Shown: positions 1-64,000 of the stretch, one piece after another | Position numbering within the stretch: the first letter of the stretch is position 1 | How the letters are laid out: every line of letters starts with the position of its first letter | Made by a program: the position numbers and the translations under genes | Assembly: GCF_019550915.1 (NCBI RefSeq) | Contig: NZ_JAHWCI010000008.1 | Span: forward strand, 496,001 to 560,000 | DNA from: Mumia sp. zg.B17 | GTDB lineage: Bacteria > Actinomycetota > Actinomycetes > Propionibacteriales > Nocardioidaceae | Direction of reading: 5' to 3' | Length of the DNA: 64,000 bases | The notes under the pieces: generated by a model | What the model was told of the DNA's origin: nothing | Databases searched by the model: none | What the model saw: only the letters and a program-made list of their open reading frames with translations

Positions 1-1
1 C

Positions 2-664
2 CGGGTCCTGCTCGTCGACGACCAGCCGCTGATCCGTGCGGGGCTGCGGGCGCTGCTCGACGCGGAGGACGACCTCGAGGTGGTCGCGGAGGCCGAGGAC
101 GGAGCGTCGGCCCTCGAGCAGGCGGTGGCGCACCGACCTGACCTCGTCATGATGGACGTCCAGATGCCCGTCGTCGACGGGATCGAGGCGACCCGACGGA
201 TCGTGGAGGACGAGCGGCTCTCGTCCGCGCGCGTCGTCGTGCTGACGAACTATGGGCTCGACGAGTACGTGTTCGACGCCCTGCGCGCCGGCGCGAGCGG
301 GTTCCTCGTCAAGGACACCGAGCCTGCCGAGATCGTGCAGGCGCTGCGCGTGGTCGCCGACGGGGACGCGCTCCTGTCACCGGCGATCACGCGACGGCTG
401 ATCAGCGAGTTCGTCGCGCGTCCTCCGGAGGTCGTCTCCGTCTCGACGCTCGAGGCCCTGACCGCACGGGAGCGCGAGGTCGTCGCACTGGTCGGCTACG
501 GCCTGAGCAACGACGAGATCGCCGAGCGGCTCGTCGTCAGCCCGACCACGGCCAAGACCCACGTGAGCCGGGCGATGACCAAGACCGGCGTCCGCGACCG
601 CGCGCAGCTGGTGGTGTTCGCCTACGAGACCGGGCTCGTCCAGCCTCGCGAGCGCGAGTCCTGA
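2..664 (+). CDS. NarL/FixJ-family response regulator, 5'-truncated by the window edge
   Basis: Two-component response regulator that would bind DNA after phosphorylation by a cognate histidine kinase, which must lie left of the window. The reading frame is open from base 2, so the first residues of the receiver domain are missing. Visible motifs are the acidic pair in LLVDDQP, the phospho-acceptor Asp in MMDVQMP, the switch Thr in VVLTNYG and the Lys in FLVKDT. A LuxR-type helix-turn-helix follows (LTAREREVVALVGYGLSNDE, then TAKTHVSRAM). The stop codon lies inside the first copy of a 23-bp direct repeat. A strong hairpin that probably was its terminator is found only after the second copy, 1.2 kb downstream. 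Confidence 0.93.
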   Translation, partial: RVLLVDDQPLIRAGLRALLDAEDDLEVVAEAEDGASALEQAVAHRPDLVMMDVQMPVVDGIEATRRIVEDERLSSARVVVLTNYGLDEYVFDALRAGASGFLVKDTEPAEIVQALRVVADGDALLSPAITRRLISEFVARPPEVVSVSTLEALTAREREVVALVGYGLSNDEIAERLVVSPTTAKTHVSRAMTKTGVRDRAQLVVFAYETGLVQPRERES

Positions 665-677
665 CCGGCGCGACCAG
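655..677. repeat. 23-bp direct repeat, left copy
   Basis: The sequence CGAGTCCTGACC followed by GGCGCGACCAG is present here and again, identically, at 1863-1885. This copy overlaps the last codons and stop of the response regulator. The two copies bracket 1.2 kb that looks foreign to its neighbours, as expected for an attachment-site or recombination duplication. Confidence 0.85.
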
Positions 678-1064
678 GCCCACAGTGAGCAGGAGACACG
701 CGAACTGCGCTCACGCATCGAGGCCGAGCAGCGGGGAGCACGCGCCGAGCAGCACATGAGGGACCAGCTCCGCAGCCGCTATGGCGTGGACGTCAACAAC
801 ACCCAAGCCGACCCTGCGGCCGTACGGGCGGCGGCCGTCGTTCGCCGAGTCAACGATCGGATCGCAACTGCGGCTAGCCAAGCAGGGGTGTGGGCGTTGC
901 ATCAGTGAGTTCGCGAGAAGTTCATGGGTCACGGCGCGTGCGGGCCGTCAGAATGGATCAATGGGCCCCCTTTCTCCGTCGCGACCTCGTTCCATCCCAA
1001 CGCGGGCGGCCAGTTCGCATGCGCCTTCGCCGTCGGTGACCAACTGATCGCGGCTGGTGGATGA
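678..1064 (+). pseudogene. Broken ORF with in-frame TGA, coupled to the lipoprotein gene
   Basis: One reading frame runs from the repeat edge to the TGA at 1062-1064, interrupted only by a TGA at 906-908. Both parts look protein-like. The upstream part is charged and helical (IEAEQRGARAEQHMRDQLRS, then YGVDVNNTQADP); the downstream part contains GACGPSEWINGPPF and QFACAFAVGDQL. The final TGA overlaps the ATG of the next gene as ATGA, the usual sign of translational coupling. No convincing start exists near 678, so the N-terminus was probably removed at the repeat. The in-frame ATGs at 756 and 924 could start short peptides. The family is not recognised. Toxin with downstream immunity lipoprotein is one possibility, but nothing proves it. 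Confidence 0.45.
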
Positions 1065-1771
1065 ACACAACATCACGTGCCATCGCGGGCATCGCGGTCG
1101 TCGCAGCCCTGTGGGTAGGTGGGTGTGGTGCGGATGGCAGTGGGGGTTCGGACTCTGCAGGTCGGTCGGATTCTGCTGTCGCTAGTCCGACACCTCGGAA
1201 CGAGACGACGTTCGCGCCTCTTCCCCCTGTCACCGCGGCAGGCTCCGGACCGGATGTTTCGTCCCCGCTCCAGGACAGGGCATCGAAGGCTGCGACGGTC
1301 GATGCCTCACGTTCCGGCCCGGCTCGAGCCGACGCCGAGCGATTCGCCCTGATCTTCTCTCAAGCCGTGGTCGATCTTCGAGATCCCGTAGACATCGAGG
1401 CGTTGCTCGACGAGGTGGGTGCTGATGACCTTCCTCTGTCCACGAGGTCAGGTCTGGTGGATGAGGGAGAGCAGGCGAGCGCCGGTCTCGACCGATTCTG
1501 GAAGACGGATGACCCGATGTGGATTCGCACACAGCTGGTCGGGGGAACGGAGGAACCCTCGTCAGTGATGGTCGAGATCGCAGGTTCCATCGGGGTGACT
1601 CAGTGGCCGGACTACACCGGTTGGTCGCTGCTGCGCATCGATGTTGTCCGTGCCGATGACCAGTGGGAGGTCTCTGGCTTTTCGGCGGGCGGCAGACGTG
1701 CGCGCCCGGACGACGCCGACCCTCAGCTCCGCGATCAGCTCGAGGGCAAGGGGTGGCGCCGAGTGATCTGA
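1061..1771 (+). CDS. Putative lipoprotein of unknown function
   Basis: A 236-residue secreted protein. A short basic N-terminus and hydrophobic stretch lead to a lipobox (VGGC, Cys at about residue 22), then a Ser/Gly/Asp-rich linker and a globular part from about residue 80. That part contains FALIFSQAVVDLRDPVDIEA and a Trp-rich end (WPDYTGWSLLRIDVV, DDQWEVSGF), resembling generic NTF2-like or immunity-type lipoproteins. The ATG overlaps the stop of the preceding broken ORF. Codon use is less GC-biased than in flanking genes and the gene lies between the 23-bp repeats, suggesting acquisition. No family name can be given safely. Confidence 0.7.
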   Translation: MNTTSRAIAGIAVVAALWVGGCGADGSGGSDSAGRSDSAVASPTPRNETTFAPLPPVTAAGSGPDVSSPLQDRASKAATVDASRSGPARADAERFALIFSQAVVDLRDPVDIEALLDEVGADDLPLSTRSGLVDEGEQASAGLDRFWKTDDPMWIRTQLVGGTEEPSSVMVEIAGSIGVTQWPDYTGWSLLRIDVVRADDQWEVSGFSAGGRRARPDDADPQLRDQLEGKGWRRVI

Positions 1772-1774
1772 CCG

Positions 1775-1862
1775 CGAGATCGTCGGGCAGCGGGTCGAGG
1801 AACGACGGCTCGCTGACGCCGCCGCCGTAGACCTTCACGTTCAATGCCGACCAGAGCCTCTT
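1775..1862 (-). pseudogene. Possible gene fragment antisense to the islet end
   Basis: On the minus strand this stretch reads as protein-like sequence (LWSALNVKVYGGGVSEPSF then LDPLPDDLAV) with no start or stop of its own. It runs straight into the antisense of the lipoprotein gene. It looks like a leftover piece of a gene cut by the rearrangement that produced the direct repeats. The fragment is short and could be chance. Confidence 0.25.
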
Positions 1863-1885
1863 CGAGTCCTGACCGGCGCGACCAG
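1863..1885. repeat. 23-bp direct repeat, right copy
   Basis: Identical to 655-677. Immediately to its right is the 15-bp-stem hairpin at 1888-1927, which would directly follow the response regulator stop if the 1208 bp between the repeat copies were removed. Confidence 0.85.
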
Positions 1886-1887
1886 AC

Positions 1888-1927
1888 ATGCAGGCGCGGC
1901 CGGACCCGAGAGCGGCCGCGCCTGCAT
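1888..1927. terminator. Strong hairpin, probable terminator of the response regulator
   Basis: A perfect 15-bp stem (ATGCAGGCGCGGCCG with its complement) closes a 10-nt loop. There is no U-tract, as is usual for high-GC actinobacterial terminators. It lies 11 bp before the amine oxidase start codon. Confidence 0.7.
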
Positions 1928-1938
1928 AGGATCGTCGC

Positions 1939-3312
1939 GTGGCGAACGTGGATGTGATCGTGGTCGGGGCCGGCGTGTCCGGTCTGGTGACGGCCGACCG
2001 CGTCCGCGCGGCCGGTCGCAGCGTCGTGGTGCTCGAGGCGAGGGGCCGGGTCGGTGGCCGTACGCTCACCGAACCCGTGCCGGCCAGGGACGGCAGCGAC
2101 TCGCTCGACGGTCTCGTCGTCGACTCCGGTGCCGGCTGGGTGGCTCCGGACCAGAAGCTCCTGCAGGCAGAGCTCGCACGGTTCGGCCTCGACACCACCC
2201 CCCAGGCTCGTCCGGGTGACGCTCTCGTCTCGTTGCGCGGACGCGCGCGCCGCGCCTCCGGGCACGACCGGGTGTTCGACGCGGTCACGACCGCCGACAT
2301 CGCCCAGGCGATGCTGCGCTTCTCAGCCGCGGCTGACAAGGTCGACCTGTCCGCGCCGTGGCGCAGCGACAACGCCACCCGCTACGACGCGCAGACCTTC
2401 GAGAGCTGGATCCGCCGTACGTGCCTGACCAGCAAGGGACGCGACTACTTCCGCGTCGTCTGCGAGGGCGTGCTCGCGACCGAGCCGCAGAACGTATCGC
2501 TGCTGCACGTCCTCTTCTATGCCAAGTCGGGCGGAGGTTTGCTGACGCTCCTCGCGACCGGCGGCGGCGCTCAGGACGCTCGGGTCGACGGCGGGATGCA
2601 GCAGGTGGCCGAGCGACTCGCCGACGGCCTCGGCCCGTGGGTCCGGCTGCACGAGCCGGTGACGACGATCATGCACGATGCCGACGGGGTCTCCGTCCAC
2701 AGCGAGTCCGGAGCGACGACCGCGCACCGCGTCGTCGTGACCGTCCCTCCGGCGCTGGCGTCGGGCATCGAGTACCTCCCCGGCCTCCCGCAGGACCGGA
2801 CGCTGCTCACCCAACGGATGCCGCACGGGAGCGTCGTCAAGTGTCACGCCGTCTATCGACGCCCGTTCTGGCGCGACGAGGCGCTGTCGGGTGAGATCTT
2901 CTCCGACCAGGGACCGGCGAAGGTCGTGTTCGACACCAGTCCGTCCGACGGCGCGTACGGCGTCCTGACCGTGCTCGTCGAGGGCGAGGACGCCGTCCGC
3001 CTCGGCACGATGGACCCTGCCCGGGCCCGCGACGCGGTGCTGCGAGGGCTTGCGGGCCACATCGGGCCCAAGGCCATGGACATCGTCGGCTACCTCGCGA
3101 AGGACTGGACGGCGGCGGAGTGGACGCGCGGGTGCTACGGCGCGCACCTCCCGCCCGGCGCCTGGACACAGGTCGGCCGGGCGCTGCGTACGCCGGTGGG
3201 CCGCATCCACTGGGCCGGCACGGAGACGGCGGAGCGATGGTGCGGCTACGTCGACGGCGCGATCTCCTCCGGCGAGCGTGCCGCGAGCGAGGTGCTCGGC
3301 GCGCTGCCCTAG
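1939..3312 (+). CDS. Flavin-dependent amine oxidase
   Basis: A 457-residue FAD enzyme of the monoamine/polyamine oxidase superfamily, which oxidises amines to imines with release of peroxide; the substrate is unknown. The N-terminal Rossmann motif (VIVVGAGVSGL, then VVLEARGRVGGRT) binds the ADP part of FAD. The C-terminal flavin segment reads IHWAGTETAERWCGYVDGAI. The Cys in ERWCGY is at the position where human MAO carries its flavin-linking region, but covalent attachment cannot be inferred. No signal peptide is seen, so it is cytoplasmic. GTG start just after the hairpin at 1888-1927. Convergent with the lipoprotein gene downstream. Confidence 0.9.
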   Translation: MANVDVIVVGAGVSGLVTADRVRAAGRSVVVLEARGRVGGRTLTEPVPARDGSDSLDGLVVDSGAGWVAPDQKLLQAELARFGLDTTPQARPGDALVSLRGRARRASGHDRVFDAVTTADIAQAMLRFSAAADKVDLSAPWRSDNATRYDAQTFESWIRRTCLTSKGRDYFRVVCEGVLATEPQNVSLLHVLFYAKSGGGLLTLLATGGGAQDARVDGGMQQVAERLADGLGPWVRLHEPVTTIMHDADGVSVHSESGATTAHRVVVTVPPALASGIEYLPGLPQDRTLLTQRMPHGSVVKCHAVYRRPFWRDEALSGEIFSDQGPAKVVFDTSPSDGAYGVLTVLVEGEDAVRLGTMDPARARDAVLRGLAGHIGPKAMDIVGYLAKDWTAAEWTRGCYGAHLPPGAWTQVGRALRTPVGRIHWAGTETAERWCGYVDGAISSGERAASEVLGALP

Positions 3313-3340
3313 AGCCGCGCCGCGCCGCAGGTCGGCTCGC

Positions 3341-4006
3341 TCAGCCGAGAGCCATTAGGCGCTGGGCGAGCATCCCGAACTGCTCCTCGGCCGGCAGCTC
3401 GCCGATCTCGGGCCAGATCTCGGCGCGAGAGTAGGGGTCGGCGTTGACCAGCTCGCCGCTAGGTGTCTCGAGGACGACACCCTGCGGCTCTCCCCACAGG
3501 ACGCTGTCGGGGTCGACGTCGCCGCCGGGCTCGATCCTCGCATCGGCCTCGCCGAAGACTCCGAACGTCGCGTCCGCACCGCCGAGGAACGCCACGTTCG
3601 ACCCCGGCGGAGCGAGCTCGGCGGGGTCGGGCTCGCCCTCGTCGACACGCACCGGGACCGCGATCTGGTCGCCGGTCACGAGCTTCGTGGTGTCCTTCAC
3701 GACCTGGTCGACGTCGACCAGCACCACGTCGTACGGGATGCGGTCCTTCTCCTCCCCACCCTCGGAGAGCACCAGCGTCGGGCCGTCCTCCCAGGAGGCG
3801 ACGGTCCCCAGCACGACCACCGGAGACTCCTTCGCCAGCTCCTCTGGAGAGGCGTAGCCCAGGCGCTGACGGTCGCCCCCGGCCAACGGAGGGGTCGAGG
3901 ACGACACCGTCGGGTCGACCGATCCCGCGGCCTCCTCCGGCGCTTCGCCACCACACCCGGCGAGGGCGAGCAGAGCCGCGGCGAGCAGCGCCGCCGTACG
4001 ACGCAC
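3341..4006 (-). CDS. Putative lipoprotein downstream of topA
   Basis: A 221-residue protein beginning with a classical lipoprotein signal (basic MRR, hydrophobic core, LAGC lipobox with Cys at residue 18). The mature part has a segment [20 protein letters not shown], typical of small actinobacterial surface proteins with an OB-like fold that are conserved but uncharacterised. It starts 3 bp after the topA stop on the same strand, so it is almost certainly co-transcribed with topA, though no functional link is evident. Confidence 0.75.
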
Positions 4007-4009
4007 CGC

Positions 4010-6712
4010 TCAGGCCTTCTTGGTCGCCGCGGTCTTCGTGGCCGGCGCCTTCTTGGCGGTCGCCTTCTTGGCTGCCGTCTTCTTGGCCGGCGCCTTCTTG
4101 GCTGCCGTCTTCTTGGCCGGCGCCTTGCGTGCCGTCTTCTTGACCGGGCCCTTCGCGCGCTTCTCGGCGAGCAGCTCGGCGGCCCGCTCGAGCGTGATCG
4201 TCTCGACCTCGTCGCCCTTGCGCAGCGTCGCGTTGACCTGGCCGTCGGTGACGTACGGCCCGAAGCGACCGTCCTTCACCACGACCGGCTGCTTGGACTC
4301 CGGGTCGTCACCGAGCTCCTTCAGCGGGGCAGCGGCCGCCCGGCGTCCGCGCTGCTTCGGCTGGGCGTAGATCGCCAGCGCCTCGGGCAGCGTGATCGAG
4401 AAGATCTGGTCCTCGGTCTCGAGCGAGCGGGAGTCGGTGCCCTTCTTGAGGTACGGGCCGTAGCGACCGTTCTGGGCGGTGATCTCGTCGCCGCTCTCGG
4501 GGTCGGCGCCGACCACGCGCGGCAGGGACAGCAGCTTGAGCGCGTCCTCGAGCGTCACCGAGTCCAGGTCCATCGACTTGAAGAGCGAGCCGGTGCGCGC
4601 CTTCTCCTTCTTGGGCGCGTCCTCGGGGAGCACCTCGGTCACGTACGGCCCGAAGCGACCGTTCTTCGCGACGACCACCCGCCCGGTGGACGGATCCGTG
4701 CCGAGCTCACGGTCCTGCCCGGCGGGGTTGGCGAGCAGCTCCTTGGCCTTGTCGAGCGTCAGCTCGTCGGGCGGCAGGTCGTCCGGGACGTTCGCGCGCT
4801 GCATGACGCCGTCGGCGTCGGGTCCCTCGAGGTACGGGCCGTAGCGTCCGACGCGCAGCGCGATCCCGTCGCCGAGCTCGAACGTCGACAGCTCCCGTGC
4901 GTCGATCTCGCCGAGCCCGTCGACGAGGCGCTTCAGGCCGGTGTTGCCGTCGTCGTCGCCGTAGTAGAACCCGTGCAGCACGTGCGGGCGCTGCTCGCGA
5001 CCGGCCGCGACGTCGTCGAGCACGTCCTCCATGGTGGCGGTGAACGCGTAGTCGACCAGGCGTCCGAAGTGACGCTCCATGAGCCGCACCGTCGAGAAGG
5101 CGATCCACGACGGCACCAGCGCGGTGCCCTTCTTGTAGACGTAGCCACGGTTGAGGATCGTCTGGATGATCGAGGCGTACGTCGACGGGCGGCCGATCTC
5201 GCGCTTCTCGAGCTCACCGATCAGCGTCTGCTCGGTGTAGCGGGACGGCGGCTTGGTGGTGTGCCCCGCTGCGTCGAGCGACTCGACGGTGACGGTGTCC
5301 CCCTCGGCGACGTCGGGCAGCCGGGTCTGCTTGTCGTCGGACTCGGCCTCCGGGTCGTCGGCGCCCTCGACGTAGGCCTTGAGGAAGCCGTAGAAGGTGA
5401 TCGTGCGGCCGGAGGAGGTGAACACGCACTCCTCGCCGGACGCCGAGGTCGCCCCGGTGCGCACGGTCAGGGTGCTGCCCTTGGCGTCCTTCATCTGCGA
5501 CGCGATCGTGCGCATCCAGATCAGCTCGTAGAGCCGGAACTCGTCGCCGGTGAGGCCGGTCTCGGCGGGGGTGCGGAAGGTCTCTCCGGCCGGACGGATC
5601 GCCTCGTGCGCCTCCTGGGCGTTCTTGACCTTCGACGCGTAGGTCCGCGGCGCCTCCGGGAGGTAGTCGGGGCCGTACAGCTCGCGCACCTGGGCCCTCG
5701 CCGCGTTCAGCGCGGTCTGCGAGAGGGTCGTGGAGTCCGTACGCATGTAGGTGATGTAGCCGCCCTCGTACAACCGCTGGGCGACCTGCATCGCGCGCTG
5801 CGCACCCCACGAGAGCTTGCGGCCGGCCTCCTGCTGCATGGTCACGGTGCGGAAGGGGGCGTACGGACGGCGCGTGTACGGCTTGGACTCGACGGACTGC
5901 ACGGTGAAGACGCGGTCCTGGAGCCCCTCGGCGAGCGCTGCGGCGCGGGACTCGTCGAGGTGCACGATCGCGGGGCTGGTCAGCTCGCCCTCGGAGCTGA
6001 AGTCGCGACCCTGCGCCACGCGGGCACCGCCGACCGACAGCAGGCGCGCCGGGAACGAGCGCGGGTCCTTGTCCTGGCCGGCGTCGAAGCGGGCGTCGAG
6101 GTCCCAGTACGAGGCTGCACGGAAGGCGATGCGCTCGCGCTCCCGCTCGACGACCATCCGCGTCGCGACCGACTGCACACGGCCGGCGGAGAGGCCGGAC
6201 ATGACCTTCTTCCACAGGACCGGGCTGACCTCGTAGCCGTAGAGGCGGTCGAGGATCCGTCGGGTCTCCTGCGCGTCGACGAGGTCCTCGTTGATGGTCC
6301 GGGTGTTGGCGATCGCGTTCTGGATCGCCTGAGGGGTGATCTCGTTGAAGGTCATGCGACGCACGGGGACCTTCGGCTTGAGCTCCTCCACGAGGTGCCA
6401 GGCGATCGCCTCGCCCTCGCGGTCCTCATCGGTCGCGAGGATGAGCTCGTCGGACTCCTTGAGGAGCTTCTTGAGCTTGGTGATCTGCGCCTTCTTGTCC
6501 GCGGGCACCACGTAGACCGGCTCGAAGTCGCCGTCGACGTCGACGCCGAGGCGCGCCCAGGGCTGTCCCTTGTACTTCGCCGGGACCTCGGCCGCGCCGT
6601 TGGGCAGGTCGCGGATGTGGCCGTACGAGGCCTCGACGACGTAGCCCTTGCCGAGGTAGCCAGCGATCTGGGCGATCTTCTTCGGCGACTCGACGATGAC
6701 GAGAGAGGTCAC
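4010..6712 (-). CDS. topA: DNA topoisomerase I
   Basis: Type IA topoisomerase of 900 residues that relaxes negative supercoils through a 5'-phosphotyrosine intermediate. The Toprim domain (LVIVESPKK at the N-terminus, [14 protein letters not shown] at about 93-106) supplies the metal-binding acids. The catalytic Tyr is Y322 in [12 protein letters not shown]. From about residue 610 there are four copies of an actinobacterial C-terminal repeat ([37 protein letters not shown]) instead of zinc fingers. The last ~45 residues are a Lys/Ala tail ([12 protein letters not shown] units), known in mycobacterial and streptomycete TopA to increase processivity. Orthologous in position to M. tuberculosis Rv3646c. 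Confidence 0.98.
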
Positions 6713-6748
6713 GGTGCTGGGTGCTCCTGGTCCTGTGCTGTCGGGACG

Positions 6749-6765
6749 CTGCCCCCGAGGGGCAG
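6749..6765. other. Short GC hairpin upstream of topA
   Basis: CTGCCCC-CGA-GGGGCAG forms a 7-bp stem in the 146-bp gap between topA and the methyltransferase gene. It may be a weak terminator for the methyltransferase transcript or a leader structure for topA; the sequence does not decide. Confidence 0.35.
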
Positions 6766-6858
6766 GCCGCAGTGCGTCACAAAGGCGTGACGCGGCCCAA
6801 GGTAGCGCGTGTCGGCAAGATGGCGGGTACGGGACTCCCCACCGGCGAGCCGCCCGGC

Positions 6859-8355
6859 TCAGTGCAGGTAGCCGTCGGCGACCAGCTCGCGCACCGTCGG
6901 CAGCGTCGCCCGGCGGAGCGCGGCGGGCTCCTCCCCGAGGATCTGGGCGAGCGCGTCGATGATCTGCCCGACAGACAGTTCACCGTCGCAGGCACCGACC
7001 AGACCGGCCTCGGCCGTGTCGAGCTGCCTGGCTCTCCGTACCCCTCGCTGCAGGCGGACCAGGATGACCTCCGGATCCGCGGCGCCGGCGGGACCGACAC
7101 TCTCCTGGACGAGGTCCTCGGCCTGGACGAGATGGGCGGCGAGCAGCGCGTCGTCGGACGCGCCGGCGTACGCGTCGGTGCGCTCCGCCCAGGCTGCGAC
7201 GTGCGGGCCGATGGGCTGCTCGATCTCGTACGGCCACTCCTCCAGGCGCAGCACCGGCTCGTCACGCCCGATGTTGCGCAGGCTCAGCCAGCCGAACCCG
7301 ATCGCCTCGATCCGCTGCTCCTCGAACCACGCGAGCCACGTGTCGTAGCGCTGCACGTAGTCCGGCGCTCCCTGGAGACCGGCGTCGGCGAGCCACATCT
7401 CGACGTAGGTCGGGAGGTCCGCCACCTCACGCTGCAGCACCCAGGCGTCGCAACCGGTGCCCTCGAGCCACCCGGAGATCCGCTCGGTCCACGGCTGTCC
7501 CTCGACGTGCACCCAGTTGGCGAGGACCTGGCACCAGCCGCCGGGGTTGAGGTACGAGGAGGCCTCGGACACGATCCGCCGGACGACCTCGTCGCCCGGG
7601 AGGCCGGAGTCGCGGTAGACCAGCCGCTCGCCGGTCGCCGGCGACACCACGAACGGCGGGTTGGTCGCGATCAGGTCGAACCGCTCGCCGTGGACGGGTG
7701 CGAAGAGACTGCCGTCTCGCACCTCGTACGCCGGTGTCGCGGGGTCCTCGGCGTTGATCGCCGCGGTCGCCCGTGCCATCGCCAGGGCGCGAGGGTTCAC
7801 GTCGGTGCCGACGACGCGGTCGGCGTGGGTCGCCAGGTGGAGCGACTGGACGCCACAACCGGTGCCCAGGTCCAGCGCGCTGCCGACAGGGGTACGGACA
7901 GTCAGCTGCGCCAGCGAGGACGAGGCCTCGCTGATGCCCAGGACGTGCTCCGGCCCGACCGTGCGCGGGCTCCCGTCGAGCCCGGGAGTCAGATCGCAGA
8001 CCACCCACCAGTCGTGGTCCTCGTCCCCGTACGCCCTCAGGTCGACCCGCGCAGCGACCTCACCGACGGAACGCTCGAGGATCCCGGCGACGGTGAGCGG
8101 GTCGACGAGCCCGGGGAGAGCGCGTTCGGCGTCGTCGAGCGTGACCGGCATCTGGAGGGCGAACAGCCGCGTGAGCGTCGACAGCGGGGAGCCGTCGGTG
8201 GTCGCCCGCCGGCCGGGTGTCGTCTCGTTGCGCATGAGCGCACGGTGGGCGTCGGCTCCGAGGAGACCAGCGACACCGTCGACCGTGTAGGGGGCGGCAC
8301 GCAGGGCGTCGCGCAGGGCGTCGCGCAGGGCAGCAGCGTCGGAGTCGCGGAGCAT
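6859..8355 (-). CDS. Class I SAM-dependent methyltransferase, HemK/RsmC type
   Basis: A 498-residue protein conserved next to topA in many actinobacteria. Residues ~1-140 form an N-terminal helical domain (TVDGVAGLLGADAHRALMRN). The Rossmann methyltransferase core starts at ALDLGTGCGVQSLHLA (motif I), followed by VVGTDVNPRALAMA and the NPPF signature (DLIATNPPFVVSPA) of enzymes that methylate a planar amide or base nitrogen. The C-terminal ~170 residues are a family-specific extension. The true substrate (rRNA, protein or small molecule) is unknown. A start at the distal ATG is supported by the N-terminal domain. Confidence 0.85.
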   Translation of the reverse strand: MLRDSDAAALRDALRDALRAAPYTVDGVAGLLGADAHRALMRNETTPGRRATTDGSPLSTLTRLFALQMPVTLDDAERALPGLVDPLTVAGILERSVGEVAARVDLRAYGDEDHDWWVVCDLTPGLDGSPRTVGPEHVLGISEASSSLAQLTVRTPVGSALDLGTGCGVQSLHLATHADRVVGTDVNPRALAMARATAAINAEDPATPAYEVRDGSLFAPVHGERFDLIATNPPFVVSPATGERLVYRDSGLPGDEVVRRIVSEASSYLNPGGWCQVLANWVHVEGQPWTERISGWLEGTGCDAWVLQREVADLPTYVEMWLADAGLQGAPDYVQRYDTWLAWFEEQRIEAIGFGWLSLRNIGRDEPVLRLEEWPYEIEQPIGPHVAAWAERTDAYAGASDDALLAAHLVQAEDLVQESVGPAGAADPEVILVRLQRGVRRARQLDTAEAGLVGACDGELSVGQIIDALAQILGEEPAALRRATLPTVRELVADGYLH

Positions 8356-8386
8356 GGCCTCACCCTAGGCGCGACCCCCCGACGTG

Positions 8387-8423
8387 CCGGAGGGCCGCAC
8401 CCCTGTGGGGTACGGCCCTCCGG
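8387..8423 (-). terminator. Terminator of hppA
   Basis: CCGGAGGGCCG and its perfect complement form an 11-bp stem, with a nested ACCCC/GGGGT pairing inside. It lies 11 bp downstream of the hppA stop codon on the minus strand and ahead of the methyltransferase gene. Confidence 0.75.
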
Positions 8424-8433
8424 GCAGCGGGCA

Positions 8434-10947
8434 CTAGACCGGTCGCGGGTCCTGGTAGCCGGACTGGTCCCACTCGGGCGGGTCGGGCACCGGACCACGG
8501 CGTGGCTCGCGGTCCTCGTCGCTCGACGGGTCGTAGTCGACGCCGGGGGGCGTGACCTCGTCAGGCTCGCCGCCGTGCCCGCCGCCGTGGGACCCGTCGT
8601 CACCCGCACCCGGGTCGTCGGTGATCGCCGTGGTGCGGTTCCGAGCCACGACCACGGCCACCACGATGATCGCCAGGGAGACGCCGGCGATCGTGAAGCG
8701 CAACGGGTCGCTGGCGTCATCGCCGTACGACATCGTGACGATCGCCGGGGCGATGAGCAGCGCGACGAGGTTCATCACCTTGAGGAGCGGGTTGATCGAC
8801 GGACCGGACGTGTCCTTGAACGGGTCACCGACGGTGTCACCGATCACGGTGGCCTCGTGCGCCGCGGACCCCTTGCCGCCGTAGTGGCCGTCCTCGACGA
8901 GCTTCTTGGCGTTGTCCCACGAGCCGCCGGCGTTGGCGAGCATGACGGCCATCAGGGTGCCCGCCGCGATAGCGCCGGCGAGGTAGGACCCGAGCGCCGT
9001 GATCCCGAGACCGAATCCGACCGTGATGGGGGCAAAGATCGCGAGGACGCCGGGTGTCGCCAGCTCACGCAGGGAGTCGCGGGTGCAGATGTCGACCACG
9101 CGGCCGTACTCCGGGCGACCCGTGCCCTCCATGATGCCGGGGATCTCGCGGAACTGACGGCGCACCTCGTAGACGACCGCCCCGGCGGCACGGCCGACGG
9201 CGGCGATCGAGAGTCCGGAGAAGAGGAACACCACGGACGCACCGATGATGAGTCCGACCAGGTTGTTCGGCTCGGCGATGTTGAGCACCCCGAGCAGACC
9301 GAGCAGCTCGCTGGCTCCCTCGTCCGTGACCCCGGCGAGGTCGTTCGCCTCACGCGTGACGATGTCGGCGAACGACCCGAACAGCGCCGTCGCCGCCAGC
9401 ACAGCGGTCGCGATCGCGATGCCCTTGGTGATCGCCTTGGTGGTGTTGCCGACCGCGTCCAGCTCAGTGAGGATCTGGGCGCCCTTCTCGTCGACGTCGC
9501 CCGACATCTCTGCGATGCCCTGCGCGTTGTCGCTGACCGGCCCGAAGGTGTCCATGGCGACGATGACGCCGACCGTGGTCAGCAGGCCACAGCCGGCGAG
9601 CGCCACCGCGAACAACGACACCAGGACGACGCCGCCGCCGAGCAGGAACGCGCCGTAGACGGCGGCGGCGATCACGAGCGCGGTGTAGACGGCCGACTCG
9701 AGGCCGAGCGAGAACCCGGACAGGATGACCGTCGCCGGGCCGGTGAGCGCCGTCTTGGCGACGTCCTTGACGGGGCGGTGGTCCGTGCCGGTGAAGTAGC
9801 CGGTGAGCGCCAGGATGACCGAGGCGAGCACGATGCCGATCAGGACGGCGACGATCGCGACGACCTGCGGGTTGAAGTTGCCCGGATCCTCGACGAGACC
9901 GAGCTGTCCGAAGAAGCCCTCGATCGCCGTGCCGCCGCCGGCGCCGGTGAGATCGGCGGAGCTGGACGGCAGGTAGAGGAACGCTGCGATGGTGCAGCCG
10001 ATGGCCGAGACGATCGCCGACAGGTAGAAGGAGCGGTTGATCGTGGTGAGACCGCCCTCGCCCTCGCGGGGACGGGTGAGGAAGACGCCGAGGATCGCGG
10101 TCAGCGCACCGATCGCCGGGACGATCAGCGGGTAGACGAGGCCCTCCTCGCCGAAGGTCACCGAGCCGAGGATGAGTGCGGCGACCAGCGTCACCGCGTA
10201 CGACTCGAAGAGGTCCGCGGCCATGCCGGCGCAGTCTCCCACGTTGTCGCCGACGTTGTCGGCGATGGTGGCGGCGTTGCGCGGGTCGTCCTCAGGGATG
10301 CCCTGCTCGACCTTGCCGACGAGGTCGGCGCCGACGTCGGCGGCCTTGGTGAAGATGCCGCCGCCGACTCGCATGAACATCGCGAGGAGCGCGGCACCGA
10401 AGCCGAAGCCCTCGAGCACCGACGGGGCGTCGCCCTTGTAGATGAGCACGACGACCGAGGCGCCGAGCAGGCCGAGTCCGACGGTGGACATGCCCACGAA
10501 GCCGCCGGTACGGAACGCGATGCGCATCGCCGGGTCGCGGCCCTCGTTCTGCGCCGCGGCCGCAACGCGGATGTTGGCCCGCACGGCGAGCCACATCCCC
10601 AGATAGCCGATGGTCGCGGAGAAGAGAGCGCCGACGAGGAAGAAGATGGAGCGTCCGACCCGGATCTCGGCGTCGCCGGGGAGGATGAAGAGGAGGAGGA
10701 ACGCCAGGACGACGAAGACCCCGAGGGTCTTGAACTGTCGCGCAAGGTAGGCCGACGCGCCCTCTTGCACCGCGCGGCCGATCTCTTGCATCCGCGGAGT
10801 GCCTTCTGAGGCGTCGAGAACCTGCTTGCGGAACAGGGCAGCCATCACCAGAGACACGACCGCAATCGCGGCGACCGCCGCGACGAGGGTGAGATTTGTC
10901 CCGGTCAGGGACAGATCTGTGGATGCTGCCAGCGGAACGTACGTCAT
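8434..10947 (-). CDS. hppA: Membrane-bound proton-translocating pyrophosphatase
   Basis: An integral membrane pump of about 837 residues that couples pyrophosphate hydrolysis to ion transport. The catalytic stretches are present: GGGIFTKAADVGADLVGK and DNVGDNVGDCAGMAADL, plus the C-terminal KKLVEDGHYGGKGSAAHEA and GDTVGDPFKDTSGP. About 16 membrane helices are visible. The sequence GNTTKAITKG has Lys where K+-dependent enzymes have Ala, which by family knowledge marks a K+-independent H+ pump. The start is set at the ATG at 10947 (MTYVPLAAS), preceded by GAGGAAGGATCC. A hydrophilic charged tail (DDGSHGGGHGGEPDEV) ends the protein. It is absent from the M. tuberculosis version of this locus. 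Confidence 0.95.
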   Translation of the reverse strand: MTYVPLAASTDLSLTGTNLTLVAAVAAIAVVSLVMAALFRKQVLDASEGTPRMQEIGRAVQEGASAYLARQFKTLGVFVVLAFLLLFILPGDAEIRVGRSIFFLVGALFSATIGYLGMWLAVRANIRVAAAAQNEGRDPAMRIAFRTGGFVGMSTVGLGLLGASVVVLIYKGDAPSVLEGFGFGAALLAMFMRVGGGIFTKAADVGADLVGKVEQGIPEDDPRNAATIADNVGDNVGDCAGMAADLFESYAVTLVAALILGSVTFGEEGLVYPLIVPAIGALTAILGVFLTRPREGEGGLTTINRSFYLSAIVSAIGCTIAAFLYLPSSSADLTGAGGGTAIEGFFGQLGLVEDPGNFNPQVVAIVAVLIGIVLASVILALTGYFTGTDHRPVKDVAKTALTGPATVILSGFSLGLESAVYTALVIAAAVYGAFLLGGGVVLVSLFAVALAGCGLLTTVGVIVAMDTFGPVSDNAQGIAEMSGDVDEKGAQILTELDAVGNTTKAITKGIAIATAVLAATALFGSFADIVTREANDLAGVTDEGASELLGLLGVLNIAEPNNLVGLIIGASVVFLFSGLSIAAVGRAAGAVVYEVRRQFREIPGIMEGTGRPEYGRVVDICTRDSLRELATPGVLAIFAPITVGFGLGITALGSYLAGAIAAGTLMAVMLANAGGSWDNAKKLVEDGHYGGKGSAAHEATVIGDTVGDPFKDTSGPSINPLLKVMNLVALLIAPAIVTMSYGDDASDPLRFTIAGVSLAIIVVAVVVARNRTTAITDDPGAGDDGSHGGGHGGEPDEVTPPGVDYDPSSDEDREPRRGPVPDPPEWDQSGYQDPRPV

Positions 10948-11113
10948 ACGGATCCTTCCTCGGCACGGCGCACGGGTGCGCTGACTCGGACGTGCCCGAA
11001 CAGACAACCAGCAACGTGACCTAGGACACAACCATTTGGGTGACGCCACATCGATTTGTGACCAGAAGTCTGCGGGGTCCGCAGCGACGCCGCACCCGGA
11101 GGCCGCAGGAGGG

Positions 11114-11464
11114 TCAGGACCCGTCGCGGTGGGCGTCGATCGCGTCGTCGACGCTGGTGTAGATCCCGAACACCTTGGCGAGCCCGGTGATCTCGAAGAT
11201 CTTGAGCAGACGCTCGCGGGTGCAGACGACATCGAGGCTGCCGTCGTGGGCGCGGACCCGCTTGAGCCCCCCGACGAGGACACCGAGGCCGGTCGAGTCG
11301 AGGAAGTCGACCTGCTCGACGTTGACGATGACACGGTGGTGGCCGCCCTCGATGAGGTCGGCCAGGGCCTCCCGCAGCCGCGGTGCCGTGTAGACGTCGA
11401 TCTCGCCCGCGACGTCGACGACACGAAAGCCGTCGAGCGCTCGGGTCTCCAGCGACAGGTCCAC
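11114..11464 (-). CDS. STAS-domain anti-sigma factor antagonist
   Basis: A single STAS domain of 116 residues (RsbV/SpoIIAA family) that, when unphosphorylated, would free a sigma factor by sequestering its anti-sigma kinase. The phosphorylatable Ser is S57 in [16 protein letters not shown], preceded by [17 protein letters not shown]. The GTG at 11464 is chosen because a GGAG ribosome site lies at the right distance and the domain begins at once; the open frame extends further upstream without similarity. No anti-sigma or sigma gene lies beside it, so its partners are elsewhere. It is transcribed divergently from the helicase gene. Confidence 0.88.
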
Positions 11465-11600
11465 GACGGCTGCTCCTGCACATCGGCGGGTGGGACAGAC
11501 GACATTCAATCACGCGACCGGCGGCGCAAACGGCCTGCCGCGGGAACGCTGCGGGCCCGATGAGGCCGGATCCGCTTGCCGTCCTTGGGAGACTTTGGAT

Positions 11601-13964
11601 GTGCCCGATCCGATCGAGACCCTGCTGCGACTGCCGGGTGCCACGGACGGTCGTCTGCTGCACCTCGCTCGCGAGGATGCGCGCGACGCCGTCTATGCGC
11701 CGTGGCCGTCGTGGGTGAGCGACGCGCTGCGCGCGCGCTATCGCGCCGTAGGCGTCGAGACGCTGTGGGCACACCAGGCGGAGGCCGCCGAGCTGGCTCA
11801 CGCCGGGCATCACGTGGTGGTCGCGACGGGGACCGCGTCGGGGAAGTCGGCGGCCTACCAGCTGCCGGCGCTGGCTGCTCTCGAGGCCGGGCGAGCGGCC
11901 GACCTCCGTCGGGGCAGGGGTCCGACTGTCCTGTATCTGGCGCCGACGAAGGCGTTGGCGCACGACCAGCTCCAGGGGCTGTGCCGCATCACCTCGGGGT
12001 GGGAGGAGGTCCGCGCCGCCGCGGTGGACGGAGACAACACCCGCGAGGAGCGGAAGTGGGCGCGGGACCACGCGAACTATGTCGTCACGAACCCCGACCT
12101 CCTGCACCGCACGCTGCTGCCCTCGCACGCGCGGTGGGCACGGTTCTTGTCCGGCCTCCAGTACGTCGTGGTCGACGAGTGCCACCACTATCGCGGCGTC
12201 TTCGGCTCGCACGTGTCGCACGTGCTGCGGCGGCTCCGCCGGATCGCGGCGCACTACGGCGCAAATCCCGTCGTCGTGCTGGCCTCGGCGACGGTGGCCG
12301 ACCCGGCACGGTCGGCGTCGCGGCTTGCCGGGGCGCCGGTGCGGGCGGTGACCGACGACTCCGCCCCGCGCGGCGAGGTCGCGTACGCCCTGTGGGAGCC
12401 GCCGCTCGTGGAGTCTGCCGGCGGCGAGAACGGCGCGCCGGTGCGACGCCCCGCGACGGTCGAGGCGGCGGGGCTGCTCGCGGACCTCGTGGCCGCGGGC
12501 GTGCGCACCCTGGCCTTCGTCAGGTCGCGACGCGGCGCGGAGGCGGTCGCGATGTCGACGCGTCGGATGCTCGCCGAGGCGGATGCCGAGCTCGCCGAAC
12601 GGGTCGCCACCTATCGCGGCGGCTACCTGCCTGAGGAGCGGAGGGCGATCGAGCGGGATCTCCGCAGCGGCGCCCTGCTGGGGCTCGCGAGCACCAACGC
12701 GCTCGAGCTGGGGATCGACATCGCGGGCTTGGACGCCGTGGTGACGACCGGCTTCCCCGGGACCCGAGCGGCGTTGCGGCAGCAGTTCGGGCGGGCGGGT
12801 CGTGACGGGTCTCGGGCAGCGGGCGTGTTCATCGCGAGGGACGACCCGCTCGACACGTATCTCGTGCACCACCCGGAGGCGCTGCTCGGGGCGCCGGTCG
12901 AAGGCACCGTCTTTGATCCGTCCAACCCGCACGTCATCGGCCCACACCTGGCTGCGGCCGCCCAGGAGCTGCCGCTGACGGTCGCCGACCTCGAGCTCTT
13001 CGGTGAGGGGGCAGCCGAAGGTGTCGACGCGCTCGCCGAGGCCGGGTGGCTCCGGCGTCGGCCGCAGGGGTGGTTCTGGACGCGCCGGGAGCGGGCCGCC
13101 GACCTCGTCGACATCAGATCGGTCGGTGGCCCCGCCGTCCAGATCGCCGACGACGCGACAGGGCGTGTGCTCGGCACGGTCGACGGTGGACGGGCCGACT
13201 CCACCGTCCACGAGGGCGCGGTCTACGTGCACCGGGGCGAGACCTACGTCGTCGAGCACTACGAGCCCGCCGACCAGATCGCTCTCGTCCGCCCGGACCG
13301 TCCCGACCACACCACCACGGCACGGTCGGTGACCGACATCGCGATCGTCGCCGAGCGGGCGGCGGTGCCGTGGGAGCGTGCCACGGTCGCCTTCGGTGAC
13401 GTCGACGTCACCAGCCGAGTCGTCTCGTACGTGAAACGCCGGTCGGGATCGGCCCAGATCCTCGCCGAGATCCCCCTCGACCTCCCGGAGCACACGCTGC
13501 GGACGACCGCGGTCTGGTGGACGTTGCCCGGCCGCGTCGTCGAGAGCCTCGACCTCGACGCGGCCGACGTCCCCGGGGCGGCCCACGCCGCCGAGCATGC
13601 GTCGATCGGCCTGCTGCCGCTCCTCGCGACGTGCGACCGGTGGGACATCGGCGGCGTGTCGACCGCCCTGCACCCCGACACCGGCATGCTCACGGTCTTC
13701 GTCCACGACGGGATCCCGGGCGGGGCCGGCTTCGCCCGTCGCGGGTACGACATGGCTCGCACGTGGCTCGCGACGACACGTGACGCGATCGCCTCGTGCG
13801 CCTGCGACACAGGGTGCCCGTCGTGCGTGCAGTCGCCGAAGTGCGGGAACGGCAACAACCCCCTCTCCAAGCGGGGCGCCGTGGTGCTTCTCGACGCGCT
13901 TCTCGCCGGCGCACCCGGGCACGACGACGCGGCCCAGCCGGTCGGAGGCACACGCTCCGGGTGA
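11601..13964 (+). CDS. DEAD/DEAH-box helicase with DUF1998 domain, MrfA/YprA type
   Basis: A 787-residue superfamily 2 helicase, equivalent to Rv3649 and related to Bacillus MrfA, a helicase of mitomycin-lesion repair. Walker A is GTASGKSAAYQLPAL, the DEAD-type motif II is DECHHYRG, motif III is LASATVADP, and motif VI is QQFGRAGRDGSRAAG. The C-terminal DUF1998 region carries the cysteine cluster CACDTGCPSCVQSPKCG, expected to bind zinc. The GTG start at 11601 (VPDPIETLLRL) is preferred over an upstream ATG because the sequence before it is not protein-like. It is divergent from the STAS gene, with a 136-bp shared promoter region. Confidence 0.93.
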   Translation: MPDPIETLLRLPGATDGRLLHLAREDARDAVYAPWPSWVSDALRARYRAVGVETLWAHQAEAAELAHAGHHVVVATGTASGKSAAYQLPALAALEAGRAADLRRGRGPTVLYLAPTKALAHDQLQGLCRITSGWEEVRAAAVDGDNTREERKWARDHANYVVTNPDLLHRTLLPSHARWARFLSGLQYVVVDECHHYRGVFGSHVSHVLRRLRRIAAHYGANPVVVLASATVADPARSASRLAGAPVRAVTDDSAPRGEVAYALWEPPLVESAGGENGAPVRRPATVEAAGLLADLVAAGVRTLAFVRSRRGAEAVAMSTRRMLAEADAELAERVATYRGGYLPEERRAIERDLRSGALLGLASTNALELGIDIAGLDAVVTTGFPGTRAALRQQFGRAGRDGSRAAGVFIARDDPLDTYLVHHPEALLGAPVEGTVFDPSNPHVIGPHLAAAAQELPLTVADLELFGEGAAEGVDALAEAGWLRRRPQGWFWTRRERAADLVDIRSVGGPAVQIADDATGRVLGTVDGGRADSTVHEGAVYVHRGETYVVEHYEPADQIALVRPDRPDHTTTARSVTDIAIVAERAAVPWERATVAFGDVDVTSRVVSYVKRRSGSAQILAEIPLDLPEHTLRTTAVWWTLPGRVVESLDLDAADVPGAAHAAEHASIGLLPLLATCDRWDIGGVSTALHPDTGMLTVFVHDGIPGGAGFARRGYDMARTWLATTRDAIASCACDTGCPSCVQSPKCGNGNNPLSKRGAVVLLDALLAGAPGHDDAAQPVGGTRSG

Positions 13965-14039
13965 CCGGACGGCGCGGGATCCGGGTCGAACCCCCCGGAT
14001 GCGGTTATCGTGGCGACACGATCGGAAGGTGGGGGACCG

Positions 14040-14576
14040 ATGATCGCTGTCGGAGTGCTGCTGCTCGCGCTCGCCGTCTTGGTGGGCGTCGTCGTGACCA
14101 TCGAGGCGACCGACCCCGTGAGGATGGACGTCCTCGGCTGGGACGTCGCGACGGACGGGATGGGCGTGTTCTGGGCCGGTGCGGCGACGATGCTCGTCGC
14201 GGTCGTCGGGCTCGCGCTGGTCGTCCGGGGAGCCCGCCGTGGCTACCGCGTGCGCAAGGAGAACCGGCAGCTCCGCAAGGAGCAGCGCCGCCGGGAGAAG
14301 GAACAGGCGCAGGGAAGCCCGCAGGGTCCCGCCGGAGTGCCTGGAGATCGCCCTGACGACAGCGCTGCCGCCCCACGGGATCAGGCGTACGACCCCGAGA
14401 GCGAGCGGGCCTACGACCCCGCGTACGACGCTCCAGCGGATCCGACGATGGCGGACCCGTACGAGACCCCGACGGCCGACGAAGGTCGCGTCGAGGCGCC
14501 GCACGAGAGCACGACCCAGGAGGGGTATCCGCCCGAGGACCCCCGTCACGGCCCTTCCGCTCCCCCGGGGCGGTAG
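14040..14576 (+). CDS. Two-helix membrane protein with basic and Tyr-rich cytoplasmic tail
   Basis: A 178-residue protein of unknown function. Two predicted membrane helices (residues 1-23 and about 43-65) are followed by a strongly basic coiled segment (KENRQLRKEQRRREKEQ) and a disordered acidic tail with Tyr repeats (YDPESERAYDPAYD). The helical hairpin layout resembles LapA-like proteins. The ATG at 14040 follows a GGTGGGGGA ribosome site. Its 3' end overlaps the convergent tadG-like gene by 31 bp. Confidence 0.7.
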   Translation: MIAVGVLLLALAVLVGVVVTIEATDPVRMDVLGWDVATDGMGVFWAGAATMLVAVVGLALVVRGARRGYRVRKENRQLRKEQRRREKEQAQGSPQGPAGVPGDRPDDSAAAPRDQAYDPESERAYDPAYDAPADPTMADPYETPTADEGRVEAPHESTTQEGYPPEDPRHGPSAPPGR

Positions 14577-14920
14577 TCCGACGGCGCGGCACGAGCGGTC
14601 CGGTGGACGGAGATCGACCGTCCCCACAGACGCGCCGACCGCTCGACGACGACGGTGGCCACCGCCTCCTCGACGGTGCAGCGGTGCAGGACCGTCAGAT
14701 TGGCGGACGCGACGCGGCGCGCCGCCTCGCAGCCGTCGTCGCCACGGAGCACCGCCTGGCTCGCGGCCAGCGCGGCGAGGTCGGCGCTCGCGGTGACGTG
14801 GTGCTGCAGGCGCGCGACGGCGGCAACGTGGAGCGTCACGGCGCATGCCGTGGTGGCCACGACGGCGAGGACGGCGGCGTACACCGTCGCGGCCCCCCGC
14901 TCGGCCGGCTGCCGGTCCAT
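14546..14920 (-). CDS. TadG-like pilus-associated protein (Rv3654c type)
   Basis: Last gene of the Tad operon, 124 residues. The N-terminus RGAATVYAAVLAVVATTACAV is the Tad/helicase-secretion-neighbourhood anchor, with Glu-less prepilin-like hydrophobic helix (about 9-32), followed by a DLAALAAS motif typical of TadE/TadG pseudopilins. The rest contains two Cys (GDDGCEAAR, LHRCTVEE) that may form a disulfide outside the membrane. The ATG overlaps the stop of tadE as TGATG. Secreted or membrane-anchored minor pilus subunit by family inference. Confidence 0.8.
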   Translation of the reverse strand: MDRQPAERGAATVYAAVLAVVATTACAVTLHVAAVARLQHHVTASADLAALAASQAVLRGDDGCEAARRVASANLTVLHRCTVEEAVATVVVERSARLWGRSISVHRTARAAPSDYRPGGAEGP

Positions 14921-15291
14921 CACGAGCCGTCCTCGTCGGCGCTCACCGCGGTCGCCTGCAGCGACAGCGCGAATCCCCTCACGATCGGGAGATCGACCCG
15001 CGCCTCGTGAGCCACCGTCACCACGGTGGTCGACTCGCGGCCCTCGTCGATCTCGACGACCGATCCCTGAGGTGCCATGGCTCGGACACCCTCCCGGACG
15101 GCGTCCGAGTCGTCGCCTCGCGCCGCCATCCGTGCGCCCTCTCGCGCGGCATCGACCAGCCGCACCTGGGTGATCCCCATCGTCGTCGCCCACACCAGCG
15201 CGAACGCCAGGGCCACGAGGAAGGGCAGGATCATCGCCGTCTCCGCGGTGACCATCCCCTGGTCCTCGGTGTCTGCTCTGCCCAGCCGCAC
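14920..15291 (-). CDS. TadE-family pseudopilin
   Basis: A 123-residue membrane-anchored protein. DQGMVTAETAMILPFLVALA is the typical TadE N-terminus, with the prepilin-like cleavage site before MVTAE and the conserved Glu five residues in. It is followed by VRLVDAAREGARMAARGD, the usual helix in TadE. The GTG at 15291 is chosen for a GGGAGG ribosome site; a shorter product from the ATG just before VTAE is possible. It lies between the DUF4244 pilin and the tadG-like gene. Confidence 0.85.
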   Translation of the reverse strand: MRLGRADTEDQGMVTAETAMILPFLVALAFALVWATTMGITQVRLVDAAREGARMAARGDDSDAVREGVRAMAPQGSVVEIDEGRESTTVVTVAHEARVDLPIVRGFALSLQATAVSADEDGS

Positions 15292-15356
15292 TCGTCGTCC
15301 TCCCTCTGTCGGCCAGGTGCGGGCCTGCGCCAGTCGCAGGCCCACACCCGGCTGCC

Positions 15357-15545
15357 TCACATGAACGGCAGGAGCTCGATGCCCTTCTCGAAGACGTTCT
15401 TGATGAAGTCGTTGAACCAGTCCGAGGTCGCGATGCTGTAGATGGCGCCGCCCACGGTGCATGCGCCGACCGTGCCGACGGCGTACTCCGAGGTGGTCAT
15501 GCCCCGCTCGTCGGCACGGGCACGCAAGGTCTTCAGGAATGTCAT
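15357..15545 (-). CDS. DUF4244 Flp-type pilin
   Basis: A 62-residue protein equivalent to Rv3656c and the probable major pilin of the locus. The basic leader ends at G15, followed by MTTSEYAVGTVGACTVGGAI; Glu at residue 20 is the +5 Glu of type IV prepilins, so cleavage is predicted after G15. The hydrophobic helix is followed by a short amphipathic tail (NDFIKNVFEKGIELLPFM). No prepilin peptidase gene lies in this locus, so processing would need an enzyme encoded elsewhere. Confidence 0.88.
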   Translation of the reverse strand: MTFLKTLRARADERGMTTSEYAVGTVGACTVGGAIYSIATSDWFNDFIKNVFEKGIELLPFM

Positions 15546-15687
15546 GGGATCTCCTCAGTGGGTGTGTCACGGACGCGGACGCGATCTGGCCGCATCTTCA
15601 AGGTGGGTCCGCGACCTCTGCCGGGCCCGTGGCGGTGACCGGGCTGGGGACGCCGCCGGGCTGTGGACGCGGCATCGTGCAGCGGGG

Positions 15688-16413
15688 TCACAGCTGCAAC
15701 GACGTGAAGGTCGACACGATCGTCGGCACGACCCCGAGGAGCAGGAACGCAGGCAGGAAGCACGCCCCCAGCGGCGCGGCCGTCCGGACGCCGACCGACC
15801 GCGCTCTCTCCAGCGCCTGGGCGGCGGCGGAGGCCCGGAGGTCGTCGGCGCTGCGGACGAGCGAGCGCCCGACCGGCGTGCCGCTGCGTGAGGCTCGGGC
15901 GAAGGCGCGGGCGAGCGGTGCCAGGACCGGATCGTCGACGAGCTCGCGCCAGACGGTCACCGGATCGGAGCCGATCTCGAGCCGTACCGCGACGCCCGCC
16001 AGCCGCTCGCCCAGTGGACCTCCAACCGCGCCACCGACCAGCTCGAGCGCGTGGTTCGAGGGCCGTCCCGACTCGATGGCGGCAACCACGAGGTCCAGCG
16101 CCACGGGCAGCGCCGCGATCTCCGCCTCGCGTCGCCGGCGGACGGCCGCGGGCTCCAGCCGCCGGATCCACCAGGTGACGCCACCCCCTGTCACCGCCCC
16201 GGCGACGAGACCGAGCGTGCCCCCGACCACCAGGAGAACCGCGGCGGTCGCGAGCATCCCGGCGAACCAGGGAGCCGTCACCCATCCCGGGCGGACACGC
16301 GCGGAGGAACCGGCGTCGGTCTGAAGAGGCAACGCGCGCAGTCGCCCGGTCCGTGGGGTGTCGCAGGCCAGTGAGACCGCCCACCAGGCGAGGAGACCGG
16401 CGACCACGCTCAT
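15688..16413 (-). CDS. Tad pilus inner-membrane platform protein, TadC type
   Basis: A 241-residue type II secretion F-domain protein (Rv3657c equivalent) with N-terminal hydrophobic helices, a cytoplasmic T2SSF domain (ALDLVVAAIESGRPSNHAL, then FARASRSGTPVGRSL) and a final membrane helix (LGACFLPAFLLLGVVPTIV). It forms the assembly platform together with the upstream TadB protein. Its ATG overlaps the tadB stop as ATGA. Confidence 0.88.
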   Translation of the reverse strand: MSVVAGLLAWWAVSLACDTPRTGRLRALPLQTDAGSSARVRPGWVTAPWFAGMLATAAVLLVVGGTLGLVAGAVTGGGVTWWIRRLEPAAVRRRREAEIAALPVALDLVVAAIESGRPSNHALELVGGAVGGPLGERLAGVAVRLEIGSDPVTVWRELVDDPVLAPLARAFARASRSGTPVGRSLVRSADDLRASAAAQALERARSVGVRTAAPLGACFLPAFLLLGVVPTIVSTFTSLQL

Positions 16414-17243
16414 CGCGCGACACCGTCGGTGATCCGCTCGACCCACAGGACCCCGAGGGCTGCGAGTGCGACACCAGCCACGAGGCACCACGAGCCTGCG
16501 CCACCGCCGAGCAGGAAGGCCACCGGGTTGCCACCCAGGGCAGCGCCGAGCGCGAGGGCGAGCACTGGGAGGACGGCGAGGAGTCGAGCGGTCGCCCTGG
16601 GCGGCCCGAGCGTCGCGTCGACCTCCCTCACCAGGTCGTCGCGCGCGCGGAGGTCGTCGACGACACGATCGAGGACCGACGCCAGGGCACCGCCGGCGCG
16701 GGCGCTCACCGTCCACGCCGCCGCCACGTCGGCGAGGCCCTCGGCGCCGGGACGCTCCGCCGCCGTTCGGAACGCCGCGCCCGCGTCGCCACCCAGCCGC
16801 ACGTGGGCGGCGACCGCCCGGAGAACCGGGTAGTCGCCGGCGACCCGTTCGATCGCCATCGCCGCCGGAAGTCCGGCGGCGAGCTCGGCTCCCAGAGCCT
16901 CACAGGCCGCGGTTGTCCCCGTATGGGTGGCCCGGCGATCACGACGGGCTCGCGACCGGGCACGCAGACCCGCGACCAGCCACGCGATGCATCCGGCCAC
17001 GACAACGACGGCAGGCGTGACACCGGTCGTCGCGAGGACGGCGACGGTCGCCGCCGCGACGAGGGCAGGTCGCGTCGCGGCAGCTCTCGCCGATCGCCGC
17101 TCAGGTGCGGAGACGAGCTGACGCCTGCTCGAGGTGACGGCTGCGGAGACGCGGCGGCTGCTCGCGGGCCCCCAGCCCAGCAGGACCGTCGCCGCCCCGA
17201 GGCACGCCGCCCCTGCGACGTCCCATCCCGCCACGGCCGTCAC
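16410..17243 (-). CDS. Tad pilus inner-membrane platform protein, TadB type
   Basis: A 277-residue T2SSF-domain membrane protein (Rv3658c equivalent). Hydrophobic segments near residues 5-25 and 60-90 precede the cytoplasmic F domain (CEALGAELAAGLPAAMAIER, then WTVSARAGGALASVLDRV), with two more helices at the C-terminus (LLAVLPVLALALGAALGG). It overlaps tadA and tadC by 4 bp each, indicating tight translational coupling through the operon. Confidence 0.88.
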   Translation of the reverse strand: MTAVAGWDVAGAACLGAATVLLGWGPASSRRVSAAVTSSRRQLVSAPERRSARAAATRPALVAAATVAVLATTGVTPAVVVVAGCIAWLVAGLRARSRARRDRRATHTGTTAACEALGAELAAGLPAAMAIERVAGDYPVLRAVAAHVRLGGDAGAAFRTAAERPGAEGLADVAAAWTVSARAGGALASVLDRVVDDLRARDDLVREVDATLGPPRATARLLAVLPVLALALGAALGGNPVAFLLGGGAGSWCLVAGVALAALGVLWVERITDGVAR

Positions 17244-18469
17244 TCGATGCCCTCGAGACCGTCCGTCCGGAGCTCGCCGAGGCTGGGGAGGAGCTCCCTC
17301 AACCGGTCACGGCCGGGACCCTCCTCGACCCGCCCGTGACCGATCACGGTCAGTGCGGCCGTGCACTCGACCGTGCGGTCGGCCGTCGGCCGGAAGACGG
17401 CCACCTCGGCGACCCGTCGTCGACCGCCGCTGTCCCTGACGAGATGGACGACGAGGTCGAGCGCCGCCGCGAGCTGACTGTGGAGCGCGGCGCGAGGAAG
17501 CCCTGCCGCCATCGCCAACGCCTCGAGCCGTGCCGGCACGTCCCGCGACGTGTTGGCGTGGAGCGTCCCGCAGCCTCCCTCGTGACCGGTGTTGAGCGCG
17601 CCGAGGAGGTCGACCACCTCGGCGCCTCGCACCTCCCCGACGACGAGACGGTCCGGGCGCATCCGCAGTGCCTGGCGGACGAGGTCTCGGAGGACGACGC
17701 TCCCCGCGCCCTCGACGTTGGCCGGCCGTGATTCGAGCGCAACCACGTGGGGGTGGTCCGGCCGGAGCTCGCTCGCATCCTCCACGAGCACGAGGCGTTC
17801 GAGCGGGTCGACCGCACCGAGCATGGCCGACAGGAGCGTCGTCTTGCCCGTGCCGGTGCCGCCGGTGACGAGGAAGGCGGTCCGATGACGGACGACCGCG
17901 TGCAGCACCCGGCCCACGGCGGAGGCGAAGGCGCCCAGCTCGGCCAGCTCGTCGAGGGAGTAGCCGACGCGCGCGGGCACACGCAGCGACAGCGCGGTGC
18001 CTGGTCTGGCGAGGGGAGCGAGCACGGCGTGCAGACGCGTCCCGTCCGGGAGCCGTACGTCGACGAACGGCGAGGCGTCGTCCAGCCGACGCCCTGCGGC
18101 AGCAGCGAGCCGCTGGGCCAGCCGCCGCACCGCGTCGTCGTCCTCGAAGACGACGTCGGTGCGCTCGAGGCCCGCACCACGATCGACGTACACCGCCTCG
18201 GGGCCGTTCACGAGGACGTCGGTCACCCCGACGGTGCGCAAGAGGCCCTCGAGAGGTCCGGCACCCACCGTCTCCCGGTGAAGCGCGTCGACCACAGCGA
18301 GGACCGTCGTGTCACCGTGGACATGCCCTCCGACGCGCAGTGCCTCGGCCACGCGCTCCGGCGTAGGCCGCACACCGGCGGCGGCGATGCGGTCCCGCAC
18401 CTCGACGACGAGACCTCGCTCCGGAGCCCTGGGCACGACGTGCTGGCCCCCTGCCCGCGTCGGCCTCAC
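17240..18469 (-). CDS. Tad pilus assembly ATPase, TadA/VirB11 type
   Basis: A 409-residue secretion ATPase that powers pilin polymerisation (Rv3659c equivalent). The N-terminal domain includes VTDVLVNGPEAVYVDRGAGL. The nucleotide site comprises Walker A FLVTGGTGTGKTTLLSAML, the Asp box VLVEDASELRPDHPHVV, Walker B RPDRLVVGEVRGAEVVD and the His box GHEGGCGTLHANTSRD. The GTG at 18469 overlaps the ssd stop codon; the longer open frame upstream is the shadow of ssd. Confidence 0.93.
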   Translation of the reverse strand: MRPTRAGGQHVVPRAPERGLVVEVRDRIAAAGVRPTPERVAEALRVGGHVHGDTTVLAVVDALHRETVGAGPLEGLLRTVGVTDVLVNGPEAVYVDRGAGLERTDVVFEDDDAVRRLAQRLAAAAGRRLDDASPFVDVRLPDGTRLHAVLAPLARPGTALSLRVPARVGYSLDELAELGAFASAVGRVLHAVVRHRTAFLVTGGTGTGKTTLLSAMLGAVDPLERLVLVEDASELRPDHPHVVALESRPANVEGAGSVVLRDLVRQALRMRPDRLVVGEVRGAEVVDLLGALNTGHEGGCGTLHANTSRDVPARLEALAMAAGLPRAALHSQLAAALDLVVHLVRDSGGRRRVAEVAVFRPTADRTVECTAALTVIGHGRVEEGPGRDRLRELLPSLGELRTDGLEGIE

Positions 18470-19554
18470 GCGGCGATCTCCGGGCCGAGCGACGCCCAGA
18501 CCGAACGGGCGGCGGCGCGGACCGAGGAGTGGCGAGCGACCGGCCCCACTCCCTCCTCGACCGCCCGCCGGAAGCGGGGGTCCTCGCCGACTGTCGCGAG
18601 GAGGGGAAGATCGAGCGCGTCGGCGACGACGTCCGAGGGCAGGGCTCCACGGCGCCGTCGCACCACGACCCGGACGTCGGTCGCCCATGCCGACACGCGG
18701 CGCACGACGCCGGTCGCCGCACCGACCGCGCGGACATCGGCGGGGACGACGACCACCAGCACGGCAGCACGGGTCACGATCTCGGCAGCGGCGTCATCGA
18801 GGTGGCGAGGCAGGTCGACGACCACGAGGTCGTGCACCCGCCGCACCGCAGTGAGCACCGACCGGACGACCTCGTCGCGCGCCGGGTCGGTGAGTCCGCG
18901 CTCCCACGACAGGACGGCGAGCCCGCCCGAGCGGGGCAACGATCGACGCAAGGCCGCGCCGCTGAGCCGACCGTGGGTCGAGGCGAGGTCGCCCCACCGA
19001 AGGCCGGCGGCGTCCTCGTCACCGAGCAGAAGGTCGAGACCGCCTCCGAAGGGGTCACCGTCGACCAGGAGCACCTCCCCACCGTCGCCCCTGCGGTCAG
19101 CAGCGGCACACAGCGCGACGGCGGCCGCGAGCGACGAGGCACCTGCGCCACCGCACCCGCCGACGAACGCGAGCACGGGCGCATCACCGGCACCGCCGTC
19201 TGCCCGGTCGACGAGCACCTCGGCCAGCGTGTCGTCGTCGCGCGGGAGCACGAGCACCGCCTCGGCACCCACGGCGAGAGCGGTGCTCCAGGTGGCCGGC
19301 AGCGGATCGGCGACGGCGACCACCCAGACGTCCGGGCGTCGCTCGGGCGCCGGCGCCGCCCGGGGGCCGAGGACGTCGTCGCCGAGCACGACCACCGAGG
19401 CCGTGCTCCACAGCGACCGCGCGGCACCGAGCTCCCTGCAGACGACCGGCTCCACACCGGCTCCGGCGCACAGCCGGAGGACGGCGTCGAGGATCTGCTC
19501 GGAAGCGGTGACCAGCAGGGGTCGTGACGGCGCGGTGGCGTACGAGGCAGGCAT
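18466..19554 (-). CDS. Septum-site-determining-like TadZ/CpaE ATPase (Ssd)
   Basis: First gene of the Tad operon, 362 residues, equivalent to Rv3660c (Ssd). A receiver-like N-terminal domain (about 1-125) is followed by a MinD/ParA-like domain. The deviant P-loop reads FVGGCGGAGASSLAAAVAL, then LLVDGDPFGGGLDLLLG and VHDLVVVDLPRH. In TadZ/CpaE relatives such proteins position the pilus machine at the pole. Mycobacterial Ssd also affects septation, so a cell-division role is possible. Confidence 0.88.
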   Translation of the reverse strand: MPASYATAPSRPLLVTASEQILDAVLRLCAGAGVEPVVCRELGAARSLWSTASVVVLGDDVLGPRAAPAPERRPDVWVVAVADPLPATWSTALAVGAEAVLVLPRDDDTLAEVLVDRADGGAGDAPVLAFVGGCGGAGASSLAAAVALCAAADRRGDGGEVLLVDGDPFGGGLDLLLGDEDAAGLRWGDLASTHGRLSGAALRRSLPRSGGLAVLSWERGLTDPARDEVVRSVLTAVRRVHDLVVVDLPRHLDDAAAEIVTRAAVLVVVVPADVRAVGAATGVVRRVSAWATDVRVVVRRRRGALPSDVVADALDLPLLATVGEDPRFRRAVEEGVGPVARHSSVRAAARSVWASLGPEIAA

Positions 19555-19700
19555 GCCCCAAGGGTGTGTCCCGCCACCCGGTCACGGACGCACCGCTCGT
19601 CGGCCTGTGGACACCGCCGCCCTGGGGACGGGCGTTGTCGCCGCACCTTGTCTGGAGTTATTCGTCGGTGCTCGTCCCAACGGCTGTCTATGCTGATCGG

Positions 19701-20534
19701 GTGACCACGTCCGAGGCGACGCCCGTGCCCCGTGCGCGCACGCGCTCAGCGGCGTTCTTCGACCTCGACAAGACGATCATCGCCCGGTCGAGCACGCTCG
19801 CGTTCTCCAAGCACTTCTACGACTCCGGGCTCATCAACCGGCGATCGGCGCTACGCAGCGCCTACGCGCAGTTCGTCTTCGCACTCCAGGGGGCCGACCA
19901 GGCCCAGATGGAGAAGATGCGCGCCTATCTCACCCAGCTCGTCAAGGGGTGGGACGTCGAGACCGTGCGTCAGGTGGTCGCCGAGACGTTGCACACCGTC
20001 GTCGACCCGCTGGTCTACGCGGAGGCGGTCGAGCTGATCGGTGCTCACCACCAGGCGGGGCGCGACGTCGTGATCGTGTCCGCGTCCGGCTCGGAGGTGG
20101 TCGAGCCGATCGGCGCCCTGCTCGGTGCGGACCGCGTGATCGCGACCCGGCTGGTCGAGGAGGAAGGGCTCTACACCGGCGAGATCCGGATGTACGCCTA
20201 CGGCGAGAACAAGGCCGTCGCCATCCGTGAGCTGGCCGAGGCCGAGGGCTACGACCTCAGCGACTCCTACGCCTACTCCGACTCCGAGACGGACATCCCC
20301 ATGCTCGTCGAGGTCGGCCATCCCTCGGCGGTCAATCCCGACAAGGGTTTGCGCCGCGTCGCCGTCGAGGAGGGTTGGCCGATCCTCGAGTTCGCCGAGC
20401 CGGTGGCGCTGAAGACCCGTATCTCGCTCGACTCGACCGGCAGCAAGGTCGCTGCGGCCGGTCTGGCTGCCGCGGCCGTCTCCGCCGCGGCAGGAGTCGC
20501 TCTGCATCAGATCAAGAGGCGCCGGACCGACTGA
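19701..20534 (+). CDS. HAD-IB family phosphatase
   Basis: A 277-residue haloacid dehalogenase-type hydrolase (Rv3661 equivalent, SerB-related). Motif I is FFDLDKTIIARSST, motif II lies in VVIVSASGSEVVEPIG, and motif III/IV is the Lys of GENKAVAIREL with SYAYSDSETDIPMLV. A C-terminal hydrophobic helix (AAAGLAAAAVSAAAGVAL) followed by KRRR could tether it to the membrane. The GTG at 19701 sits 7 bp after a TATGCT that could be a -10 element, so the message may be nearly leaderless. The substrate is unknown; phospholipid or phosphoserine-type monoesters are plausible. Confidence 0.9.
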   Translation: MTTSEATPVPRARTRSAAFFDLDKTIIARSSTLAFSKHFYDSGLINRRSALRSAYAQFVFALQGADQAQMEKMRAYLTQLVKGWDVETVRQVVAETLHTVVDPLVYAEAVELIGAHHQAGRDVVIVSASGSEVVEPIGALLGADRVIATRLVEEEGLYTGEIRMYAYGENKAVAIRELAEAEGYDLSDSYAYSDSETDIPMLVEVGHPSAVNPDKGLRRVAVEEGWPILEFAEPVALKTRISLDSTGSKVAAAGLAAAAVSAAAGVALHQIKRRRTD

Positions 20535-20538
20535 CGAC

Positions 20539-20790
20539 CCGACCTGGTCGGATTCTGTCGCCCCGGAGGGGTAGCCGTAACCCGCTGAAGCGGGTACAAA
20601 GGAGACAGGAAAGCGGCAGACCGGATACTCGGTACCCACGCGGCGATCATCCCGTCCTAGAGGGAGACCGCTCACGGGAGAACCCATCGAGGCCCCGGAG
20701 TGGTGCTACGGAGTTCAGGACGCTTGGTAGCCGAGGTCAAGGCCAGCCGAAGACGCGCCATCTCAAGCAGATGGCGCGTCTGCTGTCTGC
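20539..20790 (+). ncRNA. Candidate Ms1 / 6S-like RNA between HAD-IB and Fic-like genes
   Basis: About 250 nt without coding character, densely structured, and ending in a strong terminator. Visible hairpins are CCGAC-CTG-GTCGG (539-551), CCCC-GGA-GGGG (561-571) and ACCCGC-TGAA-GCGGGT (580-595). A longer-range CTGTC (555-559) pairing with GACAG (604-608) would enclose the last two. The next gene is convergent, so this is not a leader riboswitch for it. The location between the Rv3661-type and Rv3662c-type genes is exactly that of the abundant mycobacterial RNA MTS2823/Ms1, which binds core RNA polymerase, and of the Streptomyces scr3559 RNA (both recalled from memory). Homology is inferred from position and structure, not alignment. 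Confidence 0.72.
20751..20781 (+). terminator. Terminator of the Ms1-like RNA
   Basis: AGACGCGCCATCT, loop CAAGC, and the exact complement give a perfect 13-bp stem followed by GCTGTCTGCTGTCTGCT. It lies 42 bp from the stop of the convergent Fic-like gene, so it may act in both directions. Confidence 0.85.
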
Positions 20791-20822
20791 TGTCTGCTCC
20801 GGCCGTACGGCGCCGCGACGGG

Positions 20823-21563
20823 TCATCCCCGCCGTCGCGGACCCTTCGGGGGCTCGACCGGGGCAGCCTCCGCCCCGTCGGCGTAGGCCTGCGCGGCGTA
20901 CAGCAGCCACCGGTGGACGCTGGCCGTGCCGCCTTCCTCGTACTCGCCCAGAAGCTTCGCGTATCCCGCTCCGGCCAGCCTGTGCCCCGCCTCCGGCACC
21001 GTCAGGCTGGCAGGGTCGACGCCCTTCGCAACGAGGACCAGCCGCTCCGCCGCCCGCGCGACGATCCTGTTGTCGGAGACGAAGGCACCGGCGGTCGCGA
21101 TCTCGGCGTGGACCACCGCGGCGACGAGCAGCCCGGGCGCCTGGGTCGGCGCCACGACGGCCTGTGCGAGGGTCCCCAGACGGCGCGCACCCTCGGGCGA
21201 GACCGGTCGACCCAGCTCGTCGTCGGCGACCCGGCCGCGGGCTACGAGCGCGTGCAGACGCGCGATCGCCTGCAGGGGCGCGGTGTTCCAGGTGGGCACC
21301 AGACCGAGAAGCTCGGTCGTCATCCGCGCCACCGCCAGAGCGAGCGGGTCCGCCTCGCCGGCCCGCAGCCCGTCGGGATCGTACGGCGCGCCCTCGATGG
21401 CGGCGCTCGACGCGGCACCGAGCAGGAGCGAGTCGGCCGTCATCTCGGGAGTGCTGCGGCGAAGGCCGCGGTCACGGAGCAGGGAGTCGATGCCGTCGCG
21501 GGTAGCGGCGAAGGCAGACGGCACACCGTCCATCGCGACCAGCGAGGAAAAGGGGTCAGGCAC
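20823..21563 (-). CDS. Degenerate Fic-fold protein, Rv3662c family
   Basis: A 246-residue mostly helical protein, conserved at this position in actinobacteria and often mislabelled oxidoreductase. The region AIARLHALVARG followed by VVHAEIATAGAFVSDNRIVA and RAAERLVLVAKG resembles the Fic core HPFxxGNGRxxR, but the catalytic His and Gly residues are missing, so AMP-transfer activity is doubtful. The start is taken as GTG at 21563 (VPDPFSSLVAMDG); the longer frame would overlap the divergent methyltransferase start. Function unknown. Confidence 0.72.
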   Translation of the reverse strand: MPDPFSSLVAMDGVPSAFAATRDGIDSLLRDRGLRRSTPEMTADSLLLGAASSAAIEGAPYDPDGLRAGEADPLALAVARMTTELLGLVPTWNTAPLQAIARLHALVARGRVADDELGRPVSPEGARRLGTLAQAVVAPTQAPGLLVAAVVHAEIATAGAFVSDNRIVARAAERLVLVAKGVDPASLTVPEAGHRLAGAGYAKLLGEYEEGGTASVHRWLLYAAQAYADGAEAAPVEPPKGPRRRG

Positions 21564-21612
21564 GCCCTGCAGAGTACCCGGACCGACAGGAGCCACTTGG
21601 TAGCCTCGGCCT

Positions 21613-22395
21613 GTGGACAGGTCCTGGGAGCGCACGCGCGGGTTCGACGCGTACGCCAGCGACTACGCGCTCGCCCGGCCCTCCTATCCCGAGCGGGCGG
21701 TCCGGTGGCTCGTCGGAGAAGCACCCGTACGCGTGCTCGAGGTCGGCGCCGGCTCCGGGCAGATGACGGGAGCACTTCTCCAGGCGGGTCACGAGGTGGT
21801 CGCGCTCGACCGCTCGTCGGAGATCCTGGGGCAGCTCGCCTCGCGCCTGGACGTGCCGGTGGTTCGCGGCGTCGCCGAACGGCTGCCCTTCCACGCCGGG
21901 GCGTTCGACGTCGTGGTCGCCGCCGAGTCGTTCCACTGGTTCGATCCGCTGCGCACCCTCCCGGAGCTCGCCCGCGTGCTGCGGACAGGCGGCCGGCTGT
22001 CGCTGGTCTGGAACACCCGGGACGAGTCCGTCCCGTGGGTCCGCCGACTCACCTCGATCATCGACGCCGAGCCCGACGACCTCGAGGAAATCACGGCGTC
22101 GCTGCCCCTGTCGGGCCTGTTCGGGCTGCCTGAGTCGTCCGAGTACGGCTTCTGGCAACAGCTCGACCTCGACGCGCTCCTGGCCCTCGTCGCGTCACGC
22201 TCGTCGATCGCCGCGCGCCGGGCGGCCGAGCGCGATCACATCCTCGCGCAGGTGGCCGGGCTGTACGAGAGCCACGCGAGCGGTCACAACGGCCTGCGGA
22301 TGCGCTACGCGACGCGATGCTTCCGCGCCGAGGTCCACAAGGACGCGCTCAACCCCGGCACCGTGGCGCGCGAGCTCCGCGTCGACCTCGGCTGA
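21613..22395 (+). CDS. SAM-dependent methyltransferase, type 11
   Basis: A 260-residue class I methyltransferase. Motif I reads VRVLEVGAGSGQMTGALLQ, motif II VVALDRSSEIL, and the FDVVVAAESFHWFDP segment is typical of small-molecule enzymes of the ubiE/BioC-like superfamily. The substrate is not evident. The GTG start at 21613 is 49 bp from the divergent Fic-like gene, so the two share a promoter region. Confidence 0.85.
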   Translation: MDRSWERTRGFDAYASDYALARPSYPERAVRWLVGEAPVRVLEVGAGSGQMTGALLQAGHEVVALDRSSEILGQLASRLDVPVVRGVAERLPFHAGAFDVVVAAESFHWFDPLRTLPELARVLRTGGRLSLVWNTRDESVPWVRRLTSIIDAEPDDLEEITASLPLSGLFGLPESSEYGFWQQLDLDALLALVASRSSIAARRAAERDHILAQVAGLYESHASGHNGLRMRYATRCFRAEVHKDALNPGTVARELRVDLG

Positions 22396-22475
22396 GGGCC
22401 GCCGACACGTCTGCTGAGAGCGAACGCGGTCGATTCCGATGGCGCCGACTTGGGTCACCGGCCTAGCGTGAAGGG

Positions 22476-22808
22476 GTGACCACGTCGCTCGTCCCCGTCC
22501 AGCCCGCACCGGAGCCCACGCCGCTGCTGCGGCACGCGCTGGGTGACGCGCTGCGAGACGAGCGCCAGGCGCGCGGACGGACGCTCCGCGACGTGGCGAA
22601 GTCGTCGCAGGTCTCGCTGGCCTATCTCTCTGAGATCGAGCGTGGTCAGAAGGAAGCATCCTCGGAGATCATCGCCGCCGTGTCCACGGCTCTCGGGATC
22701 ACCATGCTCGACCTGGTCGCCTCGGTGGCCCGCACGTACGCGGTGCACGAGGGCCACGGCGCGATGCGTGCCGCCGGCGGGCCGTGCCCGGTCGCGATCG
22801 CTGCCTGA
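22476..22808 (+). CDS. ClgR-like XRE transcriptional regulator
   Basis: A 110-residue DNA-binding protein. The helix-turn-helix at about residues 20-75 (LGDALRDERQARGRTLRDVA, then SLAYLSEIERGQKEASSEII) closely matches ClgR/PopR regulators, which activate clpP and other protease genes in actinobacteria. ClgR is normally itself degraded by Clp through a C-terminal Ala-Ala; this protein ends in AIAA, consistent with that. GTG start after a spaced AGGGG. The DUF402 gene follows 3 bp later. Confidence 0.8.
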   Translation: MTTSLVPVQPAPEPTPLLRHALGDALRDERQARGRTLRDVAKSSQVSLAYLSEIERGQKEASSEIIAAVSTALGITMLDLVASVARTYAVHEGHGAMRAAGGPCPVAIAA

Positions 22809-22811
22809 CCG

Positions 22812-23390
22812 GTGCACGCGGCGGGCTCAGGGGGGCGTGCCGCCGTCACGCCTGCCTCGCCCGGCTCGAGGGTACGGCAGGTGACCACGAAGTACGGCGG
22901 ACACCCGCACTGGGAGTTCGACACGGTCCTCACCGTGACCGACGACCTGGGCAGCTGGTTGTTCATGCCCGCGGGCTCGCAGATGGTGCGTCCCGGACGG
23001 GTGATCGCGACCAGGGTCGCGAGCATCACCCTCGTGCCTCACACCGATCCGTACGTGGCGACGTTCCACGCCGTCGAGGACGACCCGACTCAGCTCCTCC
23101 GATGGAGGCTCTATGTCGACATGACGACGCCGGCCGTCTGGGAGCGCCCTGATCTGGTCACGATGCTCGACCTCGACCTGGACGTCGTGCAGACGGTCGA
23201 CGGGACCGTCGAGCTGCTCGACGAGGACGAGCTCGCGGAGCACCGCGTGACCCTCGGCTATCCCGACGACGTGGTGGCCCTCGCCGAGCGGTCGGCCGCT
23301 GACGTCGTGCGGGCGGTGAGCGCCGGCACGGAGCCGTTCGGGACCCTCGGCCGGCGCCGCCTGCGCGACGCCGTCCGCGCGTACGGGTAG
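22812..23390 (+). CDS. DUF402 domain protein
   Basis: A 192-residue cytoplasmic protein with a DUF402 fold (RQVTTKYGGHPHWEFD near the N-terminus, then YVATFHAVEDDPTQLLRWRL and YVDMTTPAVWE). Related proteins include nucleoside di/triphosphatases (SCO5041/FomD type) that use Asp/Lys pairs and a divalent metal; activity here is not certain. The GTG start at 22812 directly follows the ClgR-like gene, but the GTG at 22881 would also give a complete DUF402 domain. Confidence 0.7.
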   Translation: MHAAGSGGRAAVTPASPGSRVRQVTTKYGGHPHWEFDTVLTVTDDLGSWLFMPAGSQMVRPGRVIATRVASITLVPHTDPYVATFHAVEDDPTQLLRWRLYVDMTTPAVWERPDLVTMLDLDLDVVQTVDGTVELLDEDELAEHRVTLGYPDDVVALAERSAADVVRAVSAGTEPFGTLGRRRLRDAVRAYG

Positions 23391-23394
23391 GCGC

Positions 23395-23769
23395 TCAGGC
23401 CCGCGACCAGGCCCCGAGCTCGTTGCCGCTCGGGTCGAGGAAGTGGAACCGGCGGCCACCCGGGAACCCGTACGGCCCCTGGACGACACGCCCACCCGCG
23501 GCGGTGACGGTCTCAGCGCACGCCTCCAGGTCGGGGGCGTACACCTGGACCAGCGTGCTGCCGCGCACCACCTCGTCAGCGAGCCGGAGACCACCCGCCT
23601 CGTGCCCCTCCGGCTCGGCGGGCGTGCGGAATCCGGCGTACTCGTCGCCGTACGGGACGATCTCCCACCCGAAGGCCTCGCGATAGAACGCGGAGGCCGC
23701 GGGCAGGTCGGTGACGGCGATCTCGACGTAGTCGACCGACAGCGGGATGAGGTGCTCATGAACAGGCAT
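23395..23769 (-). CDS. Glyoxalase/VOC superfamily protein
   Basis: A 124-residue single vicinal-oxygen-chelate module. The two beta-alpha repeats are recognisable (VDYVEIAVTDLPAASAFYRE and GSTLVQVYAPDLEACAETVT), ending in GRRFHFLDPSGNELGAW, where the final Glu is a usual metal ligand. Similar stand-alone proteins act as glyoxalases, dioxygenases or resistance proteins; the substrate cannot be named. Convergent with the DUF402 gene with 4 bp between stops. Confidence 0.82.
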   Translation of the reverse strand: MPVHEHLIPLSVDYVEIAVTDLPAASAFYREAFGWEIVPYGDEYAGFRTPAEPEGHEAGGLRLADEVVRGSTLVQVYAPDLEACAETVTAAGGRVVQGPYGFPGGRRFHFLDPSGNELGAWSRA

Positions 23770-23808
23770 GGCGCCACGGTGCCATCGGGGTCGGACAAGT
23801 TCGTGTGA

Positions 23809-25305
<1,497 letters not shown>

Positions 25306-25308
25306 CGC

Positions 25309-25923
25309 TCAGTCGTCGCCGAGGCCTCGGGCCGCGAGCGCGTCACCGGTCTCCTGAGCACGGGCGACGACGCGGATGACGAACGGTGACAGGTACGCGC
25401 GCGGTCGACGCTCGAGCCCGCGCGCACGCGCGGCGTCGCGGGTCTCGACGGCGATCGCGATCGTCCCCGGGAGCGCCTGGATCGCGAGTCCCAGGGTCAG
25501 GGCGACGCGCTCGGGATCGGCTCCGAACCGCCGGAACGGCCGGATCCAGCCCACGACGGCGTCGAGCATCGCGTTGACGGGCGTCGTGGTCGTGAGCACG
25601 ACCGCGGCGAGGGCGAGCGCGACGAGGTCCACCACCGTCTCGATCGCCCGGTCCGGTCCCTTCAGCCACCACTGGAACCCGGCGACGACGACCGCGATCA
25701 GCAGCACGCTGCGCGCCGCCCGCAGCACCGACCCGAGCGCGACCTGGGCGAGCACGGCCGCGGCCACCGCCAGCGCGAGGAACACCCACGACGCCGGCAT
25801 GCTGCGTACGGCGACGACCGCGATGCTGAACGCCGCGAGCGCGCTCACCTTGGCTCCCACCGGCATCCGGTGCACGACGGAGTCGCCGGGCTGGTGAAGG
25901 CCGACGAGGACCGGGGTGCTCAC
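25309..25923 (-). CDS. bioN: ECF transporter T component of biotin uptake
   Basis: A 204-residue membrane protein of the CbiQ/BioN family that links the biotin-binding subunit to the ATPase. Hydrophobic helices lie at about 30-75 and 85-120, and the coupling helices carry the family Ala-Arg-Gly motifs (RDAARARGLERRPRA and ALAARGLGD). Third gene of bioYMN; its start overlaps the bioM stop by 4 bp. Confidence 0.88.
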   Translation of the reverse strand: MSTPVLVGLHQPGDSVVHRMPVGAKVSALAAFSIAVVAVRSMPASWVFLALAVAAAVLAQVALGSVLRAARSVLLIAVVVAGFQWWLKGPDRAIETVVDLVALALAAVVLTTTTPVNAMLDAVVGWIRPFRRFGADPERVALTLGLAIQALPGTIAIAVETRDAARARGLERRPRAYLSPFVIRVVARAQETGDALAARGLGDD

Positions 25924-26633
25924 CTCACCGCTCCCGACCGCGCCTCCACCGACGCGACGTAGTCGTCCACCGCGGCGTCGGCCGCACCGTCGTAGCGGAG
26001 GCGACCGTCCTCGATCACGAGCACGCGGTCACAACGCCGGGCGAGCGCGAGGTCGTGGGTGACCAGGAGCAGCTGCTGGTCGAGCCCCAGGAGGACATCG
26101 CCCACGGTGCGGGTGTTGGCGAGGTCGAGCAGCGTCGTCGGCTCGTCGGCGACGACGACCGCGGGCTGCACCGCCAGCACCCCCGCGAGGGCGAGCATCT
26201 GGCGCTGGCCTCCCGACAGCGCGTGCACGCTCGTGTCGGCGAGATCGGCCAGGTCGAAGGAGTCGAGGACCTCCAGCGCGCGGGCACGCCGTGCGGCAGC
26301 CCTCTTGACGTGCCTGCGCAGCGACAGCTCGACGTCCTCGACGCACGTCGGCATCACGACCTGTGCCGCCGGGTCGGTGAACACGAACCCGACGCGGCGG
26401 CGTACGCGGGAGGCGTCCCGCGCGACGTCCACCCCGTCGACCAGGACCCGACCGGTCGTGGCCGTCACCAGACCGTTCACGAGACGCGCAAGGGTGGACT
26501 TGCCGGACCCGTTGGCTCCGACGACGCCGATGCGGCGCTCGGTGAGCTCGAGCGTGATGGGCTCGAGCACGACCTTGAGGCCGTGCGGGGTGTCGACCGT
26601 GACGCCGGCGGCATCGAAGCTGAGCGTGGGCAC
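25920..26633 (-). CDS. bioM: ECF transporter ATPase of biotin uptake
   Basis: A 237-residue ABC ATPase. Walker A is GVVGANGSGKSTLARLVNG, the signature is LSGGQRQMLALAGVLA, Walker B is VVVADEPTTLLDLAN and the H-loop is LLLVTHDLALA. It energises biotin import with BioN and BioY. The GTG at 26633 follows the bioY stop by 2 bp and begins the ABC domain at once; the longer open frame upstream is antisense to the bioY region and is not supported. Confidence 0.9.
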   Translation of the reverse strand: MPTLSFDAAGVTVDTPHGLKVVLEPITLELTERRIGVVGANGSGKSTLARLVNGLVTATTGRVLVDGVDVARDASRVRRRVGFVFTDPAAQVVMPTCVEDVELSLRRHVKRAAARRARALEVLDSFDLADLADTSVHALSGGQRQMLALAGVLAVQPAVVVADEPTTLLDLANTRTVGDVLLGLDQQLLLVTHDLALARRCDRVLVIEDGRLRYDGAADAAVDDYVASVEARSGAVR

Positions 26634-26635
26634 GG

Positions 26636-27259
26636 TCAGGGGTGGAGCAGCTTGGGGAAGGCGCGGTGCACCTCGGCGGCGATGATGGCGACCAACGTCG
26701 TCTTGAGCAGGTCGCCGACCCAGAAGGGCGCGTCCCACGTGGCCGCGGTCCACAGCGAGACGTCCTGGTGGATCGCCATGCCGACGATGCCCATCGGGTG
26801 GATGACGAGGATGCTCGCAGCCATCGAGCAGCAGAACACCCACGCCGCGCGAGTCTTGCGTCGCGGGCCGGCGACGTAGGCCACCAGGAACCCGCCCAGT
26901 GCGGCGGCGAACGGGAAGCTGATCAGGTAGCCCGCGCTGACGCTGGTGAAGGCCCCGAGGCCGGCGCTGTGCTCGGCGAAGACGGGGAGCCCGATGGCAC
27001 CGAGGGTGAGGTAGAGGGCCACGGCAGCGAACCCTCGGACGGGCCCGAGCAGACAACCCGTGAGCATCACGGCGAAGGTCTGGAGCGTGATCGGGACGCC
27101 GGCCGAGCCGACCGGGATCGCACCGATGTAGGCGCAGGCGGAGATGAGTGCGGCGAACGCCGCGATCAGGGCGAGGTCGGTGGTCGAGAACCTGCGGGAG
27201 CTCGCCCGCGCAGTCGGCGTGGCGTCGGGCGTGGTGTCTGGGGTGGCGTCGAGCGACAT
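26636..27259 (-). CDS. bioY: Biotin transporter substrate-binding protein BioY
   Basis: A 207-residue S component with about six membrane helices. Family landmarks include ISACAYIGAIPVGSAGVPIT, LTGCLLGPVRGFAAVALYL, GLPVFAEHSAGLGAF and GYLISFPFAAALGGFLVAY. The start is the ATG at 27259, with AGGAG six bases upstream; an ATG two codons earlier is too close to that site. Two BioQ-type palindromes lie directly upstream, so the bioYMN operon should be shut off when the repressor senses biotin sufficiency. Confidence 0.92.
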   Translation of the reverse strand: MSLDATPDTTPDATPTARASSRRFSTTDLALIAAFAALISACAYIGAIPVGSAGVPITLQTFAVMLTGCLLGPVRGFAAVALYLTLGAIGLPVFAEHSAGLGAFTSVSAGYLISFPFAAALGGFLVAYVAGPRRKTRAAWVFCCSMAASILVIHPMGIVGMAIHQDVSLWTAATWDAPFWVGDLLKTTLVAIIAAEVHRAFPKLLHP

Positions 27260-27269
27260 GAGCATCTCC

Positions 27270-27297
27270 TGAACGGTGTTCACCTGAACAGTGTTCA
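27270..27297. promoter_or_regulatory. Tandem BioQ operators between bioY and bioQ
   Basis: Two 13-bp palindromes of the form TGAAC-N3-GTTCA (TGAACGGTGTTCA at 27270-27282 and TGAACAGTGTTCA at 27285-27297), two bases apart, lie in the divergent intergenic region. This matches the BioQ operator known from actinobacterial biotin regulons. Paired sites at a 15-bp repeat could hold two dimers and control both directions. Confidence 0.85.
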
Positions 27298-27319
27298 GGC
27301 TAGTCGATAGGGTGGGCTC

Positions 27320-27910
27320 ATGGCCAACAGCCTCCAAGACGTCGTGGACGCGGCACTCACCGTGCTCGACACCCACGGTCTCGAGTTCCTCTCGATGCGA
27401 CGGGTCGCGGCCGCCCTCGACGTTCAGCCCAGCGCGCTCTACCACCACGTCCCCAACAAGCAGACGCTGTTGGCGCTGATGGCGGACGAGATCCTCGCCC
27501 GAGGCCGGCGAGACGAGCCGGCGGGCAGCTGGGACGAGCGGGCGAAGGCGCTCTGCCACGAGTTCCGCAGCGCGATGCTGGCGGTCCGCGACGGCGCCGA
27601 GGTGGTCGCGACAGCGTCAGCGTTCGGCCTCGGTGCGCGCGAGCCCGAGGAGAGGCTCGTCGCGGCGCTCGAGGACTTCGACGACGACGTCGCCGTCTCG
27701 GGCGCGAGGACGATCATGCTCTTCGTGCTCGGGCATGCCTCAGCACGTCAGATGCACGAGCAGGCGAGCGCCACCGGGGCGATCGCGCGCGACGACTCGA
27801 TCGGGTCGGCGGCGTCCTTCGACCTCGGGCTGGGACTGATCCTGTCCGGGCTCCGAACCGTGTCGCCCGTGGCGGCGCGAGCGCCCCGCCTCAGCGCATC
27901 ATCTCGCTGA
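27320..27910 (+). CDS. bioQ: TetR-family biotin regulator
   Basis: A 196-residue TetR repressor. The helix-turn-helix spans about residues 5-48 (VVDAALTVLDTHGLEFLSMR, RVAAALDVQPSALYHHVPNK), followed by a helical ligand/dimer domain. It is divergent from bioY with BioQ-type operators in between, which is the basis of the name. BioQ is usually not a direct biotin sensor, and how it perceives biotin status is not evident here. Its 3' end overlaps the convergent hypothetical gene by 20 bp. Confidence 0.87.
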   Translation: MANSLQDVVDAALTVLDTHGLEFLSMRRVAAALDVQPSALYHHVPNKQTLLALMADEILARGRRDEPAGSWDERAKALCHEFRSAMLAVRDGAEVVATASAFGLGAREPEERLVAALEDFDDDVAVSGARTIMLFVLGHASARQMHEQASATGAIARDDSIGSAASFDLGLGLILSGLRTVSPVAARAPRLSASSR

Positions 27911-28244
27911 ACGAGGACGTCGGCGTCGACACTCCCTGCGGGCCGACGACGATCTGGCTCGCCAGCCGGAACACCTCGATCAGAAGCCGGTCGAGGGTGT
28001 CCACGAGCGCTGCCTCGTTGGGCGTGCTGCTCCGGAACAGCTGGGTGTCGACGTTGCGGTGCGCCTCCACCCAACCGATCGAGGACCACGACTCTGCGAC
28101 GGTCGTCGCGACGTCGCCGCGATAGTCGCTGGTGAGCCGCAGCCGAGACCCTGCTCGGTGACTGAAGATCACGATGCGCCGCATGGACGACGGGCCCTTG
28201 GTGGTGGCTTCATGAATGATCTGCCAACCGGGATACGCGGTCAC
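27891..28244 (-). CDS. Hypothetical protein, 117 residues
   Basis: Not recognised. The sequence (GWQIIHEATTKGPSSMRRIV, then DVATTVAESWSSIGWVEAHR) has no signal peptide or membrane segment and looks like a compact soluble alpha/beta protein. The GTG at 28244 has a GAAGAAGAGAG upstream; an ATG at 28184 would remove 20 residues. Base composition is lower in GC than neighbouring genes, which may mean acquisition. Confidence 0.55.
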   Translation of the reverse strand: MTAYPGWQIIHEATTKGPSSMRRIVIFSHRAGSRLRLTSDYRGDVATTVAESWSSIGWVEAHRNVDTQLFRSSTPNEAALVDTLDRLLIEVFRLASQIVVGPQGVSTPTSSFSEMMR

Positions 28245-28610
28245 TTTGCTCTCTTCTTCGTTTCTTGCGGTCGCCGAACCAACCGTCCTGTACCGCCCCC
28301 GTGCGCGTCATCCTAGCCCCTCCGAGCACGCGTACACACCCACTCCCCGCAGAATGATCTCCACCACAGTGGATTCGGCGAATCGTTGGTATTTCAGCCA
28401 TGTGTCGACCGGCGACGACCTGCCGGCCCGTGAGACCGGTCACGCGCCGGGCCGGCCGGCAGCGAGTCCGATCCGCAGGTCGTACGGCGCCTGCCGCCGA
28501 CCGCACGGACCACGCCGTTGATCGATCCGGCGCGGTCCCGCACCCCGTACAGCATGTGACCGGGGGCACAATGGTCGGCGGAACGTGCCGCCGAGACCTG
28601 AGGAAGTGCC
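28245..28610. other. 366-bp intergenic region between the hypothetical gene and acs
   Basis: No gene is supported here. The left half is relatively AT-rich for this genome and would contain the promoter of the leftward hypothetical gene; the right half contains the Crp-like site and the acs promoter and leader. No convincing structured RNA was found. Confidence 0.6.
28555..28570. promoter_or_regulatory. Probable Crp site upstream of acs
   Basis: TGTGA-CCGGGG-GCACA differs by one base from the actinobacterial Crp/GlxR consensus TGTGA-N6-TCACA. It ends 40 bp before the acs start codon. A Crp ortholog is encoded at 36184-36861. Confidence 0.55.
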
Positions 28611-30581
<1,971 letters not shown>

Positions 30582-30600
30582 GCACACCGGAAGCACCGGG

Positions 30601-30637
30601 CGTCGTACGGGTCGGGCCGCTCCCGACCCGTACGACG
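30601..30637 (+). terminator. Terminator of acs
   Basis: A perfect 16-bp stem (CGTCGTACGGGTCGGG and complement) closes a 5-nt loop, 19 bp after the acs stop codon. There is no U-tract. Confidence 0.85.
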
Positions 30638-30722
30638 TCGGTCGGGGAGCGGCGGGGCAATGCCCCGAAAACGCGCTGATCCCCTAGGCTCGACTCGACC
30701 GAACTGCCTACGAGGAGTCGTG

Positions 30723-31253
30723 ATGTCTCAGCCTGGAGCCCCCGGATCCGTGGACGACGCCGAGCCCACCATCGGGAGGCTCGTCTCGGACATCAGCAGC
30801 GACCTCTCCACGTTGGTGCGGGGAGAGATCGCGCTGGCGAAGTCTGAGCTCCGGGTCAGCGCCAAGGCGGGCGGGGTCGGCGCAGGCCTCCTCGTCGCGG
30901 TCGGCGTCCTGCTGCTCTTCGTGATCACGATGCTCTCGATGGCAGGCGGGTTCTTCTTCGCATGGCTCTTCGACCGCGACATCCCGCTCGGCTTCACGTG
31001 GGGCTTCCTCGTGATGACCGGTGTGTGGCTCCTCGTCGTGCTCATCTTCGCGCTGGTCGGCATCCGGTTCCTCAAGAAGGTCAAGGCGCCCAAGCGGACG
31101 ATCGCGACCGTGCAGGAGATCCCCTCCGCCCTCAAGGGAAAGACCGATCCCCGCATCACCATCGATCTCCCGGCGGCCACGCCGTCCCCCGCGGGGGCCG
31201 ACGCCGCTGCGGCTGCTGCGGAGCGCTCGAGGTCCGGCAAGCGCGCTCGCTGA
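30723..31253 (+). CDS. Actinobacterial phage-holin-family membrane protein
   Basis: A 176-residue protein of the Act-holin/DUF1469 family found beside marP in actinobacteria. An N-terminal amphipathic part (TIGRLVSDISSDLSTLVRGE) precedes two membrane helices (GAGLLVAVGVLLLFVITMLS and GFLVMTGVWLLVVLIFALVG) and a basic, Ala-rich cytoplasmic tail. The family name does not imply phage origin; its cellular role is unknown. AGGAG sits seven bases before the ATG. Confidence 0.82.
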   Translation: MSQPGAPGSVDDAEPTIGRLVSDISSDLSTLVRGEIALAKSELRVSAKAGGVGAGLLVAVGVLLLFVITMLSMAGGFFFAWLFDRDIPLGFTWGFLVMTGVWLLVVLIFALVGIRFLKKVKAPKRTIATVQEIPSALKGKTDPRITIDLPAATPSPAGADAAAAAAERSRSGKRAR

Positions 31254-31265
31254 CCCCGCGTGCGC

Positions 31266-32099
31266 CTAGGGGCGCGCCTCAGGTCTCGAACGCACCACGA
31301 GACCGCTGACCACCGAGACCGCACCGGCGATCGCGAGCGCGGCCATCCAGACGGCGTACGAGCGCACCGCCTCGTCGTGGACCTGCTCCATCAGGGAGCG
31401 CCCGAACCCTGCTCCGGCGGCCACCTCGTCGACCACGCGGTCGCCCCCGGCGACGACCAGGATCATCTCCACGGCGGCGATCGCGACGAGCCCTAGTCCG
31501 AGCAGCACGAGCGCGCTGCCGCGACGCCGGGCAGCCGCGACGGCGCCCGCCAAGAGCAGGACCGCGGCGCCGCCCAGCGCCCACGACCACGGTGCCAGCT
31601 CGCGGAGGCGGTCGACGACGTCACGCTGCTCGGGAGTGCCGACGGCGACCACGAGGTCGCTCGGTCCCTGCAGCTGGGTGCCGAGCCGTCGGTTCGCCGC
31701 GTCGACGACCAGGTCCACCATCGGGGAGAGATCGACACCGAGGCGACCGTCGAGCTCCGCCGGAGGCATGTCGGTCACGTTGAGGCGGTGCGACAGCGTG
31801 TTGACCTCGGTCCAGGCGGCGTCGAATCCGCTGAGCTCCGTCATGCCGTCCGCAACCCTGCGCACGACCCCGTCGGCGGCGCGACCCGCGACACCGTCGA
31901 GACCGGTGTCGCTGACCACGGCGTCGGCGACGGTGTCGGCCAGCGCCGTACGAAACTCCGGGTCGTCGCCCAGCGGGGCGACGAGGGACACGTAGCCGGA
32001 CTCGTCGACGATGGTGCGCTCGAACCACAGACCCGGCGCGGCTCCCGCGACGGCAACCAGCGCGAGCAGACCCAGCAGGAACGACGCCACGGTGCGCAT
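31266..32099 (-). CDS. Actinobacterial membrane protein of unknown function
   Basis: A 277-residue protein with an N-terminal helix (about 5-25), a large extracytoplasmic loop of ~140 residues (DPEFRTALADTVADAVVSDT, then PPAELDGRLGVDLSPMVDLV), and three C-terminal helices. The outside loop resembles that of a family of actinobacterial envelope proteins without an assigned function. Convergent with the holin-family gene. Confidence 0.72.
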   Translation of the reverse strand: MRTVASFLLGLLALVAVAGAAPGLWFERTIVDESGYVSLVAPLGDDPEFRTALADTVADAVVSDTGLDGVAGRAADGVVRRVADGMTELSGFDAAWTEVNTLSHRLNVTDMPPAELDGRLGVDLSPMVDLVVDAANRRLGTQLQGPSDLVVAVGTPEQRDVVDRLRELAPWSWALGGAAVLLLAGAVAAARRRGSALVLLGLGLVAIAAVEMILVVAGGDRVVDEVAAGAGFGRSLMEQVHDEAVRSYAVWMAALAIAGAVSVVSGLVVRSRPEARP

Positions 32100-32160
32100 A
32101 GCCGCAGCCTAGAGCGCCCGGGGAGCGCCCGGCAGCGTCATGACGGGCGGCCCCCCGCCC

Positions 32161-32607
32161 TCAGGGAGAGTCGACGCGGTCGACGAGCCAGTTGGTCCCG
32201 TCGGTGTCTCGGCTCATCGTCACGCGGTAGGGCCCGGCCGTGGTCGGCACCTCGACCCTCACCCGCGTCTTCGACCCGGCCATTATACGAGGCTTGCCCT
32301 CCGGCTTGGCGGGATCGAGCGACGCCGGGTCCGTGAAGGACAGGACGGACATCGCCACAGCGGAGAGCTGAGGCCGGAGCTCGGAGGTCCACTGCGCGAT
32401 CGGGACGTCAGGGCGGGCCCAGAGCGTGACGACGCGGGTGGCCGACTCCATGGCGAGCTCGTCGGCCTCCTTCGACCCGAGGCTGCCGGTCTCGACAGAG
32501 TGGGAAGGACCCCCGCCGGTGTCTGCACCGGCAGACTCGTCATCACCACTGCAGGCCGAGACGGTCAACATCGTGAGCACGGCTACTGCCGCCAGTCGGG
32601 TCTTCAC
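32161..32607 (-). CDS. Small putative lipoprotein
   Basis: A 148-residue secreted lipoprotein. The signal VKTRLAAVAVLTMLTVSAC gives a lipobox (VSAC, Cys at 19), followed by an acidic/Gly linker and a globular domain of about 100 residues (LAMESATRVVTLWARPD, GPYRVTMSRDTDGTNWLVDR) resembling NTF2-like extracellular domains. The GTG at 32607 has GAAGGAGATCT directly upstream, a very good ribosome site. Confidence 0.8.
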   Translation of the reverse strand: MKTRLAAVAVLTMLTVSACSGDDESAGADTGGGPSHSVETGSLGSKEADELAMESATRVVTLWARPDVPIAQWTSELRPQLSAVAMSVLSFTDPASLDPAKPEGKPRIMAGSKTRVRVEVPTTAGPYRVTMSRDTDGTNWLVDRVDSP

Positions 32608-32713
32608 AGATCTCCTTCGATTGCGGACAACGCCGAACATCTTCCACGCACCCACCCCCTGAAGCGAATACGTGACGCGCAGGGAGTGCTCAAGAGTGAC
32701 GGACGCCACATCA

Positions 32714-33886
32714 TCACGCACACGGTCCTGTGTCCAGTCCTCGGGTCGCGCGCACGCCCTTGCGGGCGGCCTCGCCGACCTGACCCGCCGTGAGAGCGTA
32801 GCCGGTCGACGAGTCCGAGATCGACGCGGCAAAGATCACGCCCAGCACGCGACCGTCCTCGGAGATCATCGGGCCCCCGGAGTTGCCTGACCGGACCAGG
32901 CCGCGCAGGGAGTAGACCTCTCGCACGACCTGCGCCGACCCGTAGATGTCGGGACTGCGCAACCGCTGCTCGGACCGGATCCGCGCCGCGCGAGCGTCGA
33001 ACGGACCGTTCTCGGGGAAGCCCAGGACCGCGGCGCTCTGTCCCTGCCGCGCGTCCTCGTCGAACGGGATCGCCGGCGCTCTCAGCCCTCGTGCGCGAAG
33101 CACGGCGACGTCGAGGCTCGGGTCGTAGTAGACGACGTCGGCGTCGTAGGTCTTGTCGCCCACCGTGACCGCGGGATCGTCGACCCCGGCGACCACGTGG
33201 GCGTTGGTCATCACGCGCTCCTTGGCGTACACGAACCCGGAGCCCTCGAGCCCGCGGTTGCACTCCGCACGACCGGTGACCCGGGCGACGCTGCGACGAG
33301 CGGACTGGACCTCCGGACGCTGCAGGACCGCGGGGTCGGGGGCTGCCGCGGGCTTGATCGTCTCCGGGGCGAACGGCTCGAGATAGCGCGGGAACAGCGT
33401 GGCGTCGACGACGCTGTCGAACGAGTGCAGCGCCGTACGGACGCCCTGCGGCATCACGGAGTCCACCTTGCCGAGCACCTGCGACCCGCGGACCGCAGTT
33501 GAGGCCCCCGGGATCTGCGAGCCCGAGACCGCGTAGCCGAGGGCCCAGCACACGACCACGCACGCGACCGCACTCAGTGCCACGCCGCCGGCCGCGTCCA
33601 GCGCCCGGGCCGGAGGATGCGTCATGCGGCCGCGCAGGCGCGTGCCGACCTGCGAGCCGATCGCCTGGCCGGCGGAGGCCAGGACCAGCACGAGGATCAC
33701 GGCCACGAGTGAACGCACAGTCCCGTGCTCCAGCCGGGTCAGCAGCAGCGGCGACACCACCAGCCCGACCACACCACCGGCGATGAGACCGACCATCGCG
33801 ACGGCACCGGCGACGAATCCACGAAGGTAGCCGAGGACGGCGTACGAGACGACGATCAGCAGGACGACGGCGTCGACGGGATTCAT
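32714..33886 (-). CDS. marP: Periplasmic acid-resistance serine protease (MarP type)
   Basis: A 390-residue membrane protease equivalent to Rv3671c. Four N-terminal helices (about 1-125) form a CvpA-like domain; a trypsin-like domain follows outside the membrane. The catalytic triad is visible as His in VMTNAHVVAG, Asp in YYDPSLDVAVL and Ser in LVRSGNSGGPMIS. Cys in GRAECNRGLEG and the final CA may form the redox-controlled disulfide known for MarP. In M. tuberculosis it maintains pH homeostasis in acid. Its start overlaps the Nudix stop as ATGA. Confidence 0.92.
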   Translation of the reverse strand: MNPVDAVVLLIVVSYAVLGYLRGFVAGAVAMVGLIAGGVVGLVVSPLLLTRLEHGTVRSLVAVILVLVLASAGQAIGSQVGTRLRGRMTHPPARALDAAGGVALSAVACVVVCWALGYAVSGSQIPGASTAVRGSQVLGKVDSVMPQGVRTALHSFDSVVDATLFPRYLEPFAPETIKPAAAPDPAVLQRPEVQSARRSVARVTGRAECNRGLEGSGFVYAKERVMTNAHVVAGVDDPAVTVGDKTYDADVVYYDPSLDVAVLRARGLRAPAIPFDEDARQGQSAAVLGFPENGPFDARAARIRSEQRLRSPDIYGSAQVVREVYSLRGLVRSGNSGGPMISEDGRVLGVIFAASISDSSTGYALTAGQVGEAARKGVRATRGLDTGPCA

Positions 33887-34605
33887 CGACGCCGTCCACG
33901 TGCCGCGTCGGTCTCGATCTCCTCGACCAACGGGTCGCGGGCCGTGCCGGGATAGGGGACGACGCGGCCGGCGTCCCACGGGCGCTCCCAGCCGACGGCG
34001 CCGAACAGCCGCGAGACGATCCCTGCGGTGAATCCCCAGAGCGTGAGCCCGCCGTTGACCGCGAACCCGGGACCCACCCAACCGGAGGGGTGGGAGACGG
34101 AGAAGCGGTTGACCGGATCGGTCAACTCGGCGACAGGGCTCCGGAAGACGGACTCGACCTCCACCGGGTCGACAGGCCGCACGGGACACGGGCGACGCCA
34201 CCAGCCCAGCACGGGCGTGACGGCGAAGTTGCTCGGCGGCAGCCACAGGCGCGGCAGGGTCGCGAAGACGTCGACGCCGTCGGGGTCGAGCCCGACCTCC
34301 TCCTCGGCCTCGCGGAGAGCGGTGGCGACCGGACCGGCGTCCTCGGGGTCGGTCGCGCCGCCCGGGAACGCGATCTGGCCGGCGTGCGACCGCATCGAGT
34401 GCGCGCGCTCGGTGAGCAGCAGGTCGGGACCGGAGTCTCCCTCACCGAAGAGCACGAGCACGGCCGCCGGACGGGCCTTCGGCGGCGCCTCCGGCATCGA
34501 GGGCGACAGGAAGCGCGGGCTGTCGATGCTCCGCCCGACCTCGGCGAGGGGCCGCAGCCAGTCGGGCAGGGCGTCGTCGTCGACCAGCTCACGGGCGTAC
34601 GTCAT
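33883..34605 (-). CDS. Nudix hydrolase, CoA pyrophosphatase-like
   Basis: A 240-residue Nudix enzyme (Rv3672c equivalent). The UPF0035 signature of CoA diphosphatases is seen before the Nudix box (LLTERAHSMRSHAGQIAFPG), and the box itself reads GGATDPEDAGPVATALREAEEEVGL in consecutive parts with the REAEEE metal ligands. It probably hydrolyses CoA or related dinucleoside pyrophosphates. It sits between trx-like and marP genes in one leftward operon. Confidence 0.88.
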   Translation of the reverse strand: MTYARELVDDDALPDWLRPLAEVGRSIDSPRFLSPSMPEAPPKARPAAVLVLFGEGDSGPDLLLTERAHSMRSHAGQIAFPGGATDPEDAGPVATALREAEEEVGLDPDGVDVFATLPRLWLPPSNFAVTPVLGWWRRPCPVRPVDPVEVESVFRSPVAELTDPVNRFSVSHPSGWVGPGFAVNGGLTLWGFTAGIVSRLFGAVGWERPWDAGRVVPYPGTARDPLVEEIETDAARGRRR

Positions 34606-34614
34606 GGGTTCTCC

Positions 34615-35304
34615 TCATGCCACGTCGACGCCGAGGTGCTCCCGGACGAGCGATCGCAGCTGATCGTACGACGTGATCGGCGTCCGTTCGGTGGCGACGA
34701 CGACTCCGGCGGCGTCGACGAAGACCGTCTGCGGCAGGCCGACGACACCGAGGCCCTTCGCGACCGACTGGTCGGGGTCGGAGACGAGCGGATAGGTGAC
34801 CCCTGAATCCTTGGCGAGGCGCAGGGCGGCCTCCGGATCAGGGTCGCGGTAGTCGATGCCGAGCACGGCCACGGAGCCGTCCGCCTCGTCGTGAAGCCGC
34901 GCCAGGTAGGGCAGCTCTTCGCGACAGGGGCCGCACCAGGTCGCCCAGACGTTGACGACGGTCGGTCGAGCCGGCAGGCCGGGGAGGCTCACAGGCGCGC
35001 CGCCGCCCAGACAGTCGAGGACCACACCCGGCAGACCGCCCTCGACGGCCCCGCGGCGACTCGTACGGGGACACGCCTCGATCCCTGCGTCGGCCTTCAG
35101 CGCACGCAGGGTGGGGGTGTCGACCACGCTCGCCCCGATGTCGTCGGAGGTCTGGGCGCCGTCGTCGGCAGGTCGGAGGTCGTCTCCGCCGCAGGCTGTC
35201 AGGGCGAGCAGCGCCGCCACCGCCGCGAGCGCAGGCGCCGACCGCGGGGAGCGTACGCGCGCGGAGCGCACGCGACGACGCCGCGCCACGGTCGTACCCC
35301 TCAT
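34615..35304 (-). CDS. Thioredoxin-like membrane-anchored lipoprotein
   Basis: A 229-residue TlpA/ResA-type protein (Rv3673c equivalent). A basic N-terminus and signal end in a lipobox (LTAC, Cys ~38). The thioredoxin domain carries the redox pair in VNVWATWCGPCREELPYL and the cis-Pro in GLGVVGLPQTVFVDA. Two further Cys (GIEACPRT and VVLDCLGG) precede it. It probably reduces or isomerises disulfides outside the membrane, for which the neighbouring MarP is a natural candidate. Start overlaps the nth stop by 4 bp. Confidence 0.9.
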   Translation of the reverse strand: MRGTTVARRRRVRSARVRSPRSAPALAAVAALLALTACGGDDLRPADDGAQTSDDIGASVVDTPTLRALKADAGIEACPRTSRRGAVEGGLPGVVLDCLGGGAPVSLPGLPARPTVVNVWATWCGPCREELPYLARLHDEADGSVAVLGIDYRDPDPEAALRLAKDSGVTYPLVSDPDQSVAKGLGVVGLPQTVFVDAAGVVVATERTPITSYDQLRSLVREHLGVDVA

Positions 35305-36071
35305 GCACGCCCCTCGGTCCGGAGAAGCTTGGCAGCCACCTCCGGGTCGGTCGGCCCCTCGCCGAACGACGGGCACCAGCGCGCGATCGAGCAGGCACCG
35401 CACGCCGGCTTGGCGGCATGGCAGCAGCGCCGCCCGTGCCAGATCAGTCGTTGACTCGCCATCGTCCAGTCCTTCTTGGCGATCAACCGGTCGAGGACCA
35501 TCTCGGCGCGGACGGGATCCTTGAGCGCGGCCGCGTCGAGGAGCCCGAGCCGGCGCCCGACGCGCTGGACGTGCGTGTCGACCGGGAATCCGGGGATGCC
35601 GAAGCCGTTGCCGAGGACGACGTTGGCCGTCTTGCGACCGACACCGGGCAACGTCGTGAGGTCGTCCATCCGCGGTGGCACCTCGCCGCCGAAGCGGTCG
35701 ACCAGCGCAGTGGCGAGGGCGATGATGCGCTCGGACTTGGCGCGGAAGAAGCCGGTCGGCTTGATGATCTCCTCGACGTCGGCGCGATCGGCCTCGGCGA
35801 GGGCCCGCGCGTCCGGAAAACGACCGAACAGCGCAGGGCGTACGGAGTTGACGCGCCGGTCGGTCGTCTGCGCCGAGAGCACCGTGACGACGAGGAGCTG
35901 GAAGGGGTCGTCGAAGTCGAGCTCGATGTCGGCGTCGGGATAGGTCTCGGCGAGCACGCGGTCGATCTTGCGTGCGCGGCGGACGTCGGACGTCGCGGGC
36001 GCAGGAACCTCGGGGAGCTTGGCCTTGGCGCTGCGGCGGGCCGCGGCAGGCCCTGCGGTGGTCTTCGGCAC
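35301..36071 (-). CDS. nth: Endonuclease III
   Basis: A 256-residue base-excision repair glycosylase/AP lyase (Rv3674c equivalent) that removes oxidised pyrimidines. The helix-hairpin-helix is LTTLPGVGRKTANVVLGNGF, with the catalytic Lys in RKTAN and the catalytic Asp in FPVDTHVQRVGRRLG. The C-terminal 4Fe-4S cluster is CHAAKPACGACSIARWC (C-x6-C-x2-C-x5-C). The GTG at 36071 is chosen; about 20 basic residues precede the core. Divergent from crp. Confidence 0.95.
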   Translation of the reverse strand: MPKTTAGPAAARRSAKAKLPEVPAPATSDVRRARKIDRVLAETYPDADIELDFDDPFQLLVVTVLSAQTTDRRVNSVRPALFGRFPDARALAEADRADVEEIIKPTGFFRAKSERIIALATALVDRFGGEVPPRMDDLTTLPGVGRKTANVVLGNGFGIPGFPVDTHVQRVGRRLGLLDAAALKDPVRAEMVLDRLIAKKDWTMASQRLIWHGRRCCHAAKPACGACSIARWCPSFGEGPTDPEVAAKLLRTEGRA

Positions 36072-36183
36072 GGTGCCAGCGTACGGTGCGAGGGCGACAC
36101 GTATGACCGTGTCGGTGGCGCCGAGTTGTCCGAATGAGGGACACTGAGAAGTGCGTGACAATTTCTTCGGTCAAGGAGAACCC

Positions 36184-36861
36184 GTGGACAACGACGTACT
36201 TCGACAGGCACCTCTCTTCTCGGGCCTCGACGACGAAGCCGCCGAGTCGCTCGGCTCTCAGATGTCGTCGGCACGCCTGCGTCGCGGCGAGGTGCTCTTC
36301 CACGAAGGCGACGAGGGCGACCGGCTCTACATCGTCACCGACGGCAAGATCAAGCTCGGGCGCAGCTCGGCGGACGGCCGCGAGAACCTCCTCGCGATCC
36401 TCGGCCCCGGGCAGATGTTCGGAGAGCTCTCCCTGTTCGACCCGGGCCCGCGCTCGGCGACGGCGACCGCGGTGACCGACTCCGAGCTCACGAGCCTGAG
36501 CCACGACGAGCTCACCAAGTGGCTCAACGACCACCCCAACGTCGCCCGCGCCCTCCTCGGTCAGCTCGCCTCGCGTCTGCGTCGGACCAACGACGTCGTG
36601 GCAGACCTGGTGTTCTCCGACGTCCCGGGCCGTGTCGCCAAGGCGCTCATCGACCTCTCGCAGCGCTTCGGGCGCAAGGCCGACGACGGAATCCACGTCC
36701 ACCACGACCTCACGCAGGAGGAGCTCGCCCAGCTCGTCGGCGCCTCCCGCGAGACGGTCAACAAGGCGCTGGCCGACTTCGCGATGCGCGGATGGCTGCG
36801 GCTCGAGCCGCGCTCGGTCGTGATCATCGACCCCGAGCGGCTCTCGAAGCGCGCCCGCTGA
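36184..36861 (+). CDS. crp: cAMP receptor protein-type regulator
   Basis: A 225-residue Crp/GlxR transcription factor (Rv3676 equivalent). The cyclic-nucleotide domain has VLFHEGDEGDRLYIVTDGKI and the phosphate-binding cassette MFGELSLFDPGPRSATATAV. The recognition helix lies in LAQLVGASRETVNKALADFA. The GTG at 36184 is chosen because AAGGAG lies 5 bases upstream and the protein then aligns with the mycobacterial N-terminus; a GTG at 36151 lacks this. A weak Crp-like palindrome (TGAGA-N6-TGACA, 36145-36160) could permit autoregulation. An array of 21-bp repeats starts 12 bp after the stop. Confidence 0.95.
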   Translation: MDNDVLRQAPLFSGLDDEAAESLGSQMSSARLRRGEVLFHEGDEGDRLYIVTDGKIKLGRSSADGRENLLAILGPGQMFGELSLFDPGPRSATATAVTDSELTSLSHDELTKWLNDHPNVARALLGQLASRLRRTNDVVADLVFSDVPGRVAKALIDLSQRFGRKADDGIHVHHDLTQEELAQLVGASRETVNKALADFAMRGWLRLEPRSVVIIDPERLSKRAR

Positions 36862-36873
36862 CCCCTGGAGCCC

Positions 36874-36978
36874 GCGGGTCACCCTCTTGCGCTCGCGGGT
36901 CACCCTCTTGCGCTCGCGGGTCACTCCCTGCCGCTCGCGGGTCAGTCTCTGCGGTCCGCGGGTCACCCCTGTGGATAG
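36874..36978. repeat. 21-bp tandem repeat half-array 1 (five units, GCGGGTCA orientation)
   Basis: Five units begin at 36874, 36895, 36916, 36937 and 36958, an exact 21-bp period. Each begins with GCGGGTCA and ends with a CGCTC-like segment; the middle 6-8 bases vary (CCCTCTTG, CTCCCTGC, GTCTCTGC). It is the reverse complement of the units at 37936-38061, and of the second half of the array at 50932-51198. It lies directly behind crp and before the nuclease-like gene. Confidence 0.95.
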
Positions 36979-36993
36979 CGCCGACCAACCGCC

Positions 36994-37935
36994 GTGCGAC
37001 CGCTGTTCGATGTGGCGATGCGCAACCTCATCAACGACGGGCTGCCGTTTCGTGGTCGTGACCATGCCGCCGCGGGCCTCGCGAGCGAGTCGGACCTCCG
37101 CCGATCGATCGCTCAGAAGCAGATCCGCGGCGTCTTCAAGTCGGTCTACGTGGATGCACGGGTGCCGGACACGAGACTGCTCCGCGTCCGAGCCACTCGC
37201 CTCGTCACCCCGCCGCACGCGATCCTCAGCGACTGCTTCGCGGCGTGGTTGTTCGGGGTCGACACCTTCCGGCCGAGCGAGCGCCACCTCCTGACACCGA
37301 CCTTGGTGACGCCGCACGGTGTGGGCAGGGTCCGCGCCGACGGGGTGACGTGCCGACAGGCGTTCCTTGCCGATCCCGACGTCACCGAGGTCGACGGCAT
37401 CCGTGTGACCAGCCCGCTACGGACCACGTCCGATCTTCTTCGGCGGCAACGACGGCCGTACGCCCTCGCCTCCGCCGACGGGATGGCTCGCGCCGAGCTC
37501 GTCGACATCGAGCAGCTCGTGGACTACGTCGACGAGCTCAAGGGCTATCGCGGAGGCCCGCAGGCGCGCGAGCTCGCGCGCTTCGTCGATCCAGGCGCGG
37601 AGTCCCCCGGGGAGTCGTGGCAGCGGCTCCGCATGCTCGACGCCGGCTTCCCGCGCCCGCAGACGCAGATCCTCGTGACCGACGCGTGGGGCCGGGACAG
37701 GCGGTTCGACATGGGCTATCTGCACCTCCTCCTTGCCGCCGAGTACGACGGCCGCGAGTTCCATACGGGCGCGGACTCAGCTCGGCACGACGAGGAGCGC
37801 CGAACCTACTTCGAGCGCCGGTACGGGTGGCGGTTCGTGATCGGAACGCGGGAGACGATCTTCGGCACAGACCCCGCGTTCGAGCTCGCGATCGGAGAGC
37901 TGCTCGGGATCACTCCGCTCGCGCGCCGCTGGTAA
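36994..37935 (+). CDS. AbiEi/DUF559-like protein with nuclease-type C-terminal domain
   Basis: A 313-residue protein of a type common in many divergent copies in actinobacteria. The N-terminal ~100 residues resemble a winged-helix AbiEi-like region (SESDLRRSIAQKQIRGVFKS). The C-terminal ~100 residues follow the DUF559/Vsr-like endonuclease pattern: Glu in ESPGESWQRLRMLD, Asp in GRDRRFDMGY and Glu-containing LLAAEYDGREFH, ending in FERRYGWRFVIGTRETIF. Nuclease activity is inferred, not shown. The gene is exactly bounded by two oppositely oriented 21-bp repeat half-arrays and separates crp from its usual convergent neighbour. The start could also be the ATG at 37018. Confidence 0.75.
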   Translation: MRPLFDVAMRNLINDGLPFRGRDHAAAGLASESDLRRSIAQKQIRGVFKSVYVDARVPDTRLLRVRATRLVTPPHAILSDCFAAWLFGVDTFRPSERHLLTPTLVTPHGVGRVRADGVTCRQAFLADPDVTEVDGIRVTSPLRTTSDLLRRQRRPYALASADGMARAELVDIEQLVDYVDELKGYRGGPQARELARFVDPGAESPGESWQRLRMLDAGFPRPQTQILVTDAWGRDRRFDMGYLHLLLAAEYDGREFHTGADSARHDEERRTYFERRYGWRFVIGTRETIFGTDPAFELAIGELLGITPLARRW

Positions 37936-38061
37936 TGACCCGCGAGCGCAAGAGGGTGACCCGCGAGCGCAAGAGGGTGACCCGCGAGCGCCAGACAGTG
38001 ACCCGCGAGCGCCAGACAGTGACCCGCGAGCGCCAGAGGGTGACCCGCGGGCGAAAGGGGG
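37936..38061. repeat. 21-bp tandem repeat half-array 2 (six units, TGACCCGC orientation)
   Basis: Six units start at 37936, 37957, 37978, 37999, 38020 and 38041. Five begin TGACCCGCGAGCG, the last TGACCCGCGGGCG; the 8-base remainder varies as CAAGAGGG, CCAGACAG, CCAGAGGG or AAAGGGGG. The first unit begins on the base after the TAA of the nuclease-like gene; the last ends 2 bp before the MBL stop codon. Confidence 0.95.
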
Positions 38062-38063
38062 TG

Positions 38064-38867
38064 TCAGGGGCGGGCGCGGAGATAGTCCAGCTGCGCCCGC
38101 ACCGAGAGGGTCGCCGCGGGCCAGAGGACGGGGTCCACGTCCGCGTACACCGTACGGACGACGTCGTCGGCTGTCTCCGACCCGGCCTCCAGCGCTGCGC
38201 GGACCTGCTCGAGACGCTCCTCGCGGTGGGCACGGTATGCGTCGATCACCGCGCCGGCGTCCGGCAGGACGGGGCCGTGCCCCGGATAGAGCCGGACCGC
38301 ACCGTCGACCGAGTCGACCGAGTCCACCGCCCGGCGCAGCGTCCACAGGGAGTCGAGATAGGGGCCCAGCGCCCCGTCGGGGTGGGCGACGACCGTCGTG
38401 CCGCGTCCGAGGACCGTGTCGCCCGACAGCAGTGCGGCATCGTCGCGCAGCAGGAACGACACGGAGTCGGTGGTGTGTCCAGGAGTGGCGACGACCTCGA
38501 GCCGTACACCGTCGACCTCGACGACCTCCCCGTCGACCAGCGGGTCGGCGGCCAGGCACAGCGTCGGGTCGATCGCACGTACCGGAGCCCCCGACAGGTC
38601 GGCGAACCGCGCCGCACCCTCGGTGTGGTCGTGGTGGCGGTGCGTCAGCAGCACGACACCGACCGGCGCGGCGACCTCCAGCACGCGGCGCAGGTGCGGC
38701 TCGTCCAGCTCGCCCGGGTCGATGACGACCGACCGCGTCTCCGCGGTCGCCTCCGGGGACCGCAGCACCCAGGTGTTGGTGCCGTCCAGCGTCATGTGCC
38801 CCGGGTTGTCCTCACGGACGCAGGTCGCCCACGCGCTCACGACTCCGCCGTCGAACCTCTCGCTCAC
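38064..38867 (-). CDS. Metallo-beta-lactamase-fold hydrolase (Rv3677c/LACTB2 type)
   Basis: A 267-residue MBL hydrolase. Metal ligands are seen in LLTHRHHDHTEGAARF, ATPGHTTDSVSFLL and LLSGDTVLGRG, with a final His in RLYPGHGPVLPDAG. LACTB2 relatives cleave RNA or thioesters; the substrate here is unknown. Its GTG overlaps the Nudix stop. Last gene of the DUF4177-ridA-nudix-mbl operon and normally convergent with crp; here the repeat arrays and the nuclease-like gene intervene. Confidence 0.88.
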   Translation of the reverse strand: MSERFDGGVVSAWATCVREDNPGHMTLDGTNTWVLRSPEATAETRSVVIDPGELDEPHLRRVLEVAAPVGVVLLTHRHHDHTEGAARFADLSGAPVRAIDPTLCLAADPLVDGEVVEVDGVRLEVVATPGHTTDSVSFLLRDDAALLSGDTVLGRGTTVVAHPDGALGPYLDSLWTLRRAVDSVDSVDGAVRLYPGHGPVLPDAGAVIDAYRAHREERLEQVRAALEAGSETADDVVRTVYADVDPVLWPAATLSVRAQLDYLRARP

Positions 38868-39682
38868 GGCAGCTCCGTCTCCAGATAGAGGTCGCCGTCG
38901 ACCTCCACGAGGCGCGGCAGCACCGGGACGATCCGACGGTGTGCCGCCACATCGAGGGCATCGGCCGCCGCCGACAGCTCCGACAGCTCGCGGCACGTGA
39001 TGGCGGTCGGCGGCAGCATCGCCATGTCACCGGCGTCGACCGAGGCGAGGGCCGCGCCCAGCGGCATCCACGAGGCGTGGTCAGCCTCCCCGGTGAGGGT
39101 GCCGACCCGCTGCCCCTGCGGCATGACCGCGACGAAGAAACGTGTGTCGAACCGCTTGGGCTCGAAGTCGGGGGTGATCCAGTGCGTCCAGGCGGCGAGC
39201 AGATCGGTCCGCAGGACCAGGGCGCGGCGCTCCAAGAAGTCGGAGAACGCCAGCGTGTGGGCCTCCAGCGCCTCGCGGTCAGCCTGCCAGTCGGCACCGC
39301 TCGTGTCGTCCACGACCGTGTCCGCGTCGGGGCCTGCGAGCAGGACGCCCGCTTCCTCGTACGTCTCGCGCACCGCCGCGCACACCAGCGCGCGCGCCAG
39401 CTCGGTCGAGCACCCGAGACGCTCGGCCCAGGCCTCCGGCTCCGGACCGGCCCAGGCCACATCGGTGTCGGAGTCGCGCGGGTCGACGCCGCCACCGGGG
39501 AACACGTACATCCCCGCGGCGAAGGACATCGACCGCTGCCGGCGCATGAGGTACGCCTCGACACCGTCAGCACCGTCGCGCAGCAGCACGACGGTGGCGG
39601 CGTCACGCGGCACCGCGGGGTCAGCAGACCCGCGGTGCGCGTGCTCGGCGATGGACGAGGGCAGCGGCACGCGCATCGTCAT
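38864..39682 (-). CDS. Nudix hydrolase
   Basis: A 272-residue Nudix protein. The box is recognisable in two parts, YVFPGGGVDPRDSD and ALVCAAVRETYEEAGVLLAG, with a long helical insertion between its first Gly-rich part and the REXXEE-like segment, as in the NUDT19/RppH-distant group. It may degrade CoA-like or nucleotide derivatives. It overlaps both neighbours by 4 bp in the operon. Confidence 0.82.
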   Translation of the reverse strand: MTMRVPLPSSIAEHAHRGSADPAVPRDAATVVLLRDGADGVEAYLMRRQRSMSFAAGMYVFPGGGVDPRDSDTDVAWAGPEPEAWAERLGCSTELARALVCAAVRETYEEAGVLLAGPDADTVVDDTSGADWQADREALEAHTLAFSDFLERRALVLRTDLLAAWTHWITPDFEPKRFDTRFFVAVMPQGQRVGTLTGEADHASWMPLGAALASVDAGDMAMLPPTAITCRELSELSAAADALDVAAHRRIVPVLPRLVEVDGDLYLETELP

Positions 39683-40146
39683 GCCGACAGCTCGACGACG
39701 AGCTCGACCTCCACCGGCGCGTCGAGGGGCAGGACAGAGACGCCGACGGCGCTGCGCGCATGCACGCCGGCGTCGCCGAACACGGCACCGAAGAGCTCGC
39801 TGGCACCGTTGGCCACGACCGGCTGGCCGATGAAGTCAGGCGTGCTCGCGACGAACACGACCGTCTTGACGACCCGCTTCACGCGCGACAGGTCGCCACC
39901 GGCCACGGCGGCGATCGCGGCCAGCGCGTTGAGCGCGCACTGCCGTGCGCAGTCGTACGCCTCGTCGGCCGTGACGTCGGCGCCGACCTTGCCGGTCGTC
40001 AGGAGGGAGCCGTCGCGCATCGGCAGCTGACCCGAGGTGTAGACGTAGGATCCCGTCACGACCGCAGGCACGTACGCCGCGAGCGGCGGGACGACCTCGG
40101 GCAGCCTCAGGCCCAGCTCGGCGAGACGCTCCTCGGGAGACGTCAT
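39679..40146 (-). CDS. RidA-family protein
   Basis: A 155-residue YjgF/YER057c/UK114 protein (Rv3678c equivalent). Typical segments are VVTGSYVYTSGQLPMRDG, CARQCALNALAAIAAVAGG and the C-terminal HARSAVGVSVLPLDAPVEVE. The usual catalytic Arg of RidA (in ARxxxxxxxLP) is represented by HARSAVGVSVLP. Classical members hydrolyse reactive enamine/imine intermediates of amino-acid metabolism; this long-form actinobacterial subgroup is not characterised in detail. Confidence 0.87.
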   Translation of the reverse strand: MTSPEERLAELGLRLPEVVPPLAAYVPAVVTGSYVYTSGQLPMRDGSLLTTGKVGADVTADEAYDCARQCALNALAAIAAVAGGDLSRVKRVVKTVVFVASTPDFIGQPVVANGASELFGAVFGDAGVHARSAVGVSVLPLDAPVEVELVVELSA

Positions 40147-40307
40147 CACGCGCCCTCGACGGGTCGCTTGAAGTAGGCCACGAGGTTCTCCGGGTTCATG
40201 CCCGGCACGATCTGCACGAGCTCCCAGCCGTCGCGACCGAAGTTGTCGAGGATGGCCTTCGTCGAGTGCACGAGGACGGGCGCTGTCATGTACTCCCACT
40301 GCGTCAT
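40146..40307 (-). CDS. DUF4177 small protein
   Basis: A 53-residue protein (MTQWEYMTAPVLVHSTKAIL, then DNFGRDGWELVQIVPGMN) of the DUF4177 family. The WEYMT start and GWELV core are characteristic. It heads the leftward operon and its TGA shares a base with the ridA ATG. No function is known. Confidence 0.85.
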   Translation of the reverse strand: MTQWEYMTAPVLVHSTKAILDNFGRDGWELVQIVPGMNPENLVAYFKRPVEGA

Positions 40308-40358
40308 GCGTCGACTGTATCCGTACCCGGCTTCGGGCCACCCTTTACGCTCGACACC

Positions 40359-41330
40359 GTGGCAGGCGAGAAGCGGCTTCACGTCGTGACAGGCAAGGGC
40401 GGGACGGGCAAGAGCACCGTCGCCGCCGCTCTCGCGCTGGGTCTCGCGGCAGAGGGCAAGACCGTGCTGCTGTGCGAGGTCGAGGGTCGTCAGGGGATCG
40501 CGCAGCTCTTCGACGTGCCCCCGCTGCCGTACGAGGAGCGCCAGGTCGCCGCCACCGACGACGGCGCCGTGTACGCCCTCGCGATCGACGCCGAGTCGGC
40601 GCTCCTGGAGTACCTCGCGATGTTCTACCGGCTCGGCCGTGCCGGCAAGGCGCTCGACCGGTTCGGGGTCATCGACTTCGCGACCACCATCGCGCCCGGC
40701 GTCCGCGACGTGCTGCTCACCGGCAAGGTGTACGAGGCGGTCCGCCGTCGCGAGGACGACGACTCCTACACCTACGACGCGGTCGTGCTGGACGCTCCGC
40801 CGACCGGGCGGATCACGCGCTTCCTCAACGTGAACGAGGAGGTCGCAGGGCTCGCCAAGGCCGGCCCCGTCCGACGGCAGGCCGACTCGATCATGACGAT
40901 GATGCGGTCCCGCCGCACCGCCGTGCATCTCGTCACGCTGCTGGAGGAGATGCCGGTGCAGGAGACGATGGACGCGATCAACGAGCTCACGGACGCAGGC
41001 CTCGGGGTCGGGCACGTCGTCGTCAACCAGGTGCTGCCCTCCCCGCTGTCCGACGCGGCTGCCGAGCGGATCGCCTCCGGTGCGCTGACGTCCACGGCGG
41101 TGGCGAAGAGCCTGGCCCGCGTCGACGTGGAGGTCGAGCCACAGGCCGCAGAGGCCCTCCTCAGTGAAGGCCGCGAGCACGTCGCGCGTCAGCGGCTGCA
41201 GGCCCACCAGCGCGCGGTGCTGCTGGAGGCCGGCAGCCCTGTGGTGGAGCTCCCGCACCTCGAGGACGGGGTCGACCTCGGCGGCCTCTACGCACTGGGG
41301 CGGCGGCTGGTCGAAGGAGGTGTCCGGTGA
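40359..41330 (+). CDS. ArsA/Get3-like ATPase, first of a pair
   Basis: A 323-residue P-loop ATPase (Rv3679 equivalent). The deviant Walker A is VVTGKGGTGKSTVAAALALG; switch regions include LLCEVEGRQGIAQLF and VVLDAPPTGRITRFLNV. The two proteins encoded as a pair form a heteromeric ArsA-like complex in mycobacteria, not a true arsenite pump. GTG start at 40359. The stop overlaps the second ATPase gene as GTGA. Confidence 0.88.
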   Translation: MAGEKRLHVVTGKGGTGKSTVAAALALGLAAEGKTVLLCEVEGRQGIAQLFDVPPLPYEERQVAATDDGAVYALAIDAESALLEYLAMFYRLGRAGKALDRFGVIDFATTIAPGVRDVLLTGKVYEAVRRREDDDSYTYDAVVLDAPPTGRITRFLNVNEEVAGLAKAGPVRRQADSIMTMMRSRRTAVHLVTLLEEMPVQETMDAINELTDAGLGVGHVVVNQVLPSPLSDAAAERIASGALTSTAVAKSLARVDVEVEPQAAEALLSEGREHVARQRLQAHQRAVLLEAGSPVVELPHLEDGVDLGGLYALGRRLVEGGVR

Positions 41331-42649
41331 GTCCGAGCACGTCGAGGGGAGGCTCGCGTACGGGTGCCCGCACCGCCTCGCGGTCCCGTCCCGCGGCCCG
41401 CAGCCGGACACTCGATGCCGGACGCGGCCCCGCATCGGCGACCGCGCTCGACATGGACGCGATCATCGACGACCCGACGATCGAGATCGTGGTGTGCTGC
41501 GGCTCGGGCGGGGTGGGCAAGACGACGACGTCGGCCGCTCTCGCCCTGCGCGCCGCCGAGCGCGGTCGCCGCGTCTGCGTGCTCACCATCGATCCCGCAC
41601 GACGGCTCGCACAGTCGCTCGGCCTGACCGCGCTCGACAACGTTCCTCGCCCCGTCGCGGGCGCCGGCGCCCGGGGCGGATCGCTCGACGCCATGATGCT
41701 GGACATGAAGCGGACCTTCGACGAGGTCGTCGAAGCCCACGCGTCGCCGGAGAAGGCGCAGCAGATCCTCGCGAACCCCTTCTATGCGGCGCTGTCGAGC
41801 TCGTTCGCGGGCACGCAGGAGTACATGGCGATGGAGAAGCTCGGCCAGCTCCACGCCGAGGCAGTGGCCCAGCGCGAGGAGACCGACGCCGCCGAGGGCG
41901 ACCGGCGCCGCTGGGACCTGATCGTCGTCGACACCCCGCCGTCACGATCTGCGCTCGACTTCCTCGACGCCCCGGAGCGGCTGTCGTCGCTGCTCGACGG
42001 CCGGCTGATCCGTCTCCTGCTGGCCCCCGCGCGTGGTCCCGCCCGCATCTTCTCGGCGGGGTTCGGGATGGTGACGTCAGCGCTCAACAAGGTCCTCGGC
42101 GCGCAGGTCCTCACCGACGTGCAGACCTTCGTCGCCGCCTTCGACACGCTCTTCGGCGGGTTCCGTCAGCGCGCGGAGGCGACGTACGCGCTCCTCCAGG
42201 ACCGTGGCACCGCCTTCCTCGTCGTGGCGTCGCCCGAGCCGGACGCGATGCGCGAGGCGTCCTACTTCGTCGAGCGCCTCAGCCAGGAGGACATGCCGCT
42301 GGCCGGTCTGATCGTGAACCGCATGACGGTGCCGCTCTTCTCGCTCGACGGCGACGACGCCCACGCCGCCGCGCGGCGGCTCGACGGTCGCTCACGGCCG
42401 ACGGTCGACGACAAGGTGGTCGCCGGGCTGCTGGCGGTGCACGCACGCGGCGAGCGGGTGGCGGCACGCGAGCGGCGCGTGGTCACGGGATTCGCTGCCG
42501 CGCACCCGCGCGTGCCCCGCGTGGAGGTCGCCGGTCTCGCGACCGACGTCCACGACGTGGAGGGGCTGACGACGATCGGCGAGCTGCTCGCGGGTCGCCG
42601 CCTCTCGGCGACCGACCAGGTCGACGCAGACGCGGCCCCGACGGACTGA
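41327..42649 (+). CDS. ArsA/Get3-like ATPase, second of a pair
   Basis: A 440-residue partner (Rv3680 equivalent). After ~45 basic, disordered residues the P-loop reads VVCCGSGGVGKTTTSAALAL, followed by VLTIDPARRLAQSLGL and DLIVVDTPPSRSALDF. The conserved pairing, with whiB4 and ponA2 next door, suggests a role in envelope or redox homeostasis. Translation is coupled to the first ATPase. Confidence 0.88.
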   Translation: MSPSTSRGGSRTGARTASRSRPAARSRTLDAGRGPASATALDMDAIIDDPTIEIVVCCGSGGVGKTTTSAALALRAAERGRRVCVLTIDPARRLAQSLGLTALDNVPRPVAGAGARGGSLDAMMLDMKRTFDEVVEAHASPEKAQQILANPFYAALSSSFAGTQEYMAMEKLGQLHAEAVAQREETDAAEGDRRRWDLIVVDTPPSRSALDFLDAPERLSSLLDGRLIRLLLAPARGPARIFSAGFGMVTSALNKVLGAQVLTDVQTFVAAFDTLFGGFRQRAEATYALLQDRGTAFLVVASPEPDAMREASYFVERLSQEDMPLAGLIVNRMTVPLFSLDGDDAHAAARRLDGRSRPTVDDKVVAGLLAVHARGERVAARERRVVTGFAAAHPRVPRVEVAGLATDVHDVEGLTTIGELLAGRRLSATDQVDADAAPTD

Positions 42650-42694
42650 GCCAGGCGGACTGAGCCAGACGGACCGGACCCGGAGGGGCCGGCG

Positions 42695-42988
42695 TCAGAC
42701 CGCGACGGCGGCGCCAGCCGGCTTGCTGGCGCGGGCGGCCTCGAGAAGCGTGCGCCACGACGTCACGTTAGGACGACGGCGCAGCAGGGCGCGGCGCTCA
42801 CGCTCGGTCATGCCGCCCCAGATCCCCCACTCGATGTCGTTGTCGAGGGCCTCGGCGAGACACTCAAGCTTGACCGGGCACGACCGGCACATCTGCTTGG
42901 CGCGGTTCTGCTCGGCGCCCCGGACGAACAGCGCGTCCTGCGACTCCTTGCACGCTGCCACCGTGGCCCAAGACTCGTTCCAGCTCAT
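42695..42988 (-). CDS. WhiB-family iron-sulfur regulator, WhiB4 position
   Basis: A 97-residue Wbl protein. The four cluster-binding cysteines are C13, C34, C37 and C43 (CRSCPVKLEC), followed by the WGIWGGMTERERR turn and a basic C-terminal segment (RRALLRRRPNVTSW) for DNA contact. It occupies the position of M. tuberculosis whiB4 (Rv3681c), a redox-responsive regulator. It is divergent from ponA2 with a 159-bp shared region. Confidence 0.92.
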   Translation of the reverse strand: MSWNESWATVAACKESQDALFVRGAEQNRAKQMCRSCPVKLECLAEALDNDIEWGIWGGMTERERRALLRRRPNVTSWRTLLEAARASKPAGAAVAV

Positions 42989-43147
42989 GATCCGACACCT
43001 TCCCCGAGAGGATCACCGAGAAGTCCTGTGGTGATACACACACACTCGCAGTGTCGCAGGCCACATAACAGACACCCCGGGATGGTTTGCCATAGTCCTT
43101 TCGGGCCATTAGTTGGTGACTGACCTGGGCTCCCGTAACCTAGGCCC

Positions 43148-45337
43148 ATGAATCTGGGCCCCAGTCGACACGGCGACGAAGGCGTGGGGGCGGCTCGTGT
43201 GATCGGCTCCATGGCGCTTCTCAGCCTCTTTGCCGGCGTACTCGTCGCCGGACTCGCGATCCCTGTCGCCGCGTTCGTCGGGGTGACCTCCAACAGCATG
43301 GCGCGCGGCTTCGAAGAGCTGCCGCTGGAGCTGCGCGAGACCCCCATCCCGCAGCGCTCGAAGGTCCTCGCGGCCGACGGGTCCCTCCTCACCTACTTCT
43401 ACTCCCAGAACCGGCAGGACGTCCCGCTGTCGAAGATCGCGCCGGTGATGCAGCAGGCCGTGGTCTCCATCGAGGACGCGCGGTTCTTCGAGCACGGCGC
43501 CCTCGACTTCGAGGGCACGCTCCGCGCGCTGGTCAACAACGCCACCGACGGCCGGACCCAGGGCGGCTCGTCCCTGACCCAGCAGCTCGTCAAGAACATC
43601 CTGGTGCAGCAGGCCACGACGCTCGAGGAGCGCCGCGCCGCCACCGAGAAGTCGCCGGCCCGCAAGGTCCGCGAGCTCAAGTACGCGATGTCGTACGAGG
43701 AGAAGCACAGCAAGCAGCAGATCCTCGAGAACTACCTCAACATCTCCTACTTCGGAGACGGCGCGTACGGCGTGAGCGCCGCCGCCAAGCACTACTTCTC
43801 CGTCGACGCCGCCGACCTCACCCTCACGCAGGCCGCGACGCTCGCCGGTCTGGTCAAGAACCCGGTGGAGTACGACCCGGTGACCTACCCCGAGAACGCC
43901 ATGCGTCGACGCAACATCGTGCTGTCGGCGATGGAGGCCCAGGGGCTCCTGACACGTTCGGTCGTCCAGAAGGCCATCGCGCAGCCGCTCGGGCTCAAGA
44001 TCACCCGCTTCTCCAACGGCTGCGTGAGCACCAAGGCGCCGTTCTTCTGCGACTACGTGCGCACCTACCTGCTCCAGGACAAGTCGCTGGGCAAGACCAA
44101 GGACGAGCGTCTCCACACACTCGAGACCGGCGGCCTGGTCATCAAGACGACGCTCGAGCCCACGTTCCAGCGCGCCGCCGACAAGGCCGTCGGCAACCGC
44201 GTGGCGCCCACCGACAACGCGATCGGCGCCCAGGCGCTCGTGGTCCCGGGCACCGGTGCGGTGCGCGCGCTCGCCCAGTCGCGACCGATGGGCAAGAACC
44301 AGAAGGCTGGCGAGACCTACATCAACTACACAGTGTCCAAGTCGCTCGGCGGCGCCAACGGCTTCCAAGCCGGGTCGACGTTCAAGGCGTTCACCGCGGC
44401 TGCGGCGCTCGAGAAGGGTTACCCGCCCTCCACCTACTTCAACTCGCCGCAGACGATGACGCTCAGCGGCTACCGCAACTGCTCCGGCGACGGCTTCGGG
44501 CCGTGGAACCCGCAGAACTCGACGGGCGCAGGCGGCTTCGACATGACGCGCGGCCTCCGGCAGTCCGTCAACACCTATTTCGGTCAGCTCGAGCGGCTGG
44601 TCGGCCTGTGCTCCGTCACGAAGATGGCGCGCAAGATGGGCATCCAGTTCGAGAGGACTCAGGAAGTCCCCGCGTTCACGCTCGGCGTCGTCGACGTGAG
44701 CGTGCTCGACATGGCGGCGGCCTACGCGACCTTCCCCGCACGTGGCAAGTACTGCACGCCGCTGCCGGTCACGCTGATCACCAACAACAAGGGCGAGACC
44801 GTCAAGGACTACCAGCCCGCGTGCGAGAAGGTCATGAAGCAGGCGACCGCCGACTCGGTCAACCAGATTCTCCGCGGCGTGCAGTCGCCCGGCGGCTTCG
44901 GCGCCGCGCTGCAGCTCGACAAACCATCGGCCGCAAAGACCGGCACGACGAACGACAACAAGGCGGTGTGGTTCATGGGCTACACCCCCAAGCTCGTGAA
45001 CGCGTCGATGATTGCCGGCGCCAACCGCGATGGCCACTGGAAGTCGCTGGAGAACCAGCAGCTCAACGGTGAGTACATCGGCTTCAGCGCCGTCGGTGGC
45101 TCCTCGCTCGCCGGTCCGATGTGGGCCGACACCATGCGCGCGATCCAGGACGACCTGCCGTACGCCAACTTCGAGTCGCCGGGCAGCCTCGGCGCAGCGC
45201 CCTCGGACACGCCGCGGGCCCCTGCCAAGCCCGACAAGAAGGACAAGAAGGGCGACCGTGGCGGTGGCGGTGGCGGCGGCGACGACCGCCCGGGGCGCGG
45301 CAACGGCGGCGGCGGAGGCCGCGGGAACGACGACTGA
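43148..45337 (+). CDS. Bifunctional class A penicillin-binding protein (PonA2 type)
   Basis: A 729-residue peptidoglycan synthase (Rv3682 equivalent). After one membrane helix (about 18-45), the glycosyltransferase domain has the catalytic Glu in VSIEDARFFEHGALDFEG and GGSSLTQQLVKN. The transpeptidase domain carries the acyl-Ser in FQAGSTFKAFTAA, the SVN-like RQSVNTYFG and the KTG box SAAKTGTTNDNK. The C-terminus is a basic then Gly-rich tail (KPDKKDKKGDRGGG); no PASTA domain is visible, unlike the mycobacterial protein. Membrane-bound with an outside catalytic part. Confidence 0.94.
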   Translation: MNLGPSRHGDEGVGAARVIGSMALLSLFAGVLVAGLAIPVAAFVGVTSNSMARGFEELPLELRETPIPQRSKVLAADGSLLTYFYSQNRQDVPLSKIAPVMQQAVVSIEDARFFEHGALDFEGTLRALVNNATDGRTQGGSSLTQQLVKNILVQQATTLEERRAATEKSPARKVRELKYAMSYEEKHSKQQILENYLNISYFGDGAYGVSAAAKHYFSVDAADLTLTQAATLAGLVKNPVEYDPVTYPENAMRRRNIVLSAMEAQGLLTRSVVQKAIAQPLGLKITRFSNGCVSTKAPFFCDYVRTYLLQDKSLGKTKDERLHTLETGGLVIKTTLEPTFQRAADKAVGNRVAPTDNAIGAQALVVPGTGAVRALAQSRPMGKNQKAGETYINYTVSKSLGGANGFQAGSTFKAFTAAAALEKGYPPSTYFNSPQTMTLSGYRNCSGDGFGPWNPQNSTGAGGFDMTRGLRQSVNTYFGQLERLVGLCSVTKMARKMGIQFERTQEVPAFTLGVVDVSVLDMAAAYATFPARGKYCTPLPVTLITNNKGETVKDYQPACEKVMKQATADSVNQILRGVQSPGGFGAALQLDKPSAAKTGTTNDNKAVWFMGYTPKLVNASMIAGANRDGHWKSLENQQLNGEYIGFSAVGGSSLAGPMWADTMRAIQDDLPYANFESPGSLGAAPSDTPRAPAKPDKKDKKGDRGGGGGGGDDRPGRGNGGGGGRGNDD

Positions 45338-45358
45338 CCAAGCGCGACGAGCGCTCGG

Positions 45359-45820
45359 TCAGGCGCCCAGCTGCGTCCGGACCTCCGCGGCCAGCGCGGC
45401 GCCGTCGACCCGGCCCTCCGTACGCGGCTTGAGCAGCCCCATGACCTTGCCCATGCCGCGCATCCCCTCGCCGGCGACGCCGGCCTCGGTGATCGCCTCG
45501 GAGACGAGCGCGCTCACCTCGTCGGCGCCGAGCGGCTCGGGCAGGTAGTCGGCAAGGATCGCGGCCTCGTCCTGCTCCTTCTGCGCCAGCTCGGGACGGT
45601 TCCCGGACTCGTAGGCCTCGGCGGCCTCCCGCCGCTTCTTGGACTCCGACGTGATCACGGACTGGACCTCGGCGTCGGAGAGCTCCTTGGCCTGCTTGCC
45701 GGCGGTCTCGGCCCGGCTGATGGCCGACAGCACCATGCGCAGCGTCGACGCCCGGAGCGAGTCACGCTCCTTCATCGCCGCGGTCAGGTCGGTGCGCAGT
45801 CGGTCCTTGAGATCGCTCAT
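45359..45820 (-). CDS. GatB/YqeY domain protein
   Basis: A 153-residue YqeY-family protein (MSDLKDRLRTDLTAAMKERD, RASTLRMVLSAISRAE, then KEQDEAAILADYLPEPL). The fold matches the tRNA-binding tail of GatB, but the function of the free-standing protein is unresolved. Convergent with the PBP gene; the stops are 21 bp apart. Confidence 0.9.
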   Translation of the reverse strand: MSDLKDRLRTDLTAAMKERDSLRASTLRMVLSAISRAETAGKQAKELSDAEVQSVITSESKKRREAAEAYESGNRPELAQKEQDEAAILADYLPEPLGADEVSALVSEAITEAGVAGEGMRGMGKVMGLLKPRTEGRVDGAALAAEVRTQLGA

Positions 45821-45894
45821 GAGGTCATCATCGCTCAGGGCTTCACACCCCGGCACGCCGATTCCCCAGCCGTCCCTGTGGCACGCTTGCAGGC

Positions 45895-46809
45895 GTGCAT
45901 CCCCTGACGAAGACCCTCCTGGCCACGACGGCTGCCGGCACCGGCGCCCTCGCGTACGCGTCCCTCTACGAGCGCAACGCCTTCGTGGTCCGCGAGATCG
46001 ACCTGCCCGTCCTGCCGGCTGAGGCGCGTCCGCTCACGGTGCTCCAGATCTCCGACGTCCACATGACCCCAGGACAGTCGCGCAAGCAGCGGTGGCTGCG
46101 CAGCCTGGTCGAGTACGAGCCCGACCTCGTCGTCAACACCGGCGACAACCTCGCACACCTCGAGGCGCTGCCCGCCGTCCTCCAGGCCTACAACGACCTG
46201 CTCGGTGTCCCAGGAGTGTTCGTCTTCGGCTCCAACGACTACTACTCGCCGACGCTCAAGAACCCGGCGGGCTATCTCATGGGGCCGTCAGGCGTACGCC
46301 GCCGCACCGCCGACCTCCCGTACGAGGAGATGCGGACCGCCTTCAGCGAGGCCGGGTGGATCGACCTCAACAACGCGACCGGCAAGCTCGACGTCCGCGG
46401 GCTCTCGCTGTCGTTCGCGGGGCTCGACGACCCCCACGTCGACCGTGACGACCTGGAGGCGATCCCGACGACGGCCGACCCGTCGGCGGACCTCGCGATC
46501 GCCGTCGTCCACGCCCCGTACCTGCGGGCCATCGACGCGTTCAATGTCCAGGGATACCCGCTGATCCTCGCCGGGCACACCCACGGTGGCCAGCTCCGTG
46601 TGCCCGGCTTCGGCGCGCTCGTGACCAACTGCGACATCGACCGTCGGCGTGCCCGCGGCCTCCACCAGCACCGGACCGCAGGCCACGACTCCTCGTGGCT
46701 CCACGTCTCGGCCGGCTGCGGCACATCGCCGTACGCGCCCGTGCGCTTCGCGTGCCGACCCGAGGCGACGGTGCTCCGGATGCGTCCGGTAGACTCTCCG
46801 AGGAACTGA
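45895..46809 (+). CDS. Calcineurin-like metallophosphoesterase
   Basis: A 304-residue protein (Rv3683 equivalent). An N-terminal hydrophobic segment (TTAAGTGALAYASLYER) may anchor it. Metal-site motifs are VLQISDVHMTPG, VVNTGDNLAH, VFGSNDYYSP (in place of the usual GNH), AIAVVHAPY and LILAGHTHGGQL. YaeI/YkuE relatives hydrolyse phospholipid-type diesters or UDP-diacylglucosamine. GTG start. Confidence 0.88.
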   Translation: MHPLTKTLLATTAAGTGALAYASLYERNAFVVREIDLPVLPAEARPLTVLQISDVHMTPGQSRKQRWLRSLVEYEPDLVVNTGDNLAHLEALPAVLQAYNDLLGVPGVFVFGSNDYYSPTLKNPAGYLMGPSGVRRRTADLPYEEMRTAFSEAGWIDLNNATGKLDVRGLSLSFAGLDDPHVDRDDLEAIPTTADPSADLAIAVVHAPYLRAIDAFNVQGYPLILAGHTHGGQLRVPGFGALVTNCDIDRRRARGLHQHRTAGHDSSWLHVSAGCGTSPYAPVRFACRPEATVLRMRPVDSPRN

Positions 46810-46860
46810 GCGCGGGCCCACTCGCGGAGAGGTTCTGCTCGTACCACGTACGAGGAGCCA

Positions 46861-46934
46861 CGGGGTGTGGCGCAGCTTGGTAGCGCGCGTCGTTCGGGAC
46901 GACGAGGCCGCAGGTTCAAATCCTGTCACCCCGA
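46861..46934 (+). tRNA. tRNA-Pro (anticodon CGG)
   Basis: A complete 74-nt cloverleaf. The acceptor CGGGGTG pairs with CACCCCG, the D arm is GCGCAGCTTGGTAGCGC, and the anticodon loop TTCGGGA sits on a CGTCG/CGACG stem, giving CGG. The T arm is CAGGTTCAAATCCTG. Discriminator A; CCA is not encoded. The 3' end is followed by a terminator. Confidence 0.97.
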
Positions 46935-46943
46935 CAGCATGAG

Positions 46944-46971
46944 CCCCAGATCCCCGCCGGATCTGGGGTTT
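46944..46971 (+). terminator. Terminator after tRNA-Pro
   Basis: CCCCAGATCC-CCGCC-GGATCTGGGG is a perfect 10-bp stem followed by TTTCGTCGT, one of the few intrinsic terminators here with a T-run. Confidence 0.85.
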
Positions 46972-47066
46972 CGTCGTCTCCCGGCCCGTCGGCCGGGAGA
47001 TGCGCACGACCAGGGCACCGACGATGGTGGAGAGGTCGCTGACCGCGCCACCAGACGGAGACTCCC

Positions 47067-48866
47067 ATGGCCGTGTCGTACTCCGAGGACCACCCAGACT
47101 TCGCCAACGCCGACCGGGGATTCGTCGGAACGATCTCGCCGGCGACGATCACCTCCGCCACCGGGACGGTCGTCTTCGACGCCGACGCGCTGGCATTCGT
47201 GTCGGGAGACGCGCCGGACGACGTTCACCCGAGCCTGTGGCGCCAGGCGAAGCTGACGTCGCGCCACGGCCTGTACGAGGTCGCCCCAGGCTTCTTTCAG
47301 GTCCGCGGGTTCGACATCTCGAACATGACGTTGGTGGAGGGGAACGCGGGCGTCATCGTCATCGACCCTCTCGTCAGCGCCGAGACCGCCGCCGCTGCAC
47401 TCGCCCTCTACCGGGAGCACCGAGGTGACCGCGCGGTGACGGCGGTGATCTACACCCATGCCCACATCGACCACTTCGGCGGCGTGCTCGGCGTCGTCGA
47501 CGCGTCCACCGACGTCCCGATCCTCGCGCCGGAGCACTTCCTCGAGCACGCGGTGTCGGAGAACGTGTACGCCGGGGTTGCCATGCTGCGGCGTGGCTAC
47601 TACTACGACGGACACCCGCTCGACGCCTCGGTGACCGGGGCCGTCGGCATCGGTCTCGGCCCGCGCACGTCGGCGGGGACGGTCGGGCTCCTTCCGCCGA
47701 CGGTCGACATCACGCACACCGGCCAGGAGGAGACCCTCGACGGTGTCCGGATCGTCTTCCAGCTGACGCCGGGGACGGAGTCGCCGGCGGAGATGAACGT
47801 CTTCTTCCCCGACGAGCGGGTGCTCTGCATGGCGGAGAACGCGTGCCACACGATGCACAACCTGCTCACACTGCGCGGCGCCCAGGTCCGCGACTCGCGT
47901 ATCTGGTCGCGTTACCTCGCGGAGTCGATCGAGCTGTTCGCGCACGACTCCGACGTGGTGTTCTCGTCGCACCACTGGCCCACGTGGGGGACCGACGAGG
48001 TCATCGCCTTCCTGACCGAGCAGCGGGACCTCTACGCGTACATGCACGACCAGACGCTGCGCCTCATGAACCAGGGCTACGTCGGCAGCGAGATCGCCGA
48101 GATGCTCGACCTTCCCGACTCCCTGGCACAACGGTGGAGCACGCGCGGCTACTACGGGTCACTGAGCCACAACGTCAAGGCGGTCCTCCAGCGCTACCTC
48201 GGCTGGTACGACGGCAATCCCGCACACCTGTGGGAGCACACGCCGGAGAACCGGGCCGACCGCTACGTCGAGCTCCTCGGCGGTGTCGACGCCGTGGTGG
48301 ACGCGGTCCGACGCTACGCGGATGCGGGAGACCTCCGCTTCGCCGCCGAGCTGGGCAGTCACGCCGTCTTCGCCGAGCCGGGCAACGCGCGGGCCCGCGA
48401 GGCGTTGGCGGAGGTCCTCGAGTCGCTGGGTCTCGGTGCCGAGAACGCGACGTGGCGCAACTGCTTCCTCACCGGCGCGCACGAGCTCCGCGGAGGTAGC
48501 CCGACCGCCTCCTTCGCGGCCTCGGGGATGGTGAGCGCGTTGACGACGACCCAGCTGTTCGACACCATCGCCATCCGGCTCGACGGGGCGAAGGCTGCGG
48601 GCGTGACCGGGAGCATCACGTGGCTTTTCACCGACTCGGGCGAGGCGTACCGGATGGAGCTCTCGAACGGTGCGCGCGTCCACATCCCGACCACCCGCGA
48701 CGCCGCCGCCGACCTGACCCTCCGCCTCACCCGTCCGCAGCTGCTCGGCCTGCTGGGGTCGGGCTCGCTCGACGGCGTCGGTGCGGACGGTGACATGTCG
48801 GTGCTCACCACGATCATCGGGCTGACCGACGAGCCCGACCCGAGGTTCGCCGTCGTCGAGCCGTGA
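47067..48866 (+). CDS. Alkyl sulfatase-type MBL hydrolase with SCP2 tail
   Basis: A 599-residue protein of the SdsA1/YjcS (type III sulfatase) family. The binuclear zinc motif is AVIYTHAHIDHFGGVLG, with further ligands in AENACHTMHN and DVVFSSHHWPTWG. A helical dimerisation domain (about 340-460, including MLDLPDSLAQRWSTRGYYG) and an SCP2-like lipid-binding domain (ITWLFTDSGEAYRMELSNG) follow. Such enzymes cleave primary or secondary alkyl sulfates. No Tat or Sec signal is visible, so it is probably cytoplasmic. ATG with GGAG upstream. Confidence 0.9.
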   Translation: MAVSYSEDHPDFANADRGFVGTISPATITSATGTVVFDADALAFVSGDAPDDVHPSLWRQAKLTSRHGLYEVAPGFFQVRGFDISNMTLVEGNAGVIVIDPLVSAETAAAALALYREHRGDRAVTAVIYTHAHIDHFGGVLGVVDASTDVPILAPEHFLEHAVSENVYAGVAMLRRGYYYDGHPLDASVTGAVGIGLGPRTSAGTVGLLPPTVDITHTGQEETLDGVRIVFQLTPGTESPAEMNVFFPDERVLCMAENACHTMHNLLTLRGAQVRDSRIWSRYLAESIELFAHDSDVVFSSHHWPTWGTDEVIAFLTEQRDLYAYMHDQTLRLMNQGYVGSEIAEMLDLPDSLAQRWSTRGYYGSLSHNVKAVLQRYLGWYDGNPAHLWEHTPENRADRYVELLGGVDAVVDAVRRYADAGDLRFAAELGSHAVFAEPGNARAREALAEVLESLGLGAENATWRNCFLTGAHELRGGSPTASFAASGMVSALTTTQLFDTIAIRLDGAKAAGVTGSITWLFTDSGEAYRMELSNGARVHIPTTRDAAADLTLRLTRPQLLGLLGSGSLDGVGADGDMSVLTTIIGLTDEPDPRFAVVEP

Positions 48867-48908
48867 CACGCATGGGAGGCCGTGCTCCACGCCGTCTAGG
48901 GTGTCGCC

Positions 48909-50915
48909 ATGTTCACACCGCAGGTGACGCACGAGGTCCTCTGGGAGCCCGCGCCCGACGCACGCCGTACGACGCGCATCGGCGCCTTCATGGACTGGGC
49001 CGAGTCCCACGGAGGTCCGCCGCTCGCCGACGCCCGCGCCCTGCACGCCTGGTCGGTCGACGACCAGGACGCGTTCTGGCGTTCGATCTGGACGTACTTC
49101 GCGATCCCCGGGACGGTCGACGGCGCGGAGGATGACCCGGCCGTCGCGCTCGTGCCCGCCGACGGCGGCGCGCCGCCGGTGCCTGGCCGTACGTGGTTCC
49201 CCGGCGTCGCGCTGAACTACGCCGAGGCCATGCTGCAGATGCCCGGACGGGCCGACGACGATGTCGTCGTGGTCGCACGGTCGCAGTCGCGCGACGACGT
49301 GACGTACACGGCGGCCGAGCTGAGAGACGCGGTCGCTCGGGCACGAGCGGGCCTCGTACGCCTCGGGATCACCCGCGGCGACAGGGTGGTGGCGTACGCC
49401 CCCAACGTGCCCGAGACGCTCGTCCTGCTGCTCGCCGCAGCGAGCCTCGGCGCGATCTTCTCGTCGTGCGCACCCGAGTTCGGGACGCGGAGCGTGATCG
49501 ACCGCTGGGGGCAGATCGAGCCGACCGTGATGCTCGCGGTCGACGGCTACCGCTACGGCACGAAGGCGGTCGACCGGCGCGACGAGGTCGCCGCGATCCG
49601 GGCGGCGCTGCCGTCGTTGCGCGCTACGGTGTGGCTGCCGTACCTCGACCCGGAGGCGGCGGCACCCGCCGACTCCGTGACGTGGGCGGACCTGGTGGCG
49701 GAGCCCGCCGAGCTCGCGTTCGACCGCGTGCCGTTCGACCACCCGCTCTATCTGCTGTTCTCGTCCGGCACGACCGGACTGCCCAAGCCGATCGTCCACG
49801 GCCACGGCGGCATCACCGTCGAGCACACGAAGTCCGTGGCGCTCGAGCTCGGCCTCGGCCCGGAGGACGTCTTCTTCTGGTTCTCCACCACCGGCTGGAT
49901 GATGTGGAACCTGCTCGTCTCGGGGCTGCTGTCGGGCGCGACCGTCGTGATGTACGACGGCAACCTCGCGCACCCCGACCTCGGGTCGTTGTGGCGGATG
50001 AGCGACGAGCTCGGCATCACCTACTTCGGGACGAGCGCGCCGTTCCTGCTCCAGTGCCGCAAGGAGGGGCTGGTGCCGAAGGACGTCGCCGACCTGTCGC
50101 GTCTGCGCGGTGTCGGGTCGACGGGCGCGCCTCTTCCAGTCGAGGGGTTCCGGTGGGTGTACGAGGCGGTCGGGGGCGACGTCCACCTCGGCTCGCTCTC
50201 CGGCGGCACGGACGTGTGCACCGGGTTCGTGGGCGCCAACCCGATGCTCCCCGTGTATGCCGGCGAGATCTCCGGGCCCAACCTTGGCGTCGCCATCGCC
50301 GCGTACGACATCGACGGCCGCCCGGTCGTCGACGAGCTCGGGGAGCTCGTGATCACCGAGCCGATGCCGTCCATGCCCCTCGGGTTCTGGGGTGACGACG
50401 ACGGGTCGCGCTACCACGCCGCGTACTTCGAGGACTTCCCCGGCGTCTGGCGTCACGGTGACTGGATCACGATCCGCGCCGACGGCTCGTGCACGATCAC
50501 GGGGCGCAGCGACGCGACCCTCAACCGCGGCGGGGTGCGCCTCGGGACGGCCGAGTTCTACTCCGTGGTCGAGGGCTTGGACGAGGTCACCGACAGTCTC
50601 GTCGTACACCTGGAGGACGCCGAGGGTGGTGCCGGGGAGCTGCTGCTCTTCGTCGTACTGGCCGAGGGATTGGAGCTGGACGAGGCGATGCAGCGCACCA
50701 TCGCCGGCGCCCTGCGTTCGCAGCTGTCGCCGCGGCACGTGCCGGACGTGATCCACCAGGTGCCCGGGGTGCCGCGCACGCTGTCGGGCAAGAAGCTCGA
50801 GGTGCCGGTCAAGAAGATCCTGCGCGGGACGGCGATCGACGACGCGGCCGCCCGCGGTGCCCTGCAGAACCCGGAGACCCTCGAGGCGTACGAAGGCCTG
50901 CGCGGCGACGCCTGA
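48909..50915 (+). CDS. Acetoacetyl-CoA synthetase
   Basis: An AMP-forming ligase of 668 residues that activates acetoacetate. The ACAS-type N-terminus is followed by WFPGVALNYAEAML, the ATP loop LYLLFSSGTTGLPKPIVHGH, and a catalytic Lys in RTLSGKKLEVPVKKIL. FWFSTTGWMMWNLLVSGLL is typical of acetoacetate rather than acetate enzymes. It would feed ketone-body carbon into acetyl-CoA or polyhydroxyalkanoate pools. The head-to-head repeat array starts 16 bp after its stop. Confidence 0.93.
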   Translation: MFTPQVTHEVLWEPAPDARRTTRIGAFMDWAESHGGPPLADARALHAWSVDDQDAFWRSIWTYFAIPGTVDGAEDDPAVALVPADGGAPPVPGRTWFPGVALNYAEAMLQMPGRADDDVVVVARSQSRDDVTYTAAELRDAVARARAGLVRLGITRGDRVVAYAPNVPETLVLLLAAASLGAIFSSCAPEFGTRSVIDRWGQIEPTVMLAVDGYRYGTKAVDRRDEVAAIRAALPSLRATVWLPYLDPEAAAPADSVTWADLVAEPAELAFDRVPFDHPLYLLFSSGTTGLPKPIVHGHGGITVEHTKSVALELGLGPEDVFFWFSTTGWMMWNLLVSGLLSGATVVMYDGNLAHPDLGSLWRMSDELGITYFGTSAPFLLQCRKEGLVPKDVADLSRLRGVGSTGAPLPVEGFRWVYEAVGGDVHLGSLSGGTDVCTGFVGANPMLPVYAGEISGPNLGVAIAAYDIDGRPVVDELGELVITEPMPSMPLGFWGDDDGSRYHAAYFEDFPGVWRHGDWITIRADGSCTITGRSDATLNRGGVRLGTAEFYSVVEGLDEVTDSLVVHLEDAEGGAGELLLFVVLAEGLELDEAMQRTIAGALRSQLSPRHVPDVIHQVPGVPRTLSGKKLEVPVKKILRGTAIDDAAARGALQNPETLEAYEGLRGDA

Positions 50916-50931
50916 CCCCGCCCTTCCGCTC

Positions 50932-51198
50932 GCGGGTCACTCTCGTCCGCCCGCGGGTCAGTCCCTGGCGCCCGCGGGTCAGTCCCTGGCGCCCGCGGGT
51001 CAGTCCCTGGCGCCCGCGGGTCAGTCGCTGGCGCCCGCGGGTCGATCCCTGGCGGTCGCGGGTCAGTCCCGGTGACCCGCGAGCGCACGACAGTGACCCG
51101 CGAGCGCACGACGGTGACCCGGGAACACCCGACGGTGACCCGCGAGCGCATGAGAGTGACCCGCGAGCGGAAGAAGGTGACCCGCGAGCGGAGGAAGG
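50932..51198. repeat. Head-to-head 21-bp repeat array 3 (seven plus six units)
   Basis: Units in GCGGGTCA orientation start at 50932, 50953, 50974, 50995, 51016, 51037 and 51058. After a short junction (GTCCCGG), units in TGACCCGC orientation start at 51073, 51094, 51115, 51136, 51157 and 51178. Every step is exactly 21 bp. Cores are nearly invariant, while the 8-base variable part differs between units. The two halves are complementary, so a transcript could form a hairpin about 130 bp per arm. It fills the gap between two convergent genes. Confidence 0.96.
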
Positions 51199-51204
51199 GA
51201 GGGG

Positions 51205-52395
51205 TCAGTCGGGGAGGGTCGGCATCGCGAGGCCTTCGCCGCGCCGTACGAGCGAGCCCCGCAGGACCGCCGACGAGCCGTACCGCTCCCGCACGTCGTC
51301 GAGCGCCAGATCGAGCGTCGCCGTGTCGGGCTCCCCGAACGGCAGCTCGAGCTGGACGCCCGTGTCGGCATCGAACCCGCTCACGGCCACGCCGACCAGC
51401 GTGCACCCACGCTCGGCGATCATCGGCGCAGCCACGTCGAGCAGCGACCGCGCCACGAGCAGCAGCCGCTCGGTCCGCGCGGTCGGTCGAGGAAGCGTGT
51501 GCGAGCGGGTCGCGCGCGTGAAGTCGTCGAAGCGAAGCCGCAACGTGACCGTCCGCCCCTCTCGCTCCGCTTTGCGCATCCGTCGCGCTACGCGGTCGAC
51601 GAGACCCGCGAGCGCCGCGTCGATGTCGGACATGGACTTCGGCCGCCGTCCCAGCGCACGCTGCGCCCCGACTGATCGTCGTCGTCTCCCTGTCTCGACG
51701 GGACGCGGGTCCTGCCCGTTGGCGAGGGCGTGCAGATGGTACGCCGCCGCCCGACCGACGTACGCCGACAGCGCGTGCGGCGGCACTGCCGCGAGCTCTC
51801 CGATCCGCTCGATGCCGCGGGCCCGCAGCTTCGCGCCGGTCTTGGCCCCGACCCCCCACATCCGCTCGACCGGCAGCGGATGCAGGAACGCCTGCTCACC
51901 GTCGACCGGCACGACGAGCAAGCCGTCGGGCTTGGCGTGGGCGCTGGCGATCTTGGCGAGGAACTTGGTGCGCGCGATCCCGACCGTGATCGGCAGCCCG
52001 ACCTCGTCGCGGACCCGTGCGCGCAGCCGAGCCCCGATCGACTCCGGTGACCCGACGAGCCGCGCCAGCCCACCGACCTCGAGGAACGCCTCGTCGATCG
52101 AGATCGGGTCGACCAGCGGGGTGGTGTCGCGGAACAGCTCGAAGACGGCCTTGCTGGCGGCCGAGTACGCCTCGAAGCGTGGCGACGCCACGATCGCGCC
52201 CGGGCACAGGGACTTGGCCTCGACGATGCCCATCGGTGTCCGCACGCCGTACGCCTTGGCCTCGTAGCTCGCGGCGACCACCACACCCCCGCCGACGAGG
52301 ACCGGCCGGCCGCGGAGGGAAGGGTCGTCGCGCTGCTCGACCGACGCGAAGAACGAGTCGAGGTCGGCGTGGAGGATGGTGGCGTCGCCGTTCAC
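51205..52395 (-). CDS. dinB: DNA polymerase IV
   Basis: A 396-residue Y-family translesion polymerase. Catalytic acids are visible in ILHADLDSFFASVEQ and PISIDEAFLEVGG, the steric-gate region is SFFASVE, and helix-hairpin-helix elements lie in VERMWGVGAKTGAKLRARGI. A little-finger domain follows (EGRTVTLRLRFDDFTRATRS). It has no clear C-terminal beta-clamp motif. The GTG start at 52395 lies 22 bp from a LexA box, so SOS induction is expected. Confidence 0.94.
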   Translation of the reverse strand: MNGDATILHADLDSFFASVEQRDDPSLRGRPVLVGGGVVVAASYEAKAYGVRTPMGIVEAKSLCPGAIVASPRFEAYSAASKAVFELFRDTTPLVDPISIDEAFLEVGGLARLVGSPESIGARLRARVRDEVGLPITVGIARTKFLAKIASAHAKPDGLLVVPVDGEQAFLHPLPVERMWGVGAKTGAKLRARGIERIGELAAVPPHALSAYVGRAAAYHLHALANGQDPRPVETGRRRRSVGAQRALGRRPKSMSDIDAALAGLVDRVARRMRKAEREGRTVTLRLRFDDFTRATRSHTLPRPTARTERLLLVARSLLDVAAPMIAERGCTLVGVAVSGFDADTGVQLELPFGEPDTATLDLALDDVRERYGSSAVLRGSLVRRGEGLAMPTLPD

Positions 52396-52417
52396 TGCCC
52401 TCCCACCACAGCATCGA

Positions 52418-52433
52418 TCGAACGCATGTTCGT
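52418..52433. promoter_or_regulatory. LexA (SOS) box upstream of dinB
   Basis: TCGAAC-GCAT-GTTCGT differs by one terminal base from the Gram-positive/actinobacterial SOS box TCGAAC-N4-GTTCGA. It lies in the 136-bp divergent region between dinB and the GDPD gene and could affect both. Confidence 0.82.
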
Positions 52434-52531
52434 ATCCTACGCCGCCAACTCGGACAACACCTCAGCGTCCGTTCACCCCGTGTCCACCTCGTTCTCGCTC
52501 GCGCTCCATCGGTCCGGACGACGCTCGCAGC

Positions 52532-53317
52532 ATGAACGAGCAGATCACCACGATGCGTCGCCCGCGCGTGGTCGCCCACCGGGGCGCCCACGCCGTCGCG
52601 CCGGAGAACACGCTCGCCGCTGTCGCCGCAGCAGTGGCGATCGGCGTCGACGCGGTCGAGATCGACGTCCAGTCCACCCGGGACGGCACGCCCGTCGTCG
52701 TCCACGACCCGACGCTCGCGCGCACCACCGACGTCGCTCGGCGCCACCCCGGTCGCGCCCACGACCCCGTCTGGACCTTCACCGACGACGAGGTAGGGCG
52801 CCTCGACGCAGGCTCCGGGCGCGGTGCCGCGTTCGCCGGAGAGCCGGTCCCGACGCTGGAGCAGGCGCTCGACGCGCTCCGCGCCACCGGCGTCGCGCTC
52901 CTCGTCGAGATCAAGAACCCCGAGACGCAACCCCGGCTCGTCGGCGCGGTCGCGGAGGTCCTGCGCTGCTTCTCGCCCGGGGTGTCGGTGACGGCGCAGA
53001 GCTTCCACGCACCAGCGCTCCGGGAGCTCGGGCGCCTGCTTCCGGAGGTCCCGCGCGGGCTCCTGGTCCACTCCACGCCCCGTCAGCCCAGGCTCGAGGC
53101 CTGGGCTGACGCGGTCAACCCCTGGCACGGAGCGGTCAACTCGGCGTACGTCCGTCGTGCCCAGCTCGCGGGGCTCGAGACCTACGTCTGGACGGCCAAC
53201 GCGCCGGCGGCGATCCTGCGGGCGGCCGATGCCGGGGTCGAGGGCATCATCACCGACCGTCCGCAGCGGGCGCTGGACCTGCTCCGTACGCGGGTCGACG
53301 CGTCAGCGTCGGTGTGA
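52532..53317 (+). CDS. Glycerophosphodiester phosphodiesterase
   Basis: A 261-residue GDPD TIM-barrel enzyme that releases alcohols and glycerol-3-phosphate from phospholipid headgroups. Signature residues are in VVAHRGAHAVAPENTLAA, GVDAVEIDVQSTRDG and PVVVHDPTLARTTD, plus ALLVEIKNPE and YVWTANAPAAIL. No signal peptide. The ATG at 52532 has no clear ribosome site; the ATG at 52553 (MRRPRVVAHRG) is an equally good start. Confidence 0.9.
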   Translation: MNEQITTMRRPRVVAHRGAHAVAPENTLAAVAAAVAIGVDAVEIDVQSTRDGTPVVVHDPTLARTTDVARRHPGRAHDPVWTFTDDEVGRLDAGSGRGAAFAGEPVPTLEQALDALRATGVALLVEIKNPETQPRLVGAVAEVLRCFSPGVSVTAQSFHAPALRELGRLLPEVPRGLLVHSTPRQPRLEAWADAVNPWHGAVNSAYVRRAQLAGLETYVWTANAPAAILRAADAGVEGIITDRPQRALDLLRTRVDASASV

Positions 53318-53332
53318 GGCACAGGCACCCGA

Positions 53333-53896
53333 TCAGGAGCCCGGAAGCTCCTTGCGCTCCTGCTTGCGCGCCTTGCGCTCGAGCTTCGCGCGCTCCTTCT
53401 CGATGTATTTCTCCCGGCTCGCCGTCGTCTCGATGGAGTCGGCGAACGCGATCACCGCGACGATGATCGGCCACGGGAAGTGCGGATCGAACCCACCGCC
53501 GGCGAGGCTGATCGCCAGCCAGATGCCGGTGCAGATCAAGGTGATCGTCACGGACTCGACCCACGAGTCACGACGCTTGCGCTCGTACGCGTTCACGGCG
53601 GCACGCTGGAGGTCCGGGCTGTCGCCGCGGCGCACCGGTGGTGCCGCCGCTCCGCTGGTGGGAACGAGGTCCTGCATCAGCGGGAGGAAGTCACCGTACG
53701 TACGCGCCCGGACTGCCTCGTCCGCACGCTCGTCGTACTCCTCACGGGTGAGCCGTCCGTCGGAGAAGGCCTCGCCGAGGACGTCGGTCAGGACGGCGCG
53801 GTCGACGTCACCGGTGCGCAGGGCCGAGACCGCAGGGTCACGCGGATCTCGGGAGAAGCGGCTCCAGGGATCTCCGGTCGGACTGATCTCGCTCAC
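53333..53896 (-). CDS. DUF1707 protein with 2TM domain
   Basis: A 187-residue protein. DUF1707 (about 25-80, LRTGDVDRAVLTDVLGEAFS, LTREEYDERADEAVRARTYG) is common in actinobacterial SHOCT-like proteins. It is followed by two membrane helices (SVTITLICTGIWLAISLAGG and WPIIVAVIAFADS) and a basic coiled end (EKERAKLERKARKQER). Function unknown. The GTG at 53896 overlaps the stop of the acetyltransferase gene. Confidence 0.8.
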   Translation of the reverse strand: MSEISPTGDPWSRFSRDPRDPAVSALRTGDVDRAVLTDVLGEAFSDGRLTREEYDERADEAVRARTYGDFLPLMQDLVPTSGAAAPPVRRGDSPDLQRAAVNAYERKRRDSWVESVTITLICTGIWLAISLAGGGFDPHFPWPIIVAVIAFADSIETTASREKYIEKERAKLERKARKQERKELPGS

Positions 53897-54432
53897 GTGC
53901 CCGATCGTTCCACATCGCCGGGCCGCGGTGCGCCCACAGTCGGAAGGACGAACCGGTGGGCCTCGAATGCCGGCCCGTCGTCGCCGAACCAGCGGGCCGC
54001 GTACGACCCGAGAGGGGTCCAGCCCCGGCCGGCGTAGAGCGTCCGCGCCGCCTCGTTGTGCGCGACGACCTCGAGGGCCAGCGGCCGTCCAGCCCCGCGG
54101 GCGTACGACTCGACGGCGTCCAGCAACGAGCGAGCAGCACCAGTGCCTCTCGCGGCGGGGGCCACGAAGAACCTGGCGAGCGTCAACGCCTCGGCCGGAC
54201 CGACCCCGAGCGCCGAGGCCGCCACCTGGTCGACGCCGGACTGCAGGGCCGCCTGACCGATCACCGCTCCGTCGAGCTCGGCCACCCAGGCAGGGCCGTC
54301 GGGCTCGAGGATCCACCCGGCCTCGACGTGCGCTCCGACGATGGGATAGCGGTCGTGCTCGTGCACGACCGCCAGCACCGCCACGAGCGCGTCGACGTCC
54401 CTGGGGTCGCGAGGCCGGACGACGACCGGCAC
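53893..54432 (-). CDS. GNAT-family N-acetyltransferase
   Basis: A 179-residue acetyltransferase. The acetyl-CoA site is seen as LARFFVAPAARGTGAARSLL, followed by LEVVAHNEAARTLYAGRGWT, which matches motifs A and B of GNAT proteins. The substrate is unknown. It follows asd by 1 bp and overlaps the DUF1707 gene, suggesting one transcript with lysC and asd. Confidence 0.85.
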   Translation of the reverse strand: MPVVVRPRDPRDVDALVAVLAVVHEHDRYPIVGAHVEAGWILEPDGPAWVAELDGAVIGQAALQSGVDQVAASALGVGPAEALTLARFFVAPAARGTGAARSLLDAVESYARGAGRPLALEVVAHNEAARTLYAGRGWTPLGSYAARWFGDDGPAFEAHRFVLPTVGAPRPGDVERSGT

Positions 54433-54433
54433 G

Positions 54434-56807
<2,374 letters not shown>

Positions 56808-56916
56808 GGACGTTCCTCGTCTGCCTCGGAGTCTGGTGGTTGGACGCCACGCTGCGTCCTCGTCAGTCTAACCGGGCACGTCACCGGGTTTTCCCGCGTC
56901 TCGGGGACGGGGCGCC

Positions 56917-57699
56917 TCACGGCGCGGGGCGCTGACCTTCGCGGCGCTCGATGAGGGCGGCGATCCCGTCGAGGAGGAGGTCGAGACCGAAGCCGAAGCT
57001 CGCCTCGCCGTACTCCTCATAGCCGGCCTCGCCGACGGCAGGCATCGGCGAGAGGGTCGCGGCGAGACGGGCGAGGTTCGGGAAGGTCTCCGGGTCGGCG
57101 AGGACGGCGATCACGTTCTCGAACGCCACGACGGGCTTGCCTGCGGCGCGTCGACGGGCCGCCGCGGTCGCCTCCTCGTACGCCATCCGCGCCTCGGCGA
57201 GGGAGTACGCGCTGATCGCGCCGACCGCCTGCAGCTTCTCCCCGTCGGACAGCGGGGTGCCGGACAGCGCGTCGAGGCCGCGCTCGAGCCACGCGAAGGC
57301 GCTCGGCCCCATCGGCGGGTTGCTCATCGGCATCTGCGCGAGCCACGGGTGGTCTGCCAGCATCTGCTGCTGGAGGGTGGCCCACGACTGCATGCGCTCC
57401 CGCCACCCGTCACCGGTCAGCTCGACCCGCTGCGCCACGGACGCGCTCTCGTTCCACATGAGCGAGAGCAGCTCGTCCTTGTTGGCGACGTGGCGATAGA
57501 GCGCCATCGTCGAGAATCCGAGCTGCTTGGCGACGCGCGCCATCGACACGGCGTTGAGGCCGTCGGTGTCGGCGATCTCGACGGCCGCGGCGACGATCGC
57601 GCTCGCGTCGAGCTCCGGACGTGGTCCTCGACGACCGCCGGAGCGCCTGCCCCAGAGCAGGGCGAGCTCGTCCGGGAGCTGCATCTCGTCCTGGGCCAT
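56917..57699 (-). CDS. TetR-family regulator of the drrAB-like genes
   Basis: A 260-residue TetR repressor. An N-terminal ~28-residue extension precedes the helix-turn-helix (AIVAAAVEIADTDGLNAVSM, then QLGFSTMALYRHVANKDELL). The long C-terminal ligand domain belongs to the TetR_C_1 (TetR class) type, with LDALSGTPLSDGEKLQAVGA. It is divergent from the ABC export genes with palindromes between, so it probably represses them until a hydrophobic drug is bound. Confidence 0.88.
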   Translation of the reverse strand: MAQDEMQLPDELALLWGRRSGGRRGPRPELDASAIVAAAVEIADTDGLNAVSMARVAKQLGFSTMALYRHVANKDELLSLMWNESASVAQRVELTGDGWRERMQSWATLQQQMLADHPWLAQMPMSNPPMGPSAFAWLERGLDALSGTPLSDGEKLQAVGAISAYSLAEARMAYEEATAAARRRAAGKPVVAFENVIAVLADPETFPNLARLAATLSPMPAVGEAGYEEYGEASFGFGLDLLLDGIAALIERREGQRPAP

Positions 57700-57713
57700 C
57701 CGACCTCCTCGTC

Positions 57714-57730
57714 GGCCTTACGATAAGGCC
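57714..57730. promoter_or_regulatory. Probable TetR operator
   Basis: GGCCTTA-CGA-TAAGGCC is a perfect 17-bp palindrome just upstream of the tetR start. A second, imperfect inverted repeat (TGTGTAT at 57741-57747 with ATACACA at 57772-57778) overlaps the start codon of the divergent ABC gene, so either could be the repressor target. Confidence 0.65.
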
Positions 57731-57766
57731 TTGCCCCTTCTGTGTATCACGTATACCGTTTTGCGT

Positions 57767-58708
57767 ATGACATACACAGTGGAGGTCGAAGGCCTCACCA
57801 AGAGCTACGGCTCCACCGACGTCCTGCGCGGTGTCGACCTGGCTGTCGAGACCGGGACGGTGCTCGCCCTGCTCGGCACGAACGGCGCCGGGAAGACCAC
57901 GCTGGTGCGGGTCCTTGCGACGCTCATCGGGTACGACGGCGGCAGCGCCCGCGTCGCCGGCCGCGACGTCGCGCGGGAGGCGCACGCCGTCCGCAACGCC
58001 ATCAGCCTCACAGGCCAGTACGCCGCCGTGGACGAGGTCCTCACCGCCCGGGAGAACCTCACGATGGTGGCGCGCCTGCGGCGCTTGCCCCGTCCAGGCA
58101 GCGCCGCGCGCGTCGACGACGTGGTCGAGCGCTTCGACCTCACCGCGATCGCCGACCGCCGCGCGTCGACCTACTCCGGCGGCCAGCGGCGTCGGCTCGA
58201 CCTCGCGATGAGCATGGTCGTGCCCCCGACGCTGCTCTTCCTCGACGAGCCGACGACCGGGCTCGACCCGCGCAGCCGCGACCAGGTCTGGGCGACGGTG
58301 CGGGAGCTGGCCGACACGGGTGTGACGGTCCTGCTCACCACGCAGCACCTCGAGGAAGCCGACCGGCTCGCTGACCGCGTCGCCGTCCTGGACGGTGGTC
58401 GGGTCGTGGCCGACGGCACACCGGAGGAGCTGAAGGCCCAGGTCTCCGGCGAGATCCTGCGACTCTCCTACGGCGATGCCCGGACCTACGAGACCGCGCT
58501 CGCCAGTGTGCGTACGCCCGAGGTCACCGCCGACCCCGTCCTCCTCACCGTCGACGTCCCCACCGACGCCGCCCCAGAGTCGGTGTGCCGGGTGCTCGCC
58601 GAGCTCGCGGCCGCGGGCGCACCCCCACGCCGGGTCGACATGCACGCACCGAGCCTCGACGACGTCTTCCGTACCCTCACCGCACCGAGCCTGGAGGCCC
58701 GCCCATGA
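57767..58708 (+). CDS. DrrA-type ABC exporter ATPase
   Basis: A 313-residue ATPase of the daunorubicin-resistance subfamily. Walker A is LLGTNGAGKTTLVRVLATL, the signature is YSGGQRRRLDLAMSMV, Walker B is LLFLDEPTTGLDPRS and the H-loop is LLTTQHLEEADRLAD. The ~90 C-terminal residues are the DrrA extension. The ATG lies inside an inverted repeat, suggesting a leaderless or very short-leader transcript under TetR control. Its stop overlaps the permease ATG. Confidence 0.93.
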   Translation: MTYTVEVEGLTKSYGSTDVLRGVDLAVETGTVLALLGTNGAGKTTLVRVLATLIGYDGGSARVAGRDVAREAHAVRNAISLTGQYAAVDEVLTARENLTMVARLRRLPRPGSAARVDDVVERFDLTAIADRRASTYSGGQRRRLDLAMSMVVPPTLLFLDEPTTGLDPRSRDQVWATVRELADTGVTVLLTTQHLEEADRLADRVAVLDGGRVVADGTPEELKAQVSGEILRLSYGDARTYETALASVRTPEVTADPVLLTVDVPTDAAPESVCRVLAELAAAGAPPRRVDMHAPSLDDVFRTLTAPSLEARP

Positions 58709-59481
58709 GCACCGCCACGACCCCCCGCGCCAGCCTCGTTCTCGACTCGCAGGTGATGGTCCGCCGAAGCCTGGTGACGACCCTGCGCAACCCCGAGGCG
58801 TTCTTCACCGCACTGGCTCTGCCGGTTGCGCTGATGCTGCTGTTCGTCTACGTGTTCGGGGGCGCCCTGTCGACCGACGGTGCGTACGTCGACTACGTCG
58901 TGCCCGGGATCATCCTGCTCTGCGCCGGGTTCGGGGCGGGAACGACGGCCGCTGCGGTCGCGCACGACATGACCAACGGCATCATCGACCGGTTCCGTTC
59001 GATGCCGATCGCCGCCGGGTCGGTGATCGTGGGTCACGTCGTCGCCAGCGTGGCCCGCAACGCCGTCGCGACCACCCTCGTCATCGGGGTCGCGCTGCTC
59101 GTCGGGTGGCGGCCGAGTGGCGGACCCGTCGCATGGCTGGCAGCGATCGGCGCTCTCACGGTCTTCGTCCTCGCGATCTCGTGGCTCGCCGCGACAGTCG
59201 GGCTGATCGCGCGGACTCCAGAGTCCGCGAACGCTTTCACGATGGTCCTCGCGTTCCTGCCCTACGTCAGCACGGCGTTCGTGCCCGCGGACACGCTGCC
59301 GCCCGCGCTGCGCGGGTTTGCCGAGAACCAGCCGATGACGCCGATGATCGAGACGCTGCGTGGGCTGTGGATGGGAACGCCGATCGGCGACCACGGCTGG
59401 TGGGCTCTCGGGTGGTGCGGCGTGATCCTCGTCGGGGCGGCGGTGTGCTCCGCGCGCCTGTTCCGACGCCGTACGGCGTGA
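58705..59481 (+). CDS. DrrB-type ABC-2 permease
   Basis: A 258-residue ABC-2 membrane protein with six helices. The family features are FFTALALPVALMLLFVYVFG, the ABC-2 segment DRFRSMPIAAGSVIVGHVV, and NAFTMVLAFLPYVSTAFVP with ENQPMTPMIETLRGL. It forms an exporter with the preceding ATPase. The substrate cannot be derived from sequence. Confidence 0.92.
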   Translation: MSTATTPRASLVLDSQVMVRRSLVTTLRNPEAFFTALALPVALMLLFVYVFGGALSTDGAYVDYVVPGIILLCAGFGAGTTAAAVAHDMTNGIIDRFRSMPIAAGSVIVGHVVASVARNAVATTLVIGVALLVGWRPSGGPVAWLAAIGALTVFVLAISWLAATVGLIARTPESANAFTMVLAFLPYVSTAFVPADTLPPALRGFAENQPMTPMIETLRGLWMGTPIGDHGWWALGWCGVILVGAAVCSARLFRRRTA

Positions 59482-59501
59482 CGCGGACGTGCGCGGCAGC
59501 C

Positions 59502-60122
59502 TCAGTCCACGGGTGGGGACGGGACTCCGAGGACGCCCTGCACGGCGCGTTCAACCAACTCGACGTCGTGCGGCGCGCTCCTGGCGAGCTCGATGCCGAC
59601 CGACTCCAAGATCGCCAGGAAGGCCCGGGCCGTCAGCCGGGGTGGGGGTCCGGCCGGGATCGAGCCGTCTCGGCGCCCTGCCCGCACCAGATCGGCGCAC
59701 TCGGCCTCGAGCCGGTCGTAGGTCGTCTCCATCGCGCGCCCGACGGGGTGGTCCTGACCGGTGAGCTCGACTCGCAGCGTGAGCATGACTCGTGCACGGT
59801 CGTGACCGCGACAGTACGCGGCGTGGCGCCGGGCCATCGTGAGCAGAACCGCGAGGGGGTCGCCCTCGTCGAGACTCGGTCGTCGCACCTCCGCGTCCCA
59901 CGTCTCGGCGACCCACTCCACAACGGCGAGGGCGAGCTCCTCCTTGTTGGCGAAGAGGTGGTAGAGCGCGCCGCGGGTGTAGCCCGCGTCCTTGGCCACC
60001 TGCTCCAGGACCAGGTTGGCGTAGCCGTACGTGGACAGGCCCCGCGCCGCCGCGACGAGCAGGGACCACCGAGTCCGCTCACGACGGTCGGCCTGCGTAC
60101 GCCGCGCGACGGACCCGCTCAC
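59502..60122 (-). CDS. TetR-family regulator
   Basis: A 206-residue repressor of the AcrR type. The helix-turn-helix reads LLVAAARGLSTYGYANLVLE, then DAGYTRGALYHLFANKEELA. The GTG at 60122 overlaps the stop of the DUF2867 gene as GTGA, so the two are translated together. The palindrome upstream of that gene is a likely autoregulatory site. Confidence 0.88.
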   Translation of the reverse strand: MSGSVARRTQADRRERTRWSLLVAAARGLSTYGYANLVLEQVAKDAGYTRGALYHLFANKEELALAVVEWVAETWDAEVRRPSLDEGDPLAVLLTMARRHAAYCRGHDRARVMLTLRVELTGQDHPVGRAMETTYDRLEAECADLVRAGRRDGSIPAGPPPRLTARAFLAILESVGIELARSAPHDVELVERAVQGVLGVPSPPVD

Positions 60123-60745
60123 GACGCCGCAGGAGTCGGGCCGACGAGGCGCTCCCGCTCCAGCCACGCGCGCTCCCACTTGCGGGTCAGGGCGGGATAG
60201 ACGATCAGGTAGCGGAACGGCTTGATCGCCACCATGTAGATCCGCCCGAAGACACCGTTGGGCTTGACGAGGGCTGCCATCCTCAGCTCGTACTCGCCGT
60301 CGCCGTTCGGCACCCAGCCAAGGTGACACAGGTCGTGGACGGTCTTGTTGGCCAGCTCGATGACGCACTCGTCGGGGAGCTCGTAGACCATCGTGAACGG
60401 CGTGTTGGGGACCGGGTCGCCGGCCGCCTCCTGGATCAGGTCCGACGGGAGCCGGTCACGGAGCGTGTCGACCCGAGAGGCGAGTCCCTGGTCGGACGAG
60501 TCCCAACCGAGCATCGCGCCGAGCCGCCAGCGGACCGCGAAGAGGAAGCGGACGAGCGGAGGGTTCTCGTTGAGCCCGCCGGCGGCACGCAAGGCGGCGA
60601 GCATGACCGGAAAGTCGTCTGGTCCGGCGCCGGGAGTGCGGTAGGACCAGACGTCCTCGAGCCGGAAGTCGGGCGCGATGTCGTGGATCCTCCACGGCCG
60701 CCCGGTGTGCTCGACGTCGGCGACCCTGCCGTTGCGTATCCCCAT
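60119..60745 (-). CDS. DUF2867 domain protein
   Basis: A 208-residue soluble protein of the DUF2867 family (AFRLEDVW-like start, then MVYELPDECVIELANKTVHD, and MAALVKPNGVFGRIYMVAIK, PFRYLIVYPALTRKWERAW). It is related to the SRPBCC-like domain fused to some NAD-dependent epimerases. The function is unknown. The ATG at 60745 is preferred because the upstream extension is covered by the inverted repeat at 60752-60775. Confidence 0.78.
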   Translation of the reverse strand: MGIRNGRVADVEHTGRPWRIHDIAPDFRLEDVWSYRTPGAGPDDFPVMLAALRAAGGLNENPPLVRFLFAVRWRLGAMLGWDSSDQGLASRVDTLRDRLPSDLIQEAAGDPVPNTPFTMVYELPDECVIELANKTVHDLCHLGWVPNGDGEYELRMAALVKPNGVFGRIYMVAIKPFRYLIVYPALTRKWERAWLERERLVGPTPAAS

Positions 60746-60751
60746 GCGCGC

Positions 60752-60775
60752 AACATACATACACGTACGTATGTT
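60752..60775. promoter_or_regulatory. Probable TetR operator upstream of the DUF2867-tetR pair
   Basis: AACATAC, ten bases with the self-complementary ACGTAC inside, and GTATGTT form an inverted repeat in the 28-bp gap between the MFS stop and the DUF2867 start. Its position fits autoregulation by the TetR protein encoded at 59502-60122. Confidence 0.6.
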
Positions 60776-62783
60776 AGTCAACCGTCGACCGGTCCTCCGA
60801 GAGCAGGTCCTCCGTCAGCTGGTCGACCAGCTGATCGATCTCCGGCTCCCGGTCCCATCCCTTGATGTAGTGCTGCAGACGCTCCCGCTCGCTGGCCCGG
60901 ATCGCCTCTGCCGCGGCGTCTCCCGCGGCGGTCGAGGTGACCGTGCCGGCGTCGACGGTCACGAACCCGCGTCGCGCGAGGGAGTCGGCGACCCGTTGCA
61001 CCGCCTCGGGAGGACGCCCGGACCGCTCGGCCATGGTCGCGATGGACCGAGGTCCCTTGAGAGACGCACGCGTCACCATCCAGCACTCCTCCGGCGTGAG
61101 CCCGAGATCGAGGTCGCCGACGAGCGCCTGGTAGATCCGCAGCGGGTCCTGGCGACCGACGCGCCGCCAGAGGTGGAGCCGGAGCTCTTCGAGCGAGGTC
61201 CGGCTCGACGGCAGCGCGAACGACTGACCTGCGGAGCCGCCCACGTCCTGGGCCCCGGTCGTGCGCCGCAGCGGGAGCTCGGGGATCAGCCAGGCGAGGA
61301 GGAACGCGAGCAGCGCCACCGGTACGGCGGCGAGGAAGACGACGTGGATCGCGTCCGCGTAGCCGTCGAGGAACCAGTTCTGCACCTGCGGTGGGCACTC
61401 CCTGAGCCCGAGAGCCGACTCCTTGAGCACGTCGCCCGAGCAGCGTCCGGTGGCGTCGGCAGGGGTGTCGCGCCCGAGGGCGTCGGCCAGGGAGCGGGTG
61501 AGAACCGCACCGAACGCGGCGACACCCACGGAGCTGCCGATCGTACGGAAGAACGTGGCTCCCGAGGTCGCGGTCCCGAGGTCGCGGTAGGCGACGGCGT
61601 TCTGCACCGCGAGCACCAGCACCTGGGTGACCATGCCGAGACCGAGACCCAGGACGAACATGCTGCCCGAGGACTCGAGCGTGGTCGTGTCCCGGCCCAT
61701 CAGAGAGAGCAGGAACAGTCCCAGCGCGGTGATCGCCGTCCCGAGGATGGGGAACACCTTGTAGCGACCCGTCTTGGTGATGAGGTGGCCGCTGCCGATC
61801 GAGGTCAGGAGGAGCCCGACCATCATCGGCAGCATCTCCAGCCCGGACTCGGTCGGTGACGAGCCCTTGATCTGCTGCAGGTAGAGCGGAAGGTAGGTGA
61901 TCGCTCCGAACATCGCGAAGCCGATGACGAACCCGACCAGCGACGTCGTCGTGAACGTGCGGTTCGCGAAGAGCCGCAGCGGCAGGACCGGCTCCGGCGC
62001 TCGACGCTCCACGAGCACGAATGCCCCCAGGGCCACGACGCCGATCACCCCCGTGGTCCACACCTCCACCGAGCTCCAGGCCCAGGTCGACCCGCCGAGG
62101 CTGGTGATCAGCACGATCGCCGTGGCCACCGTCCCCAGCAGGACCACCCCGGCATAGTCGACGCTCGCGGCGCGATCTGGGCGGATGCGCGGCAGGACGG
62201 CCGTCACGACCACCAGCGCGACGGCGCCGAGCGGAAGGTTGATGTAGAAGACCCACTCCCAGGAGAGGTTGTCGACGAAGAACCCACCGAGCAGCGGACC
62301 AGCCACGCTGGCCACCCCGAACACCGCCCCGAACGCGCCCTGGTAGCGGCCGCGCTCCCGCGGGGGCACGACGTCGCCGATGATCGCCTGCGACAGCACC
62401 ATCAGCCCGCCGCCGCCCGCACCCTGCACGGCCCGCCACGCGACGAGCTGTCCCATCGTCTGCGACGTCCCGGCGAGGGCCGACCCGACCAGGAAGATCA
62501 CGATGCAGGTGATGAAGAGGCTCTTGCGGCCGTACAGGTCCCCGAGCTTGCCCCACAGCATCGTGGTCACCGTCGACGCGAGCATGTACGCCGTCACGAC
62601 CCAGGACAGGTGCTCGGCACCACCGAGATCCTGGACGATCGTGGGGAGCGCGGTCGACACGATCGTCTGGTCCAGGGCGGCGAGCAACATCGCGAGCATC
62701 AGCCCGCCGAAGATCGCCCAGACCTTCGCTGACGAAAGACTGTCGCCTTCTACCGCCACGTCCGGCTGCTGCTGCTGCGCCAT
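60774..62783 (-). CDS. DHA2-type MFS drug exporter fused to a MarR-like winged helix
   Basis: A 669-residue protein. The first ~510 residues are a 14-helix EmrB/QacA transporter: LLAALDQTIVSTALPTIV (motif D1), the motif A loop GKLGDLYGRKSLF, and the motif C-like GVASVAGPLLGGFFVDNLSW. A ~150-residue cytoplasmic tail follows, with a winged-helix-like segment (TPEECWMVTRASLKGPRSIA, then RSGRPPEAVQRVADSLARRG). This fusion occurs in actinobacterial MDR-type exporters, but the role of the regulatory-looking tail is unknown. It lies 34 bp behind merR and may be co-transcribed with it. Confidence 0.9.
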   Translation of the reverse strand: MAQQQQPDVAVEGDSLSSAKVWAIFGGLMLAMLLAALDQTIVSTALPTIVQDLGGAEHLSWVVTAYMLASTVTTMLWGKLGDLYGRKSLFITCIVIFLVGSALAGTSQTMGQLVAWRAVQGAGGGGLMVLSQAIIGDVVPPRERGRYQGAFGAVFGVASVAGPLLGGFFVDNLSWEWVFYINLPLGAVALVVVTAVLPRIRPDRAASVDYAGVVLLGTVATAIVLITSLGGSTWAWSSVEVWTTGVIGVVALGAFVLVERRAPEPVLPLRLFANRTFTTTSLVGFVIGFAMFGAITYLPLYLQQIKGSSPTESGLEMLPMMVGLLLTSIGSGHLITKTGRYKVFPILGTAITALGLFLLSLMGRDTTTLESSGSMFVLGLGLGMVTQVLVLAVQNAVAYRDLGTATSGATFFRTIGSSVGVAAFGAVLTRSLADALGRDTPADATGRCSGDVLKESALGLRECPPQVQNWFLDGYADAIHVVFLAAVPVALLAFLLAWLIPELPLRRTTGAQDVGGSAGQSFALPSSRTSLEELRLHLWRRVGRQDPLRIYQALVGDLDLGLTPEECWMVTRASLKGPRSIATMAERSGRPPEAVQRVADSLARRGFVTVDAGTVTSTAAGDAAAEAIRASERERLQHYIKGWDREPEIDQLVDQLTEDLLSEDRSTVD

Positions 62784-62817
62784 GACACCCCCGGGTCCGC
62801 CCTCCCGCGATTGTCAG

Positions 62818-63243
62818 TCAGGAGGACGGCTCGCGCGCGGCGGAGCGTACGAGCTCCGAGCGGTACCAGGCGATCTTCTCCGCAAGCTGGCGTTCTCTCT
62901 GGCGCAGCTCTTCGATCTCCTGCCTGACGGCCGTCGCGTGGTCCTCGAGCAGGGCCGCGCGCTCGGCGAGGGTGGAGTCGTCGACCGAGAGCTCGCCGTA
63001 CCGTTTCAGCAGCGCGATCGGCATGCCTGTGTCGCGCAGGCAACGCAAGAAGCCCAACCGCGCGAGGTCCACGTCGGTGTAGGTGCGCCGCCCGCCCGCC
63101 GAGCGGGCGACAGGTGGCAGGATGCCTTCGCGCTCGTAGTAGCGCAGGGTGTCGAGCGAGAAGCCGGAACGTTCAGCCGCCTCCGCCGGAGTGTAAGTCT
63201 CCGCGGCGGGTGCGCCCAGAGTCTGGGAGGTGTGCTCAGGCAT
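62818..63243 (-). CDS. MerR-family regulator
   Basis: A 141-residue activator. The winged helix reads TPAEAAERSGFSLDTLRYYE and REGILPPVARSAGGRRTYTD, followed by DLARLGFLRCLRDTGMPIAL and a dimerising coiled coil (about 95-135). There is no C-terminal Cys cluster, so it is not a metal or SoxR-type iron-sulfur sensor. It is divergent from the aldo-keto reductase gene, whose promoter carries a MerR-like palindrome. Confidence 0.88.
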   Translation of the reverse strand: MPEHTSQTLGAPAAETYTPAEAAERSGFSLDTLRYYEREGILPPVARSAGGRRTYTDVDLARLGFLRCLRDTGMPIALLKRYGELSVDDSTLAERAALLEDHATAVRQEIEELRQRERQLAEKIAWYRSELVRSAAREPSS

Positions 63244-63402
63244 CGCCTGATGCCGTCCGGCTGTCGACGTTCGCCTTGCTCCTGGCGACTGCTTCGCAGA
63301 TCTCGGGGTTGATGTGTTGACCAGGCACTTGCATCTACTTCCACTTCCCATTGGATGGCCGCCGATAACTGATCTTGCTCGTTGTCTTCACCTAGGGGGT
63401 TG

Positions 63403-63422
63403 ACCTGGAGCGAGCTCCAGGT
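63403..63422. promoter_or_regulatory. MerR-type operator in the aldo-keto reductase promoter
   Basis: ACCTGGAGC-GA-GCTCCAGGT is a perfect palindrome with 9-bp arms. It begins within a TTGACC (63400-63405) that could be the -35 box, the arrangement by which MerR proteins remodel over-long spacers. It lies 14 bp before the start codon. Confidence 0.7.
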
Positions 63423-63436
63423 TGCACGGTGGTCGC

Positions 63437-64000
63437 ATGACCGACGACATGACCATCTCATCCCTCGTTCTCGGAACCATGATGTTCGGGACCCGGATCG
63501 ACGAGGACACCTCGTACGCCCTGCTCGACCGCTTCGTCGAGCGCGGCGGCGTCTGGCTCGACACCGCCGACTGCTACGCATACTGGGCGAGCCGCTCAGG
63601 ACACGGCGGTGACAGCGAGTCGGTCCTCGGGCGATGGCTCGCCGCCAGACCGGGCGTCCGGGACCGGGTCAAGATCGCGACCAAGGTCGGCGCGGAACCA
63701 CGCTGGCCCGGCGCACCGGCGTGGCAGCACGACGGTCTCTCGCGGCGAGCGGTCCGCGACGCGTTCGAAGGAAGCCTGAGTCGCCTCGGCGTCGACCGCG
63801 TCGACATGCTTTGGCTGCACAAGGAGGACCGCACGGTCCCGATCGAGGAGACCGTCGATGCCCTCGCCGAGCTCACCGCCGACGGCTCGGTCGCCCGGGT
63901 GGGGGCGTCCAACCACCCCGCGTGGCGCGTCGAGCGCGCTCGAGCGCACGCGCGGAGCAGCGGCGCCGTACCCATCGACGCCCTCCAGCAGAGCGCGACC
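63437..64000 (+). CDS. Aldo/keto reductase, 3'-truncated by the window edge
   Basis: The open frame runs from the ATG at 63437 to the end of the window (188 residues, no stop). It starts ISSLVLGTMMFGTRIDEDTS and shows the AKR tetrad: Asp and Tyr in WLDTADCYAYW, Lys in KIATKVGAEP and His in MLWLHKEDRTV. The complete enzyme would be a ~320-residue NADPH-dependent reductase. The palindrome upstream suggests MerR control. Confidence 0.9.
   Translation, partial: MTDDMTISSLVLGTMMFGTRIDEDTSYALLDRFVERGGVWLDTADCYAYWASRSGHGGDSESVLGRWLAARPGVRDRVKIATKVGAEPRWPGAPAWQHDGLSRRAVRDAFEGSLSRLGVDRVDMLWLHKEDRTVPIEETVDALAELTADGSVARVGASNHPAWRVERARAHARSSGAVPIDALQQSAT

Follow-up and report, generated by a model that had tools for sequence, protein, structure and literature searches.

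In RAYT/REP systems (PMC3116915), a single-copy nuclease-type gene stands beside its own type of repeat, which is dispersed extragenically; a genome may have several such genes, and each then has a repeat to itself. AbiEi proteins autoregulate by way of 23-bp repeats (PMC7319586). The EDxHD motif is treated in PMC3943268 and PMC6083498; PMC10448857 and PMC3985639 were consulted as well. None of the DUF559 literature covered seems to describe arrays of the kind reported here, and in the literature covered, which took in few of the subscription journals, neither such arrays nor a link between them and AbiEi/DUF559-type genes was found described.

The current work concerns a 64,000-nucleotide stretch of the Mumia sp. 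zg.B17 genome, referred to as the window. Its genome (G000; 3.86 Mb in 18 contigs) was compared with five other Mumia genomes (G001 to G005). In the window, a crp-family regulator gene (36151..36861, plus strand; cNMP_binding 1.2e-27, HTH_Crp_2 3.5e-17; TGA stop at 36859-36861) converges on a gene of the metallo-beta-lactamase fold (MBL; 38064..38996, minus strand, as listed; the ORF ends at 38064 and the true start may give a shorter frame). Behind the crp stop lies a left arm of five 21-bp units (36873..36965, plus strand), with the core CGCGGGTCA at 36873, 36894, 36915, 36936, and 36957. A right arm of six 21-bp units (37936..38049) has the same core on the minus strand, at 37936, 37957, 37978, 37999, 38020, and 38041; the spacing is exactly 21 bp in both arms. 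The arms bracket a single plus-strand gene of 305 aa, counted from ATG 37018 (37018..37935). Its TAA (37933-37935) directly abuts the first right-hand TGACCCGCG at 37936. The ORF list gives GTG 36994 as the start, which is still possible; ATG 37018 fits better, by eye, to the N-termini of the homologues in G004 and G005. All of this agrees in its coordinates with the original prediction of five units after crp and six inverted units before MBL. The claim that the halves belong together is also borne out, as they are inverted, of one unit type, and 84% complementary across 107 nt with spacers counted. SGCGGGTCA has 24 matches in the window against 4.5 expected, and the largest number in 100 shuffles was 10.

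Between the left array and the gene, the motif CCTGTGGAT occupies 36968..36976 on the plus strand. CTGTGGA/TCCACAG lies at most 150 nt upstream in 56 of 67 family genes versus 15 of 1087 control windows. We take the motif, at 36968-36976 in the window and in the upstream flanks of the family, to resemble an actinobacterial DnaA box.

In models, the bracketed protein consists of a DNA-binding half of AbiEi type (residues ~1-191) joined to a Vsr/DUF559/EDxHD-like nuclease half (~194-298). Likeness of the first half to AbiEi is indicated by PADLOC (2.8e-11) and by Foldseek (6y8q, 7.6e-4); Pfam AbiEi_1 falls just under its cut-off (22.0 vs 22.2 bits). The C-terminal half matches Pfam DUF559 in seven of nine members and MTES_1575 in all nine, and its predicted fold is that of the EDxHD/Vsr catalytic domain; the Foldseek match of this half is weak when taken alone (E 0.93). 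E199, D231, H249, and D258 are kept in 62-67 of 67 rows of the alignment, and we take them to be candidates for the E, D, H, and D catalytic residues of EDxHD. The nuclease half may belong to the Vsr/EDxHD group as a remote member. A sequence search of solved structures gave no match, and NCBIfam anti-phage ProA gave weak hits in two of nine members.

The locus resembles RAYT/REP in that the gene is flanked by a repeat dispersed in its own genome, and in that several genes of a genome can each have a separate repeat. It differs in protein and in repeat. The family has Pfam AbiEi, DUF559, and MTES_1575, and no Y1 (HUH) tyrosine transposase; its units are 21-22 bp long, non-palindromic in the close family (by eye, the window unit TCGCGGGTCACTCTCTGGCGC is not a palindrome), and arranged as tandem inward arms, mostly at convergent gene ends. 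PF01797 was found in none of the six Mumia genomes and in five of 14 control genomes. Dispersal of the units by a RAYT was rejected on account of the absence of PF01797 from the six Mumia genomes. The best reading of this comparison is a system analogous, but unrelated, to RAYT/REP, with a like logic and with two defining features failing. Unlike EDxHD homing endonucleases such as I-Bth0305I, and unlike Vsr, the protein has an AbiEi-like DNA-binding half, no intron or intein is involved, and the sites are dispersed multi-unit arrays rather than one target gene. Pfam DUF559/MTES_1575 proteins are alike in the C-terminal half. In contrast to AbiEi/Rv2827c antitoxins, the AbiEi-like part is fused to a nuclease-like half and matching repeats occur genome-wide. 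An AbiEi-like protein is shared with AbiE systems, but the gene is not bicistronic with an AbiEii nucleotidyltransferase toxin at the window's locus; because the toxin partner is missing there, the locus is not regarded as an AbiE toxin-antitoxin pair.

A pair of CGGGTCA cores spaced by 21 bp was counted 93 times in G000, and the reversed-pattern control gave 0. There are 19 array sites in this genome, counting both window sites and excluding two isolated pair matches (L053, L054); 12 are two-armed and seven one-armed by script criteria. The second window site (50931..51186, both strands), a gene-free head-to-head array with inner cores 7 bp apart, is real, as had been claimed for an uninterrupted array near 50932. 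About 15 of the 19 sites lie between convergent genes, from a reading of ORF calls and sequences; two (L040, L050) lie between co-directional genes, and L039 and L046 were assigned to neither class. Most dispersed units follow closely on a stop codon where two genes converge. Across five Mumia genomes, every two-armed site (40 of 40) has inward-facing arms, a count that includes the doubtful L039, whose arms lie 1.3 kb apart within one long ORF. Genes other than the family gene are also found between arms in G000, at L042 and L047; we take these to be msrB-like and cobalamin adenosyltransferase-like, respectively.

A gene next to an array often ends on the array's own TGA (L038, L041, L042, and L045; at crp in G003, G004, and G005). 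Since units like GACGCGTGGGTT have no TGA at that position, a role of the arrays as stop codons was rejected and the overlap is taken as incidental. At L044, L050, and L052, a GC-rich hairpin separates the stop codon from the array, and the hairpins of L044 and L052 are present also in relatives without an array. A terminator role was rejected, as such hairpins already precede some arrays.

Relatives of the bracketed gene were found in 101 of 149 Nocardioidaceae genomes (E 1e-25) and, in the class-wide search, in 68 of 296 genomes (E 1e-20); flanks were scored in 73 loci. In the best 30 loci (the window's locus and 29 fetched from the Nocardioidaceae search), the upstream flank compared with the reverse-complemented downstream flank scored at least 17 in 29, the exception being L216 with 11, and direct comparison of the flanks gave 7-13. 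Mismatched locus pairs scored 14 at the 95th percentile, 36 at the 99th, and 56 at maximum, the high values being ascribed to related genomes having units in common. Tandem structure of 20-23 bp above 0.667, the maximum of 590 control windows, was present in 28 of these 30 loci (L215 and L229 fell below), 16 of them having it on both sides. Among close homologues, the sequence and period (21 or 22 bp) of the flanking unit vary between lineages, and the gene varies along with the unit.

Thirteen crp-linked or nearby Nocardioides-type loci were scored as well; some of their gene starts are perhaps misplaced, and one contig is truncated. Two gave no hit. Among the remaining 11, an inverted score of at least 17 was reached in four, and a tandem array stood on one or both sides in nine. 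In 32 further class-wide loci (four of them the window genome's own paralogues), the inverted score was at least twice the direct score in 18; the 14 below twofold include the most distant members. The inverted match was not clearly above the direct match in the distant relatives L324-L327 and L329 and in the own paralogues L033-L035. Some class-wide loci have other unit lengths, such as CCGTGATCATGCACGTTCGCCCC, and the distant members L323 and L032 have palindromic units. L032 is a distant paralogue in the window's own genome, flanked on both sides (1295-1370, 2355-2440) by a palindromic CGATTTGTGCAG repeat, a different unit.

Close family copies number one or few per genome (one in G000) despite the many gene-free arrays, and homing is therefore not rampant. 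The bracketed gene is under purifying selection. A phage or plasmid origin was rejected: relatives were found in 0 of 66 candidate viral stretches, and 72,556 plasmid records gave five weak hits.

The unit that flanks the gene is the dispersed unit of its own genome, and it is rare or absent in the other tested genomes apart from close relatives. If the flanks of a gene indicate which unit is dispersed, a unit would be expected in those genomes that hold its gene, and this was examined unit by unit. The 22-bp unit of the G001/G003 type has 64 and 52 matches in these genomes, two in G005, one in G117, and none in eight others (control 0). The unit of the G131/G127/G144 type has 52, 3, and 10 matches, respectively, and none in 15 other genomes (control 0); a 20-mer of G295 has 75 matches there and none in 11 others, including a congener (control 0). 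The 21-bp GCGAGTCR pair occurs 21 times in G005, six times (isolated) in G002, twice in G001, and not in G003 (control 0). The units are not fully private, as CGGGTCA occurs in both G004 and G000. G003 has an open gene copy at relA and a degraded copy at crp, the latter matched separately in two reading-frame pieces, and this two-copy genome shows two unit families. G002 gave no family match at E 1e-25, and in this genome, which is without a close homologue, only relic pairs remain. The weakest fit is G005, with an open gene and arrays at only two of 11 junctions.

Inward-facing arrays with about 1.2 kb between the arms were also seen at G131:C1:1887019-1888498 and G295:C7:536462-537694. In G295, adjacent pairs are inward in 18 cases versus three outward, and the gaps between exact inner units cluster at 7-11, 19-20, 31, and 40-41 bp, in helical phase (R 0.89, n 18; distinct values alone, R 0.80, p 0.0002). 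This phasing fits contact across the array centre. Mumia shows weaker central-gap phasing (G000, p 0.011; G003, p 0.05) or none (G004, p 0.44); the statistics cover these three genomes, and G001 has two gaps.

The consensus units of Mumia differ from genome to genome. In G000 the 21-bp unit TCGCGGGTCACTCTCTGGCGC summarises 135 units in 19 arrays. The 21-bp units of G004 and G005 begin with CCCCGGGTCACTCTCTGC (87 units) and tCGCGAGTCACCC (27 units), respectively; the array sites of G005 were covered in part. The 22-bp unit of G001 begins with TCGCGAGTCGCCC (115 units), and the two 22-bp families of G003 begin with CCGCGAGTCACCC (31 units) and TCGCGAGAGACCTCC (64 units). Mean identity of the 11-nt core was 0.855 between different loci of one genome and 0.743 when orthologous arrays were compared across genomes (26 arrays, 26 pairs); the contrast is descriptive only, because units were chosen by their cores.

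Positions are nonetheless shared. Thirteen of the 19 array junctions of G000, matched by their neighbours, have an array in at least one of G001, G003, G004, and G005, with gene plus arrays at relA counted as an array; L283 of G003 is matched without an array at the junction itself, which counts through G004. At 11 test junctions, selected for having arrays in G000, scores above 0.667 were reached at 10/11 in G000, 5/10 in G003, 3/11 in both G004 and G001, and 2/11 in G005; inspection by eye adds some short arrays in G004, G003, and G001. G002 had none of 11 above this value, its highest being 0.64 at J044, where degenerate units are visible; other tested junctions of G002 hold single-unit relics. 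By eye, unrelated repeats fill convergent junctions of relatives at L060 (2190-2560), L063 (4685-4800), L250, L372, and L283; examples are CCACGACGTCGTGGT palindromes in L063 and a long repeat at the crp-MBL junction of G001.

The crp junction allows loci with and without the gene to be compared. Of 80 named crp loci, split by hand from tblastn, 14 have the gene and 66 do not (L104, with a hit 2 kb off, was placed in the gene-free class). A 20-23 bp array score above 0.67 was found at nine of the 14 gene-bearing junctions and at none of the 66 gene-free ones, the highest of which was L138 with 0.67. Because no gene-free crp junction exceeds 0.67, gene and arrays look like a co-evolving pair rather than the product of chance insertion into an older array.

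The original prediction had explained the locus by insertion of a single gene into the centre of a pre-existing array. Part of this idea is supported, since the genome has head-to-head arrays without a gene at other places and the gene family has moved between junctions. Its expectation for relatives was not borne out: the gene-free crp-MBL interval of G002 measures about 30 bp and contains a half-unit relic, that of G001 holds an unrelated repeat, and no uninterrupted array was found there in any gene-free locus at the above threshold. Genes without arrays, or arms with unrelated cores, which had been named as evidence against insertion, were not clearly encountered; both arms have a common core at crp in G000, G004, G005, and the G003 remnant. 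The relA/DUF349 junction of G000 (L041) has an array without a gene, and relatives have the gene there. This array may be a vacated site instead of an untouched target, because on the tree the relA site predates the crp site in Mumia.

Among 67 family loci, 22 are at the relA/DUF349 junction (a label given to loci beside relA or DUF349-like genes), 11 at crp/MBL, and four at one site that we take to be livF-like; the neighbours of the remainder are mostly without labels. In the tree, from which rows L104, L114, L136, L033, L034, and L035 were excluded, the crp site is held by two separate clades, with two changes forced by the starred branches. With midpoint rooting, the five Mumia copies group together (93/84), and the copies at relA (G003, G001) fall outside those at crp (G000, G004, G005; 99/81). 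On this tree, the family gene changes site among convergent junctions. Other genes between arms also vary. At J038, the orientation of a 100-aa gene in G001 is opposite to that in G000, G003, and G004 (by eye also in G002 and G005), and the stop codon of this gene lies within an array unit in both orientations (L262 2380-2920, L289 2480-2990). Plain homologous recombination between the arms could suffice for this flip. A 126-aa gene at J048 in G004 is absent from G000 and G003, and a 190-197-aa gene at J052 in G003 and G004 is absent from G000. Cassette exchange at the J038 site, with a family gene in G013, was considered and dropped because the neighbouring gene is differently oriented.

The association of gene and arrays, the match of flanking and dispersed units, the inward arms, the common positions, and the change of site suggest that gene and repeats evolve and move together. 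The best reading, to which we give an even chance, is that of a homing-like nuclease encoded in the chromosome, whose cognate arrays are dispersed there; binding and cutting are inferred. The AbiEi-type half would probably bind one unit. As 21-22 bp make two helical turns, copies of the unit would be lined up on one face, and arms facing inward would let nuclease halves meet above the centre. Cutting there, followed by repair from another array, is a step to which we give slightly less than an even chance. Such repair would copy units between sites, which would lead to concerted evolution, and it would account for the location of the gene between arms; the same repair may carry the gene from array site to array site, and the stretch between inverted arms may invert. 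On the homing-like reading, the arms at crp/MBL would therefore be the flanks of the element itself. A more tentative proposal, for which the chances are below even, is that the AbiEi-Vsr fusion nuclease writes its own landing pads by seeding, rewriting, and homogenising arrays at convergent gene ends all over a chromosome. As part of the same proposal, and equally tentatively, the inward arms would be used for self-movement and for inverting, gaining, or losing single genes located between arms. Just as tentatively, unit and protein specificity would co-evolve fast, so that lineages and paralogues of the same genome come to have their own repeat.

Conserved positions with changing units would also follow from selection by the host. 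The protein could be a DNA-binding roadblock or insulator with a domesticated nuclease fold, the arrays marking convergent gene ends for termination, collision, or nucleoid function. Sites near stop codons that recur at the same junctions though their units differ, the purifying selection on the gene, and its near absence from the viral and plasmid collections (0/66 and five weak hits in 72,556) agree with such a role. We nevertheless think it unlikely, if worth serious attention. The hairpins at L044, L050, and L052 already precede the arrays, and those of L044 and L052 are kept in array-free relatives; G002 does with no above-threshold array at 11 junctions; the nuclease residues are conserved; and the gene itself lies within an array and relocates. 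That an AbiEi-like repressor merely has operators at its own gene, with dispersed arrays spreading passively by slippage or recombination, is improbable, although AbiEi autoregulation through 23-bp repeats gives a precedent (PMC7319586), and upstream arrays lie close to the start codon with the conserved CTGTGGA motif. Arrays are found downstream of the gene as well, dispersed copies are mostly at gene ends, and passive spread alone would leave unexplained the two units of the two-copy genome G003 and the loss in G002.

Chance insertion of one gene into a pre-existing array of other origin, as first proposed, is disfavoured by the present data, and we consider it a poor prospect. Gene-free inverted arrays in the same genome and the other genes between arms at L042 and L047 would accord with it, but the family gene lies between arrays in many genomes and at several junctions, each time with the genome's own unit, and the gene-free crp junctions above 0.67 number 0/66. 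Least probable of all, and very unlikely, is a type IV toxin-antitoxin or phage-defence gene to which the arrays are unrelated. The PADLOC similarity to AbiEi (2.8e-11) and the weak ProA hits in two of nine members point that way; against them stand the lack of a toxin partner at the window's locus, where the neighbours are crp and MBL, and the match of unit to gene, genome by genome.

In many actinobacterial genera, a candidate trans-acting protein sits inside the repeat that it appears to govern. How genome-wide repeats can differ between species and yet stay in place is a long-standing question about concerted evolution. The natural pairs of protein and site make the co-evolution of a DNA-binding protein with its sites directly testable. 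The system may account for many orphan genes of the DUF559/AbiEi-like type, and its members are candidates for site-specific nucleases, the flanks of their genes showing what the natural targets would be.
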